DNA of 64,000 bases from Sanyastnella coralliicola (GTDB lineage: Bacteria; Bacteroidota; Bacteroidia; Flavobacteriales_D; Sanyastnellaceae). The stretch covers positions 2,063,501 to 2,127,500 of the forward strand of contig NZ_CP132543.1 of the NCBI RefSeq assembly GCF_030845195.1, given 5' to 3'. Positions within the stretch are counted from its first letter, which is position 1. Each line of letters starts with the position of its first letter. Of the stretch, positions 1 through 64,000 are shown piece after piece. The position numbers were made by a program, and so were the translations under genes. Under the pieces are notes generated by a model, which searched no databases, had not been told where the DNA came from, and saw only the letters and a program-made list of their open reading frames with translations.

Positions 1-1227
1 CGGTCGCTTAAAAACAAAGCGGTACAAATCGTATTGCTTGATAAGCACAACTACCACACTTTCCAACCACTTCTTTATCAGGTCGCAACTGCAGGACTGG
101 AGCCCGATTCCATCGGTCACCCCTTGCGTAAGATCTTCAAAGGACAGAAGAATCTTTTCTTCCGACTGACTGAAGTATCGCACATTGATCCCGAGAAGAA
201 AGTAGTGTACAGCTCCATCGGTGAGCTCGCCTATGACAAGGTGGTCATCGCTACGGGAAGCGACACGAACTTCTTTGGCAACAGTGAACTTCAACATCAC
301 GGAATGTCGATGAAGTCAATTCCTGAGGCATTGGATATTCGAAGCTTGATTCTACAAAACTTCGAAGAGGCCTTACTGACTTCTGATTTGAACGAACGTG
401 AGGCCCTGATGAATGTGATCATTGTTGGCGCTGGTCCAACTGGTGTAGAACTCGCGGGTGCCATCTCTGAATTGAGAAAACATATCCTGCCGCGAGATTA
501 CCCAGATCTCGATGTACGACGCATGTCTATTCGCCTTATAGAGGCTTCTCCACGAGTTTTAAGTGCCATGAGCGAGAAATCATCTGCGGATGCCCTGCAG
601 GCATTGGAATCGCTTGATGTGGAGGTATGGCTCGATACGCTGGTTGAGTCTTACGACGGACGTGTTGTCAAAACAAAGAATGGTAAATCATTCGTAGCGA
701 AGACGCTCATTTGGTCTGCAGGTGTGAAGGGTGCTCCGGTCAAAGGAATTAACGCGGAGGCGCTGACACGAAATGACCGCATCGAAGTGGATGAATTCAA
801 CCGAGTAAAAGGCATCGAAGACGCTTACGCGGTTGGAGACGTCTCGGCGATGATTGATGAAGAGAACCCTCGAGGCCATGCGATGGTTGCTCAAGTGGCC
901 ATTCAACAGGCGGCGAACCTCGCTAAAAACATTCTAGCTGAAAGCAAAGGCAAAGAACCCACCCCATTCAAATATAAAGACCTAGGATCTATGGCCACTA
1001 TTGGCCGTAACAGAGCGGTAGTTGACCTCCCTAAAGGTCATTTCCGCGGGTTCTTCGCTTGGGTTATTTGGATGGTTGTGCACGTTGTGCAGCTTATCGG
1101 ATTCAGAAACAAAGTACTTGTACTGGTCAACTGGACATGGAACTATGTTCAATATGCGAGGGATGCGCGGTTGATCATTCGCCCTTTCAAGAGGAGCGCG
1201 GAACGCGGAACGCAGAACGCGGAATAG
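1..1227 (+). CDS. ndh: Type II NADH dehydrogenase (NDH-2), 5' end cut by window edge
   Basis: Membrane-peripheral flavoprotein that passes electrons from NADH to quinone without pumping protons. The reading frame is open from base 1, so the N-terminal FAD Rossmann motif lies outside the window. Visible family signatures are HNYHTFQPLLYQVATAG near the start, the second Rossmann motif IIVGAGPTGVELAG (NADH binding), the FAD-proximal AYAVGDVSAM segment, and a hydrophobic amphipathic C-terminus (GFFAWVIWMVVHVVQLIGF) that attaches the enzyme to the membrane. The length (409 residues visible) fits the usual 420-450. Odd feature: the last 11 residues (RSAERGTQNAE) are encoded by a degenerate GCGGAAC tandem repeat that contains the TAG stop and continues into the intergenic space. 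Family assignment is secure. Confidence 0.93.
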   Translation, partial: RSLKNKAVQIVLLDKHNYHTFQPLLYQVATAGLEPDSIGHPLRKIFKGQKNLFFRLTEVSHIDPEKKVVYSSIGELAYDKVVIATGSDTNFFGNSELQHHGMSMKSIPEALDIRSLILQNFEEALLTSDLNEREALMNVIIVGAGPTGVELAGAISELRKHILPRDYPDLDVRRMSIRLIEASPRVLSAMSEKSSADALQALESLDVEVWLDTLVESYDGRVVKTKNGKSFVAKTLIWSAGVKGAPVKGINAEALTRNDRIEVDEFNRVKGIEDAYAVGDVSAMIDEENPRGHAMVAQVAIQQAANLAKNILAESKGKEPTPFKYKDLGSMATIGRNRAVVDLPKGHFRGFFAWVIWMVVHVVQLIGFRNKVLVLVNWTWNYVQYARDARLIIRPFKRSAERGTQNAE

Positions 1228-1274
1228 GAGCGCGGAACGCGGATTGCGGTGATAGGAGCGCAGATCGCGGATCG
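1192..1274. repeat. Degenerate heptamer tandem repeat spanning the ndh stop codon
   Basis: About ten imperfect copies of a 7-bp unit close to CGCGGAA run from the last codons of the NADH dehydrogenase, through its TAG stop, to about 60 bases before the next gene. The unit shares GCGCGGAA with the dispersed 13-mer CGCTAGCGCGGAA found elsewhere in the window. No protein-level reason for the repeat is visible. Confidence 0.8.
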
Positions 1275-1335
1275 CGATCCACCCTAGCCCCCAAATATTC
1301 GTGTACCTTCACCCAAACTTCTCACTTTCCAAGTC

Positions 1336-2502
1336 ATGTTGAAACGCATCATCAAACGCTTCTTCGCCTTCCTTAGTATTCTCATTCTATTGATCACCAT
1401 TATCGGTGTGGCCTTTGTGAATTTGAGTCCGCAGTTTGGTGGGCAAGCTTCTGAGGAGCAAAAGGAAGCATACGCTGCTACCGGACATTATGAAGATGGA
1501 GTCTTCACCAATAAGGAGATGATTGTCATGGAAATGAACTGTCACAGCATTTCGGCAATGATCAAGGAGACAATGAATCCAGATCCAAATGTGGCGCCTC
1601 CAGATAACATTGAGGTAGAGAAGTTCGACCCAAAAGAACTGTTGAACATTGATGCCGAATCTTCACGCGTTACCTGGCTTGGGCATTCATCCTTTCTTCT
1701 CGAAACGGCCGGGAAAGTGATTCTTTTGGACCCTGTGTTTGGACAATATGCCGCACCTCACCCTCTATTGGGTAGAGCTCGCTTCCATAAAGAAATGCCA
1801 ATCACTATTGCAGACATTCCTCATGTGGATGCCGTCATTATTTCTCACGACCACTACGATCACCTCGATTACGAATCGATTGTAGAATTGCGTGATAAGG
1901 TGGATCATTTCTTCGTCCCTCTTGGGGTAGGAAACCACTTAAGACGCTGGGAAATTGCCGAAGACAAGATTTCTGAAATGGACTGGTGGCAGGAAGTCCA
2001 GTTAGATCAAATGAGCATCGTATTTACTCCTTCCCGACATATGTCAGGAAGAGGTCTAACCGATCAATCGGCAACCCTCTGGGGGTCTTGGGTAATCCAA
2101 CACCAGTACTTGAGCCTCTATTTCAGTGGTGACGGAGGATACGGAGAGCACTTCAAAGAAATTGGAGAGCAGTACGGACGTTTTGATATTGCTTTAATGG
2201 AATGTGGCCAGTACAACGATCTCTGGGCTGACGTTCATATGTCTCCAGAACAGACTGTGCAAGCCTCGCTTGACGTAAAGGCTGATCTCATGGTACCAAT
2301 CCATTGGGGCTCTTTTCAGCTAGCCACACACAGCTGGACCGATCCCGTGGAGCGCGTAACGGCCGAAGCCTCAAACAAGAATGTACCGATCGCCACACCA
2401 AATATTGGGGAATCCATCACTTCTCCTGGACATTTGAATTTGAGTTTTGATCCTTGGTGGGAAGAGGAGAAGAGGAAGAATTCGAATGAGAATGAGAATT
2501 AG
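1336..2502 (+). CDS. Membrane-anchored MBL-fold metallo-hydrolase (NAPE-PLD/UlaG-like)
   Basis: Predicted metal-dependent hydrolase of the metallo-beta-lactamase superfamily (Lactamase_B_2 group, related to NAPE-phospholipase D and UlaG-type lactonases). Residues about 8-30 form one transmembrane helix or uncleaved signal anchor, placing the enzyme on the periplasmic face. The fold starts at TWLGHSSFLLET (about 113); the metal motif HDHYDH is at 171-176; later ligands are in PSRHMSGRG, FSGDGGYG and PIHWGSF. A TACCTTCA box at 1304-1311 resembles the local -7 element. The natural substrate cannot be read from the sequence. The C-terminal tail (EEEKRKNSNENEN) is encoded by a short purine repeat that includes the TAG stop. 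Superfamily call is secure; the phospholipase-type activity is only a family analogy. Confidence 0.85.
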   Translation: MLKRIIKRFFAFLSILILLITIIGVAFVNLSPQFGGQASEEQKEAYAATGHYEDGVFTNKEMIVMEMNCHSISAMIKETMNPDPNVAPPDNIEVEKFDPKELLNIDAESSRVTWLGHSSFLLETAGKVILLDPVFGQYAAPHPLLGRARFHKEMPITIADIPHVDAVIISHDHYDHLDYESIVELRDKVDHFFVPLGVGNHLRRWEIAEDKISEMDWWQEVQLDQMSIVFTPSRHMSGRGLTDQSATLWGSWVIQHQYLSLYFSGDGGYGEHFKEIGEQYGRFDIALMECGQYNDLWADVHMSPEQTVQASLDVKADLMVPIHWGSFQLATHSWTDPVERVTAEASNKNVPIATPNIGESITSPGHLNLSFDPWWEEEKRKNSNENEN

Positions 2503-2512
2503 AAGGAGAATG
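2457..2512. repeat. Purine-rich hexamer repeat across a stop/start junction
   Basis: Imperfect repeats of GAGAAT/GAAGAG cover the last codons and TAG stop of the hydrolase and run directly into the ATG (2510) of the next gene. The repeat supplies both the acidic/asparagine-rich tail of the upstream protein and a purine-rich AGAAGGAGA just before the downstream start, which could act as a ribosome-binding site. Confidence 0.7.
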
Positions 2513-3055
2513 CGATTCTCTCACCTACTCTGGTTATTGGCGCTCAATCTCAGCTCTATGAACGGCTTGAGTCAATTGGATATTCCACCGAGTTTTGATT
2601 TGGTTCTTGACGTAGAATGGCCGGAGCATATTGCTTGGTTGAGCTTGCCTGATGAAGTATTATTCATTCCCAAAGACAGCACCGTAGTATTGTCCTTTAA
2701 TTCTCGACCAACACGGCTATTCTTCTACAACGTAGAAGGAGAACCGACACTCTTTCACTACCAGCTGGTGCACAAAAAGGTGCTCCTTTCGAACTCATAT
2801 TACGACGAGTATGAGCATTCCATATTCATCAATCGCGGTATGTTCCTTTGGGACTATATGCGCTTCGATACGGAGACCCTAGAGTTGTCAAAAGTTCGCT
2901 GCAGAGATGTTCCAAAAGGGTGCTCCTTCTACGCTGATGTCACCATAGGTCGGGTTTCTAACTATTATGGATACCATGTGCGTTATCATCCGAAATACAT
3001 TTTGAAGTTTAATTCAGATCGTATTTTAGTATACATCAAACGGAATAGCTGGTAA
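2510..3055 (+). CDS. Secreted or periplasmic protein of unknown function
   Basis: A protein of 181 residues that I do not recognise. The start at 2510 is chosen because MRFSHLLWLLALNLSSMNGLSQ is a credible signal peptide; in-frame ATGs further upstream only add an arginine-rich stretch coded by the tandem repeat. The mature part is rich in aromatic and beta-forming residues, with a weakly conserved-looking cysteine pair (CRDVPKGC near residues 131-138). It begins 7 bases after the stop of the MBL hydrolase, so the two are probably co-transcribed. No catalytic motif is visible. Confidence 0.6.
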   Translation: MRFSHLLWLLALNLSSMNGLSQLDIPPSFDLVLDVEWPEHIAWLSLPDEVLFIPKDSTVVLSFNSRPTRLFFYNVEGEPTLFHYQLVHKKVLLSNSYYDEYEHSIFINRGMFLWDYMRFDTETLELSKVRCRDVPKGCSFYADVTIGRVSNYYGYHVRYHPKYILKFNSDRILVYIKRNSW

Positions 3056-3085
3056 AGAAAGCTTCCACCACAATTGAATTCAACC

Positions 3086-3571
3086 ATGTCACTTTCTCCA
3101 CGAATTGTTAAATGCGAACCGAAGAAGCTGGTTGGTTTACGTGTCACAATGAGTTTGGTGAACAACTTAACGGGTCAACTTTGGGGTCGAATGGGACCTG
3201 AAATAAAGACCATTGGTAACCGGGCATCAGAAGATAAGATCTCACTGCAGGTCTACCCTTCCGACTATTATTTAGCGTTCAATCCTGCACGGAAATTTGA
3301 GAAATGGGCCTTGGTTGAGGTCAATAGTTTTGACATGATCCCTGAAGGTCTACAGACATTTGAACTTGAAGGTGGGCTTTATGCAGTCTTCGACTATAAG
3401 GGATCGAGCAATGATCCTTCTGTTTTCCAATACATCTTTTCGCAATGGATTCCGCAGTCAGCATATGCTGTAGATGACCGTCCACATTTTGAAGTGCTCG
3501 GGGCCAATTACCGCAATGACGACCCCGAAAGTGAAGAGGAAATATGGATTCCGATTAAAGCGAGTTCTTGA
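3086..3571 (+). CDS. GyrI-like / AraC effector-binding domain protein
   Basis: Stand-alone effector-binding domain of the GyrI-like (SHP2) family, 161 residues, without a DNA-binding domain. Supporting signs are the PRIVKCEPKKLVGLRVTMS opening, the KWALVEV strand, the LEGGLYAVFDYKG strand-turn-strand, and the closing pattern RPHFEVLG with EEIWIPIK, all typical of this fold. The ATG at 3086 is preferred to an upstream in-frame TTG at 3074. Stand-alone members bind hydrophobic small molecules or act as hydrolases or inhibitors of partner proteins; the ligand is unknown here. It lies 30 bases after the preceding unknown gene and 14 bases before the CPBP protease, suggesting one transcript. Confidence 0.75.
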   Translation: MSLSPRIVKCEPKKLVGLRVTMSLVNNLTGQLWGRMGPEIKTIGNRASEDKISLQVYPSDYYLAFNPARKFEKWALVEVNSFDMIPEGLQTFELEGGLYAVFDYKGSSNDPSVFQYIFSQWIPQSAYAVDDRPHFEVLGANYRNDDPESEEEIWIPIKASS

Positions 3572-3585
3572 CTTAGTCTACTTCT

Positions 3586-4245
3586 ATGGATAATCCACAA
3601 CTCAAGCCATATCACGCCCTCCTCGACTTACTGATATTTCTGGCAGTAATGTTCGGTACCAGAGAGATTTATATTGAAGTGTTTGGCTTTTGGGGCAATG
3701 CGTTCTTCCGTTCGATCTTGACTGTTGGCACGGCCACTATTCTTCTAAAGGCACGCAATCAATCATGGAAAGCTTTAGGATTGACAAAGTCCCATTCTGT
3801 CATCCGGGTTCTCATAATCACAGGATTGGTGCTCGTAGGAACAGTTGCTTCGATTATGGCTTTTGAGCTCTTTGGTCGAGACTTGTTCACGGAATCTGTC
3901 GAAGAAAACTCTCCCATTCATACCATCAAAGATTCTTCATCAATGCTCCTCATGACACTCATTTTTGTTTGGATTGAGTCTTTCTTGGAGGAGCTTCAAG
4001 ACCGCGGTTTTTCGCTCAATCGCTTCGAAGCACTACTTGGCAAAATTCCAGTGAGTACCGTTCTAGCCGTTTTAATTCAAGCCCTCATTTTTGGCTTTCG
4101 ACATTCCTATGATTTTTCTCCGAGGTCGGTCACGACAGGTTTGATCGGTCTAATATTCGGGGCGGCATATGTTTTAAGCGGACGAAATCTATGGCCTTTG
4201 ATTTCTGCTCATGTCGTCTTGAATACCATTTCCATCATCGATTAA
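3586..4245 (+). CDS. CPBP (CAAX/ABI) family intramembrane metalloprotease
   Basis: Polytopic membrane protein of 219 residues with about six hydrophobic segments. All three motifs of the CPBP glutamic/metallo-protease family are present in order: EELQDR (EExxxR) after WIESFL, FGFRH (FxxxH) in the next membrane segment, and HVVLN (HxxxN) near the C-terminus. Family members cleave prenylated proteins or peptides within the membrane, or act in bacteriocin immunity and protein processing; the substrate here is unknown. It closely follows the GyrI-like gene (14 bases). All catalytic residues being present argues for an active enzyme. Confidence 0.88.
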   Translation: MDNPQLKPYHALLDLLIFLAVMFGTREIYIEVFGFWGNAFFRSILTVGTATILLKARNQSWKALGLTKSHSVIRVLIITGLVLVGTVASIMAFELFGRDLFTESVEENSPIHTIKDSSSMLLMTLIFVWIESFLEELQDRGFSLNRFEALLGKIPVSTVLAVLIQALIFGFRHSYDFSPRSVTTGLIGLIFGAAYVLSGRNLWPLISAHVVLNTISIID

Positions 4246-4332
4246 CACCCTAGAATTCCATCTGAATTGTTCATCGAAAGTGATTTCAGCATATGAATCA
4301 ACCGATGTACCTTTTCGGCTCGAACCGCAACC

Positions 4333-4890
4333 ATGAACCAACCAAATCTTTCGGCTAAGCACATTATTGAACCCTACATTTCTCGAAATGAAGAGCTCAA
4401 GTGGGTAGGTATGCCGAAACAGGGAATCGTTTTCAGGAAGTTTGATACGTTCATGATTCCCTTCGGTTTGTTCTGGCTGTTCTTCTCCCTAACATGGTTT
4501 TCCATGGCGTTAAACACCTCCATCATAAACTCCATTTTCGGTCTTCCGTTTGTACTTATCGGACTGTTCCTCACCTTCGGACGCAAAATTGTGGACATGA
4601 TGCGCCGTAAACGAACCATTTATGGAGTCACCGATAAGCGAATCATCATCCTACGCGGAGCATCCGAACAGCGATTGATCACCTTAGATATGAAAGACAT
4701 TACGTCAGTATCCTTCGGTGAACGAAAAGATGGACACGGTTCCGTTTTTTTCAATGATCCCGGAAGAACTCATAATCTGGGTCAGTTGATGCACCTTCCT
4801 TCAATGCGTCCTTTATCACCTACCTTTGAAGTGATTCACGATCCTAAACATGTACATGACATTATCATTGAACAACAAGAGCAAGGATAG
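4333..4890 (+). CDS. Membrane protein with bacterial PH (bPH/YdbS-like) domain
   Basis: A 185-residue protein with two adjacent transmembrane helices (about residues 35-75: TFMIPFGLFWLFFSLTWFSM and the following hydrophobic stretch) followed by a bacterial pleckstrin-homology-type domain, recognisable from TIYGVTDKRIIILRG (about 97-111) and the beta-strand pattern after it. bPH proteins are membrane-surface scaffolds of unsettled function. A TACCTTTT element at 4308-4315 upstream resembles a -7 box. The stop overlaps the N-terminal coding region of the next gene. Domain call is fairly secure; the role is unknown. Confidence 0.75.
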   Translation: MNQPNLSAKHIIEPYISRNEELKWVGMPKQGIVFRKFDTFMIPFGLFWLFFSLTWFSMALNTSIINSIFGLPFVLIGLFLTFGRKIVDMMRRKRTIYGVTDKRIIILRGASEQRLITLDMKDITSVSFGERKDGHGSVFFNDPGRTHNLGQLMHLPSMRPLSPTFEVIHDPKHVHDIIIEQQEQG

Positions 4891-5305
4891 ATCAAACCGA
4901 AGGTTCTTCAAGCGCTCGATGGTTCTATTGGCTTGCCCTCTCTTGTTCGCAAGTTGTGATCCTCGTGTCGAGTACTTCGCGGCAATGGAGAACGAATCAA
5001 ACAGTGATATTCAAGTCGTGGTTCAAACCACTTTTGATTCCGTTCCAGACACTATTATCGTAGGCGCCGGAGAACGAACCGTACTCACTTACCTCGACCA
5101 AATCGGAACCGTAGATGAGTTTGAGGGATGTCCACTCAATTGGGCGCAGCAAATCCAATTCTCCGTTGTGGATGATGAAGAAACGGAAGTTCTCATCAAC
5201 CCGAACAACTCCAGCAATTGGGTCTACTCTGTAGATACAAAGAACATTATTGGTGCTGGTCAATGCAGCTGCAAGCTAGATCTACTCGAGGTTCACGTAG
5301 AATAA
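4850..5305 (+). CDS. Small lipoprotein of unknown function
   Basis: Predicted lipoprotein of up to 151 residues. An arginine-rich n-region (NRRFFKRS) is followed by the hydrophobic run MVLLACPLLFASC, ending in an acceptable lipobox (FASC), so cysteine acylation and envelope attachment are likely. Three starts compete: ATG 4850 (41 bases inside the PH-domain gene), TTG 4868, and ATG 4919, which would remove the positive n-region; an upstream start is favoured for that reason. The mature domain resembles a small beta-sandwich (VQTTFDSVPDTIIV) and ends with a GQCSCKL cysteine pair. No family was recognised. Confidence 0.6.
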   Translation: MYMTLSLNNKSKDRSNRRFFKRSMVLLACPLLFASCDPRVEYFAAMENESNSDIQVVVQTTFDSVPDTIIVGAGERTVLTYLDQIGTVDEFEGCPLNWAQQIQFSVVDDEETEVLINPNNSSNWVYSVDTKNIIGAGQCSCKLDLLEVHVE

Positions 5306-5306
5306 A

Positions 5307-5330
5307 AGAAGGCGCCCAAAAGCACCTTCT
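5307..5330 (-). terminator. Intrinsic terminator of the subtilase gene
   Basis: On the minus strand AGAAGGTGC and GCGCCTTCT pair over nine positions (one U-G wobble) around a six-base loop, followed by TTTATT. The wobble pairs only on the minus strand, so it is oriented to terminate the subtilase transcript, about 30 bases after its stop. It begins two bases after the stop of the convergent lipoprotein gene. Confidence 0.75.
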
Positions 5331-5378
5331 CTTATTCTATTTCTCATTCTTATTCTTCCTCTAACTCTTCCTCTTCTC
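5331..5378. repeat. Purine/pyrimidine hexamer repeat at the 3' end of the subtilase gene
   Basis: Read on the minus strand, imperfect GAGAAG/GAATAA/GAGGAA units cover the last codons of the subtilase (giving the EKRKS tail), its TAG stop and the space down to the terminator. Composition and position resemble the repeat at 2457-2512. Confidence 0.65.
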
Positions 5379-6953
5379 ATCAGCCATTCTGAATGCGTTG
5401 TAAGCATTCACAACTCCTCCGGTTCTGCTGAGTTTTGAGAATTTCACTTCTTTACCTGGTTTGCCTGGGTGGTCAACTTTGATCTTACCATACCACTTGT
5501 ATGAATTCACCACGATGTCTTTGACGTCTTTGGCTTTCAATTCCGGGTAGTATGACCAGATCAATGCAGCGAGACCACTTACGACTGGAGCCGCCATACT
5601 TGTTCCTGAGTTCTCTTCGTACTTGCTATCAGGAACCGTACTGTTGATGTCTACACCTGGTGCAAAAACGTCTACTGCTTTTTTGCCGTAATTGGTAAAG
5701 CTAGCAGCAAGGGTCTCGATTTCTGGACCTGAAGCTCCTACTTCAATCCATAGAGGTGAGATCTCGCGCGTGTCTTCCATGACTGGGTTCGGGAAGTTGT
5801 TGCTCTTATCATTGTTCTTGCTCGAGTTTCCAGCGGCATGAACCATGAGCACACCTTTGTCTTCTGCATATTTTACTGCTTGGTCTACGTAAGCTTTATC
5901 CGGCGAGTAGCTCTTTCCGAAACTCATGTTGATGATTTTCGCACCGTTATCTGCGGCATAGCGAATGGCGTTGGCTACGTCTTTATCACGTTCATCTCCG
6001 TCAGGAACGACACGAAGCACCATAATTCGTGCTTTGTCTGCCACCCCATCAATTCCGATTCCATTCCCGCGTTCAGCGGCTATAATACCAGCCACGTGCG
6101 TACCGTGATCAGCTCGAGGTCCTTCAACGCGATTCGTGCCGTAAAAGCGATCAGAAAGGTCATTTGGATCGTCACCTACTTTTTCTCTTGAATCAAGATC
6201 AAGGTTATAGCTGTAGGTTAACGTATTCTGAAAATGCTCTAACCCCTCATCAATGGCGCTTTCTAAGTCGTTCTCTAGTGCTTGAATCATGAAGTCACGT
6301 AAAGCGTTTGAAGCTTCGTCTCCTCCTTCCAATGACTTCACATCTTCAAGCGTGTAGTCATCGTGACCAAAGACTTTCTCCATCTGAATCTTCGCGTAAT
6401 TGTAGATATCTACCACCTGCTTGAATTCTTCGTATTCCTCTTTAGCCTTGTCTACACGCTTGCCAAATTGATCTTCGAAGTACAAGAAACGCTTGTAATC
6501 TTCTTTATCGTCTTTTGCGATATCACCTTTGGCTTTTCCTTCGAATCTGCCCTTTAGCTCCTTGTATACACGCGTGAACTCGAGGTTATCATAGTGAACA
6601 TCACCTCCGGGGCCACTAATAAAGCTCCATCCATGTATGTCGTCGATGTAACCATTGCCGTCGTCATCAATACCATTATCGGGAATTTCGTCTTCGTTCA
6701 CCCAGATCACGTTCACAAGGTCTTCGTGTTCAATATCAACCCCTGAGTCGATGACAGCAACCACGACTTCCTCTCCTTGGCGTCCGTCGATAAGAGTAGC
6801 GTATGTTTTGTCTACTGAGATTCCTGCGACTTGATCATCAAGCAGGTCTAAGTTGAACCAATCGTTTGTTTTTTCTTGTGCGTTGATCGCTAGCGCGGAA
6901 ATAAGCGCTGTTGTCAAGAAGGCTGTTCTTGTGTATTGTAGCATGTAATCCAT
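5361..6953 (-). CDS. Subtilisin-like serine protease (S8) with large D-H insertion
   Basis: Exported S8 peptidase of 530 residues. A signal peptide ends near AINAQE (about residue 26); ATG 6944 is an equally good start. The triad is Asp69 (VIDSGVD), His283 (DHGTHVAG) and Ser452 (GTSMAAP), with oxyanion Asn376 (AAGN). Asp and His are 214 residues apart, far more than in classical subtilisins; the extra segment (about 115-275) is strongly charged and helical-looking, and an Asp-rich calcium-like element (NGIDDDGNGYIDD) sits at 93-105. There is no prodomain of the usual kind, no T9SS tail and no PKD domain, so a periplasmic location is likely. Such inserted subtilases are frequent in Bacteroidota. 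Its promoter region contains a terminator-ended leader. Confidence 0.92.
   Translation of the reverse strand: MDYMLQYTRTAFLTTALISALAINAQEKTNDWFNLDLLDDQVAGISVDKTYATLIDGRQGEEVVVAVIDSGVDIEHEDLVNVIWVNEDEIPDNGIDDDGNGYIDDIHGWSFISGPGGDVHYDNLEFTRVYKELKGRFEGKAKGDIAKDDKEDYKRFLYFEDQFGKRVDKAKEEYEEFKQVVDIYNYAKIQMEKVFGHDDYTLEDVKSLEGGDEASNALRDFMIQALENDLESAIDEGLEHFQNTLTYSYNLDLDSREKVGDDPNDLSDRFYGTNRVEGPRADHGTHVAGIIAAERGNGIGIDGVADKARIMVLRVVPDGDERDKDVANAIRYAADNGAKIINMSFGKSYSPDKAYVDQAVKYAEDKGVLMVHAAGNSSKNNDKSNNFPNPVMEDTREISPLWIEVGASGPEIETLAASFTNYGKKAVDVFAPGVDINSTVPDSKYEENSGTSMAAPVVSGLAALIWSYYPELKAKDVKDIVVNSYKWYGKIKVDHPGKPGKEVKFSKLSRTGGVVNAYNAFRMADEKRKS
6888..6900 (+). repeat. Dispersed 13-mer CGCTAGCGCGGAA (first of eight exact copies)
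   Basis: Exact copies on the plus strand start at 6888, 14185, 29045 and 42032; exact reverse-complement copies occupy 11336-11348, 25257-25269, 43532-43544 and 48089-48101. One-mismatch copies lie at 15798-15810 (minus), 36199-36211, 53931-53943 and 58650-58662. All are inside genes. Two exact copies (6888 and 11336) are antisense to their gene, and the sense copies are read in more than one frame. With equal base frequencies about 0.002 exact copies would be expected in this window on both strands. Confidence 0.85.
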
Positions 6954-7004
6954 CTCTTCGTTTCCGTATAAGCAACGACGAAATTCGTTTATTTATGCGG
7001 AAAT

Positions 7005-7117
7005 AAGAAAGTCCCCGTACTAGACACGAGGACTTCCTATAACTAACAACTAAACTTAACCTAACTACTAAACTACTCTTTCGAGTGTGCAGTCATAACC
7101 AATCTGACCGATTGGTT
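7005..7117 (-). ncRNA. Candidate leader RNA or small RNA upstream of the subtilase
   Basis: In the 324-base divergent gap between the subtilase and the response regulator, the minus strand carries a TACCTTTG -7 box (7121-7128), then a perfect hairpin (AACCAATC/GATTGGTT, 7097-7117) at the predicted 5' end, an A/T-rich linker, and a terminator hairpin (7009-7035: AAGTCCTCGT pairing with ACGGGGACTT, one G-U) followed by TCTTATTT. No gene lies upstream to be terminated, so a roughly 110-base transcript is predicted, either an independent small RNA or an attenuating leader of the subtilase, whose ATG lies 55-65 bases further on. A second pairing, TTTCCG (6961-6966) with CGGAAA (6998-7003), lies between terminator and start codon. 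Confidence 0.5.
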
Positions 7118-7120
7118 GTT

Positions 7121-7128
7121 CAAAGGTA
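7121..7128 (-). promoter_or_regulatory. -7 promoter box TACCTTTG on the minus strand
   Basis: CAAAGGTA on the plus strand is TACCTTTG on the minus strand, identical to the -7 box in front of the TonB-dependent receptor at 50001. The -33 region has TTTC rather than TTTG. It would start the leader RNA upstream of the subtilase. Confidence 0.5.
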
Positions 7129-7214
7129 AAATCAACTTGTAACGGAAACGTCACGAAAATGGCATAAACGTAAATCGCTGAGAATGAAAGAATGAAGCAA
7201 ATGCTTATAAAAAG

Positions 7215-7236
7215 CGAGTTTCAGGTGATAAACTCG
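7215..7236. promoter_or_regulatory. Inverted repeat upstream of the OmpR-type regulator
   Basis: CGAGTTT and AAACTCG form a perfect seven-base inverted repeat with an eight-base spacer, 42 bases before the response regulator ATG. It could be an operator, for example for autoregulation, or a hairpin in the 5' leader; nothing in the sequence decides between these. Confidence 0.35.
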
Positions 7237-7277
7237 TTATAAAGTCTCGGTTTATTTGTGAATCTTTAAGAACTATT

Positions 7278-7970
7278 ATGCGGAAAGTCATCATCATAGA
7301 AGACGAGCAGGACATTGCCGAGCTCGTTCAACTTCACCTCGAAGACCTTAATTGTGAGGTCGAAATCTTCCGAAACGGACAGGAAGGATACGAGTATTCA
7401 CTATCTAATCCCTTCGATCTGATGGTTTTGGATATCAATCTTCCCGGTAAAAACGGGATCGATATCTGCCGTGATTTGCGTCGAGAAAAGGTGAATTCAC
7501 CCATTCTCATGCTCACTGCGCGTAGCGAAGAGATCGACAAAGTGCTTGGTTTGGAGACCGGTGCAGACGACTATTTGACGAAGCCATTTAGTGTTCGCGA
7601 GCTCACAGCTCGAGTAAAGGCCATTCTTCGTCGTGTAGAAATCGACACCGCTTCTGATGAAGACGCGAAAGAGATTGTCTACCGTGGATTGGAAATCGAT
7701 AAGAGCAAGCGCAAGGTGGTTGTTGAAGGCGAACGCATTGAATTGACGCCGAAAGAGTTTGACCTCTTATACCTGCTAGCAAGCAATCCAGGTGTTACTT
7801 ATGATCGTAAAGAACTGCTTAATCTCGTTTGGAGCTATGATTTCGAGGGATACGAGCACACGGTGAATAGTCATATCAACCGTCTTCGTTCTAAGATTGA
7901 AAAAGACGCTGCGAATCCAGATTACGTATTGACTACGTGGGGAGTTGGGTACCGCTTTAACGATGCTTGA
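7278..7970 (+). CDS. OmpR/PhoB-family response regulator
   Basis: DNA-binding response regulator of 230 residues. The receiver domain (1-118) has the acidic pair Glu8-Asp9, phospho-acceptor Asp52 in LMVLDINLPG, Thr80 and Lys102 in DDYLTKPF. The winged-helix Trans_reg_C domain (about 135-228) shows ELTPKEFDLLYLLASNPG, SYDFEGYEHTVNSHINRLR and the closing VLTTWGVGYRF. The kinase gene follows with a TGATG overlap, so the two are translated together and form one two-component system. Target genes are unknown; the adjacent C1 operon and the divergent subtilase are nearby possibilities, by position only. Confidence 0.95.
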   Translation: MRKVIIIEDEQDIAELVQLHLEDLNCEVEIFRNGQEGYEYSLSNPFDLMVLDINLPGKNGIDICRDLRREKVNSPILMLTARSEEIDKVLGLETGADDYLTKPFSVRELTARVKAILRRVEIDTASDEDAKEIVYRGLEIDKSKRKVVVEGERIELTPKEFDLLYLLASNPGVTYDRKELLNLVWSYDFEGYEHTVNSHINRLRSKIEKDAANPDYVLTTWGVGYRFNDA

Positions 7971-9349
7971 TGCTTAAACGTCTCGCCGGTAGTTCGCTTC
8001 AACGCTTGATTCTGATTGCGGTCTTCATGACCCTCTTGGTCTCTGCATTCCTTATTGTCAGCAGTTATAAGCAACAAATCGCACTCAGCGAGGAAAAAGA
8101 GCTAGCCCGTCTTGAGGGTATCGCTTCTACCCTTGCCTTAGAGATTGATGGCGATATACATCAAGCCCTCATCGAAAAACACGGGTCGATGGACGCGATC
8201 ATGAACAACGATGACGATGCTGAGTACTTCGCCATTCATGAGCAGCTGAAGCATGTGCAGGATGCCAACATGATTGAAACAGCTATTTATACCATGGTTT
8301 ATGACCCTGGTATGAAGAAGTTCTGTTTTGGCGTGACCTCGACAAATCCGTTCTGGAAGCATCCTTATCTAGACTACCCAGAGAAATTGATGGATGACTA
8401 CGATCACGGTGGCACCATCGAAATGTATGCGGATAGCAATGGAACCTGGCTAAGTGCCTTCCAACCTATCAAAGACCGCACTGGTACTACCGTTGGTGTG
8501 CTTCAGGTAGATCAACGTTTCGATAGTTTCATTCAAGAAGCCGAGCGCAATGCTTGGAAAAACGCCTTGATTGGGATTGGAGTGTCGTTAATTATCATTG
8601 GTGTTCTCTTTATCTCGCTACGCGGAATCGTTCAGGAACAAGAGAATCTGAAAAAGGAACGTGACGAGCTCGATCGCCTGAGAACGGAACTCTTGGCGAA
8701 CGTCTCCCATGACCTTCGGACACCATTATCCTCCATTCAAGGATATCTGGAAACCGTCCTTATGAAGCACGGCAGCCTCCCTCCTGATCGTTTGGAAAAA
8801 TACCTGGGAACGAGTCTGAAGAACACGATTAAACTACGTGAATTGGTAGACGAGCTCTTTGAACTATCAAAACTGCAGTCACGTGATCGCAAACCAAACA
8901 TTGAGCCTTTCTCACTCTCTGATTTGGCTAAAGATATCGGAGCCAGCATTAGAGTAAATGCCGATAAGAAAGGAGTCGACCTCATTGAGCAAATCCCACA
9001 AAACCTTCCGATGGTCTTTGGAGATATCTCATTGATTGATCGAGTGATTCAGAACCTCACCAATAATGCTATCAAGTTCACCCCACAAGGTGGAAAAGTG
9101 TCGATCACGATAGCTGAGGTGGATGAATTCCTCCAAGTAACCGTTGCTGATACGGGAGTTGGTATCACGGAAGAAGATCTAGAGAAGGTGTTCGACCGTT
9201 TCCATACACGACCTTCTGGTACCACGAAGGGTACTGGGTTGGGACTCGCCATTGTAAAGAGTGTGCTTGAAGCGCATGATTCTGAGTACCACATTCAATC
9301 TCGCGTGAATGAGGGCACATCTTTCTGGTTTAGACTGAGAAAGGTCTAA
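7970..9349 (+). CDS. Sensor histidine kinase, partner of the OmpR-type regulator
   Basis: Membrane kinase of 459 residues. Transmembrane helices lie at about 12-32 and 198-218 and enclose a periplasmic sensor of about 165 residues with a PAS/Cache-like end (GTTVGVLQVDQRFD). The HisKA domain carries His247 in LLANVSHDLRTPLSSI; the HATPase domain has the N box NLTNNAIKFT, G1 DTGVGI and G2 GTGLGLAIV. ATG 7970 overlaps the regulator's TGA, which decides the start against the TTG three bases earlier. The sensed signal is not evident. Confidence 0.94.
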   Translation: MLKRLAGSSLQRLILIAVFMTLLVSAFLIVSSYKQQIALSEEKELARLEGIASTLALEIDGDIHQALIEKHGSMDAIMNNDDDAEYFAIHEQLKHVQDANMIETAIYTMVYDPGMKKFCFGVTSTNPFWKHPYLDYPEKLMDDYDHGGTIEMYADSNGTWLSAFQPIKDRTGTTVGVLQVDQRFDSFIQEAERNAWKNALIGIGVSLIIIGVLFISLRGIVQEQENLKKERDELDRLRTELLANVSHDLRTPLSSIQGYLETVLMKHGSLPPDRLEKYLGTSLKNTIKLRELVDELFELSKLQSRDRKPNIEPFSLSDLAKDIGASIRVNADKKGVDLIEQIPQNLPMVFGDISLIDRVIQNLTNNAIKFTPQGGKVSITIAEVDEFLQVTVADTGVGITEEDLEKVFDRFHTRPSGTTKGTGLGLAIVKSVLEAHDSEYHIQSRVNEGTSFWFRLRKV

Positions 9350-9388
9350 CGGTTATGCACGCATCATTTATCTTTTTGTGATTTCGCC

Positions 9389-9416
9389 TTTGGCGGAATC
9401 TGAATTCACTAATTTG
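9389..9416 (+). promoter_or_regulatory. Possible Bacteroidota-type promoter of the C1 operon
   Basis: TTTG (9389-9392) and TAATTTG (9410-9416) are spaced as a -33/-7 pair, 20 bases before the fhs ATG at 9437. The -7 element is one base shorter than TAnnTTTG. This suggests that fhs, fdhD and the molybdoenzyme can be transcribed separately from the upstream two-component genes. Confidence 0.4.
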
Positions 9417-9436
9417 TGCAGCAAACCTGCCAAATT

Positions 9437-11116
9437 ATGTCTGAATTCAAATCCGATCTACAGATCGCCCAAGAAGCAGAGATCAAAGATATCCGCCACA
9501 TTGCTTCTAAACTTGATATCTCAGAAGACCAGCTTGAACTGTACGGTTCAACCAAAGCGAAACTTCCTCTTGAACTCATCGATGAATCGAAAGTTGATGC
9601 CTCTAACCTTATCTTGGTAACGGCCATCACTCCTACCCCTGCGGGTGAAGGAAAGACCACGACATCGATTGGATTGAACGAAGGACTCAATAGAATCGGC
9701 AAAAAGTCTGTCGTAGTTCTTCGTGAGCCTTCACTCGGACCAGTTTTCGGGATCAAAGGAGGAGCAGCCGGAGGTGGTTATTCGCAGGTGATTCCAATGG
9801 AAGACATTAACCTCCACTTCACTGGAGACTTCTCTGCGGTTGAAAAGGCAAACAACTTGCTTTCCGCATTGATTGATAACAACCTTCAAAGTCGCACGCG
9901 CAGCCTAGGTCTTGACCCTCGTAGAATCTACTGGAAGCGTGTGATGGATATGAATGACCGTTCTCTGCGTCAAATCACCATCGGTCTTGGAGGAACAGGA
10001 AACGGTATTCCTCGTGAAGATGGATTTAACATCACCCCAGCCTCAGAAGTCATGGCCATTCTATGCATGGCGAAAGACCGTGAAGACCTTAAGAAACGCC
10101 TTGGGAATATCTTCGTTGGATATACCATGGACCGCAAGCCGGTTTATGCTCGTGACTTGAACGCTGAAGGTGCGATGGCGCTATTGCTAAAAGATGCAGT
10201 GAAGCCGAATCTTGTTCAAACCCTTGAACACAACCCAGCAATCATTCACGGTGGACCATTCGCGAACATCGCTCAAGGAACGAATACCATCCTCGCAACG
10301 AAGATGGGTATGTCTCTCGCGGACTACACCGTTACTGAGGCAGGCTTTGGTGCAGACCTCGGAGCCGAAAAATTCCTAGACATTAAGTGCCGAGCAGCGG
10401 GAATCGCTCCTAAAGCAGTAGTCGTTGTGGCTACCCTTCGTGCGTTACGTCATCATGGAGGTGCTGCGAAAGATGAGTACAACAACCCGAACATTGACTT
10501 CGTGAAGGCAGGTTTCCCGAATCTTCAGAAGCACATTGAAAATATTAAGGCTTTCGGCCTTCAGCCTGTAGTCGCAATTAACCATTTCACCACAGACACA
10601 GAAGAGGAAATGCAACACGTTCAAGATGAATGTGCGAAGCTCGGTGTAAAAGCAGTTGTGAGTCGATGCTGGTCTGACGGTGGTGCGGGAACGGAAGACC
10701 TCGCTCGCGCTGTTGTAGAAGCGGTAGAATCAGGGAAATCTAACTTCAAGCCGATCTACGATACAGAAGACAGTGTCAAGAAAAAGATTGAGACTATCGC
10801 TAAAACCATCTACGGTGCAGACGCTGTTTCATTCGATAAGAATGCCCTTACCGGAATTAAAACGATTGAATCGCTCGGTCTAGATAAGCTTCCAGTCTGC
10901 ATGGCGAAAACGCAGAAGTCACTTTCAGATAATGACGCACTTCGTGGTCGTCCGACCGGATTTACCGTGACTGTACGTGAATTCGAATTTGCCGCCGGAG
11001 CTGGATTCATTATTCCAATTCTCGGTAAGATGATGCGTATGCCTGGACTTCCAGCAGTGCCTGCTTCAGAAGGAATGGACATCGATAACGATGGGGTGAT
11101 CACTGGATTGTCATAA
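9437..11116 (+). CDS. fhs: Formate--tetrahydrofolate ligase
   Basis: Cytosolic enzyme that uses ATP to join formate to tetrahydrofolate, giving 10-formyl-THF for purine and other one-carbon syntheses. The 559 residues match the family's usual 556-560. Signatures are the nucleotide loop TPTPAGEGKTTTSIGL, the REPSLGPVFGIKGGAAGGGY block, FTGDFSAVEKANNLLSA, and AAKDEYNNPN further on. ATG 9437 is chosen because it starts the conserved N-terminus; an earlier in-frame codon overlaps the predicted -7 box. The following gene starts immediately after the TAA with no gap, so fhs heads an operon with fdhD and a formate-dehydrogenase-type molybdoenzyme; together these either consume or supply formate. Confidence 0.97.
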   Translation: MSEFKSDLQIAQEAEIKDIRHIASKLDISEDQLELYGSTKAKLPLELIDESKVDASNLILVTAITPTPAGEGKTTTSIGLNEGLNRIGKKSVVVLREPSLGPVFGIKGGAAGGGYSQVIPMEDINLHFTGDFSAVEKANNLLSALIDNNLQSRTRSLGLDPRRIYWKRVMDMNDRSLRQITIGLGGTGNGIPREDGFNITPASEVMAILCMAKDREDLKKRLGNIFVGYTMDRKPVYARDLNAEGAMALLLKDAVKPNLVQTLEHNPAIIHGGPFANIAQGTNTILATKMGMSLADYTVTEAGFGADLGAEKFLDIKCRAAGIAPKAVVVVATLRALRHHGGAAKDEYNNPNIDFVKAGFPNLQKHIENIKAFGLQPVVAINHFTTDTEEEMQHVQDECAKLGVKAVVSRCWSDGGAGTEDLARAVVEAVESGKSNFKPIYDTEDSVKKKIETIAKTIYGADAVSFDKNALTGIKTIESLGLDKLPVCMAKTQKSLSDNDALRGRPTGFTVTVREFEFAAGAGFIIPILGKMMRMPGLPAVPASEGMDIDNDGVITGLS

Positions 11117-11881
11117 ATGAACCACCAAGCCTACGAAGGAGAACTCAATCGAAACGGAGATACTCAACCCACAAAGGATGAACTCGTTGTAGAGCGTCCT
11201 TTGCAGGTAGTGATCAATGGAGAGGCACTTACCGTCACCATGCAAACTCCTGGACATGAGGCTGAACTCGTTCGCGGGTTGTTGCATAATGAAGATATCT
11301 ATCGAGGTGAAGGCTTAGATCGTAAGGCATTCCAATTCCGCGCTAGCGAAGAAAACATCATGGATCAAATCACCCTAGATATTGATTCAGAAAAGCTAGG
11401 TCAAGGTTATTTGAATAGTCGTCAATTGCTGTCTGTATCCTCTTGCGGTATCTGCGGGCGTACCTCTTTTGAGGGGAGAAGTGGAAGTATCGATAGCACT
11501 GAGAATTCGATTGATCTTGAAAAAGCCTTTGGTGCGATGCGCAAGGAACAACACTTGTTTTCGGCCACTGGAGGCAGCCATGGCGCAGCGGCATTTACCG
11601 ATGAAGGAGATCATTTAGTTACCCGTGAAGACATTGGTCGCCACAACGCCGTTGATAAGGTAATTGGTCATTTACTTTTTGAAGGGAATCTGTCGAATGC
11701 GAAGGTGCTATTAGTGAGCGGCCGCATTAGTTATGAGATCGTTTCAAAGTGTTTTATGGCTGGAATACCCAATCTAGCCGCCGTTTCAGCGCCTTCGAGT
11801 CTTGCGGTTGATTTCGCTAAAGAATTAGGTATTCAATTGTATGGATTTGTTCGAGATAGTCGCGCGACTCGATACGCTTAA
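11117..11881 (+). CDS. fdhD: FdhD, sulfurtransferase for formate dehydrogenase maturation
   Basis: FdhD carries sulfur from the IscS desulfurase to the bis-MGD cofactor of formate dehydrogenases, which makes the molybdoenzyme active. The 254 residues include the family's CGICG motif (after SVSSC) that carries the persulfide, the TGGSHGAAAF loop, REDIGRHNAVDKVIG and the SGRISYEIV segment. It directly abuts fhs and is followed 30 bases later by the molybdoenzyme it presumably serves. The dispersed 13-mer occurs inside this gene in antisense (11336-11348). Confidence 0.96.
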   Translation: MNHQAYEGELNRNGDTQPTKDELVVERPLQVVINGEALTVTMQTPGHEAELVRGLLHNEDIYRGEGLDRKAFQFRASEENIMDQITLDIDSEKLGQGYLNSRQLLSVSSCGICGRTSFEGRSGSIDSTENSIDLEKAFGAMRKEQHLFSATGGSHGAAAFTDEGDHLVTREDIGRHNAVDKVIGHLLFEGNLSNAKVLLVSGRISYEIVSKCFMAGIPNLAAVSAPSSLAVDFAKELGIQLYGFVRDSRATRYA

Positions 11882-11911
11882 AGCCAGTTGAATCAGATTA
11901 TATTGCATGAT

Positions 11912-14203
11912 ATGAGAGATGTCAAAATTCTACCTCCTTCGGAGCTTACAGGTATCAAATTCATCAAGAACCCCAAGAAAGCAGCTGGGGTAAAAGGTGT
12001 AACAGTTGCTATTCGCCACTTGAGTGAGGAGATTGGACTATTTGAAGGTTTCAAACTCATGACCAAGGTAAATCAGAAAGATGGCCTTGATTGCCCTGGA
12101 TGTGCATGGCCTGACCCGGAACATCGCTCAAAGTTGTTTGAATACTGTGAGAATGGTGCTAAGGCTATCGCTGAAGAGGCTACAAAAAAGCGGGTCGATC
12201 CTGCTTTCTTCGAACGGCATTCAGTCAGTGAAATGAGCACATGGTCTGATTACAAAATCGGACGTTCAGGACGTATCACAGAACCAATGTACTTGGCCGA
12301 AAATGCAGATCACTACACTCCTATTTCTTGGGAAGATGCGTTTGCTAAAATTGGTTCTAAGCTGAAATCAATTGACGCTGACGATGCTGTGTTCTATACC
12401 TCAGGAAGGACTGCCAATGAGACGGCATTTCTATATCAACTCTTCGTACGTGCCTATGGAACGAACAACCTTCCAGATTGCTCCAACATGTGCCACGAGT
12501 CTAGTGGAACGGGATTAGGACGCACTTTAGGAATTGGGAAAGGCTCCGTGACTTTGAATGATCTGTACGAAGCAGAGGTCGTACTTGTGGTAGGACAGAA
12601 CCCTGGAACCAATCACCCGAGAATGTTAAGCGCACTGCAGAAATGCAAAGCGAATGGAGGAAAGGTGGTACATGTGAACCCGCTACCAGAGGTAGGTACA
12701 GAGAAATTTGTTGACCCTCAAAGTCCGGTTGAGATTTTGAAGGGAGGGACTAAGATTTCTGACCACTTCCTTCAAGTGCGTGTCAATGGTGACATTGCGA
12801 TGCTTAAGCTGCTTGCCAAAGGACTCTTTGAAGCAGAAGAGGCCAACCCGGGAAGAGTGCTCGATCGCGAGTTTATTGCCCAGTACGCTTCTGGTTTCGA
12901 TGAGTATCGTGCGCAACTGAATCAAGAAGACAAGAACCAGCTTTACAAAGACTGTGGACTTACCGCACAGCAATTGAAACCGGTGATTGAATTATTGGCA
13001 AATAACACCAAGATCATCATTTGTTGGGCAATGGGAATCACCCAACATGTCAATGGTGTAGCCAACGTTCAGGAGATAGTGAATCTTCTATTATTGAAAG
13101 GGGCTGTTGGCAAACCAGGTGCAGGAACTTGCCCAGTTCGAGGGCATAGTAATGTACAAGGTGATCGAACCATGGGCATCTTTGAGAAGCCCCCTGCCCG
13201 ACTACTCGATGCACTTGATGGACGTTTCCACTTCCAATCGCCGCGTGAACATGGGTATGATGTTGTAGAGTCGATTGAAGCGATGGCAGAGAACAAGGTG
13301 AAGTTCTTCTTCGCCATGGGCGGAAACTTCATTTCAGCAACGCCAGATAGTGAATTCACGGGTAAGGCAATGCAGAACTGCGACATGACGGTTCAGGTCA
13401 GCACAAAACTCAATCGCTCGCATCTTGTCACAGGAAAAGAGGCAATTATCCTCCCTTGTTTGGCACGTACTGAAGCGGATATCCAACAGGGCAAGAAGCA
13501 ATTCTACACCGTTGAGAATTCGATGGGGGTTGTACATCAGAGTAGAGGCCACCGTCCGGCGCCTTCGGCTGCTTTGAAGAGTGAGGTGGACATCGTTTGT
13601 TCATTAGCTGAGGCGACCTTGTCAGCTCAAGACACCATGAAATGGTCTTCTTGGAGAAATGACTATAACCTGATCCGCGATGAAATTGAGGCGGTGATTC
13701 CAGGCTTTGATGACTACAATCGAAAGGTGCGTCAGTCGAATGGCTTCCATCTTCCGAATGGGGCACGTGTGCGCAAGTTCAATACGTCAAATGGGAAAGC
13801 TCAATTCACCGTCAATCACCTCCCACAGGTTGACCCTAAGGAGGCGGAGTATATTATGATGACCGTTCGTTCTCACGACCAATACAACACCACCATTTAC
13901 GGACTTGACGATCGCTATCGCGGAATTCTGAACGAGCGACGTGTAGTTATGATGAATGAAGAAGACGCCGCTGAAAAAGGTTGGAAAAGAGGTCAAGTTG
14001 TTGACATTGAAAGTGTTTTCCGAGGTGAAAAACGTCGGGTCGAGCGCTTCATTGTGATTCCTTTCAGCATTCCACGCAAGTGTGTTGCGACCTATTTCCC
14101 AGAGTGCAATGCCCTTGTCCCTATTGGTGCTAAGGCCCATGAGAGCAATACTCCTGCGAGTAAGTTTGTTGAGGTGAATTTATACGCTAGCGCGGAATCA
14201 TGA
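11912..14203 (+). CDS. FdhF/YdeP-type molybdopterin oxidoreductase
   Basis: Bis-MGD molybdoenzyme of 763 residues, of the YdeP/FdhF-like subgroup of formate dehydrogenase alpha-type oxidoreductases. Signs are the N-terminal DCPGCAWPDP block typical of this subgroup, YTSGRTANETAFLYQLFVRA, CHESSGTGLG, VVGQNPGTNHPRML, GTCPVRGHSNVQGDRTMG and the C-terminal molydopterin-binding domain from TVRSHDQYNTTIYG. There is no N-terminal NADH- or ferredoxin-linking extension, and the four-cysteine cluster motif of classical FdhF is not evident. ATG 11912 is preferred to TTG 11888. The fdhD neighbour supports formate as substrate, but YdeP-group members have no firmly established activity, so no gene symbol is given. 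Confidence 0.88.
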   Translation: MRDVKILPPSELTGIKFIKNPKKAAGVKGVTVAIRHLSEEIGLFEGFKLMTKVNQKDGLDCPGCAWPDPEHRSKLFEYCENGAKAIAEEATKKRVDPAFFERHSVSEMSTWSDYKIGRSGRITEPMYLAENADHYTPISWEDAFAKIGSKLKSIDADDAVFYTSGRTANETAFLYQLFVRAYGTNNLPDCSNMCHESSGTGLGRTLGIGKGSVTLNDLYEAEVVLVVGQNPGTNHPRMLSALQKCKANGGKVVHVNPLPEVGTEKFVDPQSPVEILKGGTKISDHFLQVRVNGDIAMLKLLAKGLFEAEEANPGRVLDREFIAQYASGFDEYRAQLNQEDKNQLYKDCGLTAQQLKPVIELLANNTKIIICWAMGITQHVNGVANVQEIVNLLLLKGAVGKPGAGTCPVRGHSNVQGDRTMGIFEKPPARLLDALDGRFHFQSPREHGYDVVESIEAMAENKVKFFFAMGGNFISATPDSEFTGKAMQNCDMTVQVSTKLNRSHLVTGKEAIILPCLARTEADIQQGKKQFYTVENSMGVVHQSRGHRPAPSAALKSEVDIVCSLAEATLSAQDTMKWSSWRNDYNLIRDEIEAVIPGFDDYNRKVRQSNGFHLPNGARVRKFNTSNGKAQFTVNHLPQVDPKEAEYIMMTVRSHDQYNTTIYGLDDRYRGILNERRVVMMNEEDAAEKGWKRGQVVDIESVFRGEKRRVERFIVIPFSIPRKCVATYFPECNALVPIGAKAHESNTPASKFVEVNLYASAES

Positions 14204-14511
14204 GGTACCTATACTTAGTTCTTGCCATTATTGGGATCATTCTTCCTTATTCAGAGATGATTCCATTCATGATTGAAAATGACAACGACTTATGGCTCTT
14301 GTTCGAAGAACAATTCCAACGACGTAGCAGTCGGTTCTTCGCTTATGACTTGTTCCTAGCAGGAACAGTAGCGAGTATATTCATCATATACGACGGAAGG
14401 CGAAACCAAGTAAAGAATTACTGGCTCGCCTTCGCTGGTATTTTTATGGTCGGAGTCTGTTTTGGACTCCCCCTCTATTTATTCTTCAAAGAATCTGCTC
14501 GTTCAGACTAA
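14200..14511 (+). CDS. DUF2834 family membrane protein
   Basis: Small membrane protein of 103 residues with three hydrophobic helices (about 3-25, 48-64, 75-95). The opening MRYLYLVLAIIGIILPYSEM, the central FFAYDLFLAGTVASIFI and the closing GLPLYLFFKE fit DUF2834. It starts with an ATGA overlap on the molybdoenzyme stop, so translation is coupled and it probably belongs to the C1 operon. The function is unknown. The stop overlaps by four bases with the stop of the convergent repeat protein. Confidence 0.78.
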   Translation: MRYLYLVLAIIGIILPYSEMIPFMIENDNDLWLLFEEQFQRRSSRFFAYDLFLAGTVASIFIIYDGRRNQVKNYWLAFAGIFMVGVCFGLPLYLFFKESARSD

Positions 14512-17048
14512 TCACATAAGCTTCCATAATGCTGAAGTAACAGGATGATATCAGTGACATTCACTTGACCGTCTGCATTTACATCTCCAACACAGAATGG
14601 CTGGTCGTACTCACAAGATCCATCATCAATAGTAGCTCCTGGATCGAAGTTCGATGCTCCTGAATAAGTACATCCAAGGCACGACCCAAAATCACAACTA
14701 CCATCTTCATCTGTTGCGAGCGGATTATAATTACATGCCATGTTGTAGGTACATCCTGGCACTTCTAGTTCATCGCAAACGCCGTCGCCATCACTATCGT
14801 TGATACAAGCTCCTGCACAATTGTAGAATGGAGCTGCATAATCACATGAACCGTCATCTTGAGAGGCGCTCGCATCGAAATTACATGCTCCAGAGTCAGT
14901 ACACCCTAAACAAGAGTAATCACACGATCCGTCATCTTGACTTGCACTTGCAACGTAATTACATGCTCCGATATCCGTGCAACCTTGGCATGAATAGTCA
15001 CATGAACCATCATCAATCAATGCCGTTAGATCATAGTTACAAGCTGTGGCATCCGTACACCCCTGGCAGTCATAGTTGCACGAACCGTCATTCTCAGTGG
15101 CACTTGCGTCGTAATTACATGCCGCTGGATCCATACAACCGAGACAAGAGTAATCACACGATCCATCATCTTGGGTTGCCCCAGTGTCATAGTTACACGC
15201 ACCGGAGTCTGTACAACCAAGGCATGAGTAATTACATGAACCATCGTCATCTGTGGCTCCTGCATCATAATTACATGCGCCAGAATCTGTACATCCTAAG
15301 CAATCATATGTACAGCTTCCGTCATCATCTGTTGCTGACACCTCGAAATTACATGCCGCTGGATCTGTACAACCCTGACATGAATAGTCACATGAACCGT
15401 CACTCACGGTGGCTGACGCATCGTAGTTACACGCTGTTGGGTCTAAACAACCAAGACAGGAATAATCACAAGAGCCATCATCAACAGTAGCCGTTGCGTC
15501 ATAGTTACATGCGATATTATCTATACAACCAAGGCAAGAGTAATCACAAGAACCATCGTCCATCGTAGCACCTGCATCATAATTACATGCCGAGGCATCG
15601 GTACATCCCTGACAATTGAAAACGCAACTACCATCGTCTTGTGTTGCCGAAGCGTCGTAATTACAAGCCGTTGGAACAGTACAACCATAACATGAATACT
15701 CACATGAACCGTCATCTAAGGCAGCTGCGGGATCATAGTTACATGCCGAAGGAATAGTACATCCATAACATGAATAGTCACAAGAACCATCGTCCCCATC
15801 CGCGCTAGCGTCATAGTTACATGCTGAAATATCAGTACAACCGAAAGCATAGGTACCACAGCCGTTATCGGGCGGTAGATTCCCAACGCAAACGTTGAAT
15901 GGATCTTCTACCCCATCTCCTTCTCCACAATCGAAGGCCCATGTGAGGCAGTTGAAATTCAAGTATTTACCATCAACTGGAGTTACCCCATCGTTGAGGT
16001 TACCATCTCCGAGATATGAAGTGTGATCTTCAGGCCAAACGTTACCATCACAATCGCAGATCGTACTTTGTCCTGAACACGGGTCTCCACAAGTGAAATA
16101 GAAGAATGGAGACACGGCACCTGAGGTTGTTTCGAAGTGGAACTGATAAACCCCACCTGGTTCAGCTCCGCTGAATACATAGGTCTCTCCGTTCATGTAT
16201 CCTCCGTCTCCTGACAGATCAATGCAGGTCTCATCTCCCCCGTTCAACATGAAGCAGAGTTGATCAGCGACACAACCGTCAGAAATTCCAAATTCAACGT
16301 TAATCTGTGTTGTCAATCCATAGGCATCAGATCCACAGGCACCTTGTGTCACAGCCAACGTGAGCGGCGCACAGCCAGGAGAAGAACATCCATTATTCGG
16401 TGGAAGGTTTCCTTCACATACTCCGTAAGGATCGAAATTCACTCCACCATCTCCACAGTCAAATCCCCAGACGTTACAGGCGAAATGCACCGCTTGACCA
16501 TCCCAGAGTTTTCCCGAGTTTGAAGATTCGTATTCGCCATCTCCTAGATAGCTCATGGCTCCAACAGTGTGAGGAGTTCCCACACAATCACAGATATAGT
16601 CGTCGTATAAACAAGCTAATTCGTTTGGATTAGCTCCAGCGGCTTGATAGTTCACCGCGAAAGGATTGTCACATGAATAGGTTTCGTCGAAACAGTTAAC
16701 CTGAACTTCTTCTACTGGGCTCGAACCACCGGAGATGGTTGCCCAGAATTGATAAATCCCTGCTCCAGGCAAGGTTAAGTGGTAGGTATCTCCATTTCCA
16801 AGAAGATCGGCTGAAATGTCTGTACAGTCTTGAGAACCGTCCCCTATTCGGGAATAGCAGACTTCATTTACTGTACATCCGTTTGCAATGCTGAATGTAA
16901 TATCAACGGCGGTTTCAAAACCGCCACCACCGACAGGGTCGCATGCTTCGTTGACCGTAATGCCCGTGAAGGTGCATTGGCCTTGCGCATTCAACCCTAC
17001 TAGGACTACAAATCCCAGCAGCATCAGTACGTGGTTAATCGTTCGCAT
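14508..17048 (-). CDS. Secreted GCTD-repeat protein with C-terminal dockerin-like motif
   Basis: Exported protein of 846 residues: signal peptide (ending NAQGQ), an N-terminal half with two repeated modules that each contain CDC(V/D)G and FDCGxG stretches, then 15 units of about 26 residues of the type GCTDxxACNYDxxAxxDDGSC, and finally a 27-residue segment CVGDVNADGQVNVTD...YGSLC right at the C-terminus. Each unit has regular Cys and Asp, suggesting disulfide- and calcium-stabilised small folds. No T9SS type A or B domain is present. The protein is probably structural or adhesive at the cell surface, by analogy only. It is the last of three similar genes in a row. Confidence 0.8.
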   Translation of the reverse strand: MRTINHVLMLLGFVVLVGLNAQGQCTFTGITVNEACDPVGGGGFETAVDITFSIANGCTVNEVCYSRIGDGSQDCTDISADLLGNGDTYHLTLPGAGIYQFWATISGGSSPVEEVQVNCFDETYSCDNPFAVNYQAAGANPNELACLYDDYICDCVGTPHTVGAMSYLGDGEYESSNSGKLWDGQAVHFACNVWGFDCGDGGVNFDPYGVCEGNLPPNNGCSSPGCAPLTLAVTQGACGSDAYGLTTQINVEFGISDGCVADQLCFMLNGGDETCIDLSGDGGYMNGETYVFSGAEPGGVYQFHFETTSGAVSPFFYFTCGDPCSGQSTICDCDGNVWPEDHTSYLGDGNLNDGVTPVDGKYLNFNCLTWAFDCGEGDGVEDPFNVCVGNLPPDNGCGTYAFGCTDISACNYDASADGDDGSCDYSCYGCTIPSACNYDPAAALDDGSCEYSCYGCTVPTACNYDASATQDDGSCVFNCQGCTDASACNYDAGATMDDGSCDYSCLGCIDNIACNYDATATVDDGSCDYSCLGCLDPTACNYDASATVSDGSCDYSCQGCTDPAACNFEVSATDDDGSCTYDCLGCTDSGACNYDAGATDDDGSCNYSCLGCTDSGACNYDTGATQDDGSCDYSCLGCMDPAACNYDASATENDGSCNYDCQGCTDATACNYDLTALIDDGSCDYSCQGCTDIGACNYVASASQDDGSCDYSCLGCTDSGACNFDASASQDDGSCDYAAPFYNCAGACINDSDGDGVCDELEVPGCTYNMACNYNPLATDEDGSCDFGSCLGCTYSGASNFDPGATIDDGSCEYDQPFCVGDVNADGQVNVTDIILLLQHYGSLCD
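14690..15850 (-). repeat. 78-bp coding tandem repeat (15 units)
   Basis: Tandem units of about 78 bp encode GCTDxxACNYD...DDGSC with DYSCL/DYSCQ linkers. The copies differ at many synonymous and some non-synonymous sites, so this array is older than the 189-bp arrays in the two neighbouring genes. Confidence 0.85.
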
Positions 17049-17128
17049 ATCGTCGTATTTGGAGGGCTGTTATCTCCCTATACGGTGCGAATCGAAGGCA
17101 CGTTTGTAGGACAGTGTCTGATAAAGAA

Positions 17129-17153
17129 AAAGGGAGCAACAAGTGCTCCCTTT
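17129..17153 (-). terminator. Intrinsic terminator of the 751-residue repeat gene
   Basis: A perfect ten-base stem (AAAGGGAGCA/TGCTCCCTTT) with a five-base loop lies 26 bases downstream of the minus-strand stop at 17179 and is followed on that strand by TTCTTTAT. It separates this gene from the next GCTD gene. Confidence 0.85.
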
Positions 17154-17178
17154 CTATTATTTCAAGTGTAATCTAAGA

Positions 17179-19434
17179 TTACTCATTGTCATCACAAGTA
17201 CCTCCGTAGTACGATAGGAACATCATCAAATCATTCACACCTACATCGCCGTCGTCATCGTAGTCACCAGGACAAGTTAGATCGTTCGGGAAGAAACATG
17301 AACCATCATCAAGTGTAGCTGTCGCATCGTAGTTGTCTGCGAATGGGTATGTACATCCTGCACATGAGCTCACTTCGCATGAACCGTCATCATCCGTAGC
17401 AGCTGGATCGTAGTTACAAGCGAATTCGTAAGTACATCCTTCTACTTCGTCTTCGTCACAGATTCCGTCACCGTCACAATCGTTGGCACAAGCGCCATCA
17501 CAATCTTCACCTGCAGCTGGGTATTCACAAGAATCGTTCTCACAATCTGCCGCTGGATCGTAGTTACATGCTGTTGGGTCAGTACATCCTGCTGTACCTT
17601 CTCCACCACATACACCACACTCGTCTAGTTGCAGACATGAACCATCATCGATAGTTGCTGTAGGATCAAAGTTACATGCTGATGAGTCAGTACATCCTGC
17701 ACATGAATCGTATTCACATGATCCATCATCACAAGCTGCTGCTGGGTCGTAGTTACATGCTCCTGAATCAACACATCCTGATGTTCCTGATCCACCACAT
17801 ACTCCACAGTCGTCGTTGACTGCACAAGAACCGTCATCGATCGTTGCTGAAGGGTCGAAGTTACATGCTGAAGAATCCGTACAACCTGCACATGAATCGT
17901 ATTCACATGATCCGTCGTCACAAGCTGCTGCTGGGTCGTAGTTACATGCTCCTGAATCAACACATCCTGATGTTCCGGATCCGCCACATACGCCACATTC
18001 GTCGTTTACTGCACAAGAACCGTCATCGATCGTTGCTGCTGGGTCATAGTTACATGCTGTCGCGTCAGTACATCCTGCACATGAATCGTATTCACATGAT
18101 CCATCATCACAAGCTGCTGCTGGGTCGTAGTTACATGCTCCTGAATCAACACATCCCGTTGTTCCAGATCCACCACATACTCCACACTCATCGAATTCAG
18201 CACATGATCCATCATCAATAGTCGCTGTAGGGTCGAAGTTACATGCTGCCGCGTCAGTACAACCTGCGCATGAATCGTATTCACATGATCCGTCGTCACA
18301 AGCTGCTGCTGGGTCGTAGTTACATGCTCCTGAATCAACACATCCTGTTGTTCCAGATCCACCACATACTCCACACTCATCGAATTCAGCACATGATCCA
18401 TCGTCAATTGTAGCGTTAGGATCGAAGTTACATGCTGAAGAATCTGTACAACCTGCACATGAATCGTATTCACATGATCCATCATCACAAGCTGCTGCAG
18501 GGTCATAGTTACAAGCTCCTGAATCAACACATCCTGTTGTTCCAGATCCACCACATACTCCACACTCATCGTTTACAGCACAAGAGCCGTCATCGATCGT
18601 CGCTGTAGCATCGTAGTTACATGCTGTTGGGTCTGTACATCCTGCACATGAATCGTATTCACATGATCCGTCATCTTCTGTAGCATCTGGGTTGAAGTTA
18701 CATGCGCCAGCATCAGTACATCCAGGCTCTCCAACCACCGCTGGGAAAGTCAATGTTGCGTTCTGTTCTTCAAATCCAGTCAATGAACCTGCACCCTCAC
18801 AAGAAGCGTTGTGAACGTAATCGATACGACCGTTTACTTGGTCACCACCATCAAATGCTTGAAGGTTTAGATTGAAGCTCAATTCACCATCTGTAGTGAA
18901 TTGCCCAAGAAGGATGCGGTTGTTTGGTCCTGAAGGAACTGCTGAAGCAGAAGTTGGTAGCGTAAACCACGCGCCATCTTCCATTACAAGGTCTACACCT
19001 GTTGCAGCTGGTCCAACAGAGTCACCGAAAGGATCAGCTGGGTTTGTCGCCGCTTGACCAACGTCAGATGCGCCTGCAGCTGTACTATTGTCAATACCGA
19101 TTGTCACCCAAGAGTCAGCCTCAATCGATGGGAATACCGCAAAGAATGCAGGGTTGATTCCTGAAGGGTTGATTCCTCCTAGAGGGTCATTGAAGAAGGT
19201 AGTAGAAGAAGATACATTCAACGGATGACAGCCATTGATGGCGAAAACCGCTGTTATGAGATCATCAGAATCTTGCATTTCCGCATAAATACGGTAAGTA
19301 GTTGTTCCGGCTGGTTGTCCGCCGAAAACAAGAGTGTATGGCTCTACAACCACCTGACTCAATTGCGCGTTTGCTACTGTTCCGAAAAGGCAACAGGCAA
19401 AAAGCACGCTCATTAATCTTGCCATTGTTTTCAT
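17179..19434 (-). CDS. Secreted GCTD-repeat protein with shared N-terminal domain
   Basis: Exported protein of 751 residues with a signal peptide (to VANAQ). Residues about 25-235 form a domain also present in the giant gene next to it: both have TTYRxYA, NPAFFxxFPxxxxDSWVTIG and a LGQFTT(D/N)G(E/N)LS strand. Six 63-residue modules follow (two GCTD units plus [11 protein letters not shown]), then a short calcium-like block ([15 protein letters not shown]) and the terminal 27-residue dockerin-like motif ending GGTCDDNE. No T9SS tail. The N-terminal domain is unrecognised; the paralogy with 19482-26738 indicates tandem duplication. Confidence 0.82.
17560..18720 (-). repeat. 189-bp coding tandem repeat (about six units)
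   Basis: Units of 189 bp encode two GCTD-type repeats plus a CGVCGG linker. Adjacent copies are nearly identical at DNA level, including at third codon positions, which indicates recent duplication or gene conversion. Confidence 0.85.
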
Positions 19435-19481
19435 AATCTGAAGTGTAAGCTTATGGTTTTTGGTTAATTGGTTCTTTCTAT

Positions 19482-22400
19482 TTATTCACATGTAGTTCCG
19501 TATAGACTTAAGAAGAACAGAAGGTCATTCACTCCGACATCATTGTCGTTGTCAAAGTCTCCTGGACAGGTCACGTCATTCGGGAATTCACATGTTCCAT
19601 TTTCAATAATTACGTTCGGGTCATAATTCGATGCTTCTGGGTAAGTACATCCTGCACAAGACTCACGTTCACATGAACCGTCTTCTTCTGTTGCAGCAGG
19701 GTTGTAGTTACATGCGAATGGATAAGTACATCCGTATACTTCATCTTCGTCGCATACTCCGTCTTCATCGCAGTCTTCAGCACAGTTTCCGTCACAATCG
19801 AAGCCTTCTTCTGGGTACTCACATGAATCGTCGTCACAATCAGCTTCTGCATCGTAGTTACACGCTTCAGGATCTGTACATCCGAGTGTTCCGTCTCCTC
19901 CACATACGCCACATTCGTCAAGCTCTAGACATGAGCCATCGTCGATTGTGGCTGTCGCGTCGTAGTTACATGCTGTAGGGTCGGTACATCCTGCGCATGA
20001 TTCGTATTCACATGAATCATCATCACAGTCTGCTTCTGGATCGTAGTTACATGCGCCTGCGTCGGTACATCCTAATGTGCCTTCGCCTCCACATACGCCA
20101 CATTCGTCGAGCTCAAGACATGAACCGTCATCAATCGTCGCATTTGGATTGAAGTTACATGCCGCTGGATCTGTACATCCTGCGCACGTGCTGAAGTCAC
20201 ATGAATCATCGTCACAGTCTGCTTCAGGGTCATAATTACACGCCATTGGGTCGGTACAACCTAGTGTGCCTTCGCCTCCACATACGCCACACTCATCAAG
20301 CTCGAGACAAGAACCGTCATCGATCGTTGCAGTAGCATCGTAGTTACATGCTGTTGGGTCGGTACAGCCTGCACATGATTCGTATTCACATGAATCATCG
20401 TCACAGTCTGCTTCTGGATCGTAGTTACATGCTCCGGCGTCGGTACATCCCAATGTGCCTTCGCCTCCACATACGCCACATTCGTCGAGCTCAAGACATG
20501 AACCGTCATCAATCGTCGCATTTGGATTGAAGTTACATGCCGCTGGATCTGTACATCCTGCGCACGTGCTGAAGTCACATGAATCATCGTCACAGTCTGC
20601 TTCAGGGTCATAATTACACGCCATTGGGTCAGTACAACCTAGTGTGCCTTCGCCTCCACATACGCCACACTCATCAAGCTCGAGACAAGAACCGTCATCG
20701 ATAGTTGCAGTAGCATCGTAGTTACATGCTGTTGGGTCGGTACAGCCTGCGCATGATTCGTATTCACATGAATCATCGTCACAGTCTGCTTCAGGATCAT
20801 AGTTACATGCGCCTGCGTCGGTACATCCCAATGTGCCTTCGCCTCCACATACGCCACATTCATCAAGTTCGAGACAAGAACCATCATCGATTGTGGCTGT
20901 CGCGTCGTAGTTACATGCTGTTGGGTCGGTACAGCCTGCGCATGAATCAAACTCACAAGAGCCATCGTCACAATCAGCCTCTGCATCGTAGTTACATGCT
21001 CCGGCGTCGGTACAACCAAGAGTTCCTGTTCCTCCACATACGCCACACTCATCAAGCTCGAGACAAGAACCGTCATCGATCGTTGCAGTAGCATCGTAGT
21101 TACATGCTGTAGGGTCGGTACAGCCAGCACACGACTCGTATTCACATGAATCATCGTCACAGTCTGCTTCAGGATCATAGTTACATGCGCCTGCGTCGGT
21201 ACATCCCAATGTGCCTTCGCCTCCACATACGCCACATTCATCAAGTTCGAGACAAGAACCATCATCGATTGTGGCTGTCGCGTCGTAGTTACATGCTGTT
21301 GGGTCGGTACAGCCTGCGCATGAATCAAACTCACAAGAGCCATCGTCACAATCAGCCTCTGCATCGTAGTTACATGCGCCTGCGTCGGTACATCCTAATG
21401 TGCCTTCGCCTCCACATACGCCACATTCATCAAGTTCGAGACAAGAACCATCATCGATTGTTGCAGTAGCATCGTAGTTACATGCTGTTGGGTCGGTACA
21501 TCCTGCGCATGATTCGTATTCACATGAATCATCGTCACAGTCTGCTTCTGGATCGTAGTTACATGCGCCTGCGTCAGTACATCCCAATGTGCCTTCGCCT
21601 CCACATACGCCACACTCATCAAGCTCGAGACAAGAACCGTCATCGATCGTTGCAGTAGCATCGTAGTTACATGCTGTTGGATCAGTACATCCTGCACATG
21701 ATTCGTATTCACATGAATCATCATCACAGTCTGCTTCTGGATCGTAGTTACATGCTCCGGCGTCTGTACACCCTAATGTGCCTTCGCCTCCACATACGCC
21801 ACATTCGTCAAGCTCGAGACAAGAACCGTCATCGATCGTTGCAGTAGCATCGTAGTTACATGCTGTCGGATCAGTACATCCTGCGCATGATTCGTATTCA
21901 CATGAATCATCATCACAGTCTGCTTCTGGATCGTAGTTACATGCACCGGCATCAGTACATCCTAGTGTACCCATCCCACCACACTCACCACATTCATCGA
22001 GGTACAGACAGTATCCGCTATCACAATCAGCTTCTGGATCGAAGTTACATGCCGCAGGGTCTGTACAGCCAAATGTTCCATCGCCACCACAAACACCGCA
22101 AGCGTCAGGATACAGACAAGAACCGTCTTCCTCTGTTGCTGTTACGTCATAGTTACATGCCCACTCATATGTACATCCGAAGATTTCGTCTTCATCACAA
22201 ACACCATCTTCATCACAGTCATTAATACAGCTTCCGTCACATTCGTAGACTGGTCCGGCATACTCACACGTTCCATCGTCTATTGTTGCGTTCGGGTTGT
22301 AGTTACATGCTGCAGGGTCTGTACATCCAGAACAAGATCCGAACTCGCATGATGAATCATCACAGTCAGCCTCTGCATCGTAGTTACATGCGCCAGGGTC

Positions 22401-25400
22401 AGTACATCCGAGTGTACCGGTTCCGCCACATACGCCACATTCGTCTAGTTCTAGACATGAACCGTCATCGATCGTTGCTGTAGCATCGTAGTTACATGCT
22501 GTTGGGTCGGTACAGCCTGCGCATGAGTCAAACTCACAAGAGCCATCGTCACAAGCTGCAGCTGGATCGTAGTTACATGCTCCGGCATCAGTACATCCTA
22601 GTGTACCAGTTCCGCCACATACGCCACATTCGTCTAGTTCGAGACATGAACCGTCATCGATCGTTGCAGTAGCGTCGTAGTTACATGCTGTCGGATCAGT
22701 ACATCCTGCACATGAGTCAAACTCACAAGAGCCGTCATCACAAGCTGCTGCTGGATCGTAGTTACATGCGCCAGGGTCAGTACATCCGAGTGTACCGGTT
22801 CCGCCACATACGCCACATTCGTCTAGTTCTAGACATGAACCGTCATCGATCGTTGCTGTAGCATCGTAGTTACATGCTGTTGGGTCGGTACAGCCTGCGC
22901 ATGAGTCAAACTCACAAGAGCCATCGTCACAAGCTGCAGCTGGATCGTAGTTACATGCTCCGGCATCAGTACATCCTAGTGTACCAGTTCCGCCACATAC
23001 GCCACATTCGTCTAGTTCGAGACATGAACCGTCATCGATCGTTGCAGTAGCGTCGTAGTTACATGCTGTCGGATCAGTACATCCTGCACATGAGTCAAAC
23101 TCACAAGAGCCGTCATCACAAGCTGCTGCTGGATCGTAGTTACATGCTCCGGCATCAGTACATCCTAGTGTACCAGTTCCGCCACATACGCCACATTCGT
23201 CTAGTTCGAGACATGAACCGTCATCGATCGTTGCAGTAGCGTCGTAGTTACATGCTGTCGGATCAGTACATCCTGCGCATGAGTCAAACTCACAAGAGCC
23301 GTCATCACAAGCTGCTGCTGGGTCGTAGTTACATGCACCAGCATCTGTACATCCTAGTGTTCCTGTTCCTCCACATACGCCACATTCGTCTAGTTCGAGA
23401 CAAGAACCGTCATCGATTGTTGCTGTCGCGTCGTAGTTACATGCTGTTGGGTCAGTACAGCCTGCGCAAGAATCAAACTCACAAGAGCCGTCATCACAAG
23501 CTGCTGCTGGGTCGTAGTTACATGCGCCAGCATCTGTACATCCTAGTGTACCAGTTCCGCCACATACGCCACATTCGTCTAGTTCGAGACATGAACCGTC
23601 ATCGATCGTTGCAGTAGCGTCGTAGTTACATGCTGTCGGATCAGTACATCCTGCGCATGAGTCAAACTCACAAGAGCCGTCATCACAAGCTGCTGCTGGG
23701 TCGTAGTTACATGCACCAGCATCTGTACATCCTAGTGTTCCTGTTCCTCCACATACGCCACATTCGTCTAGTTCGAGACAAGAACCGTCATCGATTGTTG
23801 CTGTCGCGTCGTAGTTACATGCTGTCGGGTCAGTACAGCCTGCGCAAGAATCAAACTCACAAGAGCCGTCATCACAAGCTGCTGCTGGGTCGTAGTTACA
23901 TGCGCCAGCATCTGTACATCCTAGTGTTCCTGTTCCTCCACATACGCCACACTCGTCAAGTTCGAGACAAGAACCGTCATCGATTGTAGCAGTAGCATCG
24001 TAGTTACATGCTGTCGGATCAGTACATCCTGCACATGAGTCAAACTCACAAGAGCCGTCATCACAAGCTGCTGCTGGGTCGTAGTTACATGCGCCAGCGT
24101 CCGTACATCCTAGTGTTCCTGTTCCTCCACATACGCCACACTCGTCAAGTTCTAGACATGAACCGTCATCGATTGTTGCAGTAGCGTCATAGTTACATGC
24201 TGTCGAATCAGTACATCCTGCGCATGAGTTAAACTCACAAGAGCCGTCATCACAAGCTGCTGCTGGATCGTAGTTACATGCTCCAGCATCAGTACATCCT
24301 AGTGTACCAGTTCCGCCACATATGCCACATTCATCGAGGTATAAACAGTAACCACTATCACAATCCGCTTCAGGATCGTAGTTACATGCCGCTGGATCTG
24401 TACAACCTAGGGTTCCATCGCCACCACAAACGCCACAAGCATCAGGGTATAGACAAGAACCGTCTTCTTCCGTTGCATTTGAGTTGTAGTTACACGCCCA
24501 TGGATAAGTACATCCAAAAATTTCTTCTTCGTCACATACCCCATCAAAATCACAGTCGTTGATGCAGTTCCCATTACAGTCAAGAATTGGACCTGGAAGG
24601 GTACATGAGCCATCATCTATAGTGGCTGTCGGATCATAATTACATGCGTTGACATCTGTACAGCCTGTACAAGAGTCAAACTCACAAGATGAATCATCAC
24701 ATGCTGCTGAGGCATCGTAGTTACATGCTGTTGGATCGGTACATCCAAGGGTTCCGTTGCCGCCACATACACCACAATCGTCTAGCTCAAGACATGAACC
24801 ATTATCACAGTCAGCTGCCGCATCGTAGTTACATGCTGTAGGGTCAGTACAGCCTTCTGTGCCTGATCCACCACAAACTCCGCACTCATCAAGCTCTAAA
24901 CATGAGCCATCATCGATAGTCGCAGTAGCGTCGTAATTACATGCTGTTGGGTCGGTACAGCCTGCGCAAGAATCGTATTCACAAGTTCCATTGTCACAAG
25001 CTGCCGTTGGATCGTAGTTGCAAGCTCCGGAGTCAACACATCCACCTGTCCCTGTTCCACCACAAACACCACATTCATCAAGCTCTAAACAAGAACCGTC
25101 GTAAATCGTAGCTGTGGCATCGTAATTACATGCCGTTGCATCCGTACACCCAGCACATGAATCAAATTCACATGAACCATCTTCACATCCTGCTGACATG
25201 TCATAGTTACACGCTGTTGGGTCAGTACAACCGCTGTAAGTACACCCTTCATCACATTCCGCGCTAGCGTCATAATTACAAGCAGAAGGATCAGTACATC
25301 CAACAACGCCAGTAGAACCAATGATGACTGGACCAGAACTTACTTCACAACCATTAGCGTCAATCAGACTGACATTGTATGTCCCAGCAGGTACAAGGAA

Positions 25401-26738
25401 TACCCCTGAGTTCTGGAAGTTCACACCATCAATGGTGAATTGAAGCGCTCCAGTACCACCGAATCCAACAGAAGCTATCACTCCATCTGGTTCATTTGGA
25501 CAGCTAGCTGGTGTAGAACCAGTAACCGCTACTTGAAGAGGGTTTGGTTCAGAAATATCAACACCGTTTGTGTTTCCTGTACACCCGTTGACATCGCTGA
25601 CGTATACTACATAGGTACCTTCACCAAGTCCTGAGAACGTCGGGTCAGACTGCGTGTAGTTACCGAATGACAAACCATACATATACGGACCAGTTCCTCC
25701 TGTGGCAGCCACGGTGATCGAACCGTTGCTCTCTCCGTTACAATTAATCTGATTAACCGCGTCAAAAGAAACCTCCACTGGAGCTGGACCAGGAATGGTT
25801 AAAACTTGACCAGCAATACAACCTTGTTGATCTTCAACGATAAGGGTGTATTCACCTGCAGCTAGATCAACGAAATTTTGGTTGAGTAAAGGTGTGCTAC
25901 CATCCAATGAATAGCTCACTGCACCTTGTCCGCCAGAAGCTACAACAGTGAGCGCACCGTCATTAGTATCAATACATGTCGTTGGGGTAATAATGAGGTC
26001 ATCAATCTGAAGCGTACATGGAAATTCACAAGACCCGTCATCAACCGTAGCCGTAGGGTCATAGTTGGCAGCTGCTGGATCTGTACATCCAAAGATGGCG
26101 CCGGCCTGATTTGAAAATGGAAGCTGCGTGACTTCTACAATATTTTGGTTGTCACCGAGAACAAAAACTTGGACGTTAATAAAACCGCTCAAGTTTCCAT
26201 TGGTCGTGAACTGACCTAGCAAAACCTTCAAGTCAGCCCCTGCAAAGCCATTGACACTGGATACGTCGAAGGTTGTGAACCAAGAACCTCCGAACTGACC
26301 ATTAATATTAATGTCTTGACCGGTTGCAAATTGATCAACCCAGGCATCCGAAGCGGACTGCAACGTTGATACTGCTGCTCCTGGAGAATCTGAATTTTCT
26401 CTTCCGATGGTTACCCAGCTATCAAAGGTCAGCGCAGGGAAAAAAGGGAAGAATGCAGGGTTAATTACCGAGCCATTTTCACTCCCGAAAGGATCCTGAT
26501 AAAACGTACCATCTGTTGTAATCGACAAAGGAGTTCCTGCGACGCCATAGACGGACGACACGAAGTCCTGTTCGTTTTGACAAGTAGCATATAAGCGGTA
26601 AGTGGTATACCCTGTTAATTCAGGGATGTCACCAGTATGGACCTGAACGGTCTCTAGTTCTAATCCGGACACTTGCGCAGCCGATGTTAGGCTCATCAAT
26701 AGCGCAAAAGATGCCCACAAGATGTGGTTCAAACGCAT
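19482..26738 (-). CDS. Giant secreted GCTD-repeat protein (about 2,418 residues)
   Basis: Largest gene of the window. ATG 26738 is chosen over an in-frame TTG at 26756 because [22 protein letters not shown] is a clean signal peptide. Order: signal; the N-terminal domain shared with the 751-residue neighbour; one GCTD unit; about three SprB-like/beta-sandwich segments ([19 protein letters not shown] style, about 260-490); then more than 1,800 residues of GCTD and CGVCGG modules in two near-perfect arrays separated by calcium-like [11 protein letters not shown] blocks; and the terminal 27-residue dockerin-like motif ending GTTCE. No T9SS domain. A long fibrous, calcium-binding surface protein is the simplest reading, by composition only. 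The arrays are a risk for collapsed assembly. Confidence 0.85.
19850..21985 (-). repeat. Array 1 of 189-bp units in the giant gene (about 11)
   Basis: Units end in [10 protein letters not shown] and carry [11 protein letters not shown]. Two-unit blocks of 378 bp recur almost unchanged; for example 20131 and 20509 begin the same block, as do 20821 and 21199. The array therefore grew partly by duplication of dimers. Confidence 0.85.
22330..24330 (-). repeat. Array 2 of 189-bp units in the giant gene (about 10)
   Basis: Units end in [10 protein letters not shown] and carry [11 protein letters not shown]. Successive unit starts are exactly 189 bp apart (22969 and 23158), and 378-bp dimers repeat (22441 and 22819 begin the same block). 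Confidence 0.85.
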
Positions 26739-26829
26739 CGTAGCAATTTTGGTCAAGGGTCGCTAAAATAGGGAAAGTTTCGATGAATAGCGAGAAAGCT
26801 TCGGCAAATTTTCTGATGGAAAAGACCAA

Positions 26830-26995
26830 AAGGAAAGATGCCCCACAGAGTGAGGCATCAGAGGTGAAAGTTGTATTGGCTCTAGACTTGTAGGACTAAA
26901 TCAGATGAGACAGGCTATAGAGGTCATTACCTCTTCATAGTTACTCTTCCACCTCGTTCTTTGATCTGCGTGTTTACCGCAAGCATACTTTTCAG
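26830..26995 (-). ncRNA. Candidate leader or small RNA upstream of the giant gene
   Basis: The 309-base gap between the kinase stop (27048) and the giant gene's ATG (26738) has the same layout as the subtilase leader. A TACCTTTG box lies on the minus strand at 26998-27005, a hairpin at 26915-26940 (CTAT-AGAGGT/ACCTCT-ATAG), and a ten-base terminator stem at 26837-26859 (GATGCCTCAC/GTGGGGCATC, one U-G pair, three-base loop) followed by TTTCCTTTT. The terminator lies about 100 bases before the ATG. It may simply end the kinase transcript, but the promoter placed between the kinase stop and the terminator points to a separate RNA of about 150 bases or an attenuated leader. Confidence 0.42.
26837..26859 (-). 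terminator. Intrinsic terminator between kinase and giant gene
   Basis: Ten-base stem with a three-base loop and a T-rich tail on the minus strand. It either ends the 27048-28355 transcript about 190 bases after its stop, or ends a short leader RNA in front of the giant gene. Confidence 0.7.
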
Positions 26996-26997
26996 AA

Positions 26998-27005
26998 CAA
27001 AGGTA
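26998..27005 (-). promoter_or_regulatory. -7 promoter box TACCTTTG on the minus strand
   Basis: Exact TACCTTTG read on the minus strand, 43 bases after the kinase stop. A TTCG about 22 bases upstream is an imperfect -33 element. It is identical to the boxes at 7121-7128 and 50001-50008. Confidence 0.5.
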
Positions 27006-27047
27006 GAAGGCAGCTCTATGCGGCGAATCCCCCTAAAGGATGATTTT

Positions 27048-28355
27048 TCACCCCTCCTTTTGAGGAATGGTGACGATAAAGGTGGTTCCCTCTCCTATTT
27101 TTGATTGACAAGAGATCGATCCTTTGTGTTGATCAATGAACTCTTTGACGAGAATTAACCCAAGTCCAATTCCTTTTTCATTGTTCGTCCCAAAGGTTGA
27201 TTTGGCCTCCAGAGTAAAGAGAGAATCTTGCTTGTCTTGACTCATCCCTTGTCCTTGGTCGTATATGGTCAGAACCCAATGATCGTCCTGAACTACAGAT
27301 GTAATTCCAATGGATTTTCCCTCTGACGTGAACTTCAGTGCATTGTGCAATAGGTTACGCACCACTATCACCATAAGGTCAGGGTCACAAATAACTTGTT
27401 GATCGTCTGGAATATCTGATTCGAATACCACCCCTTTCTTCGTACAGAGGTCTTCTATCAAGGCCAAGGTGCCTTCGAATTCCTCATCTATTTGCACTTG
27501 CTTCGAATAGAATCGGTGGCCATGTATTTGTCCCTTCGACCAAGTCAAAAGATGGTCAAGCATTGACGAAGATGACTTGGTGAGATTCAATAACTCGCCT
27601 CTCATGCGCGCGTCTTCCTCGGGATCTAGGTCGTCTTTCTCCAGTACTTCAAGGTATCCCTCAATAGATATGAGTGGATTTCGAATGTCGTGTGAAATGA
27701 TGGAAAAGAGTCGGTTCAATTCTTGGTTCGAAGCCTCTAGCTCTTCCTGACTCTTTTCGAGTGCTTCTTTTTGACTTCTGAGTGTGTCATTCTGAACCCT
27801 CATATCACTGCGTATCCGATAGAAGATAGCCAGAACAATCAGTAAGGTCCAAGCATAGCTGAAGTAAATGTCGATGTACTTATCTGCCCTGCTCTCATAA
27901 GGAACTACATTCGGCCCGAGGCCATGGAAGTCACAGTATATGATTACTCCGAAAAGGGAAATCATTATTAGACTGAATCCCCAGGCTAATTTCACGGGAG
28001 AAATAGCGAAGAAGAAGATCAGAATGATGAAAGTCGTGATGAGTGTCGGTCCGTCAAGTCCAGCGTTGAAATAGTAGTTGATTCCGAGGATGACTGCACA
28101 GAATGAAACGAATATCCCCCATCCTGCAATGAACTTGCGGTAGACTCTAGACAGAATGTAACAGAAGAAAAGCAGAACGAATACGGCTGCCATTGTATAG
28201 ACCAGCTCTTCTAGGCCTAGGATGATATTCTGCGTGGTTCCCAGAATCATCGCCAGCGTAGCCGCCAGACATACCATGTGAAACGTTCGTTCAGAACCGG
28301 AGAATTCCTCTCTTGTACCGATGAGCGTTTGCCATATTTTCTTACCCCAACTCAT
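27048..28355 (-). CDS. Membrane sensor histidine kinase with 7TM-like N-terminus
   Basis: Orphan kinase of 435 residues. The first 180 residues are hydrophobic with about six helices and almost no periplasmic loop, so the signal is probably sensed in or at the membrane. A coiled-coil linker (KEALEKSQEELEASNQELNR) leads to HisKA with His222 in LFSIISHDIRNPLISIEGYL, and a HATPase domain with NLLHNALKFT, DQGQGM and GIGLGLILV. No response regulator is adjacent. The gene is divergent from the OmpA-family gene at 28456. Confidence 0.92.
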   Translation of the reverse strand: MSWGKKIWQTLIGTREEFSGSERTFHMVCLAATLAMILGTTQNIILGLEELVYTMAAVFVLLFFCYILSRVYRKFIAGWGIFVSFCAVILGINYYFNAGLDGPTLITTFIILIFFFAISPVKLAWGFSLIMISLFGVIIYCDFHGLGPNVVPYESRADKYIDIYFSYAWTLLIVLAIFYRIRSDMRVQNDTLRSQKEALEKSQEELEASNQELNRLFSIISHDIRNPLISIEGYLEVLEKDDLDPEEDARMRGELLNLTKSSSSMLDHLLTWSKGQIHGHRFYSKQVQIDEEFEGTLALIEDLCTKKGVVFESDIPDDQQVICDPDLMVIVVRNLLHNALKFTSEGKSIGITSVVQDDHWVLTIYDQGQGMSQDKQDSLFTLEAKSTFGTNNEKGIGLGLILVKEFIDQHKGSISCQSKIGEGTTFIVTIPQKEG

Positions 28356-28455
28356 TAATTAGCTCGAAAAGATATGGAACATTCCAAAGAGCAAAAACTT
28401 AGAAGTGACTCTAGGTTATTCTCTCCGTCACAAGGGTGAAATCAAAATAACTAAC

Positions 28456-29508
28456 ATGAAAAAGATCATCCTTTTTGTTCTAGCCATTTTAGCATGCATG
28501 TGCATGTTCTCCCAAAATCAAGTACGAGACTTTTCCATTTCGGTTCTAGGCGGTGTTAAAGAATATGCCGGCGAGTACGGAAATGAATTCTACCAGTTCG
28601 ACCGAGATCACGTTGCATTTGGCTTAAGCTTAGCAGGTTACATCGATGAATCATGGGACGTTATGGGTATGATCAGCTATGGTCAAATTTCTAATGGAAA
28701 TGACACTTCTTACTTCTCAAACCGCCTGTTCAACTTGAGCCTGTTGGCTAAATACAAGTTTGCCAATGGATACATTCTTAAACAAGATGCCCGCGTTGCT
28801 CCTTACCTATTTGCTGGTATTGGAGATGCTATCATGCGTGCCGAACATTACACTGATGAGTTTGACATGGCCTTCAATTTCCCAGCAGGAGTTGGGCTTG
28901 ATATACACCTAAATGATTGGATGGCACTCAATGTCCAAAGTACTTACCACTACACTATCAAAGACAACCTCGACAATCTTGACCTTGGGGGTCAGTTGAA
29001 TTGGCATGATCAGTTCATGTTCCATAGTATCGGTTTGAAATTTTCGCTAGCGCGGAATGATAAAGACCGCGACGGGGTAAAGAATGCAGTGGATTTATGT
29101 CCTCAAGTTCCTGGATTGATCGCCAATGATGGTTGTCCGGATGTATCTGCTGGAGACAAGGAAGTGATGCGCCGTGCCATGGAAGGACTTTTCTTCGAAA
29201 CTGGCAGTGCTGTGATCAAATCTGAGTCTTACAACGTGCTAGATAAGGTAGCCGAGATCATGGCGATTCACCCAGAGTACGCTTTGAGTATTGAAGGACA
29301 TACGGACAATACCGGATCAGATGAAGTGAACCAGCGTTTATCTACTGAGCGCGCAAGTGCTGCACGTGCCTACCTCATCGAAAAGGGTGTTGATGAAGGT
29401 CGCATCTATGCTACTGGATATGGATCTACACGACCAAAAGTGAGTAATGATACTGACGAAGGAAGAGCCACCAATCGAAGGGTGGAATTCAGACTTCGCA
29501 TGAAGTAA
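28456..29508 (+). CDS. OmpA-family outer-membrane protein
   Basis: Outer-membrane protein of 350 residues that anchors the outer membrane to peptidoglycan. Order: signal peptide (MKKIILFVLAILACMCMFSQ), an eight-strand-type beta-barrel of about 190 residues, a short thrombospondin-3-like calcium linker (DKDRDGVKNAVDLCPQVPG), and a C-terminal OmpA domain with FFETGSAVIKSES, LSIEGHTDNTGSDEVNQRLS and the diaminopimelate-binding region ending TNRRVEFRL. ATG 28456 is chosen over an in-frame codon at 28405 because only it gives a clean signal peptide. A strong terminator follows. It contains an exact copy of the 13-mer at 29045. Confidence 0.93.
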   Translation: MKKIILFVLAILACMCMFSQNQVRDFSISVLGGVKEYAGEYGNEFYQFDRDHVAFGLSLAGYIDESWDVMGMISYGQISNGNDTSYFSNRLFNLSLLAKYKFANGYILKQDARVAPYLFAGIGDAIMRAEHYTDEFDMAFNFPAGVGLDIHLNDWMALNVQSTYHYTIKDNLDNLDLGGQLNWHDQFMFHSIGLKFSLARNDKDRDGVKNAVDLCPQVPGLIANDGCPDVSAGDKEVMRRAMEGLFFETGSAVIKSESYNVLDKVAEIMAIHPEYALSIEGHTDNTGSDEVNQRLSTERASAARAYLIEKGVDEGRIYATGYGSTRPKVSNDTDEGRATNRRVEFRLRMK

Positions 29509-29513
29509 TCTTC

Positions 29514-29535
29514 AAGGGGCTTCGGCCCCTTTTTT
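29514..29535 (+). terminator. Intrinsic terminator after the OmpA-family gene
   Basis: AAGGGGC-TTCG-GCCCCTT with six T residues: a perfect stem with a stable TTCG tetraloop, six bases after the stop. It ends at the stop codon of the convergent gene. Confidence 0.95.
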
Positions 29536-32500
29536 AATACCTCACCATGACGTCTCCATGCGATTTACCTACAACAGCCTGCCCAATCCAGTAATAGGTT
29601 CCTTCACTTACAAAGTCTCCGTCATCATCACGGCCATCCCATCTTAGATTGTTCCCTGTCAGATGACGAACTACATGTCCCCAACGGTTGTAGATCTTAA
29701 TGGTGTGGAAGTCTAGTGGATGCAATCCAAAGTCGATGTAGTCATTTGTTCCATCAGCATTTGGGGTAATGATGTTGAAATAGTCATCACCACAATCTGT
29801 TTCAACGATGTAGATTTCTTCTGTTCGAGCGCAGTAAGGTGCATTGGTGATCGTAATTGAAAGCGGACCGGTTTCTTGGACGATGATTTCAGTTTCAGTT
29901 TCACCTGTACTCCATTCATAGCTCTCAAAACCTTCAGGTACGCTGGCATACAACAATGCAGCATAACACGTAAGTGAAGAATCGTTCAAAGAAAACTCCG
30001 GATACTCCCCAACATACAACTCCGTGTTGTAGAAACTAAATGAACAAGCGGCTCCTGAAACAGCGAGGCTATACACTCCTGAATCTGTCGTCTCCACTCC
30101 ATTTATGACCAAAGGGTTTCCGTAGACCGTGCCTTCTGGAGTTTGCCATACGTATTCAGTGGCTTCAATTGGGGTGGAAAGAATGTACTCCTCCCCTTCA
30201 CAAAGCGCTACGGGAGCATCATCGATGTATTGAATACTACTCTCGAAAATCTGTATTGTTTCCGGTGCACTAGTGGCACTGCAGTATGGATCACTCAAAT
30301 ACAATGTATAGGTCCCAGCATCCTCGGATCCAGCTTCGTCAATGAATAAGTCTGCTTGATTCACCGCCCCTGTCGGCGTATCCCAAGTGTATGTGATATA
30401 GTCGATTTCATCGATATCTATATTGATGCTACCGCCTACACACAAGGAGTCGGGCAAGTCAAAATCTGGTAAGATATTAGCTTCAGAAACTCCTACTTCA
30501 ATAAACAGTGGCTCACTTGTGCAGCTTCCGTCAGAACTGAAAACAAAGTAAGATTGCTCTTCTGTCACGTTCGTAAGGTTCAACGTTTCCAATGATGAGA
30601 TTATAGGCCACCCATTATCGTTTTCACTCCAAAAGACATCATAGGCCGAATTGGCTATGAGGTCATAATCTTCGCCGTAACACACCACAACGTTCTGCAT
30701 GTTCGGCGCCGGGAGTGAGTCTTCTACAATTTGAATTGAATCATGTGCTGTGCAACCAAATTGATCTATAACATCGAGATAAAACCATCCTCCTTCGGTG
30801 ACTTCGATAATTGGAGCGCTCGTATTGAAAGGTGACCATAACAACTGTTCACCTACTATATTGGCTTCGAGGTAAGTTGTATCCAAAGGACATAGTATTG
30901 CTGATTCCGTAATGATATCAGCTTCCGCTTCCGCGAGAGCGACATTAATCTCCAGCTCATTTATGATACCACACCCCGTAACTTCTACGGTATAGGTTCC
31001 TGCATCGAAAATCTCATGACTGAGTGCGTCATCAAAGAAAGGAGCGCCCCAAGAGACTTCTTCGGGAAAATTTGTTTGAATATCGACTACCACTGAGGCT
31101 TCCGTGCAGATGTCTTCTCCAGCATCCGAAACAAGAATTGGGGTCGTGTATTCACTTACTTCAATCAAATTCGATTCTTGAACACATTCGGTATTCGATT
31201 CTCGGATACAATAGTAGTAGCCGGGGGTAGTCACCCAAACCGTTTGATCAGTACTGATTTCGTTATTGAATGGACCAATCCACGAATAGGCCAAACCTGG
31301 TGGACAAATCAACTGCACACTGTCGCCTGGACAGACGATTCCATTCTCAGGATTCATGTAGACCGTTGGGGCGGGTTCGATGCTCACGCTAAAATTATAT
31401 TGGCTTTGCTCTGAACAGCCATCACTAGACACTGATTCACCGATGACCCATCCTGATAATGCATCCAAGGCAATGATGGTGCTATCATTAAGTACAGTGT
31501 GTTCTCCGAAAATTGTTGGGTTATAGGTGTCAGCTCCAGAGAAATGAATCAACGTGCTTGATCCAGGACAAAGTAATGGGTCATCTATCTCAACTTCTAA
31601 ATCAAGTTCAGGTAAAGCCAGCTGACCTATGTAGATTGAATTATATAGTTGTAGAAAGAAAGCAGAGTCTGAGCCACACAGATTCTCCCATACATCTACT
31701 GGGTCAGCATAAAACTCATAGAAACCTGGCTCAAGAATATCAAACTCGAAAGTCCAGAACCCATCAAAGTCCATTATGACTTCTCCGTCCTTCTTAACTT
31801 GATATTCCGCATATTCCAAATAATCTTCGTTCTGAAGGTAAAGTGATGGATAAGGCTCAATAATAATATCGATGTCATCAGGAAGACAGAGAAATAGTGA
31901 ATCTGAACTCACAAGGGTTCCGTTTGAATAGATATTGAGTTCTGAAGGGTTGCCCAACAGTTCTAAATTAAGGTCGAAGTCTACATATACATAGTTGCTC
32001 TCAGTACATCCAAACTCATTAATTGCCGTGACCCAATATTCACCCGTTTGTGTTGCCACGGTCCCATATTCGTATGGAATACCGTCCAACCACTCGATTT
32101 CGCAGTTTAAGCAAGTATCTGACCATAGGTAGACCGGCTGTTCACAGACATTTATTTCTTCAGTAAACTCCTGTTCAATATTAATGTAGAGACTGTCGCT
32201 AATTAATGGGTCTGGAGGTGTAGGATTGACCAATAAATAGATAGAATCTGTCATACTATAACATCCATCAAATCGGTTTAATTCAAGCCAGTACCACCCT
32301 TCACTAGATGCAAACCCAATATCGTCATTGATAAAGAAGAAATTGGAGGACCAGTTGAATTCAAAAGAAGGTCCAAAAATTCCCTCTGGTCCCATTTCAT
32401 GGAAATATTCAATGATTGCGAGCTGATCATCACAAATGGCAATCGTATCGGGACATTCAGGCTCAAGCCAGGAACCCAAGCAGTGTTCGTTGATGACTAG

Positions 32501-34051
32501 TTCACACCCATCTCCTTCTCTTGTGAAATAATCAAGTAAAGGAGCAGAGGAATTAAAACATGAAGAAATAAATATCTCTCTCGTTCCATCCGCGGAACCT
32601 GTCTGTTCAACGCTTAAAAATTCGTCGTAAAAAGTATTATCGCAATACTCTGGAGTATCGTTGTCTGTCAACCCAGATTGAACCTCGCCAAAGGTATTCT
32701 CAACGTAGTCAATGTAGTCTGCTCCTGTTGGAACGTGAAAGTACTTCTGAAAACCTCCTCCGATAATGAGTTCATTGGCAAAGTGCATTGACGCTGCCAT
32801 ACATAACGTTTCTCCGGGTGACGCAAAGTGACGTTGCCAAAGATGATCTCCTTCAGGAGACACCGCCATGGCGAAAACATCTCGATACCCCATACTGTAA
32901 AACGCTGATTCGCCCAGTTGATCACTGAGTTCAGTAAAGCTACAAGTGAAGTTTCCAACGAGATATATCTCTCCGTTCGGACCAGTGGCCATTCCTTGAC
33001 CAGTGACTTCATTGAGACTTGAAAGATTATTAATCCATAGATGATCTCCATTGAGATCCCACTTGGAAACGAAAACATGGTTCCCCTCTTCAAAAGGAAT
33101 CGTTGTTGTTCCGGAATCGATAATCACCAATTGACCTAAGTAATCTCCACCAACAGCCAAGAATCCATCAGAGGTCATTTCAATCTCATAAGGAATGGTC
33201 AAGTTGGCGGCCATCATACTGATCCAATCCTCGTTACCATCAGCATCTAACTTCACAACCATGCCCACATTGAACGTATCGTTCGGGTGATACTGATCTA
33301 TGGTCAAATTACTGCTGAATTGTCCAGTCATGTATACGTTGCCATCATCGTCGCAGACAACATCGAGGCATCTGTTGTCTTCATCACTGGAAACGTTTTG
33401 AACCCATTGCCATTCCCCGTCAGGGTCAATTTTAGCCACGAAGCCATCTACAGAATAGCTATCGGTACCTCCATAGAATTCGCTGATTAGCTGATCATCC
33501 CCAAAGAGCGCCTCTCCTCGGTAGAAACCGCTGACGAAGGCATTGCCTTCGTAGTCTACAGCTATACCTGTAGGAATGTCATTTCCTATTCCCCCAGCTT
33601 GGCGGACCCACAATGGTACACCGGCAGCATCAAGTTTGAGGACGAAAATATCCAAGGAATCACCATCTGCGGTGAGTTGATCTATTCCAAAGTCTACTGT
33701 TCCAGAAAAGAATCCTGTACACAAGACCTCACCGTTTCCTGTAGCCGTAACGGCGATGCCTCGATCGGGACCATTGCCGCCAAAGGATTGAGTCCATTGA
33801 GCAAAACCTCCGGTACTCAATTTAGAAACGAAAATGTCACTCACTCCGGAGCTCACGTGAGACTCTCCCCAAAAATCAGAGGTAGAATTGAAATAGCCAG
33901 TGGCCACGATACTGCTATTTCCGGACTCATCAATATCTAGGATTTCTTCGCTGCTTCCTCCTCCGGCTGATCGAAGCCAGACTGTTTGGGATATTCCGCT
34001 AAGGCAGCAGAACACAAGCAAGCAAAGCAAGGGCAGTTTAAGGCAATTCAA
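29534..34051 (-). CDS. Large T9SS type B surface protein with SBBP-type repeats
   Basis: Exported protein of 1,505 residues. After the signal peptide (ending SGISQ), residues about 25-430 form beta-propeller-like repeats of the SBBP kind (GYFNSTSDF, DIFVSKLSTGG, AVTATGNGEVLCTGFFSGT). The middle holds many Ig/PKD-like segments with YxWxTPTG and CPGDSVQLxC patterns. The last ~85 residues are a gliding-motility-associated C-terminal domain (IITPNADGTNDYIDFG, IYNRWGHVV, WDGRDDDGDFVSEGTYYW), the T9SS type B sorting signal. It is therefore translocated by type IX secretion and probably held at the surface; its ligand is unknown. Confidence 0.88.
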   Translation of the reverse strand: MNCLKLPLLCLLVFCCLSGISQTVWLRSAGGGSSEEILDIDESGNSSIVATGYFNSTSDFWGESHVSSGVSDIFVSKLSTGGFAQWTQSFGGNGPDRGIAVTATGNGEVLCTGFFSGTVDFGIDQLTADGDSLDIFVLKLDAAGVPLWVRQAGGIGNDIPTGIAVDYEGNAFVSGFYRGEALFGDDQLISEFYGGTDSYSVDGFVAKIDPDGEWQWVQNVSSDEDNRCLDVVCDDDGNVYMTGQFSSNLTIDQYHPNDTFNVGMVVKLDADGNEDWISMMAANLTIPYEIEMTSDGFLAVGGDYLGQLVIIDSGTTTIPFEEGNHVFVSKWDLNGDHLWINNLSSLNEVTGQGMATGPNGEIYLVGNFTCSFTELSDQLGESAFYSMGYRDVFAMAVSPEGDHLWQRHFASPGETLCMAASMHFANELIIGGGFQKYFHVPTGADYIDYVENTFGEVQSGLTDNDTPEYCDNTFYDEFLSVEQTGSADGTREIFISSCFNSSAPLLDYFTREGDGCELVINEHCLGSWLEPECPDTIAICDDQLAIIEYFHEMGPEGIFGPSFEFNWSSNFFFINDDIGFASSEGWYWLELNRFDGCYSMTDSIYLLVNPTPPDPLISDSLYINIEQEFTEEINVCEQPVYLWSDTCLNCEIEWLDGIPYEYGTVATQTGEYWVTAINEFGCTESNYVYVDFDLNLELLGNPSELNIYSNGTLVSSDSLFLCLPDDIDIIIEPYPSLYLQNEDYLEYAEYQVKKDGEVIMDFDGFWTFEFDILEPGFYEFYADPVDVWENLCGSDSAFFLQLYNSIYIGQLALPELDLEVEIDDPLLCPGSSTLIHFSGADTYNPTIFGEHTVLNDSTIIALDALSGWVIGESVSSDGCSEQSQYNFSVSIEPAPTVYMNPENGIVCPGDSVQLICPPGLAYSWIGPFNNEISTDQTVWVTTPGYYYCIRESNTECVQESNLIEVSEYTTPILVSDAGEDICTEASVVVDIQTNFPEEVSWGAPFFDDALSHEIFDAGTYTVEVTGCGIINELEINVALAEAEADIITESAILCPLDTTYLEANIVGEQLLWSPFNTSAPIIEVTEGGWFYLDVIDQFGCTAHDSIQIVEDSLPAPNMQNVVVCYGEDYDLIANSAYDVFWSENDNGWPIISSLETLNLTNVTEEQSYFVFSSDGSCTSEPLFIEVGVSEANILPDFDLPDSLCVGGSINIDIDEIDYITYTWDTPTGAVNQADLFIDEAGSEDAGTYTLYLSDPYCSATSAPETIQIFESSIQYIDDAPVALCEGEEYILSTPIEATEYVWQTPEGTVYGNPLVINGVETTDSGVYSLAVSGAACSFSFYNTELYVGEYPEFSLNDSSLTCYAALLYASVPEGFESYEWSTGETETEIIVQETGPLSITITNAPYCARTEEIYIVETDCGDDYFNIITPNADGTNDYIDFGLHPLDFHTIKIYNRWGHVVRHLTGNNLRWDGRDDDGDFVSEGTYYWIGQAVVGKSHGDVMVRY

Positions 34052-34169
34052 GGTTCGGCGTTTTAGGTACTTAAATATAGCGAAACCAGTGGAATAACTC
34101 AGATTTCACAAAGGCTAACATTTCGTTCGTGTTCGTCCAACTTTTTTTCTCAACTTTTGTCTTCCCATT

Positions 34170-35567
34170 ATGACACCTATAACCTTAGATGACCTTCGAA
34201 AATTCAAGGAATTTGACGAGGTGCCTGACGATCAGTTGAACTGGCTTATTGAAGTTGGGGAAGTGATCGAACTCGAACCCAATGAATTTATCTTCCGACG
34301 CGGTCAGGCCTCAGATCATATGACGCTGATTCTTTCTGGAAAAATTGACGTCTACGGGTATCCCAACGAAAGTAAAAAGTACTTCGGCAGTTTTGAAGAA
34401 AACTCGATTACCGGTCTTCTTCCATATAGCCGCCTAACTCATGCCAACGGAGATGGAATGGCTGTTAAGCCTACCCGTGTCTTTTCAGTCCATCGAGACC
34501 AGCTCCAAGCAATGATTCAAAACCACTATGAGCTGACTGCATCCCTTGTTCACCACATGACTTCTCGGGTGCGGGAGTTTTCTCAATCGCGTATGCAGAA
34601 TGAAAAACTGATGGCATTGGGTAAAATCAGTGCTGGTTTAGCGCATGAATTGAACAACCCGGCCTCAGCCATAGTGCGAAGTTCGCAAGCGTTGAAATCA
34701 CACTTGAAGCAAGTTCCTGAAGGATTCAAGCAGGTGATGGAAATTGACGTCACTCCTGAAATTACCGATGAAGTGAGCAAACTGCTTTTCACTAAGGTGG
34801 AAGCAAAGCCGGAAGAACGATTGAGTCTACGCGACCGAAATCGCTTAGAAGATGAAATCGCAGATTGGCTTGAAGACCATGGTGTTGAAGATGGATTCGA
34901 AAGCGCCGAGAACTTCGTGGAATACAGATTCACCGTTGACGATTTTGAAGAGGTTGCAGAAGTAGTGAAAGACAAAGACTTACCTGCAGTCATCAATTGG
35001 ATGAACCAGAATCTTACTACTGATCGTATGGTTGATGAAATTGAGCAAGCCTCTGAACGTATTGCTGGCATTATCAAATCGGTGAAATCCTATTCATACA
35101 TGGACCGTGACCAAGACCTTCAGCCTGTGGATGTCAGTGAAGGAATTGAAAGCACTGTTACCATGCTGAATCACAAGATCAAGAAAGGTGGACACGAAAT
35201 CGAAATTGACCTTGGGGATAACGTACCAAAGGTCAAAGGACTGCCGGGTGAATTGAATCAGGTTTGGACCAACATCATTGATAATGCGATTGATGCCATG
35301 AAGGACAAGCCAGGTCGGGTGCGTATCGTATCCTTCCAAACAGAAGGTATGCTGAGCATCTGTATCGAAGACAATGGACCTGGAATTCCAGAGGATGTAA
35401 AAACACGCATCTTTGAACCATTCTTCACCACAAAAGCCATGGGTGAAGGAACCGGGCTAGGTCTTGATGTGGTGATGAAGATCATCAAAAAGCACGGCGG
35501 TGAGATCGTTGTAAACAGCCAGCCTGGGCGAACTAGATTTGAAGTTAGACTCCCAATCATGAACTAA
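34170..35567 (+). CDS. Soluble histidine kinase with N-terminal cyclic-nucleotide-binding domain
   Basis: Cytosolic kinase of 465 residues with no transmembrane helix. Residues about 15-125 are a CRP-like cNMP-binding domain (EPNEFIFRRGQASDHMTLIL, then SGKIDVYG). The phospho-acceptor is His159 in GKISAGLAHELNNPASAIV, of the NtrB-like HisKA kind, and the HATPase domain has NQVWTNIIDNAIDAM, EDNGPGIP and GEGTGLGLDVV. A helical insert (about 200-285) separates HisKA from HATPase. Its stop shares one base with the next start (TAATG), so the receiver-oxidoreductase fusion is its likely partner. Whether it binds a cyclic nucleotide cannot be judged: the phosphate-binding arginine motif is not obvious. 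Confidence 0.92.
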   Translation: MTPITLDDLRKFKEFDEVPDDQLNWLIEVGEVIELEPNEFIFRRGQASDHMTLILSGKIDVYGYPNESKKYFGSFEENSITGLLPYSRLTHANGDGMAVKPTRVFSVHRDQLQAMIQNHYELTASLVHHMTSRVREFSQSRMQNEKLMALGKISAGLAHELNNPASAIVRSSQALKSHLKQVPEGFKQVMEIDVTPEITDEVSKLLFTKVEAKPEERLSLRDRNRLEDEIADWLEDHGVEDGFESAENFVEYRFTVDDFEEVAEVVKDKDLPAVINWMNQNLTTDRMVDEIEQASERIAGIIKSVKSYSYMDRDQDLQPVDVSEGIESTVTMLNHKIKKGGHEIEIDLGDNVPKVKGLPGELNQVWTNIIDNAIDAMKDKPGRVRIVSFQTEGMLSICIEDNGPGIPEDVKTRIFEPFFTTKAMGEGTGLGLDVVMKIIKKHGGEIVVNSQPGRTRFEVRLPIMN

Positions 35568-37219
35568 TGGAGAAGCCAATCATTTTCGCGATCGATGACG
35601 ACCCGCAGGTACTTCGTGCGGTGGTTCGTGATCTTCGCTCTCGATATAGAAAAGAATACCGCATCATTAGCACAGATTCTGCCAATGAAGCGCTGGAGGA
35701 ATTGGTCGACCTCAAAAACAAGGGGGAGGAAGTTGCCCTCTTCTTGAGTGACCAGAAGATGCCTGAAATGCTCGGTGTTGAGTTCCTCGAAAAAGCCAGA
35801 GAGATTTTCCCAAAATCACGTCGCGTGCTTTTGACGGCATATAGCGATACTGACGCTGCGATTAAAGCCATCAACGATGTTCAACTGGATTACTACTTGC
35901 TTAAGCCTTGGGATCCACCCGAAGAAAGACTCTATCCGGTAATCGATGACCTACTCGGAGACTGGCTTTCACAGTATCGTCCTAACTTCAAAGGACTTCG
36001 TGTGATTGGGTATCAGTTCTCGCCTCTCTCCCACCAAATCAAAGACTTCCTTTCAGCGAATCTATTCCCTTATGAATGGATTGATTACGAAGCCAATGAA
36101 AAGGCCACTGAGTTCATGGAGGCGAATAAACTCACTGCCAAGGATCTTCCAATTGTAGTTAAAGAAGAGGGTGAAGTACTGGTTGCTCCAGACTTAAACG
36201 CTATCGCGGAAAGTCTTGGTTTGCACCCTAATCCGGATTCTGACACTTACGATGTCGCGATCATTGGTGCTGGTCCTGCAGGATTAGCCGCGGCAGTCTA
36301 TGGTGGTTCGGAAGGACTGAAAACCGTGCTTATTGAAAAGAAGGCTCCGGGCGGACAAGCAGGAACCTCATCACGTATTGAGAATTATCTAGGATTCCCT
36401 TCAGGCCTCAGCGGAAAAGACCTTGCGCGTCGTGCGATTACGCAGGCAACGCGTTTTGGAATTGAGTTCTTGAGTCCACAAGAGGTTTCTGAAATTGAAA
36501 TCAAAGACCAATACAAGATTCTGCATCTGAAGAGTGGAGTTTCCATCAATGCACGCTCAGTCGTGATCACTACAGGTGTAAACTACAGAGAGCTTCAAGC
36601 CCCAGGTATCAGCGACTTTACAGGAGCTGGAATCTACTACGGTGCTGCTACCACAGAAGCTGCTAATTGCAAGAATGGTGATGTTTACATTGTCGGTGGA
36701 GGTAACTCAGCCGGACAAGGTGCGATGTACTTGAGTCAGTTTGCACGGAAGGTGCACATTTTGATTCGTAAGGATGACCTTTCTAGTTCGATGTCTCAGT
36801 ATTTGATCGACCAGATTGACGGTACTCCGAACATCGAAGTGATGGGACGAACACAGATTGTTTCCGCGCACGGTGATGGAAGACTTCAAGAATTGGTCAT
36901 CAATCACGATGGCAACGAAGAGAAACGTGAAGCTCGCGCCTTATTCATTTTTATCGGGGCCAAGCCATACACAGAATGGGTTCCTTCGATGGTGAGTCGC
37001 GACCAAAGAGGATTTGTAAAGACAGGTAGAGACCTCAATGTCACCGAACCTTCTCAGGCTTGGAGCATTGAGCGAGATCCTTACCTTTTGGAGACGAATG
37101 TTCCGGGTGTGTTTGCTGCAGGTGATGTTCGTTCAGGGGCAATGAACCGCGTAGCATCAGCAGTTGGCGAAGGTACAATGGCCATTTCATTCGTCCATAA
37201 ATACCTAGGAGAATCATGA
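35567..37219 (+). CDS. Response-regulator receiver fused to TrxR-like flavoprotein
   Basis: Fusion of 550 residues. Receiver domain at 1-130 with phospho-acceptor Asp62 (FLSDQKMP), Thr90 and Lys113 (LLKPWD). Residues about 143-215 resemble a thioredoxin/glutaredoxin-like domain, but the active-site position reads SPLS instead of CxxC. A thioredoxin-reductase-like flavoprotein fills 228-550: FAD loop IIGAGPAG (232-239), GGQAG (262-266), NAD(P)H loop GGGNSAG (377-383), and the closing FAAGDVRSG. The CxxC of true thioredoxin reductases is missing; only Cys368 is near that place. It is therefore not a normal disulfide reductase. Overlaps with both neighbours (TAATG and ATGA) show tight coupling. 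Confidence 0.93.
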   Translation: MEKPIIFAIDDDPQVLRAVVRDLRSRYRKEYRIISTDSANEALEELVDLKNKGEEVALFLSDQKMPEMLGVEFLEKAREIFPKSRRVLLTAYSDTDAAIKAINDVQLDYYLLKPWDPPEERLYPVIDDLLGDWLSQYRPNFKGLRVIGYQFSPLSHQIKDFLSANLFPYEWIDYEANEKATEFMEANKLTAKDLPIVVKEEGEVLVAPDLNAIAESLGLHPNPDSDTYDVAIIGAGPAGLAAAVYGGSEGLKTVLIEKKAPGGQAGTSSRIENYLGFPSGLSGKDLARRAITQATRFGIEFLSPQEVSEIEIKDQYKILHLKSGVSINARSVVITTGVNYRELQAPGISDFTGAGIYYGAATTEAANCKNGDVYIVGGGNSAGQGAMYLSQFARKVHILIRKDDLSSSMSQYLIDQIDGTPNIEVMGRTQIVSAHGDGRLQELVINHDGNEEKREARALFIFIGAKPYTEWVPSMVSRDQRGFVKTGRDLNVTEPSQAWSIERDPYLLETNVPGVFAAGDVRSGAMNRVASAVGEGTMAISFVHKYLGES

Positions 37220-38151
37220 TCGTATATAAGAGTAACAAGAACTGGTTTGGAGATATCCGTCATCTAGCGAAAAGCTGGACGATGGTGAAAGTAGGAAGAG
37301 CCAGTCTGATGGTTGCCGCCTACACGTTGGCAGTAGCAGCTTTTCACATTGAAATTATTCCGGAGGCTTCGATGTCTTCAGCAGCTTCGGTGTTTACCTT
37401 TCTCGGGGTTGTCTTGAGTATCCTTTTGGTATTCCGTACCAATACGGCTTATGATCGCTGGTGGGAAGGACGTAAACAATGGGGTGCATTGGTGAATAAT
37501 TGCCGTAACATGGCCCTATACGCTCACAACATGTTGCCTGCGGAAGATCTGGAAACTCGACGCTACCTCGCGAAACATATTTCCAATTTCTGTTTCGCCT
37601 TCGTTGAGCACCTTCGTGATGGAACTAAGTTGGAGAACCTCATCGAACTTTCGGAAGATGAAATCCTGCACTACAAGCATTATGATCACATTCCGAATCG
37701 CATCGCCTCTCAGATTTGGAGAGTCTTGCAGGAGAAATACCGCGCAGGAGAGATTACAGACATGGATGTGCTGAATATTCGTCCAACACACCAGTCGTTA
37801 CTTGACATCCTTGGTGCTTGTGAACGTATCAAGAAGACCCCTATCCCTTTCTCTTATGCGATCTTCATGAAGATTTTCATCACGGCCTACGCACTACTTC
37901 TTCCATTCGCTTTGGTGAAAGACATGGAATACTGGAGCGTGCTTGCAGTGACTTTCGTCTTCTTCGCTTTCATCGGAATTGAAATGATGGGAGAAGAAAT
38001 TGAAGACCCGTTCGGACTAGACTGCAATGACCTTCCAACCGGCACCATTGCATCTGCCATCAGTGGGAATGTATATGAGATCTTGGGCCTCACTGAACGA
38101 AGCGAACAGGCCATCAAGAAGGAACAAGAACTTTACGAGAAGATTTTCTAA
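37216..38151 (+). CDS. Bestrophin-family anion channel protein
   Basis: Membrane protein of 311 residues of the bestrophin (UPF0187) family, which form oligomeric anion or ion channels in the inner membrane. Signatures: two N-terminal helices, the VFRTNTAYDRWWEGRKQWG block following helix 2, two more helices at about 210-260, and the conserved tail EIEDPFGLDCNDLPT. Its ATGA overlaps the stop of the receiver-oxidoreductase fusion, placing it in one operon with a sensor kinase. That context suggests that channel activity, membrane potential or ion content is linked to the kinase signal; this is inference. A hairpin with a T-run follows (38183-38211). Confidence 0.9.
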   Translation: MIVYKSNKNWFGDIRHLAKSWTMVKVGRASLMVAAYTLAVAAFHIEIIPEASMSSAASVFTFLGVVLSILLVFRTNTAYDRWWEGRKQWGALVNNCRNMALYAHNMLPAEDLETRRYLAKHISNFCFAFVEHLRDGTKLENLIELSEDEILHYKHYDHIPNRIASQIWRVLQEKYRAGEITDMDVLNIRPTHQSLLDILGACERIKKTPIPFSYAIFMKIFITAYALLLPFALVKDMEYWSVLAVTFVFFAFIGIEMMGEEIEDPFGLDCNDLPTGTIASAISGNVYEILGLTERSEQAIKKEQELYEKIF

Positions 38152-38159
38152 ACTCCTTG

Positions 38160-38306
38160 TTAATCAGCTTTAGGAAGCTTCGAAGAAGAGGGAGATTGCT
38201 CTTTCTTTTTTGAAGCTTCTTCATTTTTAGACACCAAGCTTCCGAGCAAAGACCCAGGCTTGGTCACAAATTCTGATTCGGATGATTTCGATGGGATGTT
38301 AGACAT
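38160..38306 (-). CDS. Possible 48-residue Lys/Ser/Glu-rich small protein
   Basis: A short reading frame on the minus strand, convergent with the bestrophin gene, begins MSNIPSKSSESEFVTKPGSL and ends KLPKAD. The product would be hydrophilic and disordered, with no signal peptide or cysteine. It fills most of the 243-base gap. Against it, part of the frame doubles as a terminator-like hairpin for the bestrophin transcript and the low-complexity run KKKEQSPSSSK is what such a hairpin would encode. It could be real, by-chance or both. Confidence 0.35.
   Translation of the reverse strand: MSNIPSKSSESEFVTKPGSLLGSLVSKNEEASKKKEQSPSSSKLPKAD
38183..38211 (+). terminator. Possible terminator of the kinase-oxidoreductase-bestrophin operon
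   Basis: AAGAAGAG pairs with CTCTTTCTT (one bulged base) around an eight-base loop and leads into a run of T residues, 32 bases after the bestrophin stop. Two flanking GAAGCTTC palindromes may extend the structure. Confidence 0.5.
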
Positions 38307-38394
38307 GAGTTAAATGTCGAGTTAAGCAATAAACAAAAGGTTACTTAATGACTAGCTTATGTTTAAGACGGATGTCCTGAACTTAAGTCACAAA

Positions 38395-39051
38395 TCAATC
38401 GATAAGATCATGTTCCATCGCATAACGCACTAATCCCGCTACATTACGCACCCCTAATTTTGTTAGGATGTTCTTGCGGTGTGATTTGATGGTACTCACC
38501 TGAACATCAAGAGAGTTCGCGATTTCTTCTGTTGTTTTTTCCTCGCAGATCAACTGAATCACCTCCAACTCACGGTTCGAAATTTCGATGACCTGTGTCG
38601 GTGCTTGCCCCTCCCCTCTGAATCCAATAAGATTCTGAGCCACTTTACCGCTGAGGTAGAAATCACCTGCCATGATGGTCTCGATGGCCTTTTTGAAGTC
38701 AGTCTTCCCAGTGTTCTTGAGCAAGTAACCGTTAGCTCCTTCATCCATCGCTGTACGTATGTAGGTAGGCTCTTCATGCATGGTAAGCATCAAGGTCTTT
38801 ACATCGGGTTTGCTCTGTTTCACCGCGCGAAGAATATCAAACCCATCGGGTTCGTTCCTGCGCTCTTCATTTCCCATACGGATGTCTAAGATCAACACAT
38901 CAAACGAAGTATTCTCAACGCTCTCTAAGGCTGAGTCTACGGTATTCGCGGATCCGGCGATTTCAATTTCTTTATCGCTTTCGAACATGGCTGAGATACC
39001 ATCAATGATCATTGAATGATCATCAACGATGAATAGTCTAGTTTTCGGCAT
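38395..39051 (-). CDS. NarL/FixJ-family response regulator
   Basis: DNA-binding response regulator of 218 residues. The receiver has FIVDDHSMIIDGI, phospho-acceptor Asp in VLILDIRMG (Asp57), and Lys in GYLLKNTGK. The LuxR-type HTH (about 153-215) shows ISNRELEVIQLICEEKTTEEIA and STIKSHRKNILTKLGVRN. The start lies 14 bases inside the upstream kinase gene, so the pair is translated together. It is the last gene of a three-gene minus-strand operon (small protein, kinase, regulator). Confidence 0.95.
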   Translation of the reverse strand: MPKTRLFIVDDHSMIIDGISAMFESDKEIEIAGSANTVDSALESVENTSFDVLILDIRMGNEERRNEPDGFDILRAVKQSKPDVKTLMLTMHEEPTYIRTAMDEGANGYLLKNTGKTDFKKAIETIMAGDFYLSGKVAQNLIGFRGEGQAPTQVIEISNRELEVIQLICEEKTTEEIANSLDVQVSTIKSHRKNILTKLGVRNVAGLVRYAMEHDLID

Positions 39052-40903
39052 GGACAGGGATGTTTTCAGTTATTGGAATTCGAATGTTACTCTGGGTTCC
39101 TTTGCCTGGTTCTGAAACCATGTTAAAGCTTCCAGATAGCGCATTCACTCGTCCTTGAATATTCTTTAGCCCAACCCCTGAAAGGTTGGCATTCGTTTCG
39201 TTTGACAGTCCGATACCATCGTCTTTGACCTGTAGAAGGATCTCTTTGGACTGCTTTTGCACCTTGATCTTTAGCTTACTAGCGAATGAGTGCTTAATCG
39301 CATTCGAAATCAGTTCTTGTGCAATGCGGTAGAGATTGACTTCTTGCATGGCGCTGAGCCTTCCGTCCATTCCGATGGATGTGAAGGACACTTCAAGATC
39401 AGTGGTGGTATCAATACGCTCAGCCAACTCCTTGATTGCTGGTATCAATCCGAATTTTGAAAGCGTACCACTTACTAGATTGTGAGAGATTTTACGTACT
39501 TCACTAGCAGCTTCATCTAAGATCTCAGAAACATTATCGATCTGTTCATTTTGACCATCCTTAGCAGCACTGACTTGCATTCGAGCTGTTGCAAGCAATG
39601 ACCCGATGTTATCATGCAAATCTTGACCAATACGTTTACGCTCTGTTTCTTGTCCTTCGAGCATCGCGTTCACAGCTACTAGTTCTTGTTGACGCATTAG
39701 TTCACTCATTTGGCGTTCCTGAGCAAGCGTCTTCGTTCGTTGTTTGTTACGGTAAACTAAGAAGATAACAACGCCTGCTAGGAGTAAAACGAGCAAAATC
39801 AGCAACACTCCCACCGCCATTTGAGTTTCCCTTTCGCTTTCAAGTAATTGGCGATTCGTTTCTGCTACGTCATATTTCGCTTGAATTTCTTCGATCTCAA
39901 CATTAGCGTTGATTGTCTGCTCAGCAAGATTCAATTCACTAAGACGACGGAAATAATCTAGTGCTTGCTCGTACAGACCTAAGTCTTCACTTAGGTTCGC
40001 CAGATTCTTGAGTACGATTTTCTGAGAGGTTAGATCCTTCAAATTCTGTAGCAACGAGTCACTTGACTGTAGCATTTCCAATGCAGATTCTGAGCCTGAT
40101 AATTCCCCGTAGGCCTTTCCTGTTAAGCTAGCAATCACTCCCATTTGACCTTGCTCATCTAACTCCATCACAATCTCTTTTGCTGTTTCAAGCATCAACA
40201 ACATCTTGAGATATTCGTCTTTTTGATGGAAGGCTAGACTACTGAGGATATATGTATTAGCTAGCTCTGAAGTGTCATTAGCTAAACGGAATTCGTCTGC
40301 AGCTAGGCTGGAATATTTGAGCGTAGAGTCAGAATTGAAAAGCACTTTGTGACGGATCGCCTCGGCCAAGTAAATGTGTCCTCTAAAACCAGGATATCTG
40401 AACCCATCAATTCCGTTGATGATTGCTTTGAATTCTGCTTCTTGATCTGCTGCAATTCTCTCTCCATCAGAGAAGCTCACTGAAGAATAAACTTCCTGGG
40501 CTCGACCGACTTGATTGAATGCCATGACTGCGCGAAGCATCTGATTCACTTCGACAAGGTCTTGTTCAGGAATTTCGTCTGCCTTTTCGTTCACCAATTT
40601 TTGCGCTTCTTCCACGGCTGAAATACTCTCAAGAGTGGAACCAGTATAGCGGTGAACCTTCGCAATCATAGATGTTGCAAAGACAAATTTGAATGGATCA
40701 AAAGGGTTGAGTGCTCGTTTTCTCGCTTCTAGCGCATACATGTAACTGCTGTCAGCATCGTTACTCAACATGCGTTTTGCCAAGATCAATTGGCAATCAA
40801 AATCGCATTCTTGATTTGAAACAAGGTGTTCCTGACCAGACACTTGTATTGATAGAAGTGCGGTCAGGAACAATAAAATCAGATGTGTCTTCGCAGACCT
40901 CAT
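39038..40903 (-). CDS. NarX/DegS-type sensor kinase with TPR-like sensor region
   Basis: Kinase of 621 residues. ATG 40903 is preferred since MRSAKTHLILLFLTALLSIQ opens a signal peptide and the codon overlaps the previous stop (TAATG). The exported region (about 25-370) is helical with TPR-like repeats (YEQALDYFRRLSELN). A transmembrane helix (VGVLLILLVLLLAGVVIFLV) precedes a HisKA_3 domain with ERKRIGQDLHDNIGSLLATA and a HATPase domain with NLYRIAQELISNAIKHS, KDDGIGL and GVGLKNIQGRV. This TPR plus HisKA_3 build is common in Bacteroidota with NarL-type partners, here the next gene. The sensed signal is unknown. Confidence 0.93.
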   Translation of the reverse strand: MRSAKTHLILLFLTALLSIQVSGQEHLVSNQECDFDCQLILAKRMLSNDADSSYMYALEARKRALNPFDPFKFVFATSMIAKVHRYTGSTLESISAVEEAQKLVNEKADEIPEQDLVEVNQMLRAVMAFNQVGRAQEVYSSVSFSDGERIAADQEAEFKAIINGIDGFRYPGFRGHIYLAEAIRHKVLFNSDSTLKYSSLAADEFRLANDTSELANTYILSSLAFHQKDEYLKMLLMLETAKEIVMELDEQGQMGVIASLTGKAYGELSGSESALEMLQSSDSLLQNLKDLTSQKIVLKNLANLSEDLGLYEQALDYFRRLSELNLAEQTINANVEIEEIQAKYDVAETNRQLLESERETQMAVGVLLILLVLLLAGVVIFLVYRNKQRTKTLAQERQMSELMRQQELVAVNAMLEGQETERKRIGQDLHDNIGSLLATARMQVSAAKDGQNEQIDNVSEILDEAASEVRKISHNLVSGTLSKFGLIPAIKELAERIDTTTDLEVSFTSIGMDGRLSAMQEVNLYRIAQELISNAIKHSFASKLKIKVQKQSKEILLQVKDDGIGLSNETNANLSGVGLKNIQGRVNALSGSFNMVSEPGKGTQSNIRIPITENIPVHAEN

Positions 40904-41247
40904 TAGAGACGAATCTTTTCGTCTTTCTTGTCTTTTTCTTCTGTTGTCACTCCACCGCCACCAGACTCGGCACCAATGGTCATTACGCTTAGCCAAACAT
41001 CGCTGGTGTTATCGGCGATTACCGTTTTTCCCGGAATGATTTCATCCGCTTGGAAAGTGTGCATAGCAGCCCCACCGGTTGTTTCAGCAAAATGCGCTAC
41101 AAAGACGTGAACGTCTTTACCATTGTTGTCTTTATGTGTTTTTAAATATCCTGCTTTTGCAAGCTTCAGGTTCCCTCCATCACAATCGACTAGGATTTTG
41201 AGAGGTCCGCCATTCGTAGCGGAAAAAGTAATATCATATGCGGCCAT
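40903..41247 (-). CDS. Small unknown protein heading a two-component operon
   Basis: A 114-residue protein that I do not recognise. ATG 41247 (MAAYDITFSATNGGPLKILV) is preferred over an in-frame upstream codon at 41301, which would add a low-complexity stretch. There is no signal peptide; the pattern looks like a compact beta-sandwich (KILVDCDGGNLKL, VHVFVAHFAET, TVIADNTSDVWLSV) with a charged tail (EEKDKKDEKIRL). Its stop overlaps the kinase start by one base, so it is produced with the kinase and regulator and may modulate them. This is inference from position only. Confidence 0.65.
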   Translation of the reverse strand: MAAYDITFSATNGGPLKILVDCDGGNLKLAKAGYLKTHKDNNGKDVHVFVAHFAETTGGAAMHTFQADEIIPGKTVIADNTSDVWLSVMTIGAESGGGGVTTEEKDKKDEKIRL

Positions 41248-41393
41248 ATCTGATAAGTTTTGTGTTAATGCAATATTCGGGAATCTGAAGGCTGAAGGCA
41301 TCCCCCTTTAGGGGGAGAAGATAGTCAATTATGAAAGGGAATTTCATGCATCTTTGTAAACCGGTTGCACTGTACTAACTAACCAGACTGAGA

Positions 41394-42572
41394 ATGAGAA
41401 GCTTACTATTTACCATCACATTAGTCCTTTTGGGTCTGACCTCCCTCGCTCAACCCAATCCTCCAGCTGGCACGTATTTGCAAGACCTTCGCACCTGGCT
41501 GAAGTCGAATTGGTATGATGGTTATTTCTCTGACCTTGGATACAACGGTGCACGTGAGCAGATGTACGGTTTTGTCGACGCCAATAATGGAATGACAGAA
41601 TGCGTTTACACGGGCTTTCAGCAGGCCGCTGAGTTTGTGACCTTCCCTAACCCTATCAACGCCGAACACCTTGTTCCTCAAAGTTTCTTCGGCAGTGCAT
41701 CACCTATGCGTAGTGATTTACACAACCTCAGACCTGCGCATGGTAGCGCCAACTCTGCTCGCGCCAATTACCCTTTCGGTGAGGTGCCAGATGCCAATGC
41801 TTTTTGGTATGGTGTGACTATCAACGGTGATTATTTCTCCACTACCGTGGAACCGGGTAATTCTGATGAATTCAGTGAAAGAGAAGGTTCGCTTTGGGAG
41901 CCAAGAGAAGAATACAAAGGCGACATTGCGCGTGAGCTCTTCTACTTCTACACTATGTATCCTACACAGGCAGGTGATATTTCATTGGTAGCTGATATTA
42001 ACGTCTTGTATCAATGGCATCTTGATGATCCCGCTAGCGCGGAAGAAATGACTCGCAATAATCGCGCTGAAACAGTTCAAGGCAATCGCAACCCCTACAT
42101 TGACTTTACAGACTTAGTTTACAACGCTTGGTTTTGGGTGGAGGTGCTCGGATGTACTGATCCTGAGGCTAGCAACTACGACATAAATGCAAATACAGAC
42201 GATGGTTCTTGTGAGTACATTGTCGTAGTTCCTGGTTGTATTTATGAAGCCGCAGCCAATTATAACCCACTAGCGACCGTAGACGACGGATCTTGTGTTT
42301 TCGACCCAGGAGTATTGGGCTGCACCTACCCTTCTGCTGAAAATTATGACCCAACGGCCACAGTTGATGACGGTAGCTGTACTTATGACCAAGGAATTCC
42401 CGGTTGTACTTACGCAGACGCAGACAACTACGACATGAATGCCACGCTAGATGACGGTTCGTGTATCTTCATCAACTCGGTCAGTTGCGAAGCGGATGTC
42501 AACGGTGATAACATCGTCAATGCCACTGACCTCTTAATTGTCTTGGGAGGATTCGGAGCTCCTTGTAATTAA
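41394..42572 (+). CDS. Secreted endonuclease I with GCTD repeats and dockerin-like tail
   Basis: Extracellular or surface nuclease of 392 residues. After the signal peptide (ending TSLAQ) comes an Endonuclease_1 (EndA/NucM-type, beta-beta-alpha-metal) domain to about residue 250, with the catalytic block INAEHLVPQSFFG, RSDLHNLRPAHGSANSARAN and the conserved GDIARELFYF. Four GCTD-type repeats (GCTDPEASNYDINANTDDGSC and relatives) follow, then the 27-residue terminal motif from CEADVNGDNIVNATD to GAPC plus Asn. No T9SS tail. It links the GCTD/dockerin-like C-terminus to a known enzyme, likely for DNA breakdown outside the cell. The stop overlaps the convergent gene's stop by four bases. The 13-mer occurs at 42032. 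Confidence 0.9.
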   Translation: MRSLLFTITLVLLGLTSLAQPNPPAGTYLQDLRTWLKSNWYDGYFSDLGYNGAREQMYGFVDANNGMTECVYTGFQQAAEFVTFPNPINAEHLVPQSFFGSASPMRSDLHNLRPAHGSANSARANYPFGEVPDANAFWYGVTINGDYFSTTVEPGNSDEFSEREGSLWEPREEYKGDIARELFYFYTMYPTQAGDISLVADINVLYQWHLDDPASAEEMTRNNRAETVQGNRNPYIDFTDLVYNAWFWVEVLGCTDPEASNYDINANTDDGSCEYIVVVPGCIYEAAANYNPLATVDDGSCVFDPGVLGCTYPSAENYDPTATVDDGSCTYDQGIPGCTYADADNYDMNATLDDGSCIFINSVSCEADVNGDNIVNATDLLIVLGGFGAPCN

Positions 42573-45235
42573 TTGAGCACGATGGTGACATCTCCTGTAT
42601 GTACTTCTCCGTCGCTTCTTCTCAGAACGAAATAGTAAGTGCCTGGACTCACTTCCTCTGCCCTCCAGTTGTTTTGATAATTGTCTGACTGGAAGACCAG
42701 CACACCCCATCTATTTCTCACTTCTAATGAAGATCCTGGGAAGAACTCAAGGTTCTCAAAACGCAAGAAGTCGTTGATCCCATCTCCATTCGGAGAGAAG
42801 ATGTTTGGAATGATAATGGAACAAGGAGCTAATTCAGCTACTTCTTGGTGCGTATCTCCACACAATCCATCGAGCGTATAGGTGACTGTGAGTTCACCAG
42901 ACCCAGCAGCTAGAAGATCAACCACTCCTGACTCTTCGTCAATACAGGTCATACAAGTAGCAGACCACTCACCTCCCTCATCTTGTACGTCCGGTACAAA
43001 TTCCTGTAGATCCAGACAGAGATAATCTGGCATGCTGAAATAGGCATTCAGCCTCGGCAAGACCGTGATTGTTGAGTTGTCTGAATCACTGCAGTAGCCG
43101 TCGACACTATGAGAAATATTGAAAGTACCCGGTCCGCTCACCGTAGGGTCAAAGTCTCCCAGGGGAGTAATGCAATCGCCACAATCAGCGCCCCAAACAC
43201 CGTTCGGATTATTTGCACTTAATCCCACAACCTCTCCATCTTCACATAGTTCTGGCGTGGTATTAATCGTAGCATCAACTTCTGGCAACAGTTCGATATA
43301 TCCAAAGGCTTCTACTGCGCAGTTGTCATCAGGCAAGAAAGTGACCGTCCAGAAACCAGGACCAGCATCTGGACCAGAGAATACTCCATTCTCATCGATA
43401 CAATCGCCACAGTCTGCACTCCATGTTCCTGATTGTTCGAACCCTTCACCAAAGTCAATCACTATAGTTTCGCAATCAGGCAGATCATAGAACACTCCAA
43501 GGTCGAGTGTTTCTTCTATGACAATCTCGTATTCCGCGCTAGCGAAACAATTGACACCAGCTGCATAAGAAATAGTATAGGTACCAGGTGTCAAACCTTG
43601 CGGATTGAACACTCCATTCTCATCGATACAATCACCACAATCAGCCTCGAAAACTCCCCCTTCAATATTCGGCAGAATGGCCACCGGATCACTGAATACA
43701 CATAAGAATTCTGGACCTTCCAACGCAATTAATGGTGGGTCTTCAACTACGACCTCCGTGCTATCGACCACAGGGCCACAAGCGCCTTCAACCGTGTATG
43801 TGATGGTATATGTACCCACTTCCACGCTAGTGATATCAAAAAGACCATTCTCATCTAAACAATCATCGCAATTTGAACCCCAAACGCCCGTTGAATCTAC
43901 CGCTTCTAACTGATAGAGTTCATCATACGAACATAAAATGGGCGCAGGCATAAGGCCAGGATCAATATCATCAAAGAGCACCTCGACGAAAGTTGAATCA
44001 ATGAGGAAAGCCTCTATGGGCTCAGGCTCTTCTTCGTCAATAGGTATGAAATCATCTACGCAGAAGTTGGCAGTGCCGAAACTACCGCTTGGCACCGTAG
44101 CAGTGGCGATGATTCCGTCTTCTCCGGAGATAGTGAAGTTCGCACCGTTCCAGCCATCTCCAAAGGAGTCAAACATGTTCAAGGTGTAGCAACCATTCGG
44201 AAGACAGGCCGTTTGATTGTAAGGAGCTCCACCCGAAAGTACCGTCACCCCATTCTCATTCACCAAATCCCAATCTACCTCAGTTGGCCAAGTACCGCTG
44301 CTGACATTGATAGCGTAATTCGCGCAATCATCTCCAGCAAGGGGTGCAGCGCAAAAGTCATAGTTCAAAGCTGCGACATAAGTAGTAGCAGAGTCTGGAC
44401 ATACTGATAATGAATCGCCCGTAGCAATTTCAATTCCGTCTTCATACCATGTTACAGATCCGGTAGCATCGCCATCCGGTACGAAGCGCCAAGCCTCATT
44501 AAAGGCCGTCCAATTACCTGTGTTACGTCCAGGAGGAGTGTAAGCTACATTCGAAGCATCATTCTGAATACCTATGAGAGTGCTTCCACTGTTCCACCCA
44601 CAGGCATTTTTCTCCACGATGTAAACCTCGATAACATTCGTTGACTCATACAAAACAAGCTGAGAGCTACTTTGAAGTGAAGTGCATGAGAACATACAGA
44701 TGTCGTCAAAACTTACCACGAAGGTTCGACATGGTTGTTCACCATAGATTTCCCAACGAACGCTTCCACAGGTCGCTGGGTTGATGTCATGGAACGGACA
44801 GAATATCGCGTTGTTCGGGAGTGCAGCGCTTGGTGCTTGAGCAGTGAACGACCATGGACATCCCCCATCTGCGTCACCTAAATCAAAGGTGACGATACCG
44901 TTCGAGCCTATGACGATACTGCTGTAAGCATTATCGAAAAAGCAGAATGAAAAGCCCATTGGAATCGCTGGAGACCAGATATCATCAGTGGTACTGACCA
45001 CAACATTACCTTGGTTCAGTGGATAAGGAGGCGTTGCATCGTCTATTGCTTCCACAACATATTCACTGGTATTGAATAGTTGAGGGAAACTTGTGGTGAG
45101 CGTTATACACGAATCACAAGAAACTTCAAGGCTATCTGGGAGATCAAAATTGAGTACTTCAAGGCATTCAATCTGGGCATTTAGCGAGGCAGAGAGGGCC
45201 ATCACTAAGGAAAGTAACAGGGCTTTGGTCTTCAT
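42569..45235 (-). CDS. T9SS type B secreted protein with repeated CGDCI modules
   Basis: Exported protein of 888 residues. ATG 45235 (MKTKALLLSLVMALSASLNAQ) gives a signal peptide; an upstream in-frame codon does not. An N-terminal lectin-like beta domain (about 50-270, with SFCFFDNAYSSIVIGSNGIV) is followed by a FDSFGDGWNGANFTIS segment typical of secreted Bacteroidota proteins, then about six modules of roughly 70 residues with W(G/S)ADCGDCIDENGVF and PGTYTIxY, and finally a gliding-motility-associated C-terminal domain (IPNIFSPNGDGINDFLRF, VRNRWGVLVF, PGTYYFVLR). Type IX secretion is therefore expected. Function is unknown. The 13-mer lies at 43532-43544. Confidence 0.87.
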   Translation of the reverse strand: MKTKALLLSLVMALSASLNAQIECLEVLNFDLPDSLEVSCDSCITLTTSFPQLFNTSEYVVEAIDDATPPYPLNQGNVVVSTTDDIWSPAIPMGFSFCFFDNAYSSIVIGSNGIVTFDLGDADGGCPWSFTAQAPSAALPNNAIFCPFHDINPATCGSVRWEIYGEQPCRTFVVSFDDICMFSCTSLQSSSQLVLYESTNVIEVYIVEKNACGWNSGSTLIGIQNDASNVAYTPPGRNTGNWTAFNEAWRFVPDGDATGSVTWYEDGIEIATGDSLSVCPDSATTYVAALNYDFCAAPLAGDDCANYAINVSSGTWPTEVDWDLVNENGVTVLSGGAPYNQTACLPNGCYTLNMFDSFGDGWNGANFTISGEDGIIATATVPSGSFGTANFCVDDFIPIDEEEPEPIEAFLIDSTFVEVLFDDIDPGLMPAPILCSYDELYQLEAVDSTGVWGSNCDDCLDENGLFDITSVEVGTYTITYTVEGACGPVVDSTEVVVEDPPLIALEGPEFLCVFSDPVAILPNIEGGVFEADCGDCIDENGVFNPQGLTPGTYTISYAAGVNCFASAEYEIVIEETLDLGVFYDLPDCETIVIDFGEGFEQSGTWSADCGDCIDENGVFSGPDAGPGFWTVTFLPDDNCAVEAFGYIELLPEVDATINTTPELCEDGEVVGLSANNPNGVWGADCGDCITPLGDFDPTVSGPGTFNISHSVDGYCSDSDNSTITVLPRLNAYFSMPDYLCLDLQEFVPDVQDEGGEWSATCMTCIDEESGVVDLLAAGSGELTVTYTLDGLCGDTHQEVAELAPCSIIIPNIFSPNGDGINDFLRFENLEFFPGSSLEVRNRWGVLVFQSDNYQNNWRAEEVSPGTYYFVLRRSDGEVHTGDVTIVLN

Positions 45236-45344
45236 TTTAGATAAGGAGTGGACCTTCAAGATACGTCTAATTCTCAAAGGAATAGCTTGGCCTGTGCAAC
45301 CATTTAGTTGATTCAACTATCATTGTAACTGTAATAACTGACCT

Positions 45345-46589
45345 GTGAGATATCTATTCCTTTTTGCTGCAACACTTCTTTGCTTTCAATCATCAGCAGA
45401 GACTAAAAGAGCTCTTTTCATTGGAAATAGCTACACCTACTACAATACGATGGCTCAAACCGTGGCAGACATTGCCGAGAGTATGGGCGATGAGTTAATC
45501 TGGGAAGAAAGCACCTTTGGAGGATATACCCTCGAATCACATTCAACGAACAATTCTACTCTTTCGAAAATCGAAGAAGGCGGCTGGGACTTCGTGATTA
45601 TGCAAGAACAGAGTCAACTACCAAGTTTCCCTGACTTTCAAGTTGAAGGAAGCTTCTACCCTTTTGTTGAGTCGCTTGTTGATCATATTCATCAGTACAA
45701 TACCTGCGCAGTTCCGATGCTCTTCATGACTTGGGGACGCGAAGAAGGTGACGCACAAAACTGTCCGAATTGGCCTCCAGTATGCACCTACGAAGGAATG
45801 CAAGAGCTCTTGACTGAACGTTACCTCAATGCATGTGATCAAAACGCAGCTTTCTGCGCCCCTGTGGGTGTCATTTGGGAAGACCTTTTTACCAATACTG
45901 ACATTTCATTGTATGCTGGCGACGGTTCTCACCCTTCCGCAGAAGGAAGCTTTGTAGTCGCATCCACTATGTATGTAGCCATGTTCGGAAACAATCCTAT
46001 GGACAGCGATTATGCTGGTTCCATTGATGCTTCTGACGCCGCCTCTATCGACGAAGCTGTTTGGAATGCATGGCAAAATAACCCTAACGTTTGGAGACAG
46101 TATGAGCAAACCGAAGTTGGGTACACCATCATTGACAACGGAAACAACGAGTTCACCATTCATGTCGACCTCACTCCTTTTGTGAATAGCGTTGTAATTG
46201 AGATTGCAGGAGAGCAATCAACATTAGCTGATGGTGGTGAGCTAATTATCAGCATTACGCAAGACACGCCATTTACGATTACCCCTAACACGGAATGTCC
46301 TGAGGTCATTGTCATTGAAGACATTCTAGTGTACGACGGTGGTGTGGGTGTTGAAGAGCAATCAGAGAGCCTTGTGCGTATCTATCCAAATCCAGCTCAA
46401 GACTTTATTCAAGTTGTTCGAGCAGACCAAAAATCGATTCAATACGAAATTGTAGATCTCACCGGAAAAGTGGTGAAGAGTGGTGTATTGCAAGAAAGTC
46501 CTCTTGAGTTGTCTATGCTCGCCGAAGGGAGCTATGTGCTCGTTATTGATGAAGGAACACAAACGATTCCGTTTATGATTCAGCGTTGA
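45345..46589 (+). CDS. Secreted SGNH/GDSL-type hydrolase with T9SS type A tail
   Basis: Exported hydrolase of 414 residues, starting at GTG 45345. Signal peptide ends near SSAET. The SGNH (DUF4886-like) fold shows GNSYTYY with nucleophile Ser29, VIMQEQSQLP, and the Asp/His block GDGSHPSAEGS at about 205-215. A beta domain follows, then a T9SS type A sorting domain (VRIYPNPAQDFIQV, IVDLTGKVV, LAEGSYVLVI). Likely an esterase or deacetylase acting on polysaccharides or cell-surface material; the substrate is not readable. It is divergent from the type B protein and its stop directly abuts the convergent ACMSD gene. Confidence 0.88.
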   Translation: MRYLFLFAATLLCFQSSAETKRALFIGNSYTYYNTMAQTVADIAESMGDELIWEESTFGGYTLESHSTNNSTLSKIEEGGWDFVIMQEQSQLPSFPDFQVEGSFYPFVESLVDHIHQYNTCAVPMLFMTWGREEGDAQNCPNWPPVCTYEGMQELLTERYLNACDQNAAFCAPVGVIWEDLFTNTDISLYAGDGSHPSAEGSFVVASTMYVAMFGNNPMDSDYAGSIDASDAASIDEAVWNAWQNNPNVWRQYEQTEVGYTIIDNGNNEFTIHVDLTPFVNSVVIEIAGEQSTLADGGELIISITQDTPFTITPNTECPEVIVIEDILVYDGGVGVEEQSESLVRIYPNPAQDFIQVVRADQKSIQYEIVDLTGKVVKSGVLQESPLELSMLAEGSYVLVIDEGTQTIPFMIQR

Positions 46590-47597
46590 TTAGAGGAAGT
46601 CTTCCTTCTTCATATTCAACCACCCCAAAGCAGAATTGCAGAAGATATCTTCTACGACTTGCTCGGAAAGATCCATCTCAGTGATGAATTTACCGATCTC
46701 AAGGTCACCCAATGGGAATGGATAGTCAGTTCCGAGACTTACCTTATCTGAACCTACCATATCAAGAACGTAGTTCAGCATTTTATCATCGTGGGTAATG
46801 CTGTCTACCCAAAACTTTCCAAGGTATTCTCTTGGGTTAATTGGGTTATCAATAGCCACGAGGTCAGGACGACAGTTATATCCGTGTTCTACCCTCCCAA
46901 TTGTTGCTAAGAATGATCCACTAGCGTGGGAAAAGTTGAATCGGAGATTTGGAAGACGCTCAAGAACACCGCTAAAAATCAAAGAACAAATTGCTCTCGA
47001 CGTTTCCGCTGGCATCCCTACGAGCCATGGTAGCCAGTACTTCTCCATTTCCGGTTTTCCCATCATGTTCCAAGGGTGAATCATGATCGCCATATCAAGA
47101 TCTTGACATGCTTCAAAGATGGGGTAGAAACGGTCTTCACTCAGGTTCTTCCCTTCGATATTACTACCGATTTGGATTCCCTTTAGTCCGATGTTCTTCG
47201 CACGTTCCAACTCTTCGATGGCGAGGTCAGCATCTTGCATCGGAATGGTCGCCAAGCCCACGTAATTCTTCGGATACTTCGCCACCAAGTCAGCGATATC
47301 ATCATTCAAGAACTTAGATACCTCCAAGCAATGGTGTGGCTGAGCCCAGTATGAAAACATCACCGGAATGGTGCAAACCACTTGAACCTGGGTATCAAAC
47401 TTCTCATAGTCCTGAATCCGCAAATCCGGGTCCCAACAGTTTGACTCAATCTCTCTAAAGAATCGATCCCCCTGCATCATTCGAGCAAAACCTTCACGGT
47501 GGTGCTCTAAGTGAATGAAATCTCCGTACCCAAATTTCTCTGCCCATCGAGGCAAGTGTTTCGGGATGATATGGGTGTGCATGTCGATCTTCAGCAT
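46590..47597 (-). CDS. 2-amino-3-carboxymuconate-6-semialdehyde decarboxylase (ACMSD)-like amidohydrolase
   Basis: Cytosolic metal-dependent decarboxylase of 335 residues, the family size. Zinc ligands of ACMSD are all present: His7 and His9 (MHTH), His174 (IHPW) and Asp291 (GTDYPFPLG), with the catalytic His224 (FSHASGS). Other family blocks are NCWDPDLR, TIPVMFSYWAQP and KYWLPWLVGMPAETSRAIC. ACMSD removes CO2 from the kynurenine-derived intermediate and steers tryptophan or 2-aminobenzoate degradation away from NAD synthesis. None of the other pathway enzymes is next to it. Specificity is inferred from high overall match; a related decarboxylase activity remains possible. Confidence 0.9.
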   Translation of the reverse strand: MLKIDMHTHIIPKHLPRWAEKFGYGDFIHLEHHREGFARMMQGDRFFREIESNCWDPDLRIQDYEKFDTQVQVVCTIPVMFSYWAQPHHCLEVSKFLNDDIADLVAKYPKNYVGLATIPMQDADLAIEELERAKNIGLKGIQIGSNIEGKNLSEDRFYPIFEACQDLDMAIMIHPWNMMGKPEMEKYWLPWLVGMPAETSRAICSLIFSGVLERLPNLRFNFSHASGSFLATIGRVEHGYNCRPDLVAIDNPINPREYLGKFWVDSITHDDKMLNYVLDMVGSDKVSLGTDYPFPLGDLEIGKFITEMDLSEQVVEDIFCNSALGWLNMKKEDFL

Positions 47598-47624
47598 GAC
47601 GCGAATGTAATTAATCGAAATCTA

Positions 47625-47795
47625 TAACTCGAGAATCGATAATCGATAAACGATAAACGATAATCTATAACCCGTTTCTATGATCGACAACAATGAACTA
47701 AATACCAAGAACCAAGAACTAAATACCAAGAACCAAGAACTAAGAACCAAGAACTAAGAACTAAGAACTGTAGACTAAAAACTAATCCCTAATCA
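47625..47795. repeat. Degenerate heptamer repeats between ACMSD and a binding-protein gene
   Basis: Two tracts fill most of the 200-base gap: TCGATAA/ACGATAA units (47630-47670) and about ten AAGAACC/AAGAACT/AATACCA units (47695-47790). The second ends at the stop of the minus-strand binding-protein gene, whose last residues (KRTKKEEE) are also low-complexity. Confidence 0.8.
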
Positions 47796-47797
47796 TG

Positions 47798-49420
47798 CTA
47801 TTCCTCTTCCTTCTTCGTACGTTTCAAATCCAGCATATTCACGGGATTGGTCTCGAAGTGGGTTACATCCTGGCGAATGAAGTGAGATACCTGGTCATAA
47901 AAAAGGGGGATGACTGGGGATGCATCCATGACTAGCGAGTCCATTTGACGGTAAAGTTGGCGGCGAGTAAGATCGTCAGTAGTTGATACCGCGCGTTCAT
48001 AGAGAGAATCGAATTCAGCGCTGCTGTAGTGTGTATAGTTCGGACCTCCAGGAGTGAAATTCTTTGTGTGGAAGAGGGCTAAGAAGTTTTCCGCGCTAGC
48101 GTAATCAGCTAACCAAGACTTACGGAACATCATGGCTTGAGAACGTGCTACTTTCTCACGATGCGCTGAACCAGCTAAGACATCGATCTCAACTTGAATG
48201 CCAATTTTCGACCATTGGAACTGGAGGAATTCGCAGAGGTCAACATAGTCGCCAGTGGTGCTGATAGCAACCGGAGGAATCCCTTGACCTTCAGGGAAAC
48301 CAGCTTCTGCTAGCAACGCTTTTGCCTTTTCTACATCGTAATTCACTCCATATTCAGCCGATGGATCAAAGGCTGGGAGTCCTTTGGGAACAAATCCATG
48401 TCCGGCTTCGAACACACTGTTATTGCGGAGGTACCGCACCATCGAAGCCCGATCAACGGCATAGTTCAATGCCTGTCGTACCCGCTTATCTTTGAACGGA
48501 TGATTCTGGGCCGTCAGGATAGAATCATCAGACAGAATCCCGATGTAGTCAGTTTTGATGAAAGGTGTTCGTTGAAATCTGATTTGGTCAAAGCCATCGT
48601 TCAACTCACCGTTCGTACTGAGCAACTCGTCTTTGTATGCCGGGTGCAAGCCTGACATGAAATCGAACTGACCTTGGAGCAAGCCTAGGTATTCAGCACT
48701 CATGTCTCGCACAAAAGAAATCTTCACCGCATCGAGGTATGGAAGTGTTTCTCCTGATGAATCTCTCTCCCAAAAATCATCAAACTTGTGAAACACCAAC
48801 GCTACATCTTCCATCCAAAAAGCGAATTTGAACGGTCCCGTTCCTGTAGGGTTTGAGCGAAAATCAGCACCATAGTGCGTGACCACTTCCTTCGGAACGA
48901 TATTGGCGAACTGAGTTGTCAGCATCCCTAAGAATGGAGGGAAGGGCTGATCGAGGTGAAGGACAATGGTACGTTCATCAATGACTTCAATCGCCGCCGA
49001 ATCACGTAGCGGATCAAAAATCCACTTTCCTGGTGAAGCTAGCTCGGGATCTAGAATGCGTTCGAAACTAAATGCGACATCTTCTGCATTGACCGTTCTA
49101 TTTAAGCTATCGCGGAATAGTGGTGAAGGATGAAACTTCACGTCGTCACGTAAGAAGAAGGTGTAGGTTTTTCCGCTATCAGTAATGTCCCAAGATTCAG
49201 CGATTAGCGGACGAATTTGAAGGGTGCTATCGAGTTCAACTAAACCATCAAAGAGCTGATTGACTGCCCACATATTCTCTAGGTTTCTGGCAAATGCGGG
49301 ATCTAATGAAGTAATGCCGTTCGACTCGTTGTAACGAAATACAGTTTTCCCTGTGCGCGTGTCTTCAGATTGACAGGCACATAAAGCGATGATAAAAAGG
49401 AAAAGAAAATTCCGCAGCAT
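47798..49420 (-). CDS. Family 5 (peptide/nickel-type) solute-binding lipoprotein
   Basis: Substrate-binding protein of 540 residues of the DppA/OppA type. A short hydrophobic signal ends in LCAC, an acceptable lipobox, so it is probably a lipoprotein. Family blocks are NGITSLDPAFARNLENMW, LIAESWDITDSGKTYTFFLR, VNAEDVAFSFERILDP, NPTGTGPFKF, RQALNYAVDR and PVIPLFYDQV. No ABC permease or ATPase genes are adjacent, so it either uses a transporter encoded elsewhere or has another role. The stop is TAG at the edge of the heptamer repeats. An exact 13-mer lies at 48089-48101 and a two-mismatch copy at 49105-49117. Confidence 0.92.
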   Translation of the reverse strand: MLRNFLFLFIIALCACQSEDTRTGKTVFRYNESNGITSLDPAFARNLENMWAVNQLFDGLVELDSTLQIRPLIAESWDITDSGKTYTFFLRDDVKFHPSPLFRDSLNRTVNAEDVAFSFERILDPELASPGKWIFDPLRDSAAIEVIDERTIVLHLDQPFPPFLGMLTTQFANIVPKEVVTHYGADFRSNPTGTGPFKFAFWMEDVALVFHKFDDFWERDSSGETLPYLDAVKISFVRDMSAEYLGLLQGQFDFMSGLHPAYKDELLSTNGELNDGFDQIRFQRTPFIKTDYIGILSDDSILTAQNHPFKDKRVRQALNYAVDRASMVRYLRNNSVFEAGHGFVPKGLPAFDPSAEYGVNYDVEKAKALLAEAGFPEGQGIPPVAISTTGDYVDLCEFLQFQWSKIGIQVEIDVLAGSAHREKVARSQAMMFRKSWLADYASAENFLALFHTKNFTPGGPNYTHYSSAEFDSLYERAVSTTDDLTRRQLYRQMDSLVMDASPVIPLFYDQVSHFIRQDVTHFETNPVNMLDLKRTKKEEE

Positions 49421-49441
49421 AGCTGCGAAGATAGAGAAGCC

Positions 49442-49855
49442 TTACTGCTTCATCACGTTCCTGATCAGATTTGCAGATTCAGGGTCGTAAAAACGATCGG
49501 CCTTTCTGGTTCCCCCAGTAGTGTATCGCTCCCAAGAGCCCACTTTCACACCGTATTCGTATTTCCCTTTGGATTCAATCTGACCGCTTGGATAGTAGAA
49601 CACAAATTCACCGTGTTCCATGAATTTCCCTTCGAGGAAGACATAAATACCTTCACACTTCACCCAGCCATCAGCACTCGTAATACGTGCTGAATAGGTG
49701 TCATTACCCAATTCGGTCAACTCGCGAACAAAAGATGCTTGACGCTTCTTTGTTTCTTTCATTTGGGAATCAAGGTAGTTAACATCTTGACTTTGAGCAG
49801 AGAAGCCTACTCCCATCAAGAATAACGTACCAACCCATGTCATTACTCTTTTCAT
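49442..49855 (-). CDS. Exported MORN-repeat-like (YwqK-type) protein
   Basis: A 137-residue protein with a signal peptide (ending SAQSQ) and a C-terminal pair of MORN_2-type repeats (GEFVFYYPSGQIESKGKYEY followed by GVKVGSWERYTTGG). Such repeats form antiparallel beta sheets and occur in many Bacteroidota exported proteins of unknown function. It is 21 bases upstream of the binding-protein gene on the same strand, so the two probably share a transcript. Confidence 0.75.
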   Translation of the reverse strand: MKRVMTWVGTLFLMGVGFSAQSQDVNYLDSQMKETKKRQASFVRELTELGNDTYSARITSADGWVKCEGIYVFLEGKFMEHGEFVFYYPSGQIESKGKYEYGVKVGSWERYTTGGTRKADRFYDPESANLIRNVMKQ

Positions 49856-49980
49856 CTCAGGGCATTCGTTAGCACCCTCGTTTACGCGAAAAGCGCCTGA
49901 AGGTTACCAATCTTAGAAGAGAAATTCACGGTGAATTATCAATGCCTTAAAACATCATAAAAGCATTGTCTGTTTTGCTA

Positions 49981-50008
49981 TTTGCAAGAGGTCTTATCAG
50001 TACCTTTG
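49981..50008 (+). promoter_or_regulatory. Promoter of the TonB-dependent receptor gene
   Basis: TTTG (49981-49984), a 16-base spacer and TACCTTTG (50001-50008) form a complete Bacteroidota housekeeping-type promoter. Transcription would start around 50014, only a few bases before the ATG at 50020, giving a very short or leaderless message. The promoter also rules out translation from an in-frame upstream codon at 49966. Confidence 0.75.
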
Positions 50009-50019
50009 CACACATCAAG

Positions 50020-52446
50020 ATGACGCAATCAACAACGGCAATTAAAGGACTGATTTTCGTCCTTTTCATTCTGATTACTTCCTCCCTTTTTAGTCAAGAG
50101 AAAGTGACCCTCAGTGGATACGTTACAGACGTCACAACGGGTGAGACTATTCTTGGAGCCAATGTGATCATCCAAGAGCTACAAACAGGAGTTCCGACCA
50201 ATATTTACGGATTCTATTCCCTTTCTGTTCCTGCGGGAGATTACGAGGTATCATACAGTTTCATCGGTTACGAGACATTGACCAAATCGCTTTCGTTATC
50301 CGATGACTTAGCATTGAATGTCGAGCTCAAACCTAAGAGCATCCAAACAGATGAAGCGGTGGTGGTAGGCGAACGTTCGTCAAATACCGAAAGCACCGAT
50401 TTAGGGCGCGTCGATCTTGAAGTCGCGGCTATTAAAAGACTTCCAGCGCTTCTTGGTGAAGTGGATGTCTTGAAGACGATTCAATATTTACCAGGTGTTT
50501 CCTCAGCAGGAGAAGGGAATTCCGGATTCTATGTACGCGGCGGCGGGCCTGATCAAAACCTGATCCTTCTTGACAACGCGACGATCTACAATGCTTCACA
50601 CCTTTTTGGTTTCTTCTCGGTCTTCAATGCCGACGCTATCAAGAATGTTGAGTTGATCAAAGGAGGAATGCCCGCATCTTATGGAGGTCGAATCTCCTCT
50701 GTGCTTGATATTTCATTGAAAGAAGGGAACAGCAAAGAATTTGAAGTCGATGGTGGAATTGGACTGATTAGCTCGCGCTTGACGCTTCAAGGTCCCATTA
50801 TCAAAGACAAGATGAGCTTCATCGTAAGCGCTCGACGAACTTATATCGATGTCCTCTTAGAGCCTTTCGTCAACCCCGAATCTGATTTCGCGGGATCGGG
50901 CTATTTCTTCTATGACCTCAATGCGAAAATCAACTACACCATCTCCGACAAAGACCGTCTTTTCTTGAGCGGATACTTTGGTCGTGATGTTTTTGGCTTC
51001 CAAAACGATCAAGCCGGTTTTGGAGCTGACATTCCGTGGGGAAATTCTATGGGTAGTCTTCGCTGGAATCACTTGTTTAGCGACAAGCTTTTCATGAACA
51101 CCAACGTGACTTATTCAGACTATCGTTTCGAATTTAAAGGTTCACAGGAAGACTTCAACTTCAGCCTGAAATCGGGTATTCAAGACTGGAGCGTCAAAAA
51201 CCAATTGAGTTGGTACCCGAATCCACGTCATCAAGTGAAAGGTGGTTTCGATTACGTTTACCACGTCTTCTCCCCTAGCCAAGCTACTGCTAGCTCAGGA
51301 GACACCGAATTCGATCTCGGAGGAGAAATGCAAAACTTCTCACACGAAGTGGGTGTGTATCTTCAAGATGAATTTGACTTGACGTCTGATCTCCGACTTA
51401 ACTTTGGACTGCGCTACAGCTACTTCGCCCATGTAGGTCCGTTCACGCGTTACATCGAATCTGAACAAGATAACTTCGATCAGGTTGAACCTAACCAAAC
51501 GGTGGAATACGACAAGGGAGAACTCGTTAAAGACTACGGCGGACTAGAACCTCGAATCAGCATGCGTTACCGCATCAATGAGCGTTCTTCGGTAAAAGCA
51601 GGGTTTAGCCAGAACTACCAGTACGTTCACCTGGCGAACCTCTCTCCAACATCGCTCCCTACCGATGTCTGGCTTCCAAGTACTGATGTGGTACGCCCTC
51701 AATTCGGTCGACAATACAATCTTGGATACTTCCGAAATTTCTTGAACAACAACTACGAAGCCTCGGTGGAGTTGTACTACAAAGACATGGAAAACCTGGT
51801 TGAATATGAAGAAGGTGCTCAACCAGAAAACAACCTCAACAACAACACGGATAACCAATTGGTCTTCGGAAATGGTTATTCCTATGGAGCTGAATTCTTC
51901 TTCAAAAAGACCTACGGCAAGCTCAACGGTTGGGTAGGATATACTTGGAGCCGCACGATGCGCCAATTTGATGACCTCAACGCCGGCAGGGAATACCCAT
52001 CACGTTTCGATCGTCGACATGACCTCAGTGTGGTGATGGGATACACGTTGAATGAGAAGTGGGAGTTCGGGTTCACCTTTGTGTATGGAACTGGGAATTC
52101 GATATCACTTCCGACAGAGCGTTACTTCTTTGAAGGACGATTTGTTGACGTTTACGATGAACGAAATAACATCCGAATGGCACCATACCATCGGGCAGAT
52201 ATTGCCGCTACATGGTACCCTCGCTTCCGTGAAGCGCGTAAAAAGCGCATTACAGAGAAAGGTCTGGAGCCAAAGATCGAGAGCAGTTGGACCTTCTCCA
52301 TCTATAATTTGTATAACCGATTGAACCCTTACTTTTACTACGTCGGAGTTGAGGGAGATCTGGCCGAAGGAAACGTAGAGCCAAAGGCTTATCAAGTGAG
52401 CCTCTTCCCTATTCTTCCTTCCGTAACGTGGAATTTCCGCTTTTAA
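50020..52446 (+). CDS. TonB-dependent receptor with carboxypeptidase-like N-domain
   Basis: Outer-membrane receptor of 808 residues. After the signal peptide (ending SLFSQ), residues about 25-115 form the CarboxypepD_reg-like beta-sandwich (GYVTDVTTGETILGANVII, YEVSYSFIGYET) usual in Bacteroidota receptors. The plug domain contains LLGEVDVLKTIQYLPGVSSA, GFYVRGGGPDQNLILLD and SYGGRISSVLDI; the rest is a 22-strand-type barrel ending PSVTWNFRF with a terminal aromatic residue. It is shorter than SusC (about 1,000) and no SusD gene is nearby, so a siderophore, vitamin or peptide is likelier than a glycan. The ABC exporter gene follows 3 bases later. Confidence 0.93.
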   Translation: MTQSTTAIKGLIFVLFILITSSLFSQEKVTLSGYVTDVTTGETILGANVIIQELQTGVPTNIYGFYSLSVPAGDYEVSYSFIGYETLTKSLSLSDDLALNVELKPKSIQTDEAVVVGERSSNTESTDLGRVDLEVAAIKRLPALLGEVDVLKTIQYLPGVSSAGEGNSGFYVRGGGPDQNLILLDNATIYNASHLFGFFSVFNADAIKNVELIKGGMPASYGGRISSVLDISLKEGNSKEFEVDGGIGLISSRLTLQGPIIKDKMSFIVSARRTYIDVLLEPFVNPESDFAGSGYFFYDLNAKINYTISDKDRLFLSGYFGRDVFGFQNDQAGFGADIPWGNSMGSLRWNHLFSDKLFMNTNVTYSDYRFEFKGSQEDFNFSLKSGIQDWSVKNQLSWYPNPRHQVKGGFDYVYHVFSPSQATASSGDTEFDLGGEMQNFSHEVGVYLQDEFDLTSDLRLNFGLRYSYFAHVGPFTRYIESEQDNFDQVEPNQTVEYDKGELVKDYGGLEPRISMRYRINERSSVKAGFSQNYQYVHLANLSPTSLPTDVWLPSTDVVRPQFGRQYNLGYFRNFLNNNYEASVELYYKDMENLVEYEEGAQPENNLNNNTDNQLVFGNGYSYGAEFFFKKTYGKLNGWVGYTWSRTMRQFDDLNAGREYPSRFDRRHDLSVVMGYTLNEKWEFGFTFVYGTGNSISLPTERYFFEGRFVDVYDERNNIRMAPYHRADIAATWYPRFREARKKRITEKGLEPKIESSWTFSIYNLYNRLNPYFYYVGVEGDLAEGNVEPKAYQVSLFPILPSVTWNFRF

Positions 52447-52449
52447 CCT

Positions 52450-54357
52450 ATGAAGGCATTACAGTCGCTCAATAAATACTTCTGGAAATACCGATGGCGT
52501 CTTGGCCTCGGCTTCCTTTTCATCATCCTAACGAATCTGTTTGCGGTATACGCACCAGTTTTGATTGGTGAAGGAGTCTCTGTACTTCGCAATGCCAATG
52601 AGCGTTATTTCGATCCGCTTCGCACGGCTCGTGCTGAAGATGCTTCATTCAATGCAGATGATCTAGTTACCGGAGAGGATCTAGAACTCCCTGCTAGTTT
52701 GCAGTGGATTTCCGAGAATCTGAATTTGGCTAGCGATGCCACAAAAAGCTTGGACACCTTTGACCAAGCACTTATGGCGATTGTGCAAGTGGGTGTCTTA
52801 CTCGCCTTACTGTACATCGGTACTTATTTGCTGAAAGGACTCTTCTTGTTCTTCACGCGTCAGACCATCATTGTCATGTCACGTTTGATCGAATACGATC
52901 AGAAGAACGAGATCTACGATCACTACCAGCGCCTTTCGATGGCCTTCTATAAGAGGAACAATACAGGAGACCTCATGAACAGAATCTCCGAAGATGTCTC
53001 CAAGGTCAGGATGTATCTCGGCCCTGCAGTCATGTATACGCTGAACCTCGTTGTCTTGATGATTCTAGTGGTTACCGTGATGTTGATGACTGACGTCGAG
53101 CTCACGCTGTATGCTCTACTTCCCCTACCGTTTATGTCGATCTCAATCTATTACGTGAGTAACATCATGAATCGCAGATCTGAGGCTGTTCAACGTCAAC
53201 AATCGAAGTTGAGTACGATCGTTCAGGAGTCTATTTCCGGAATTCGAGTTCTAAAGGCATACCATCGTCAAGAATATAGCGAGACGAACTTCCAAAAGGA
53301 GTCTGATCTCTACAAGGTGAAAGCACTCTCTCAGGTCAAAGTTGACGCGCTATTCATGCCAATCATTGTTTTATTGGTTGGATTGAGTACCATTCTAACG
53401 ATCTACATCGGTGGACAGAAAGTGATTGCAGGCGAACTTGGAGTAGACAAGATTTTCACCTTCGTATTCTATGTAAACCTGTTGACTTGGCCATTTGCCA
53501 GCGTCGGGTGGGTGACTTCCCTCGTTCAGAAAGCAGAAGCTTCTCAAGCCAGAATTAACGAGTTCTTGAAGCAACGTCCTGACATTGAAAACTTCGGCGA
53601 GCGCATTCCAGAAATCAAAGGAAATATCGCCTTCAAAAACGTCTCATTCGTCTACCCTGACTCAGGAATCAAGGCGCTTGACAATGTGAGTTTTGAACTA
53701 AATGCGGGTGAGACCTTGGCGATTATCGGACGTACAGGAAGCGGGAAATCTACAGTGGCGAATTTGGTCGCTCGTCAATATGACCCTACTGATGGAGAAA
53801 TCCTGATCGATGGTAAACCGCTACCAAACCACAACCTCTACCAAGTGAGAGAGAATATTGGTTACGTCCCTCAAGAAGTCTTCCTTTTCTCTGAGTCTAT
53901 ATTCAACAACATTAAGTTTGGGGTTGATGACGCTAACGCGGAAGCGGTAGAGCAAGCTGCGAAAGATGCCCAGGTACATGAGAACATCATCGACTTTCCT
54001 AAGAAGTATGAGACTGTATTAGGTGAACGTGGCATCAACCTTTCTGGTGGTCAGAAACAGCGTATTTCTATTGCGCGTGCTATCATCAAGAACCCTAGAA
54101 TCTTGATGTTTGATGATTGCCTTTCGGCAGTCGATACAGAAACTGAGGAAGCGATCCTAAACAACCTGAAGCGTATCATGAACGGACGAAGTTCATTGAT
54201 TATCTCTCATCGAGTGTCTTCTATTAAACACGCCGATAAGATTCTGGTGATGGATGATGGGAAGATCATTGAACAGGGAGATCACAAGTCATTACTCGAT
54301 AAAGATGGCGTCTACGCTGAGCTTTATCGCAAGCAGCTGATGGAAGAAGCAGCTTAA
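52450..54357 (+). CDS. ABC exporter, fused permease-ATPase (MsbA-like)
   Basis: Inner-membrane half-transporter of 635 residues that dimerises. Six transmembrane helices lie in the first 370 residues; the loop after helix 1 (about 45-105) is unusually long and acidic. The ATPase domain has Walker A IIGRTGSGKST (about 425), Q loop YVPQEVFLF, signature LSGGQKQRISIARAI, Walker B ILMFDDCLSAVD and the H-loop ISHRVSS. Lipid or drug export is the usual role of this subfamily. It is almost certainly co-transcribed with the TonB-dependent receptor (3-base gap) and is followed by a strong terminator. A one-mismatch copy of the 13-mer is at 53931. Confidence 0.94.
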   Translation: MKALQSLNKYFWKYRWRLGLGFLFIILTNLFAVYAPVLIGEGVSVLRNANERYFDPLRTARAEDASFNADDLVTGEDLELPASLQWISENLNLASDATKSLDTFDQALMAIVQVGVLLALLYIGTYLLKGLFLFFTRQTIIVMSRLIEYDQKNEIYDHYQRLSMAFYKRNNTGDLMNRISEDVSKVRMYLGPAVMYTLNLVVLMILVVTVMLMTDVELTLYALLPLPFMSISIYYVSNIMNRRSEAVQRQQSKLSTIVQESISGIRVLKAYHRQEYSETNFQKESDLYKVKALSQVKVDALFMPIIVLLVGLSTILTIYIGGQKVIAGELGVDKIFTFVFYVNLLTWPFASVGWVTSLVQKAEASQARINEFLKQRPDIENFGERIPEIKGNIAFKNVSFVYPDSGIKALDNVSFELNAGETLAIIGRTGSGKSTVANLVARQYDPTDGEILIDGKPLPNHNLYQVRENIGYVPQEVFLFSESIFNNIKFGVDDANAEAVEQAAKDAQVHENIIDFPKKYETVLGERGINLSGGQKQRISIARAIIKNPRILMFDDCLSAVDTETEEAILNNLKRIMNGRSSLIISHRVSSIKHADKILVMDDGKIIEQGDHKSLLDKDGVYAELYRKQLMEEAA

Positions 54358-54373
54358 AGAAATTACCAAACAC

Positions 54374-54404
54374 AAAAAAGGCACCCCGATGGAGTGCCTT
54401 TTTT
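54374..54404 (+). terminator. Bidirectional intrinsic terminator after the ABC exporter
   Basis: AAAAAAGGCAC and GTGCCTTTTTT enclose a short loop with two further G-C pairs. The A-run and T-run on opposite flanks let it act in both directions, between the convergent exporter and GCTD genes. Confidence 0.95.
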
Positions 54405-54422
54405 AATTCTCTTTTCACTGGG

Positions 54423-57224
54423 TTACGGACAAATCGTTCCGAACAAACCAAGGAAGATCAGAATGTCAGTCGCATTCACGATATCATCATCGTTTAGGTC
54501 GGCGTTACAGTTTGAAACACATCCAAAGTCACCCAATACGGTGAGTAGGTCAGATGCATTGATCAAGCCATCATCATTGAAGTCTCCGAAGCAGCTTGCC
54601 GGAATCTCTTCTTCTGGATCGATTGTACCGTTACAGTTGTTGTCGATACCTTCGGCTGTTCCTGGTGCTCCAGGGTAAGCCATGTTGTTATCGTCATCAC
54701 AATCTCCATCTTGAAGAACGAAACCAGCTTGCGGTGCACAGAGTTGAACTGGCATTCCCGCCCCAAATCCGTCATCATCGTTATCAGCATAGTACATCTG
54801 TGGTAATACACATGAACCGTCATCACAAAGAGCGCTCATATCGTAGTTACACGCTGCTGGATCTGTACATCCATCTGGAAGCTGACATGATCCATCATCA
54901 CAGCTAGCTGCCGGATCGTAATTACACGCCGCAGGGTCTGTACACCCATTTGGTAAGATACATGAGCCGTCGTCACAAAGAGCAGTAGCATCGTAGTTAC
55001 AAGCAGTTGGATTGGTACATCCATCAGGAAGGATACATGAACCATTGTCACACAATGCCATTGGATCGTAGTTACAAGCGCTGGCATCTGTACATCCATC
55101 AGGAAGCTGACAAGAGCCATCGTCACAAGTGGCAGCAGGATCGTAGTTACATGCTGCAGCATTCGTACACCCGTCAGGAAGGATACATGAACCATTGTCA
55201 CAAAGGGCTGCAGGGTCGTAATTACATGCTGTTGCATCCGTACATCCGTCAGGAAGAATACAAGAGCCATCGTCTGTTGTAGCCGCAGGATCGTAGTTAC
55301 ATGCAGTAGGATCAGTACAACCTGAAACATCCACTGGAAGCTCAACACAGAAGTTCTCCGTGATACCACTTCCGAAGTTTGGATCTCCCATAGCCAGGAT
55401 CACATCTCCTGCGGCATCTAGCACTTGGTAGTTACCGTCTACGGCACAACCAGAAGCAATACCTGAAAGTCCATCACCAAAGCTATCAGCAATGTTCCAG
55501 TCGTAGCATCCTGGCTGAAGACAGAAGTCCCAAGTGAATGTGGATTGGTCTGCGAGGGTGTTTCCTGCAACAGTGAAAATGTTATTTCCGGCCGCATCGT
55601 TGAGCGTCCAACTCGTTTCTTCTCCCCAACAATCAGTGTCAATCTGAAGTGTGATATCAACACAAGGGTAGGTACAGCTTCCATCGTCAATCGTTGCTGC
55701 AGGGTTGTAGTTCGTTGCCGCAGGATCCGTACATCCCAGAACGTCATTCACACAATCCAAGATCATGAAACTCACCTCTGTTCTGTAAGTGAAGAATGCC
55801 CCCGCCGCTGAAATTTCAATGTCAAGAGTTCCCGTAACGTCAGGTAAGTTTGATAGTGTAAGCGTGTAGTTACCAGGACCAACTCCGTTAGCCGAGAACG
55901 TGGCAGTTGCTCCGGCTGGAAGGCCATTAGACACACTCATGTTGATTGGACCAGCAAAACCGGCATCAAGTACAATATCAATCACCACGTCATCTTCGTA
56001 GCAGTAATCCGTTTGAGGCACACTCGCTTCGATGAAGGTTGGGTATAAGAGGAACAGTCCTTCTTCAATATGACTTACCGCTACTACACCTGACTCGAAA
56101 TATGGGTAGCTACTCCAAGCACCATTGAATGCCGCGGCGTTACTCGCGGGATACAGGTCGAAGAATGCGACCTCGCTCAAGTTAGCGTTGGCAATATCGT
56201 CTGTATCGAGAATACGAAGGCCTGCACGATAATTCGCTTGGAACATTAGGTTCCCTTCTGAATACATGTTGTGGTCGATAGCCGCTTCTGTACTGAGGTA
56301 TTCCCCTATCACTACTGGGTTATCCAAGTCCTGGATATCCCAAATAATCGAACGGGTATTGTTTCCGAAGTTGCTTTCGTCGAGCTCATCACCTAATACA
56401 AAGTAGCGATGATCAGGAGTCACCCATCCTTGGTGTGAGTAGGCCACGTTGCTGTATCCAACACGGGCAATTTGTTGCGCATCCGTTGGATCGTCAAGAT
56501 CTACGATCGTGAATGTATCTTCATTACACGCCATACCGATTTGCTTACCAACGTAGGTAGCATCTGGTCCGTTGTATGTAATGACTTGGGCATCGTGTGT
56601 GTATCCATCAGAAGCAAAGTCACCTGCGATCGTCGGGTTCAATGGATCCGAGATATCAACTACGTGGAATCCACCGCTGAAAGTGTTCGTTCCAACACCG
56701 TAAGCAAGAGCTACATCAGGATTGATCACGATGTTGTGGGCGTTACCAAATCCGTTGTAGTGCGCATCTTCAGTGAACGTCTCCGGAGGATTCGCTACGT
56801 TGCGCAAACGCGTCAAGTCAAAAACTTGCATTCCGTGTCCGCCAGCTTCAGAAACGATGAACGCGTAATCACCATAGGTTTTGATGTCGCGCCAAAGTGA
56901 GTTCGTTGTGAAGGTTGGAAGAAAGCCGAGGTGAATCGGGTTCAAAGGATCAGAAATGTCGAAGAAACTCGTCCCATCAGTTCTACCGAGGATAACGTAT
57001 TCCTTTCCGTCTAGAGCATCTGTCCATCCCCAGATATCATTCATCTCAACACTGGCAGCTGCCCCCATATCAGATTGGGTAGCCGTTCCTAATAGATCAA
57101 CGTTATCACAAGGATAGATTCCACCAGCGAGTCCGTTCTCACAGGGGATTTGAGCGAAAGCTGCACATGACAACAGCACAAGGCCGATGAGCATCAGCCT
57201 TCTAACAAGCAACAAAGGGTTCAT
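54423..57224 (-). CDS. Choice-of-anchor-B family protein with GCTD repeats and dockerin-like tail
   Basis: Exported protein of 933 residues. Signal peptide ends AAFAQ. Residues about 30-400 form a choice-of-anchor-B/LVIVD beta-propeller (DIWGWTDALDGKEYVILGR, TSFFDISDPLNPIHLG, HGMQVFDLTRLR, GFHVVDISDPLNPTIAG). Then come an Ig-like domain, a GCTD unit, a SFGDGLSGIASG segment, eight to nine GCTD units, a MopE-like metal-binding stretch (ADNDDDGFG, DGDCDDDN, GIDNNCNGTIDP), and two dockerin-like motifs, the second being the exact 27-residue C-terminus ending GTICP. No T9SS domain. The name choice-of-anchor reflects that this propeller is found with various C-terminal anchors in different species. 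Confidence 0.88.
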   Translation of the reverse strand: MNPLLLVRRLMLIGLVLLSCAAFAQIPCENGLAGGIYPCDNVDLLGTATQSDMGAAASVEMNDIWGWTDALDGKEYVILGRTDGTSFFDISDPLNPIHLGFLPTFTTNSLWRDIKTYGDYAFIVSEAGGHGMQVFDLTRLRNVANPPETFTEDAHYNGFGNAHNIVINPDVALAYGVGTNTFSGGFHVVDISDPLNPTIAGDFASDGYTHDAQVITYNGPDATYVGKQIGMACNEDTFTIVDLDDPTDAQQIARVGYSNVAYSHQGWVTPDHRYFVLGDELDESNFGNNTRSIIWDIQDLDNPVVIGEYLSTEAAIDHNMYSEGNLMFQANYRAGLRILDTDDIANANLSEVAFFDLYPASNAAAFNGAWSSYPYFESGVVAVSHIEEGLFLLYPTFIEASVPQTDYCYEDDVVIDIVLDAGFAGPINMSVSNGLPAGATATFSANGVGPGNYTLTLSNLPDVTGTLDIEISAAGAFFTYRTEVSFMILDCVNDVLGCTDPAATNYNPAATIDDGSCTYPCVDITLQIDTDCWGEETSWTLNDAAGNNIFTVAGNTLADQSTFTWDFCLQPGCYDWNIADSFGDGLSGIASGCAVDGNYQVLDAAGDVILAMGDPNFGSGITENFCVELPVDVSGCTDPTACNYDPAATTDDGSCILPDGCTDATACNYDPAALCDNGSCILPDGCTNAAACNYDPAATCDDGSCQLPDGCTDASACNYDPMALCDNGSCILPDGCTNPTACNYDATALCDDGSCILPNGCTDPAACNYDPAASCDDGSCQLPDGCTDPAACNYDMSALCDDGSCVLPQMYYADNDDDGFGAGMPVQLCAPQAGFVLQDGDCDDDNNMAYPGAPGTAEGIDNNCNGTIDPEEEIPASCFGDFNDDGLINASDLLTVLGDFGCVSNCNADLNDDDIVNATDILIFLGLFGTICP
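54810..55325 (-). repeat. 75-bp coding repeat (about seven units)
   Basis: Units of 75 bp encode GCTxxxACNYDxxAxCDxGSC with an I/Q-LPD linker. Copies are similar but clearly diverged. Confidence 0.8.
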
Positions 57225-57311
57225 GATTAGTCTTGGTTAAAATACCCCTCAAGATACGAAAACCCGAGGAATTATGTATTCATACAAGAACAGCGAACCG
57301 GTGTCTATACC

Positions 57312-58355
57312 TTAATTCTTCAGGATAAGCACTGAACGATCCTCGTCCAACTCCCAATCAAGGAAGCTATTCAAGAAGCTCATACCACAGAGGAAACCTC
57401 CTTCTTCCATCACGCCAACTTCTAAGTTGCGAATAACCACGTCTCCAGAAGACATCTCTGGAATGAGGTAGATCGGACATTCAATCATGCTTCCGTCAGC
57501 AAGTTGATACGTATCTGAACCTACTCGATCTTTTTCTGAAATCACGCCATCTTCCATGAGCGTTTCGGCGAATGCTTGATCGATGAGCACATCAGAAGCC
57601 CCAGTATCTAACAGGTAGTACTTCGTATGGTCACCAATCGTCAACTTAATCTTGTATTGATCGTTGAAGGCACTGAGTTCTACTTCTCGGGTTTCGTTTT
57701 CAAAGCTAACTTCACCCGTGTAGTAGTTCAATTCTTCTTCTTCAAGGATACTAGGATCGTCTGCTAGAATCTCAACTACGCAAGGAATCACTACCTCATT
57801 AAACACTTCGCTGCTTTCGTCTTCAGCTAGCATTAAATCGCTAAAAGAGTACCCCTTTTCTCTGATCGCGTTGATCGCACAATCGCAATATGCTTCTGCT
57901 TGCTCCAAGGTGAAGTATTCTTCATCTCCTTCCATCATTCCATTAACACATGATTGACGTGCCGCTTTCTCAGAAAGGCTGCCTTCTTCCAAGATGTTTT
58001 CATCCAACTCGAGATCCGAGATATCATCAATATTCTGAAGAACACACATTTCAATGTGCGGGTAAATATCTTCGCGCATCATGAGCTCAGTCATTCCATC
58101 ATCACTCTGCGTCGCTGAAATCAATTCTATCGAGGTAATGCGCGGAATCACTTCGTCAGCCATGCATCCACAAATCTCCTTGAACTCTACATTCTTTCCA
58201 TTGAAATCAACGTATTCTTCACCAGCTGACTTCGCGCAATTCTTGACAAACTGTCGACGCGGACCTAATTCTAGACCATCTTTGGTCTTAATTGTTTGAG
58301 TCTGTGCAGAAAAGGCAGAGAGTACAAGGACAAGGAGGAGTACAAGTGGGCGCAT
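57312..58355 (-). CDS. Exported retropepsin-like (clan AA) aspartic protease
   Basis: Protein of 347 residues with a signal peptide (ending SAQTQ). The N-terminal half has two helical cysteine-containing modules (KNCAKSAG...EICGCMADEVIPRI and SCVNGMMEGDEEYF...YCDCAINAI), which are similar to each other and probably disulfide-bonded. The C-terminal half is a single-lobed aspartic protease domain: YYLLDTGASDVLID with catalytic Asp, and the second hydrophobic-hydrophobic-Gly element in GFLCGMSFLNSFLDWELD. Such enzymes dimerise to make one active site. No partner or substrate is apparent. A TATCTT-type -7 element lies about 20 bases upstream. Confidence 0.82.
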   Translation of the reverse strand: MRPLVLLLVLVLSAFSAQTQTIKTKDGLELGPRRQFVKNCAKSAGEEYVDFNGKNVEFKEICGCMADEVIPRITSIELISATQSDDGMTELMMREDIYPHIEMCVLQNIDDISDLELDENILEEGSLSEKAARQSCVNGMMEGDEEYFTLEQAEAYCDCAINAIREKGYSFSDLMLAEDESSEVFNEVVIPCVVEILADDPSILEEEELNYYTGEVSFENETREVELSAFNDQYKIKLTIGDHTKYYLLDTGASDVLIDQAFAETLMEDGVISEKDRVGSDTYQLADGSMIECPIYLIPEMSSGDVVIRNLEVGVMEEGGFLCGMSFLNSFLDWELDEDRSVLILKN

Positions 58356-58476
58356 AGCTTTCAGATTTGCTCCGGAAGATACGATATAGCACCTTACCTA
58401 TTCAAGTGGAAACCTAGCAAAACCAGGGCTAGATAAACATTGTTTGACACGAGTTGTTCCATTCAAAAGCAGTGCT

Positions 58477-59367
58477 ATGAATATTGTCATCAGTGGAGGT
58501 AGTGGGTTGATCGGTCGTCAATTGACGAAGGCCCTCACGGGTCTAGGACATCACGTCACCATTCTAACACGTTCTCCAGAGAAGTATCAAGGAAGCGAGT
58601 TGGTGAGTTATGCGCATTGGTCTCCTTCTTCTTTGAGTGTTGACAAACACGCTATCGCGGAATCGGACGTTGTGATCAACCTCGCGGGTGCCACTGTAGC
58701 ACAACGATGGACGGAAAAAACCAAGAAAGCGATTCTAGATAGCCGCGTAAATAGCACACGCACCTTGGTCGAAGCCATGAAGGATGGGAAACAACGCGTA
58801 TTCCTTTCTGCCAGTGCCATAGGCCTCTACCCTTTTGGAGATGATAATTTCAAGGAAGACCATGCCCCAGGCTCGGGTTTTCTATCTGATGTAGTACGTG
58901 ACTGGGAGACCGAAGCAATGAAAGCAGCCCAAGACGGACATCGAACGGCCTTGATTCGAATCGGGGTTGTGTTAGCAAAAGACGGTGGTGCTTTAGAACG
59001 ATTAGTTCCCATCTTTAAATTAGGCTTAGGTTCCGCCGTAGGCGACGGTAAACAATGGCAAAGCTGGATTCATATTGATGACTTGGTCAATATCTTCCTT
59101 TTTGCTTTAGAAAACAATCTGTCTGGAGCTTACAATGCTGTTGCTCCGAACCCCGTCACCAACGAAGAAATGAGCCGTCAACTAGCCAAAGCACTCGGTA
59201 AGCCATTCTGGGCGCCAAATGTTCCAGGCTTCGTGCTCAAAATGATCTTTGGTGATATGTCAGAAGTGATCTTGGGAAGTCAGAAGGTGAGTGCGGAGAA
59301 GCTGGAAGATTCTGGGTTCAATTTCTCATTTCCTGACATTGATCAGGCTTTGGACAACCTGTTCTAA
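58477..59367 (+). CDS. TIGR01777-family NAD(P)-binding epimerase (YfcH-like)
   Basis: Cytosolic short-chain-dehydrogenase-like protein of 296 residues. ATG 58477 starts MNIVISGGSGLIGRQL, which is the NAD(P) loop GGxGxxG at the very N-terminus as the family requires; the upstream in-frame ATG at 58444 would add 11 unrelated residues. Other signs are VVINLAGATVAQRWTEKTKK, LVEAMKDGKQ, SASAIGLYP, RIGVVLAKDGGAL and WIHIDDLVNIF, plus the C-terminal DUF1731 domain. The family is widespread but its physiological reaction is not established. A one-mismatch 13-mer copy is at 58650. Confidence 0.92.
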   Translation: MNIVISGGSGLIGRQLTKALTGLGHHVTILTRSPEKYQGSELVSYAHWSPSSLSVDKHAIAESDVVINLAGATVAQRWTEKTKKAILDSRVNSTRTLVEAMKDGKQRVFLSASAIGLYPFGDDNFKEDHAPGSGFLSDVVRDWETEAMKAAQDGHRTALIRIGVVLAKDGGALERLVPIFKLGLGSAVGDGKQWQSWIHIDDLVNIFLFALENNLSGAYNAVAPNPVTNEEMSRQLAKALGKPFWAPNVPGFVLKMIFGDMSEVILGSQKVSAEKLEDSGFNFSFPDIDQALDNLF

Positions 59368-59395
59368 ATCGAATAACCTCTTATAGATTTTCGTC

Positions 59396-59403
59396 TAGTT
59401 TTG
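59396..59403 (+). promoter_or_regulatory. -7 promoter box TAGTTTTG
   Basis: Matches TAnnTTTG and lies 27 bases before the ATG at 59430. No clear TTTG is seen at the -33 position. Confidence 0.45.
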
Positions 59404-59429
59404 TGACCCAACTAAGCAAAGCTATTCGT

Positions 59430-60221
59430 ATGAAATATCTTCTATCCCTGTTCGCACTATGTCTGTGCGTTCTGGCTCTTGCCCAGAATTCTTCTTCTAG
59501 TATTCCACATACATTGATTTCAGATACACCTCCAAAAGGGTATATGGGAATTGGTGCCGGTGTTCTTGTTTTCCGTGATGTCCCTGTAGTTGACGAGATT
59601 GGGATCTATGGAGTAGATATTGTTGCTGGATATAACGACTACGAAAAAATAGGAATCCACTTCAAAACTGTTGTTGGCCCATTTCAAGACTTGGTGCCAG
59701 AGGTTCGCACTCCAGCTACTTCTACCCTAGTGCAATTTCACGGCGCTTACCACTTTTCTCGCTCGGTAAGTCGACAGCCCATTAACATTACGCTGAAGAC
59801 TGAAACACAAAGCAATGCGGTTCGAACTACAGAAACTAACTACTACACCAAGCTAGAAACAAACTCGATCAGCTTAATCTCCGTTCGTGGTGGAGGCATC
59901 TATGACAACCTATCTATCAGTGGTTTTGTAGGCGGACAATATACTGTGACGAAATACGCCAAAGCAGACTTCGGCAACGCCTATGGAACAAAGTACGGAT
60001 GGACAGAACTCTCAGGTTACGTAGACCTCATATTCGTCGCATCCCACAATGAACTTCAGGAAAACATCGAAATAGCTGACGGAAGACCTGCTGATCCGGA
60101 ACTAGGATATCGAATTGGAGCTCAACTGCGCATTTCTGATTTCCTACAATTTCAAGTTGGAATCGGGAAACGCCAGTACAACTTTCTTGAAGCAGGAGGC
60201 AGAATCAACTTCGGCCTTTAA
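59430..60221 (+). CDS. Outer-membrane beta-barrel protein of unknown function
   Basis: Protein of 263 residues with a signal peptide (MKYLLSLFALCLCVLALAQ). ATG 59430 is chosen over GTG 59403, which lies in the predicted -7 box. The mature protein alternates hydrophobic and polar residues (VYGVDIVAGYNDYEKIGIHFKT style strands, YVDLIFVASHN) and ends FLEAGGRINFGL with a C-terminal hydrophobic residue, as expected for a small barrel inserted by BamA. No family was recognised. It is followed by a strong terminator. Confidence 0.7.
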   Translation: MKYLLSLFALCLCVLALAQNSSSSIPHTLISDTPPKGYMGIGAGVLVFRDVPVVDEIGIYGVDIVAGYNDYEKIGIHFKTVVGPFQDLVPEVRTPATSTLVQFHGAYHFSRSVSRQPINITLKTETQSNAVRTTETNYYTKLETNSISLISVRGGGIYDNLSISGFVGGQYTVTKYAKADFGNAYGTKYGWTELSGYVDLIFVASHNELQENIEIADGRPADPELGYRIGAQLRISDFLQFQVGIGKRQYNFLEAGGRINFGL

Positions 60222-60276
60222 AACCAGAATCCCGTAAAAAGAACGGATCAGACGCCGGATGCTTGATACCGGAAAC

Positions 60277-60304
60277 AAAAAGCCCCGCAAATGCGGGGCT
60301 TTTC
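60277..60304. terminator. Bidirectional intrinsic terminator
   Basis: AAAAAGCCCCGC-AAAT-GCGGGGCTTTT: a perfect GC-rich stem with A and T flanks. It serves both the beta-barrel gene (plus) and the fasciclin gene (minus), which converge here. Confidence 0.96.
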
Positions 60305-60324
60305 TCTGGTATACTCTCTGATCT

Positions 60325-63300
60325 TTACTTTACCATAAACTGCTTCGCAGTCAACGTTGTATTATCTGAGATGATAAGTGTGTATAGTCCTACTTCGTAG
60401 TCTGATACGTCGATAGTGTTGGCTCCAGTGAATGTACTCTGTGCAACAACACGTCCAGCCTGATCGATTACCGTGTAACGAGATCCAGCATCTACACCTT
60501 GAATATTCACGATGTTCTGCGCTGGGTTCGGGTAAACCACGATGTCTGATGCGTTCACTTCATCAACTGATGTTGGAGGTGTCAATACAGCATCAATTAC
60601 GTGTACTACTCCGTTGTCTGCTACCAGGTCAGCAGTCGTTACGTTCGCGTCATTCACCATCACCATTTCACCAGTGATAGAGATAACTACGTCTTCTCCT
60701 TGCAATGTCTCAACAGCTTGGCCGTCGGTTAGGTCTCCAGAAAGGGCGTTTACTCCTGCTACGTGGTATAGAAGAATGTTCGCCAAAGCTCCTTCAGGAT
60801 CTGCTAGAAGATCATCGAGCAATCCGTCAGGAAGGTTTCCGAATGCCTCATCTGTTGGTGCGAATACCGTGAACGGTCCGTCCTCAGAAAGGTCATCATC
60901 CAAACCTGCTGCGATAACCGCAGTTTCTAGAATCTCGTGGTCTTCAGAAGCTACGATGATATCTACTACCGTTGCTGGGTTTGGCGCTGGTGGAAGAAGA
61001 ACAGCGTCGATAACGTGTACTACTCCGTTCTCTGCTTCTAGGTCAGCAATTGTTACCATCGCGTCGTTGATCATCACTACATCTCCGTCGATAGATACTT
61101 CTACGTCTGGTCCGAGTAGTGTCTCGATCATTTGTCCGTCAGATAGGTCTGCTGCGAACGCTTCGTCACCTACTACGTGGTAAAGAAGTACGTCAGCTAG
61201 AGCTCCCGTTGGATCAGCAAGAAGATCATCCAATGCTCCATCAGGTAGGTTCTCGAACGCTGCGTCTGTCGGTGCAAATACAGTGAACGGTCCGTCTCCT
61301 GAAAGATCGTCGTCTAGTTCTGCTGCGATAACTGCAGTTTCTAGTGTCTCGTGTACAGGTGACTCAACGATGATATCTACTACTGTTGCAGGAATTACTG
61401 GTGGAAGAAGAACCGCGTCAATGACGTGTACTACTCCGTTGTCAGCTTCCAAGTCAGTGATTGTTACCATCGCATCGTTGATCATTACCATCTCGCCATC
61501 GATAGATACTTCTACGTCTGGTCCGAGTAGTGTCTCGATCATTTGTCCGTCAGATAGGTCTGCTGCGAATGCTGCGTCTCCAACTACGTGGTATAGCAAT
61601 ACATCTGCAAGCGCTCCTGTTGGGTCTGCCAATAGTGCGTCGAGCGCTCCTTCTGGAAGGTTGTCAAACGCCTCATCTGTTGGTGCAAATACTGTGAATG
61701 GTCCGTCTCCTGAAAGATCGTCATCCAATTCCGCTGCGATAACCGCAGTTTCTAGTGTCTCGTGTACATCAGAGTTCACAATGATTTCAACTACTGTTGC
61801 TGGTAGTGGCGCTGGTGGAAGAAGAACCGCGTCAATGACGTGTACTACTCCGTTGTCAGCTTCTAGGTCAGCAATTGTTACCATCGCATCGTTGATCATA
61901 ACCATCTCGCCATCGATAGATACTTCTACGTCTGGTCCGAGTAGTGTCTCGATCATTTGTCCGTCAGATAGGTCTGCTGCGAATGCTGCGTCTCCAACTA
62001 CGTGGTATAGCAATACATCTGCAAGCGCTCCTGTTGGATCTGCCAATAGTGCGTCAAGCGCTCCTTCCGGAAGGTTATCAAACGCCTCATCCGTTGGTGC
62101 GAATACTGTGAATGGTCCGTCTCCTGAAAGGTCGTCATCTAGCTCAGCTGCGATAACCGCAGTTTCTAGTGTCTCGTGTACGTCAGAGTTCACGATGATT
62201 TCAACTACTGTTGCCGGTAGTGGTGCTGGTGGTAGAAGAACCGCATCAATTACGTGTACTACTCCGTTGTCAGCTTCCAAGTTTGCGATAGTTACCATCG
62301 CGTCGTTGATCATTACCATCTCACCATCGATAGATACTTCTACGTCTGGTCCGAGTAGTGTCTCGATCATTTGTCCATCAGAAAGAGCGTCTGAAAGAAC
62401 TGCTCCTGATGCTACGTGGTAAAGCAATACGTCTGCTAGTGCTCCTGTTGGGTCTGCCAATAGTGCGTCGAGCGCTCCTTCTGGAAGGTTATCAAACGCT
62501 GCATCTGTTGGTGCGAATACTGTGAATGGTCCGTCTCCTGAAAGGTCGTCATCTAGCTCAGCTGCGATAACTGCAGTTTCTAGTGTCTCGTGTACGTCAG
62601 AGTTCACGATGATTTCAACTACTGTTGCCGGTAGTGGTGCTGGTGGTAGAAGAACTGCATCAATTACGTGTACTACTCCGTTATCAGCTTCCAAGTTTGC
62701 GATAGTTACCATCGCGTCGTTGATCATTACCATCTCACCATCGATAGATACTTCTACGTCTGGTCCGAGTAGCGTCTCGATCATTTGTCCATCAGAAAGA
62801 GCATCTGAAAGAACTGCTCCTGATGCTACGTGGTAAAGCAATACGTCTGCTAGTGCTCCTGTTGGGTCTGCCAACAATGCGTCGAGCGCTCCTTCTGGAA
62901 GGTTATCAAACGCTGCATCTGTCGGTGCAAATACTGTGAATGGTCCGTCTCCTGAAAGATCGTCGTCAAGTTCCGCCGCGATAACTGCAGTTTCTAGTGT
63001 CTCGTGTACATCAGAACCAACGATGATTTCAACTACTGTCGCCGGTAGTGGCGCAGGTGGAAGAAGTACTGCGTCAATTACATGTACTACTCCGTTTGTA
63101 GCTGGAAGGTTTGCAATGGTAACGACGGCATCATTGATCATGACCATCATTCCATCAAAAGATACTGTTACGTCTTCACCAAGTAGTGTACTTAGTGCGC
63201 CTTCCATTAGGTCAGTGCTTTCTAAGTCTCCTCCGTGTACGTGGTAAAGAAGAACGTCTGCCAAAGCTCCAGTTGGATCAGCAAGTAATCCATCCAATGC

Positions 63301-63510
63301 TCCGTCAGGTAATGCTTCAAATGCTGCATCTGTTGGTGCGAAAACCGTGAATGGTCCTTCGCCTGACAGATCATCATCTAGCTCAGCGGCAATCACTGCC
63401 GTTTCGAGTGTCTCATGAACGTCGCTGTCGACGATCACGTTCACTACTGTTTGTGCTGACAACGAAATCGTTGCGAGCAATAAAGTAAAGGTGTAGAGAA
63501 ACCGTTTCAT
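60325..63510 (-). CDS. Seven-domain fasciclin (FAS1) protein with T9SS type A tail
   Basis: Surface adhesin-type protein of 1,061 residues. A signal peptide (ending SLSAQ) is followed by seven FAS1 domains of about 138 residues, each with the H1 motif FTVFAPTDxAFxxLP and the H2 motif NGVVHVIDAVLLPP; the second and third and the fourth and fifth are almost identical. The end is a T9SS type A sorting domain (IVVYPNPAQNIVNI, VIDQAGRVV, VGLYTLIIS). FAS1 domains mediate cell adhesion and matrix binding; this protein would be exported through type IX secretion and attached to the surface. The high domain identity suggests recent expansion. Confidence 0.95.
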   Translation of the reverse strand: MKRFLYTFTLLLATISLSAQTVVNVIVDSDVHETLETAVIAAELDDDLSGEGPFTVFAPTDAAFEALPDGALDGLLADPTGALADVLLYHVHGGDLESTDLMEGALSTLLGEDVTVSFDGMMVMINDAVVTIANLPATNGVVHVIDAVLLPPAPLPATVVEIIVGSDVHETLETAVIAAELDDDLSGDGPFTVFAPTDAAFDNLPEGALDALLADPTGALADVLLYHVASGAVLSDALSDGQMIETLLGPDVEVSIDGEMVMINDAMVTIANLEADNGVVHVIDAVLLPPAPLPATVVEIIVNSDVHETLETAVIAAELDDDLSGDGPFTVFAPTDAAFDNLPEGALDALLADPTGALADVLLYHVASGAVLSDALSDGQMIETLLGPDVEVSIDGEMVMINDAMVTIANLEADNGVVHVIDAVLLPPAPLPATVVEIIVNSDVHETLETAVIAAELDDDLSGDGPFTVFAPTDEAFDNLPEGALDALLADPTGALADVLLYHVVGDAAFAADLSDGQMIETLLGPDVEVSIDGEMVMINDAMVTIADLEADNGVVHVIDAVLLPPAPLPATVVEIIVNSDVHETLETAVIAAELDDDLSGDGPFTVFAPTDEAFDNLPEGALDALLADPTGALADVLLYHVVGDAAFAADLSDGQMIETLLGPDVEVSIDGEMVMINDAMVTITDLEADNGVVHVIDAVLLPPVIPATVVDIIVESPVHETLETAVIAAELDDDLSGDGPFTVFAPTDAAFENLPDGALDDLLADPTGALADVLLYHVVGDEAFAADLSDGQMIETLLGPDVEVSIDGDVVMINDAMVTIADLEAENGVVHVIDAVLLPPAPNPATVVDIIVASEDHEILETAVIAAGLDDDLSEDGPFTVFAPTDEAFGNLPDGLLDDLLADPEGALANILLYHVAGVNALSGDLTDGQAVETLQGEDVVISITGEMVMVNDANVTTADLVADNGVVHVIDAVLTPPTSVDEVNASDIVVYPNPAQNIVNIQGVDAGSRYTVIDQAGRVVAQSTFTGANTIDVSDYEVGLYTLIISDNTTLTAKQFMVK
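60590..63430 (-). repeat. 414-bp coding tandem repeat (seven FAS1 units)
   Basis: The period is exactly 414 bp in the central part (for example 62522 and 62936 are equivalent positions). Central units are nearly identical in DNA, whereas the first and last are more diverged, as expected when an array grows from its middle. Confidence 0.85.
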
Positions 63511-63784
63511 GAAAATTGTTTAAATGGTTTGAGCACTCATAACATGAAGGGGCTTCCTTTTGTTTAATCTTTTTTCTTTTTCGTTAAACAATAATTGAGA
63601 TTTCAATTAGCCTTAGTGTATTAAATACCTGTTCCCACACAGGGTTTAAAAGAACACTTCGAGGGTATAAATTGCACAAAACAAGACTCTAGATTGATAC
63701 ACTTAGTGAGTAACCACCGATCTACTCCTTGCAATAATTGGAAACATCCGAGGTAATTTTTTATGAAATTTCTTTCCAAATGAA
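63511..63784. other. Intergenic stretch, no gene recognised
   Basis: A/T-rich leader side of the fasciclin gene. It has poly-T/poly-A tracts near 63555-63590 and a possible TATAAATTG element at 63664-63672, but no convincing reading frame or strong hairpin. It is probably promoter and 5' leader of the fasciclin gene plus the promoter of the RNA that follows. Confidence 0.4.
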
Positions 63785-63905
63785 CTTCTGACTCAAGTCG
63801 CTGTTGTTCATGCAGCAGGCGGGAAACCGCTTAGCGATCGTAAGGTGTTAAATCAATCATTTGATTTTGGACGATAGCCCGGTCTAGGCCGGGCTATTAT
63901 CTTTT
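63785..63905 (+). ncRNA. Candidate structured RNA ahead of the photolyase gene
   Basis: On the plus strand several helices follow each other: GCTG/CAGC (63800-63816), a six-pair helix closed by a GAAA tetraloop (63817-63832, AGGCGG-GAAA-CCGCTT), a helix ATCGT/ACGAT (63837-63841 with 63871-63875) enclosing AAATCA/TGATTT (63850-63867), and a terminator stem TAGCCCGG/CCGGGCTA (63875-63896) followed by TTATCTTTTT. The GNRA loop and the T-run fix the plus orientation. No protein-coding gene lies upstream on this strand, so the terminator needs its own RNA: an independent small RNA or an attenuating or riboswitch-like leader of the photolyase gene, whose ATG is 24 bases beyond the stem. I do not recognise a known RNA family. 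A 13-codon frame (63810-63851) overlaps it. Confidence 0.5.
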
Positions 63906-63919
63906 TACATTGTATCGTA

Positions 63920-64000
63920 ATGGCTGAAGCTATAAATATTTTCTGGCACCGTCGAGATCTGCGCATTGAAGACAACGCTGGTCTTTATAAGGCCCTATCC
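63920..64000 (+). CDS. Cryptochrome/photolyase family protein, 3' part beyond window
   Basis: Only the first 27 residues are visible. The opening INIFWHRRDLRIEDNAGLYK is the typical N-terminus of the DNA photolyase domain (F/WxRRDLRxxDN), which binds the antenna chromophore. The protein should repair UV-induced pyrimidine dimers using light or act as a light sensor; which of these cannot be told from the fragment. Confidence 0.85.
   Translation, partial: MAEAINIFWHRRDLRIEDNAGLYKALS

Follow-up and report, generated by a model that had tools for sequence, protein, structure and literature searches.

The window (the whole 64,000-nucleotide stretch of Sanyastnella coralliicola DNA analyzed here) contains an operon of three genes encoding a soluble histidine kinase, a receiver/glutaredoxin-like/thioredoxin reductase (TrxR)-like fusion (RT) and a bestrophin (BE), and comparison across genomes gave good support for kinase-RT-BE as a conserved unit at the sequence level. 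The sequences showed a recurring gene order, conservation of key residues, loss of the CxxC motif, a transporter that changes with lineage and co-occurrence of the partners. We give about even chances to the reading that the trio is a two-component system in which a flavoprotein, linked to NAD(P)H and not acting on disulfides, is the output and sets the activity of a cation transporter, forming one unit from signal to ion flux.

Operon structure and the histidine kinase

The three open reading frames were located on the + strand of the window at 34170-35567, 35567-37219 and 37216-38151 and encode proteins of 465, 550 and 311 aa, in the order histidine kinase with a CRP-like domain, RT and BE. 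The gene overlaps of 1 and 4 bases described in the earlier note were confirmed, with the kinase stop and RT start sharing TAATG (35565..35569, +) and the RT stop and BE start sharing ATGA (37216..37219, +). The window operon consists of kinase, RT and BE and contains no CPA2 antiporter gene. GC content per kb was alike in the trio (0.44-0.47) and its surroundings (0.42-0.46). A scan of viral contigs using the window RT, which reaches close relatives only, returned no match, and a mobile or viral origin of RT was rejected on these two observations.

The kinase (34170..35567, +) matched the Pfam families cNMP_binding (4e-10) and HATPase_c (4e-26), while HisKA did not reach its cut-off, in agreement with its earlier description as a soluble kinase with a CRP-like domain. 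The H-box His and the N and G boxes of two-component kinases were present, and H159, N363, N368, D401, G403, G405, G427, G429 and G431 were conserved in 100% (rounded) of 94 aligned rows. His159 in the HELNNP H-box (34644..34646, +) is a conserved column and, judged from the family, the probable phospho-acceptor. The predicted fold resembled histidine kinases, with the best Z of 23.5 to KinB. The N-terminal CRP/PKA-type cNMP-like domain (34269..34526, +) was assigned by profile search, with a PF00027 score of 39.9 bits against a cut-off of 27.5 and profile matches to PKG, PKA and CRP. In this domain a G-x-LP-x-SR motif replaces the usual phosphate-binding cassette, with G82, L84, P85, S87 and R88 kept in 97-98% of the 94 rows, and the canonical cNMP phosphate-binding Glu and Arg are replaced as judged from the profile alignment only. 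Both this domain and the glutaredoxin-like domain of RT rest on profiles because the fold-search lists were filled by kinase and TrxR domains.

RT is a TrxR-like fusion without CxxC

RT (35567..37219, +) was defined by its open reading frame, Pfam matches, alignment and fold. The receiver domain (35582..35920, +; Response_reg, PF00072, 2e-13) has the receiver Asp, acidic pocket, Thr and Lys, and D10, D11, D12, D62, T90 and K113 were kept in at least 95% of 101 aligned rows. Asp62 (35750..35752, +), a conserved column, would be the phospho-acceptor by analogy with the family. The middle domain (35993..36223, +) had been called Trx-like with SPLS where CxxC is expected; the SPLS stands, and the fold label was revised as the closest profile match was to a glutaredoxin (2lqo, 2.4e-7). 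The active-site cysteine(s) of glutaredoxin/thioredoxin are absent from this domain, and Ser152 was present in 98/101 rows, the remaining three having D, A and A. The TrxR-like FAD/NAD(P)H domain (36248..37207, +; Pyr_redox_2, PF07992, 1e-36) was identified by Pfam, alignment and fold. TrxR-type FAD and NAD(P)H motifs were found at 95% or above in the 101 rows, and RT would be expected to bind both cofactors. The predicted fold matched TrxR with a Z of 33.0 over model residues 226-550. The model, which has pLDDT below 50 at residues 260-282, fits several TrxRs at 2.5-2.8 A, the FR form 5mh4 among these, and lies 6.2 A from the FO form 5mjk.

At the place of the TrxR CxxC the alignment showed YYGAATTEA (36635..36661, +); Gly359 was present in 101/101 rows and Thr363 in 97/101. 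Asp62 and both nucleotide loops (GAGPAG and GGGNSAG) were intact and Cys368 (36668..36670, +) was the sole cysteine of RT, all as reported earlier, and the loss of CxxC from the reductase domain proved to be family-wide, with the motif absent from all 101 aligned rows (99 distinct). No cysteine column was conserved across the family in these rows, the best reaching 72/101. Column 368 was Cys in 27/27 BE-linked rows, 4/20 antiporter-linked rows and 41/54 others, and Phe in 16/20 antiporter-linked RTs. The 101 rows include L113 and L253, which duplicate L142 and L171 respectively and were excluded from the RT tree, while L277, whose RT has an in-frame stop in that assembly, was excluded from the conservation counts, the genome and operon tallies and the RT tree. 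RT scored 232.5 against TIGR01292, where the cut-off is 343.45, and a separate CAVC-bearing TrxR is encoded elsewhere in the genome. An identity of RT as an ordinary thioredoxin reductase was rejected on the family-wide loss and this separate enzyme. Because CxxC is missing from every aligned row, ordinary disulfide reductase activity is excluded for RT on sequence grounds.

BE and its pore neck

BE (37216..38151, +) matched bestrophin structures at 4e-34 and had Bestrophin_2 (PF25539, 5e-74) as its sole Pfam family match, scoring 249.9 bits against a cut-off of 27. PF01062 was set aside as the family of BE; that search gave no match even in controls and is silent on absence, and PF25539 fits. 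The pore neck residues V65, I69 and F73 (37408..37434, +) aligned to KpBest I62, I66 and F70, with a numbering offset of two residues. By sequence, the V/I-I-F neck resembles that of the Na+-conducting KpBest, unlike the eukaryotic chloride motif, and BE may well be cation selective. The neck is not specific to linkage because unlinked members of the BE clade share it and the middle Phe is absent from the outer group too. L186, a broken bestrophin, was excluded from the neck counts and the BE tree.

Linkage of kinase, RT and BE across genomes

Conserved co-occurrence of the three genes was searched for among the 80 best BE relatives retained after scanning 84,980 species. At the BE locus, RT and kinase were present in 26/48 members of one bestrophin clade versus 0/32 outside it (Fisher 5e-8, uncorrected for kinship). 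The gene order was not unique to this genome, as the trio recurred in Flammeovirga, Telluribacter, Rhabdobacter, Arundinibacter, Shiella, Fulvivirga, Chryseolinea, Chryseosolibacter, Chryseotalea and several MAGs. In 11 of the 26 linked loci the RT and BE genes overlapped or lay no more than 12 bp apart. Most RT-bearing genomes were without this order. No RT was seen at 22/48 clade loci, some of them at contig ends, and calling these loci unlinked is less certain for L152, L154, L156, L177, L186, L191, L199, L205, L208 and similar cases because contig ends cut them. A REC-type RT was encoded elsewhere in 18/21 genomes with an unlinked clade BE, the comparison set being 10/27 genomes that entered via outer bestrophins only. 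Two Saprospira grandis genomes had the bestrophin and no RT.

Linked rows clustered in the BE tree, with 9 label changes against a shuffled mean of ~23 and 0/500 shuffles as low. The BE, RT and HK distances were correlated (r 0.69-0.82, 0/2000 permutations as high) over 19 of 27 rows, the other eight being dropped as near copies or truncated loci. Shared species history would likewise give correlated distances among the three proteins. In the phylum sample, clade BE stood beside RT at the window locus alone; an early reading from this thin sample, that the bestrophin was unique to this genus, did not survive the scan of named genomes. Bestrophins of any kind were weakly associated with RT (18/53 RT-family genomes versus 60/342 others), and full-length RT was found in 2/61 genomes of the window's family sample.

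Kef-type antiporters and other partners

The kinase-RT pair was a wider module in Bacteroidota. With an operon defined as same-strand genes no more than 500 bp apart, the kinase was encoded together with RT at 44 of 48 examined Bacteroidota loci (47 from the phylum sample and one from the sister genome G012), and a Kef-type antiporter was in the operon at 20 of the 48. These Kef-type CPA2 antiporters carry a TrkA_N domain and, since 16/20 antiporter loci belong to one family, represent few independent events. A UBP zinc finger was often encoded in the kinase-RT operon of other Bacteroidota; it scored above cut-off in 36/395 genomes, 33 of these among the 53 RT-family genomes, to which it was thus largely restricted, leaving 20/53 without one above cut-off. 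In the window genome this protein is encoded away from the trio, and it is a common partner missing from the trio of the earlier note. A DsbA-like gene was a recurrent neighbor (cluster 4, 12 loci; Pfam on two copies), one antiporter bears a C-terminal glutaredoxin domain, and at L149 an EgtB-like gene (FGE-sulfatase + DinB_2) lies between RT and BE. Myxococcota encode cNMP-TrxR fusions, some adjoining UBP genes.

Proposed mechanism and alternatives

We propose that an internal signal is sensed by the remodelled CRP-like domain of the cytosolic kinase, which would phosphorylate Asp62 of RT. RT would not reduce disulfides by the TrxR mechanism; it would instead carry FAD and NAD(P)H and serve as a switch, with the receiver setting its redox or conformational state. 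Much as KefF acts on KefC, this switch would act on a membrane transporter of monovalent cations whose gene adjoins its own, a KpBest-like bestrophin in this operon and a CPA2 antiporter of the Kef type in other lineages, with the UBP zinc-finger protein, distant from the trio in this genome, as a further frequent component. The route from phosphorylation through a flavoprotein to ion flux suggested in the earlier note gained support because the kinase-RT pair shares operons with Kef-type antiporters elsewhere; direct gating and the identity of the ion are the parts of it that we infer. A bolder extension, which we consider rather doubtful, is a general bacterial device: a repurposed TrxR fold that senses NAD(P)H/FAD state would transmit a phosphorelay signal and directly open or close cation transporters from unrelated families (bestrophin, Kef-type), with UBP as a common part and the Myxococcota cNMP-TrxR fusions as its one-protein version.

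A possible but less favored explanation is a co-regulated stress response without gating, in which phosphorylation would control RT as an NAD(P)H-dependent reductase acting on a small molecule (a quinone, an electrophile or oxygen), and the channel or antiporter would counteract the resulting ionic or pH changes on its own. The conserved FAD and NAD(P)H motifs, the EgtB-like gene at L149 and the frequent unlinked state of BE are consistent with this, as is the quinone reductase activity of KefF itself given in the accessible text of PMC10224563. Alone, it leaves the recurrence of one bestrophin clade or a TrkA_N antiporter unexplained. Thiol chemistry in trans, with electrons passing from RT to a cysteine (Cys368, a zinc-finger Cys or a DsbA/Grx-like partner) that controls the transporter, appears improbable: the invariant Cys368 of BE-linked rows, the recurrent DsbA-like neighbor and the glutaredoxin domain on one antiporter point toward it, and the Phe at this column in most antiporter-linked RTs and the lack of a family-wide cysteine column argue against it. 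We consider it very improbable that the bestrophin is a genomic passenger beside an unrelated kinase-RT pair. BE was absent from most examined RT operons, and the scarcity of full-length RT in the family sample and its weak association with bestrophins in general would fit a passenger, but the linkage confined to one clade, the RT found elsewhere in most unlinked genomes and the correlated divergence speak against it.

A kinase beside a CxxC-less TrxR-like protein in many Bacteroidota, together with one bestrophin branch, suggests control of ion flow by phosphorylation via a flavin protein. To our knowledge the cellular role of bacterial bestrophins is largely unsettled, and the conserved kinase-flavoprotein-channel operon supplies one with a testable regulator. 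Receiver-TrxR fusions tend to carry annotation as thioredoxin reductases; the operon predicts a non-disulfide role for this commonly misnamed family and links it to Kef-type antiporters and bacterial UBP zinc fingers. A literature search, largely outside subscription journals and not proof of absence, found no kinase/RT/bestrophin, RT/Kef or RT/UBP link.

Comparison with known systems

The accessible text of PMC10224563 describes KefF as an FMN quinone reductase needed for full activation of KefC, and in KefF/KefC (and KefG/KefB) the gene of a soluble flavoprotein overlaps that of the cation transporter that it activates; in the trio the RT gene likewise overlaps that of its putative target. 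Many RT relatives likewise share an operon with TrkA_N-bearing Kef-type CPA2 antiporters. KefF differs in being of the small FMN quinone-reductase type, whereas RT has a TrxR fold with a receiver domain and is paired with a kinase, and the window has a bestrophin as the membrane partner.

Low-molecular-weight thioredoxin reductase and AhpF share the fold and both dinucleotide motifs with RT, and AhpF likewise bears N-terminal Trx-fold domains; RT differs by lacking CxxC in the 101 rows and by the receiver domain in front. The TrxR-like ferredoxin/flavodoxin-NADP+ reductases (FNR1/FNR2) are also without CxxC and have the TrxR fold, with a predicted match to RT at Z ~26, lower than that of RT to TrxRs, and unlike RT they are not known to have a receiver domain. 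BE belongs to the same family as KpBest and other bacterial bestrophins and has a similar neck, but its operon includes a two-component pair; the comparison with KpBest was made at the sequence level. In the rhodopsin-bestrophin fusion (PDB 7pl9, which we take to be bestrhodopsin) a bestrophin channel is also joined to a sensory module, there by fusion of rhodopsin to the channel, while the trio has a predicted phosphorelay and a separate flavoprotein. The PtsP-PtsO-PtsN/YcgO pathway differs from the trio in using a PTS phosphorelay and a CPA1 antiporter with no known flavoprotein. It resembles our proposal in that a phosphorelay protein acts on a cation transporter, interacting with the K+/H+ antiporter YcgO and inhibiting it according to the accessible text of PMC11808508.

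The kinase, RT and bestrophin genes overlap

The soluble histidine kinase (HK, 34170-35567, + strand), the receiver/glutaredoxin-like/TrxR-like fusion RT (35567-37219, +) and the bestrophin BE (37216-38151, +) are encoded on the same strand. The kinase-RT junction (TAATG) is a 1-base overlap and the RT-BE junction (ATGA) a 4-base overlap, confirming the overlaps from which an earlier note had proposed a coupled operon. In the trio, Pfam matches backed the kinase, the receiver and reductase parts of the fusion, and the channel. PF25539 was the only Pfam match of BE, and two further PF25539 proteins are encoded outside the operon in the same genome. A second two-component pair, a LuxR-type regulator and a HisKA_3 kinase with a TPR-like part, adjoins the operon in convergent orientation (38395-40996, - strand) and is also present in the sister genome G012 (locus L113).

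Profile-level alignment related the CRP-like domain of the kinase to PKG, PKA and CRP domains, and in it other residues stand in place of the Glu and Arg that usually bind phosphate. The motif G-x-LP-x-SR was conserved in this domain in 97-98% of 94 rows. We infer that its ligand is likely something other than cAMP or cGMP.

RT lacks the CxxC of thioredoxin reductases

The TrxR-like part of RT matched TrxR structures with Z up to 33. Its dinucleotide motifs, for FAD and for NAD(P)H, were conserved in 95% or more of 101 aligned RT rows (99 distinct). In the window's RT both potential CxxC sites differ from CxxC and Cys368 is the single cysteine, as the earlier note had described, and CxxC was absent from all 101 rows. 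The TrxR CxxC site instead carries Gly359 (101/101) and Thr363 (97/101). Cys368 was kept in 27/27 BE-linked RT rows and was Phe in 16/20 antiporter-linked rows, and is therefore no redox centre common to the whole family. The window's genome also encodes a separate CAVC-bearing TrxR. The earlier note, which had proposed a route from phosphorylation through the flavoprotein to ion flux, had set against it the reading of RT as an ordinary disulfide reductase; CxxC loss together with the separate TrxR excludes this reading on sequence. RT may instead carry out flavin chemistry that depends on NAD(P)H, or act purely as a binding switch.

RT and bestrophin linkage across genomes

Of the 61 genomes sampled from the window's family, 2 encode full-length RT, the window's own and its relative G012. 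An RT-family protein (E 1e-60 or better) was encoded by 53 of 395 sampled genomes of the phylum, and none of the 53 except the window's own had a clade BE (a bestrophin of the branch including BE) beside RT. Bestrophins of about 31% identity lay 81 bp from RT on the opposite strand (L107) and <5 kb from RT (L108), and bestrophins of any kind associated weakly with RT (18/53 RT-family vs 60/342 other genomes). The gene order initially appeared from this sample to be unique to the window's genome, the other outcome that the earlier note had held against its proposal. This was overturned by a BE scan of 84,980 species, which gave 309 relatives. Among the best 80 of the 309, RT and kinase accompanied the bestrophin in 26 of the 48 loci with ≥49% identity as compared to 0 of 32 at ≤45%. 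One of the 26 linked loci (L142) comes from G012, the window's near-identical sister. In 24 of the 26, RT and BE share a strand, RT being upstream by no more than 472 bp, and in 5 of these 24 a UBP zinc-finger gene separates the two. At linked locus L175 BE precedes the kinase, and at L149 (region 4787-7888) an EgtB-like gene (FGE-sulfatase plus DinB_2) separates RT from BE. The ORF after BE at L149 resembles a histidine methyltransferase (EgtD) by eye, and the two Egt-like genes hint at an ergothioneine link. The RT-unlinked loci L170, L176, L177 and L179 carry two same-clade bestrophins head to tail.

The 22 unlinked clade BE loci represent 21 genomes. A REC-type RT is encoded elsewhere in 18 of these, a single genome had only a relative at 45% spanning residues 157-549, and two (Saprospira grandis) had no match at E 1e-100. 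RT was also present in 10 of 27 genomes that entered only via outer bestrophins, those outside the branch, and one of the 10, Shiella, also holds a linked BE (L171). This search of unlinked and outer genomes covered 50 of 54 loci. The RT copy at L231 (G474 contig 613) has one in-frame TGA in that assembly.

The 27 linked rows, the window's included, all fell within a single clade of 48 rows in the BE tree (support 92; 96 for 47 of its rows). The linkage label took 9 changes on this tree vs a shuffled mean of ~23, and the BE label took 11 on the RT tree vs 24, counts in which gain and loss are indistinguishable. The window grouped with Flammeovirga and the MAGs L153 and L160 in both trees (support 93 for BE, 90 for RT). 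BE, RT and HK distances correlated with one another, which fits the co-inheritance prediction, and shared species history would yield the same. That kinase, RT and BE constitute one functional unit is well supported.

The bestrophin neck

V65/I69/F73 of BE align with I62/I66/F70 of KpBest if the numbering of the PDB chain is taken to be shifted by two residues, which fits all three positions. Across the 27 linked BEs the first neck position was I in 18 and V in 9, the second I in 26 and V in 1, and the third F in all 27. Unlinked clade BEs were similar, and the 32 outer bestrophins, mostly F, L, F, likewise had no middle Phe. KpBest is reported to conduct Na+ and to have an IIF neck, in which I66F favours Cl- (PMC8496536). 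BE is predicted from its sequence to be a cation-leaning channel.

Other partners and layouts of the module

Our set of 48 full-length RT loci took 47 from the phylum sample and one from G012; an RT operon was defined as same-strand genes with gaps up to 500 bp. The kinase was in the operon in 44 loci and inside the fetched stretch in 46. A CPA2 (Kef-type) antiporter was in the operon in 20/48, 16 from one family and the remaining 4 from three. TrkA_N was found in three scanned antiporter copies, of which one is fused to a UBP zinc finger and another, at L067 (2719-5094), carries a glutaredoxin domain at its C-terminus; this Kef-type antiporter lies within the RT-kinase operon. At L062 an SBF-type transporter sits between RT and kinase. 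CPA2 had no match in the best 80 (of 309) BE loci or in 26 RT loci of unlinked genomes.

The UBP zinc finger was above cut-off in 36/395 phylum-sample genomes, and 33 of these 36 belong to the RT-family set of 53 (Fisher 9e-31, without correction for kinship). The sole family match in the window's genome is distant from the operon and overlaps an MFS gene by 4 bases (L122:8627-10179; C1, about 266.1-267.7 kb), another case of UBP adjoining a transporter. The third genome of the genus had no RT, UBP or PF25539 bestrophins.

A match was found in 37 of 146 Myxococcota genomes, and 30 loci were fetched. Twelve carried RTs at 51-55% adjoining a kinase that aligns with the window kinase only from residue 133 or 143 onward; the cNMP domain was absent from the one such kinase checked by Pfam. 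Two carried REC-containing RTs at 41-42% with no kinase match in their short flanks. The other 16 (L292-L307) carried a cNMP-like stretch fused to a CxxC-less TrxR-like part (one Pfam-checked), with a UBP match nearby in 7. These fusions are a kinase-free version of the module. Bacteroidota also have cNMP fusions, one recognised by Pfam (L080) and two by alignment (L081, L083), as well as stand-alone forms. A CRP-like input domain is thus found repeatedly in two arrangements, directly fused or operating via kinase and receiver.

Comparison with known systems

By analogy with KefF, RT would be a flavoprotein, controlled by phosphorylation, that partners a cation transporter, the membrane partner varying by lineage. 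Our best guess is direct gating in preference to a co-regulated enzyme. No description of the kinase/RT/bestrophin, RT/Kef or RT/UBP links was found among the papers that the literature searches listed. Two-component systems, bestrophins, TrxR-fold proteins and flavoprotein-controlled Kef are each already known; their combination appears to be new. The nearest functional precedent is KefF/KefC, in which the gene of a flavoprotein, the FMN quinone reductase KefF, overlaps that of the cation transporter KefC, which needs KefF for full activation (PMC10224563).
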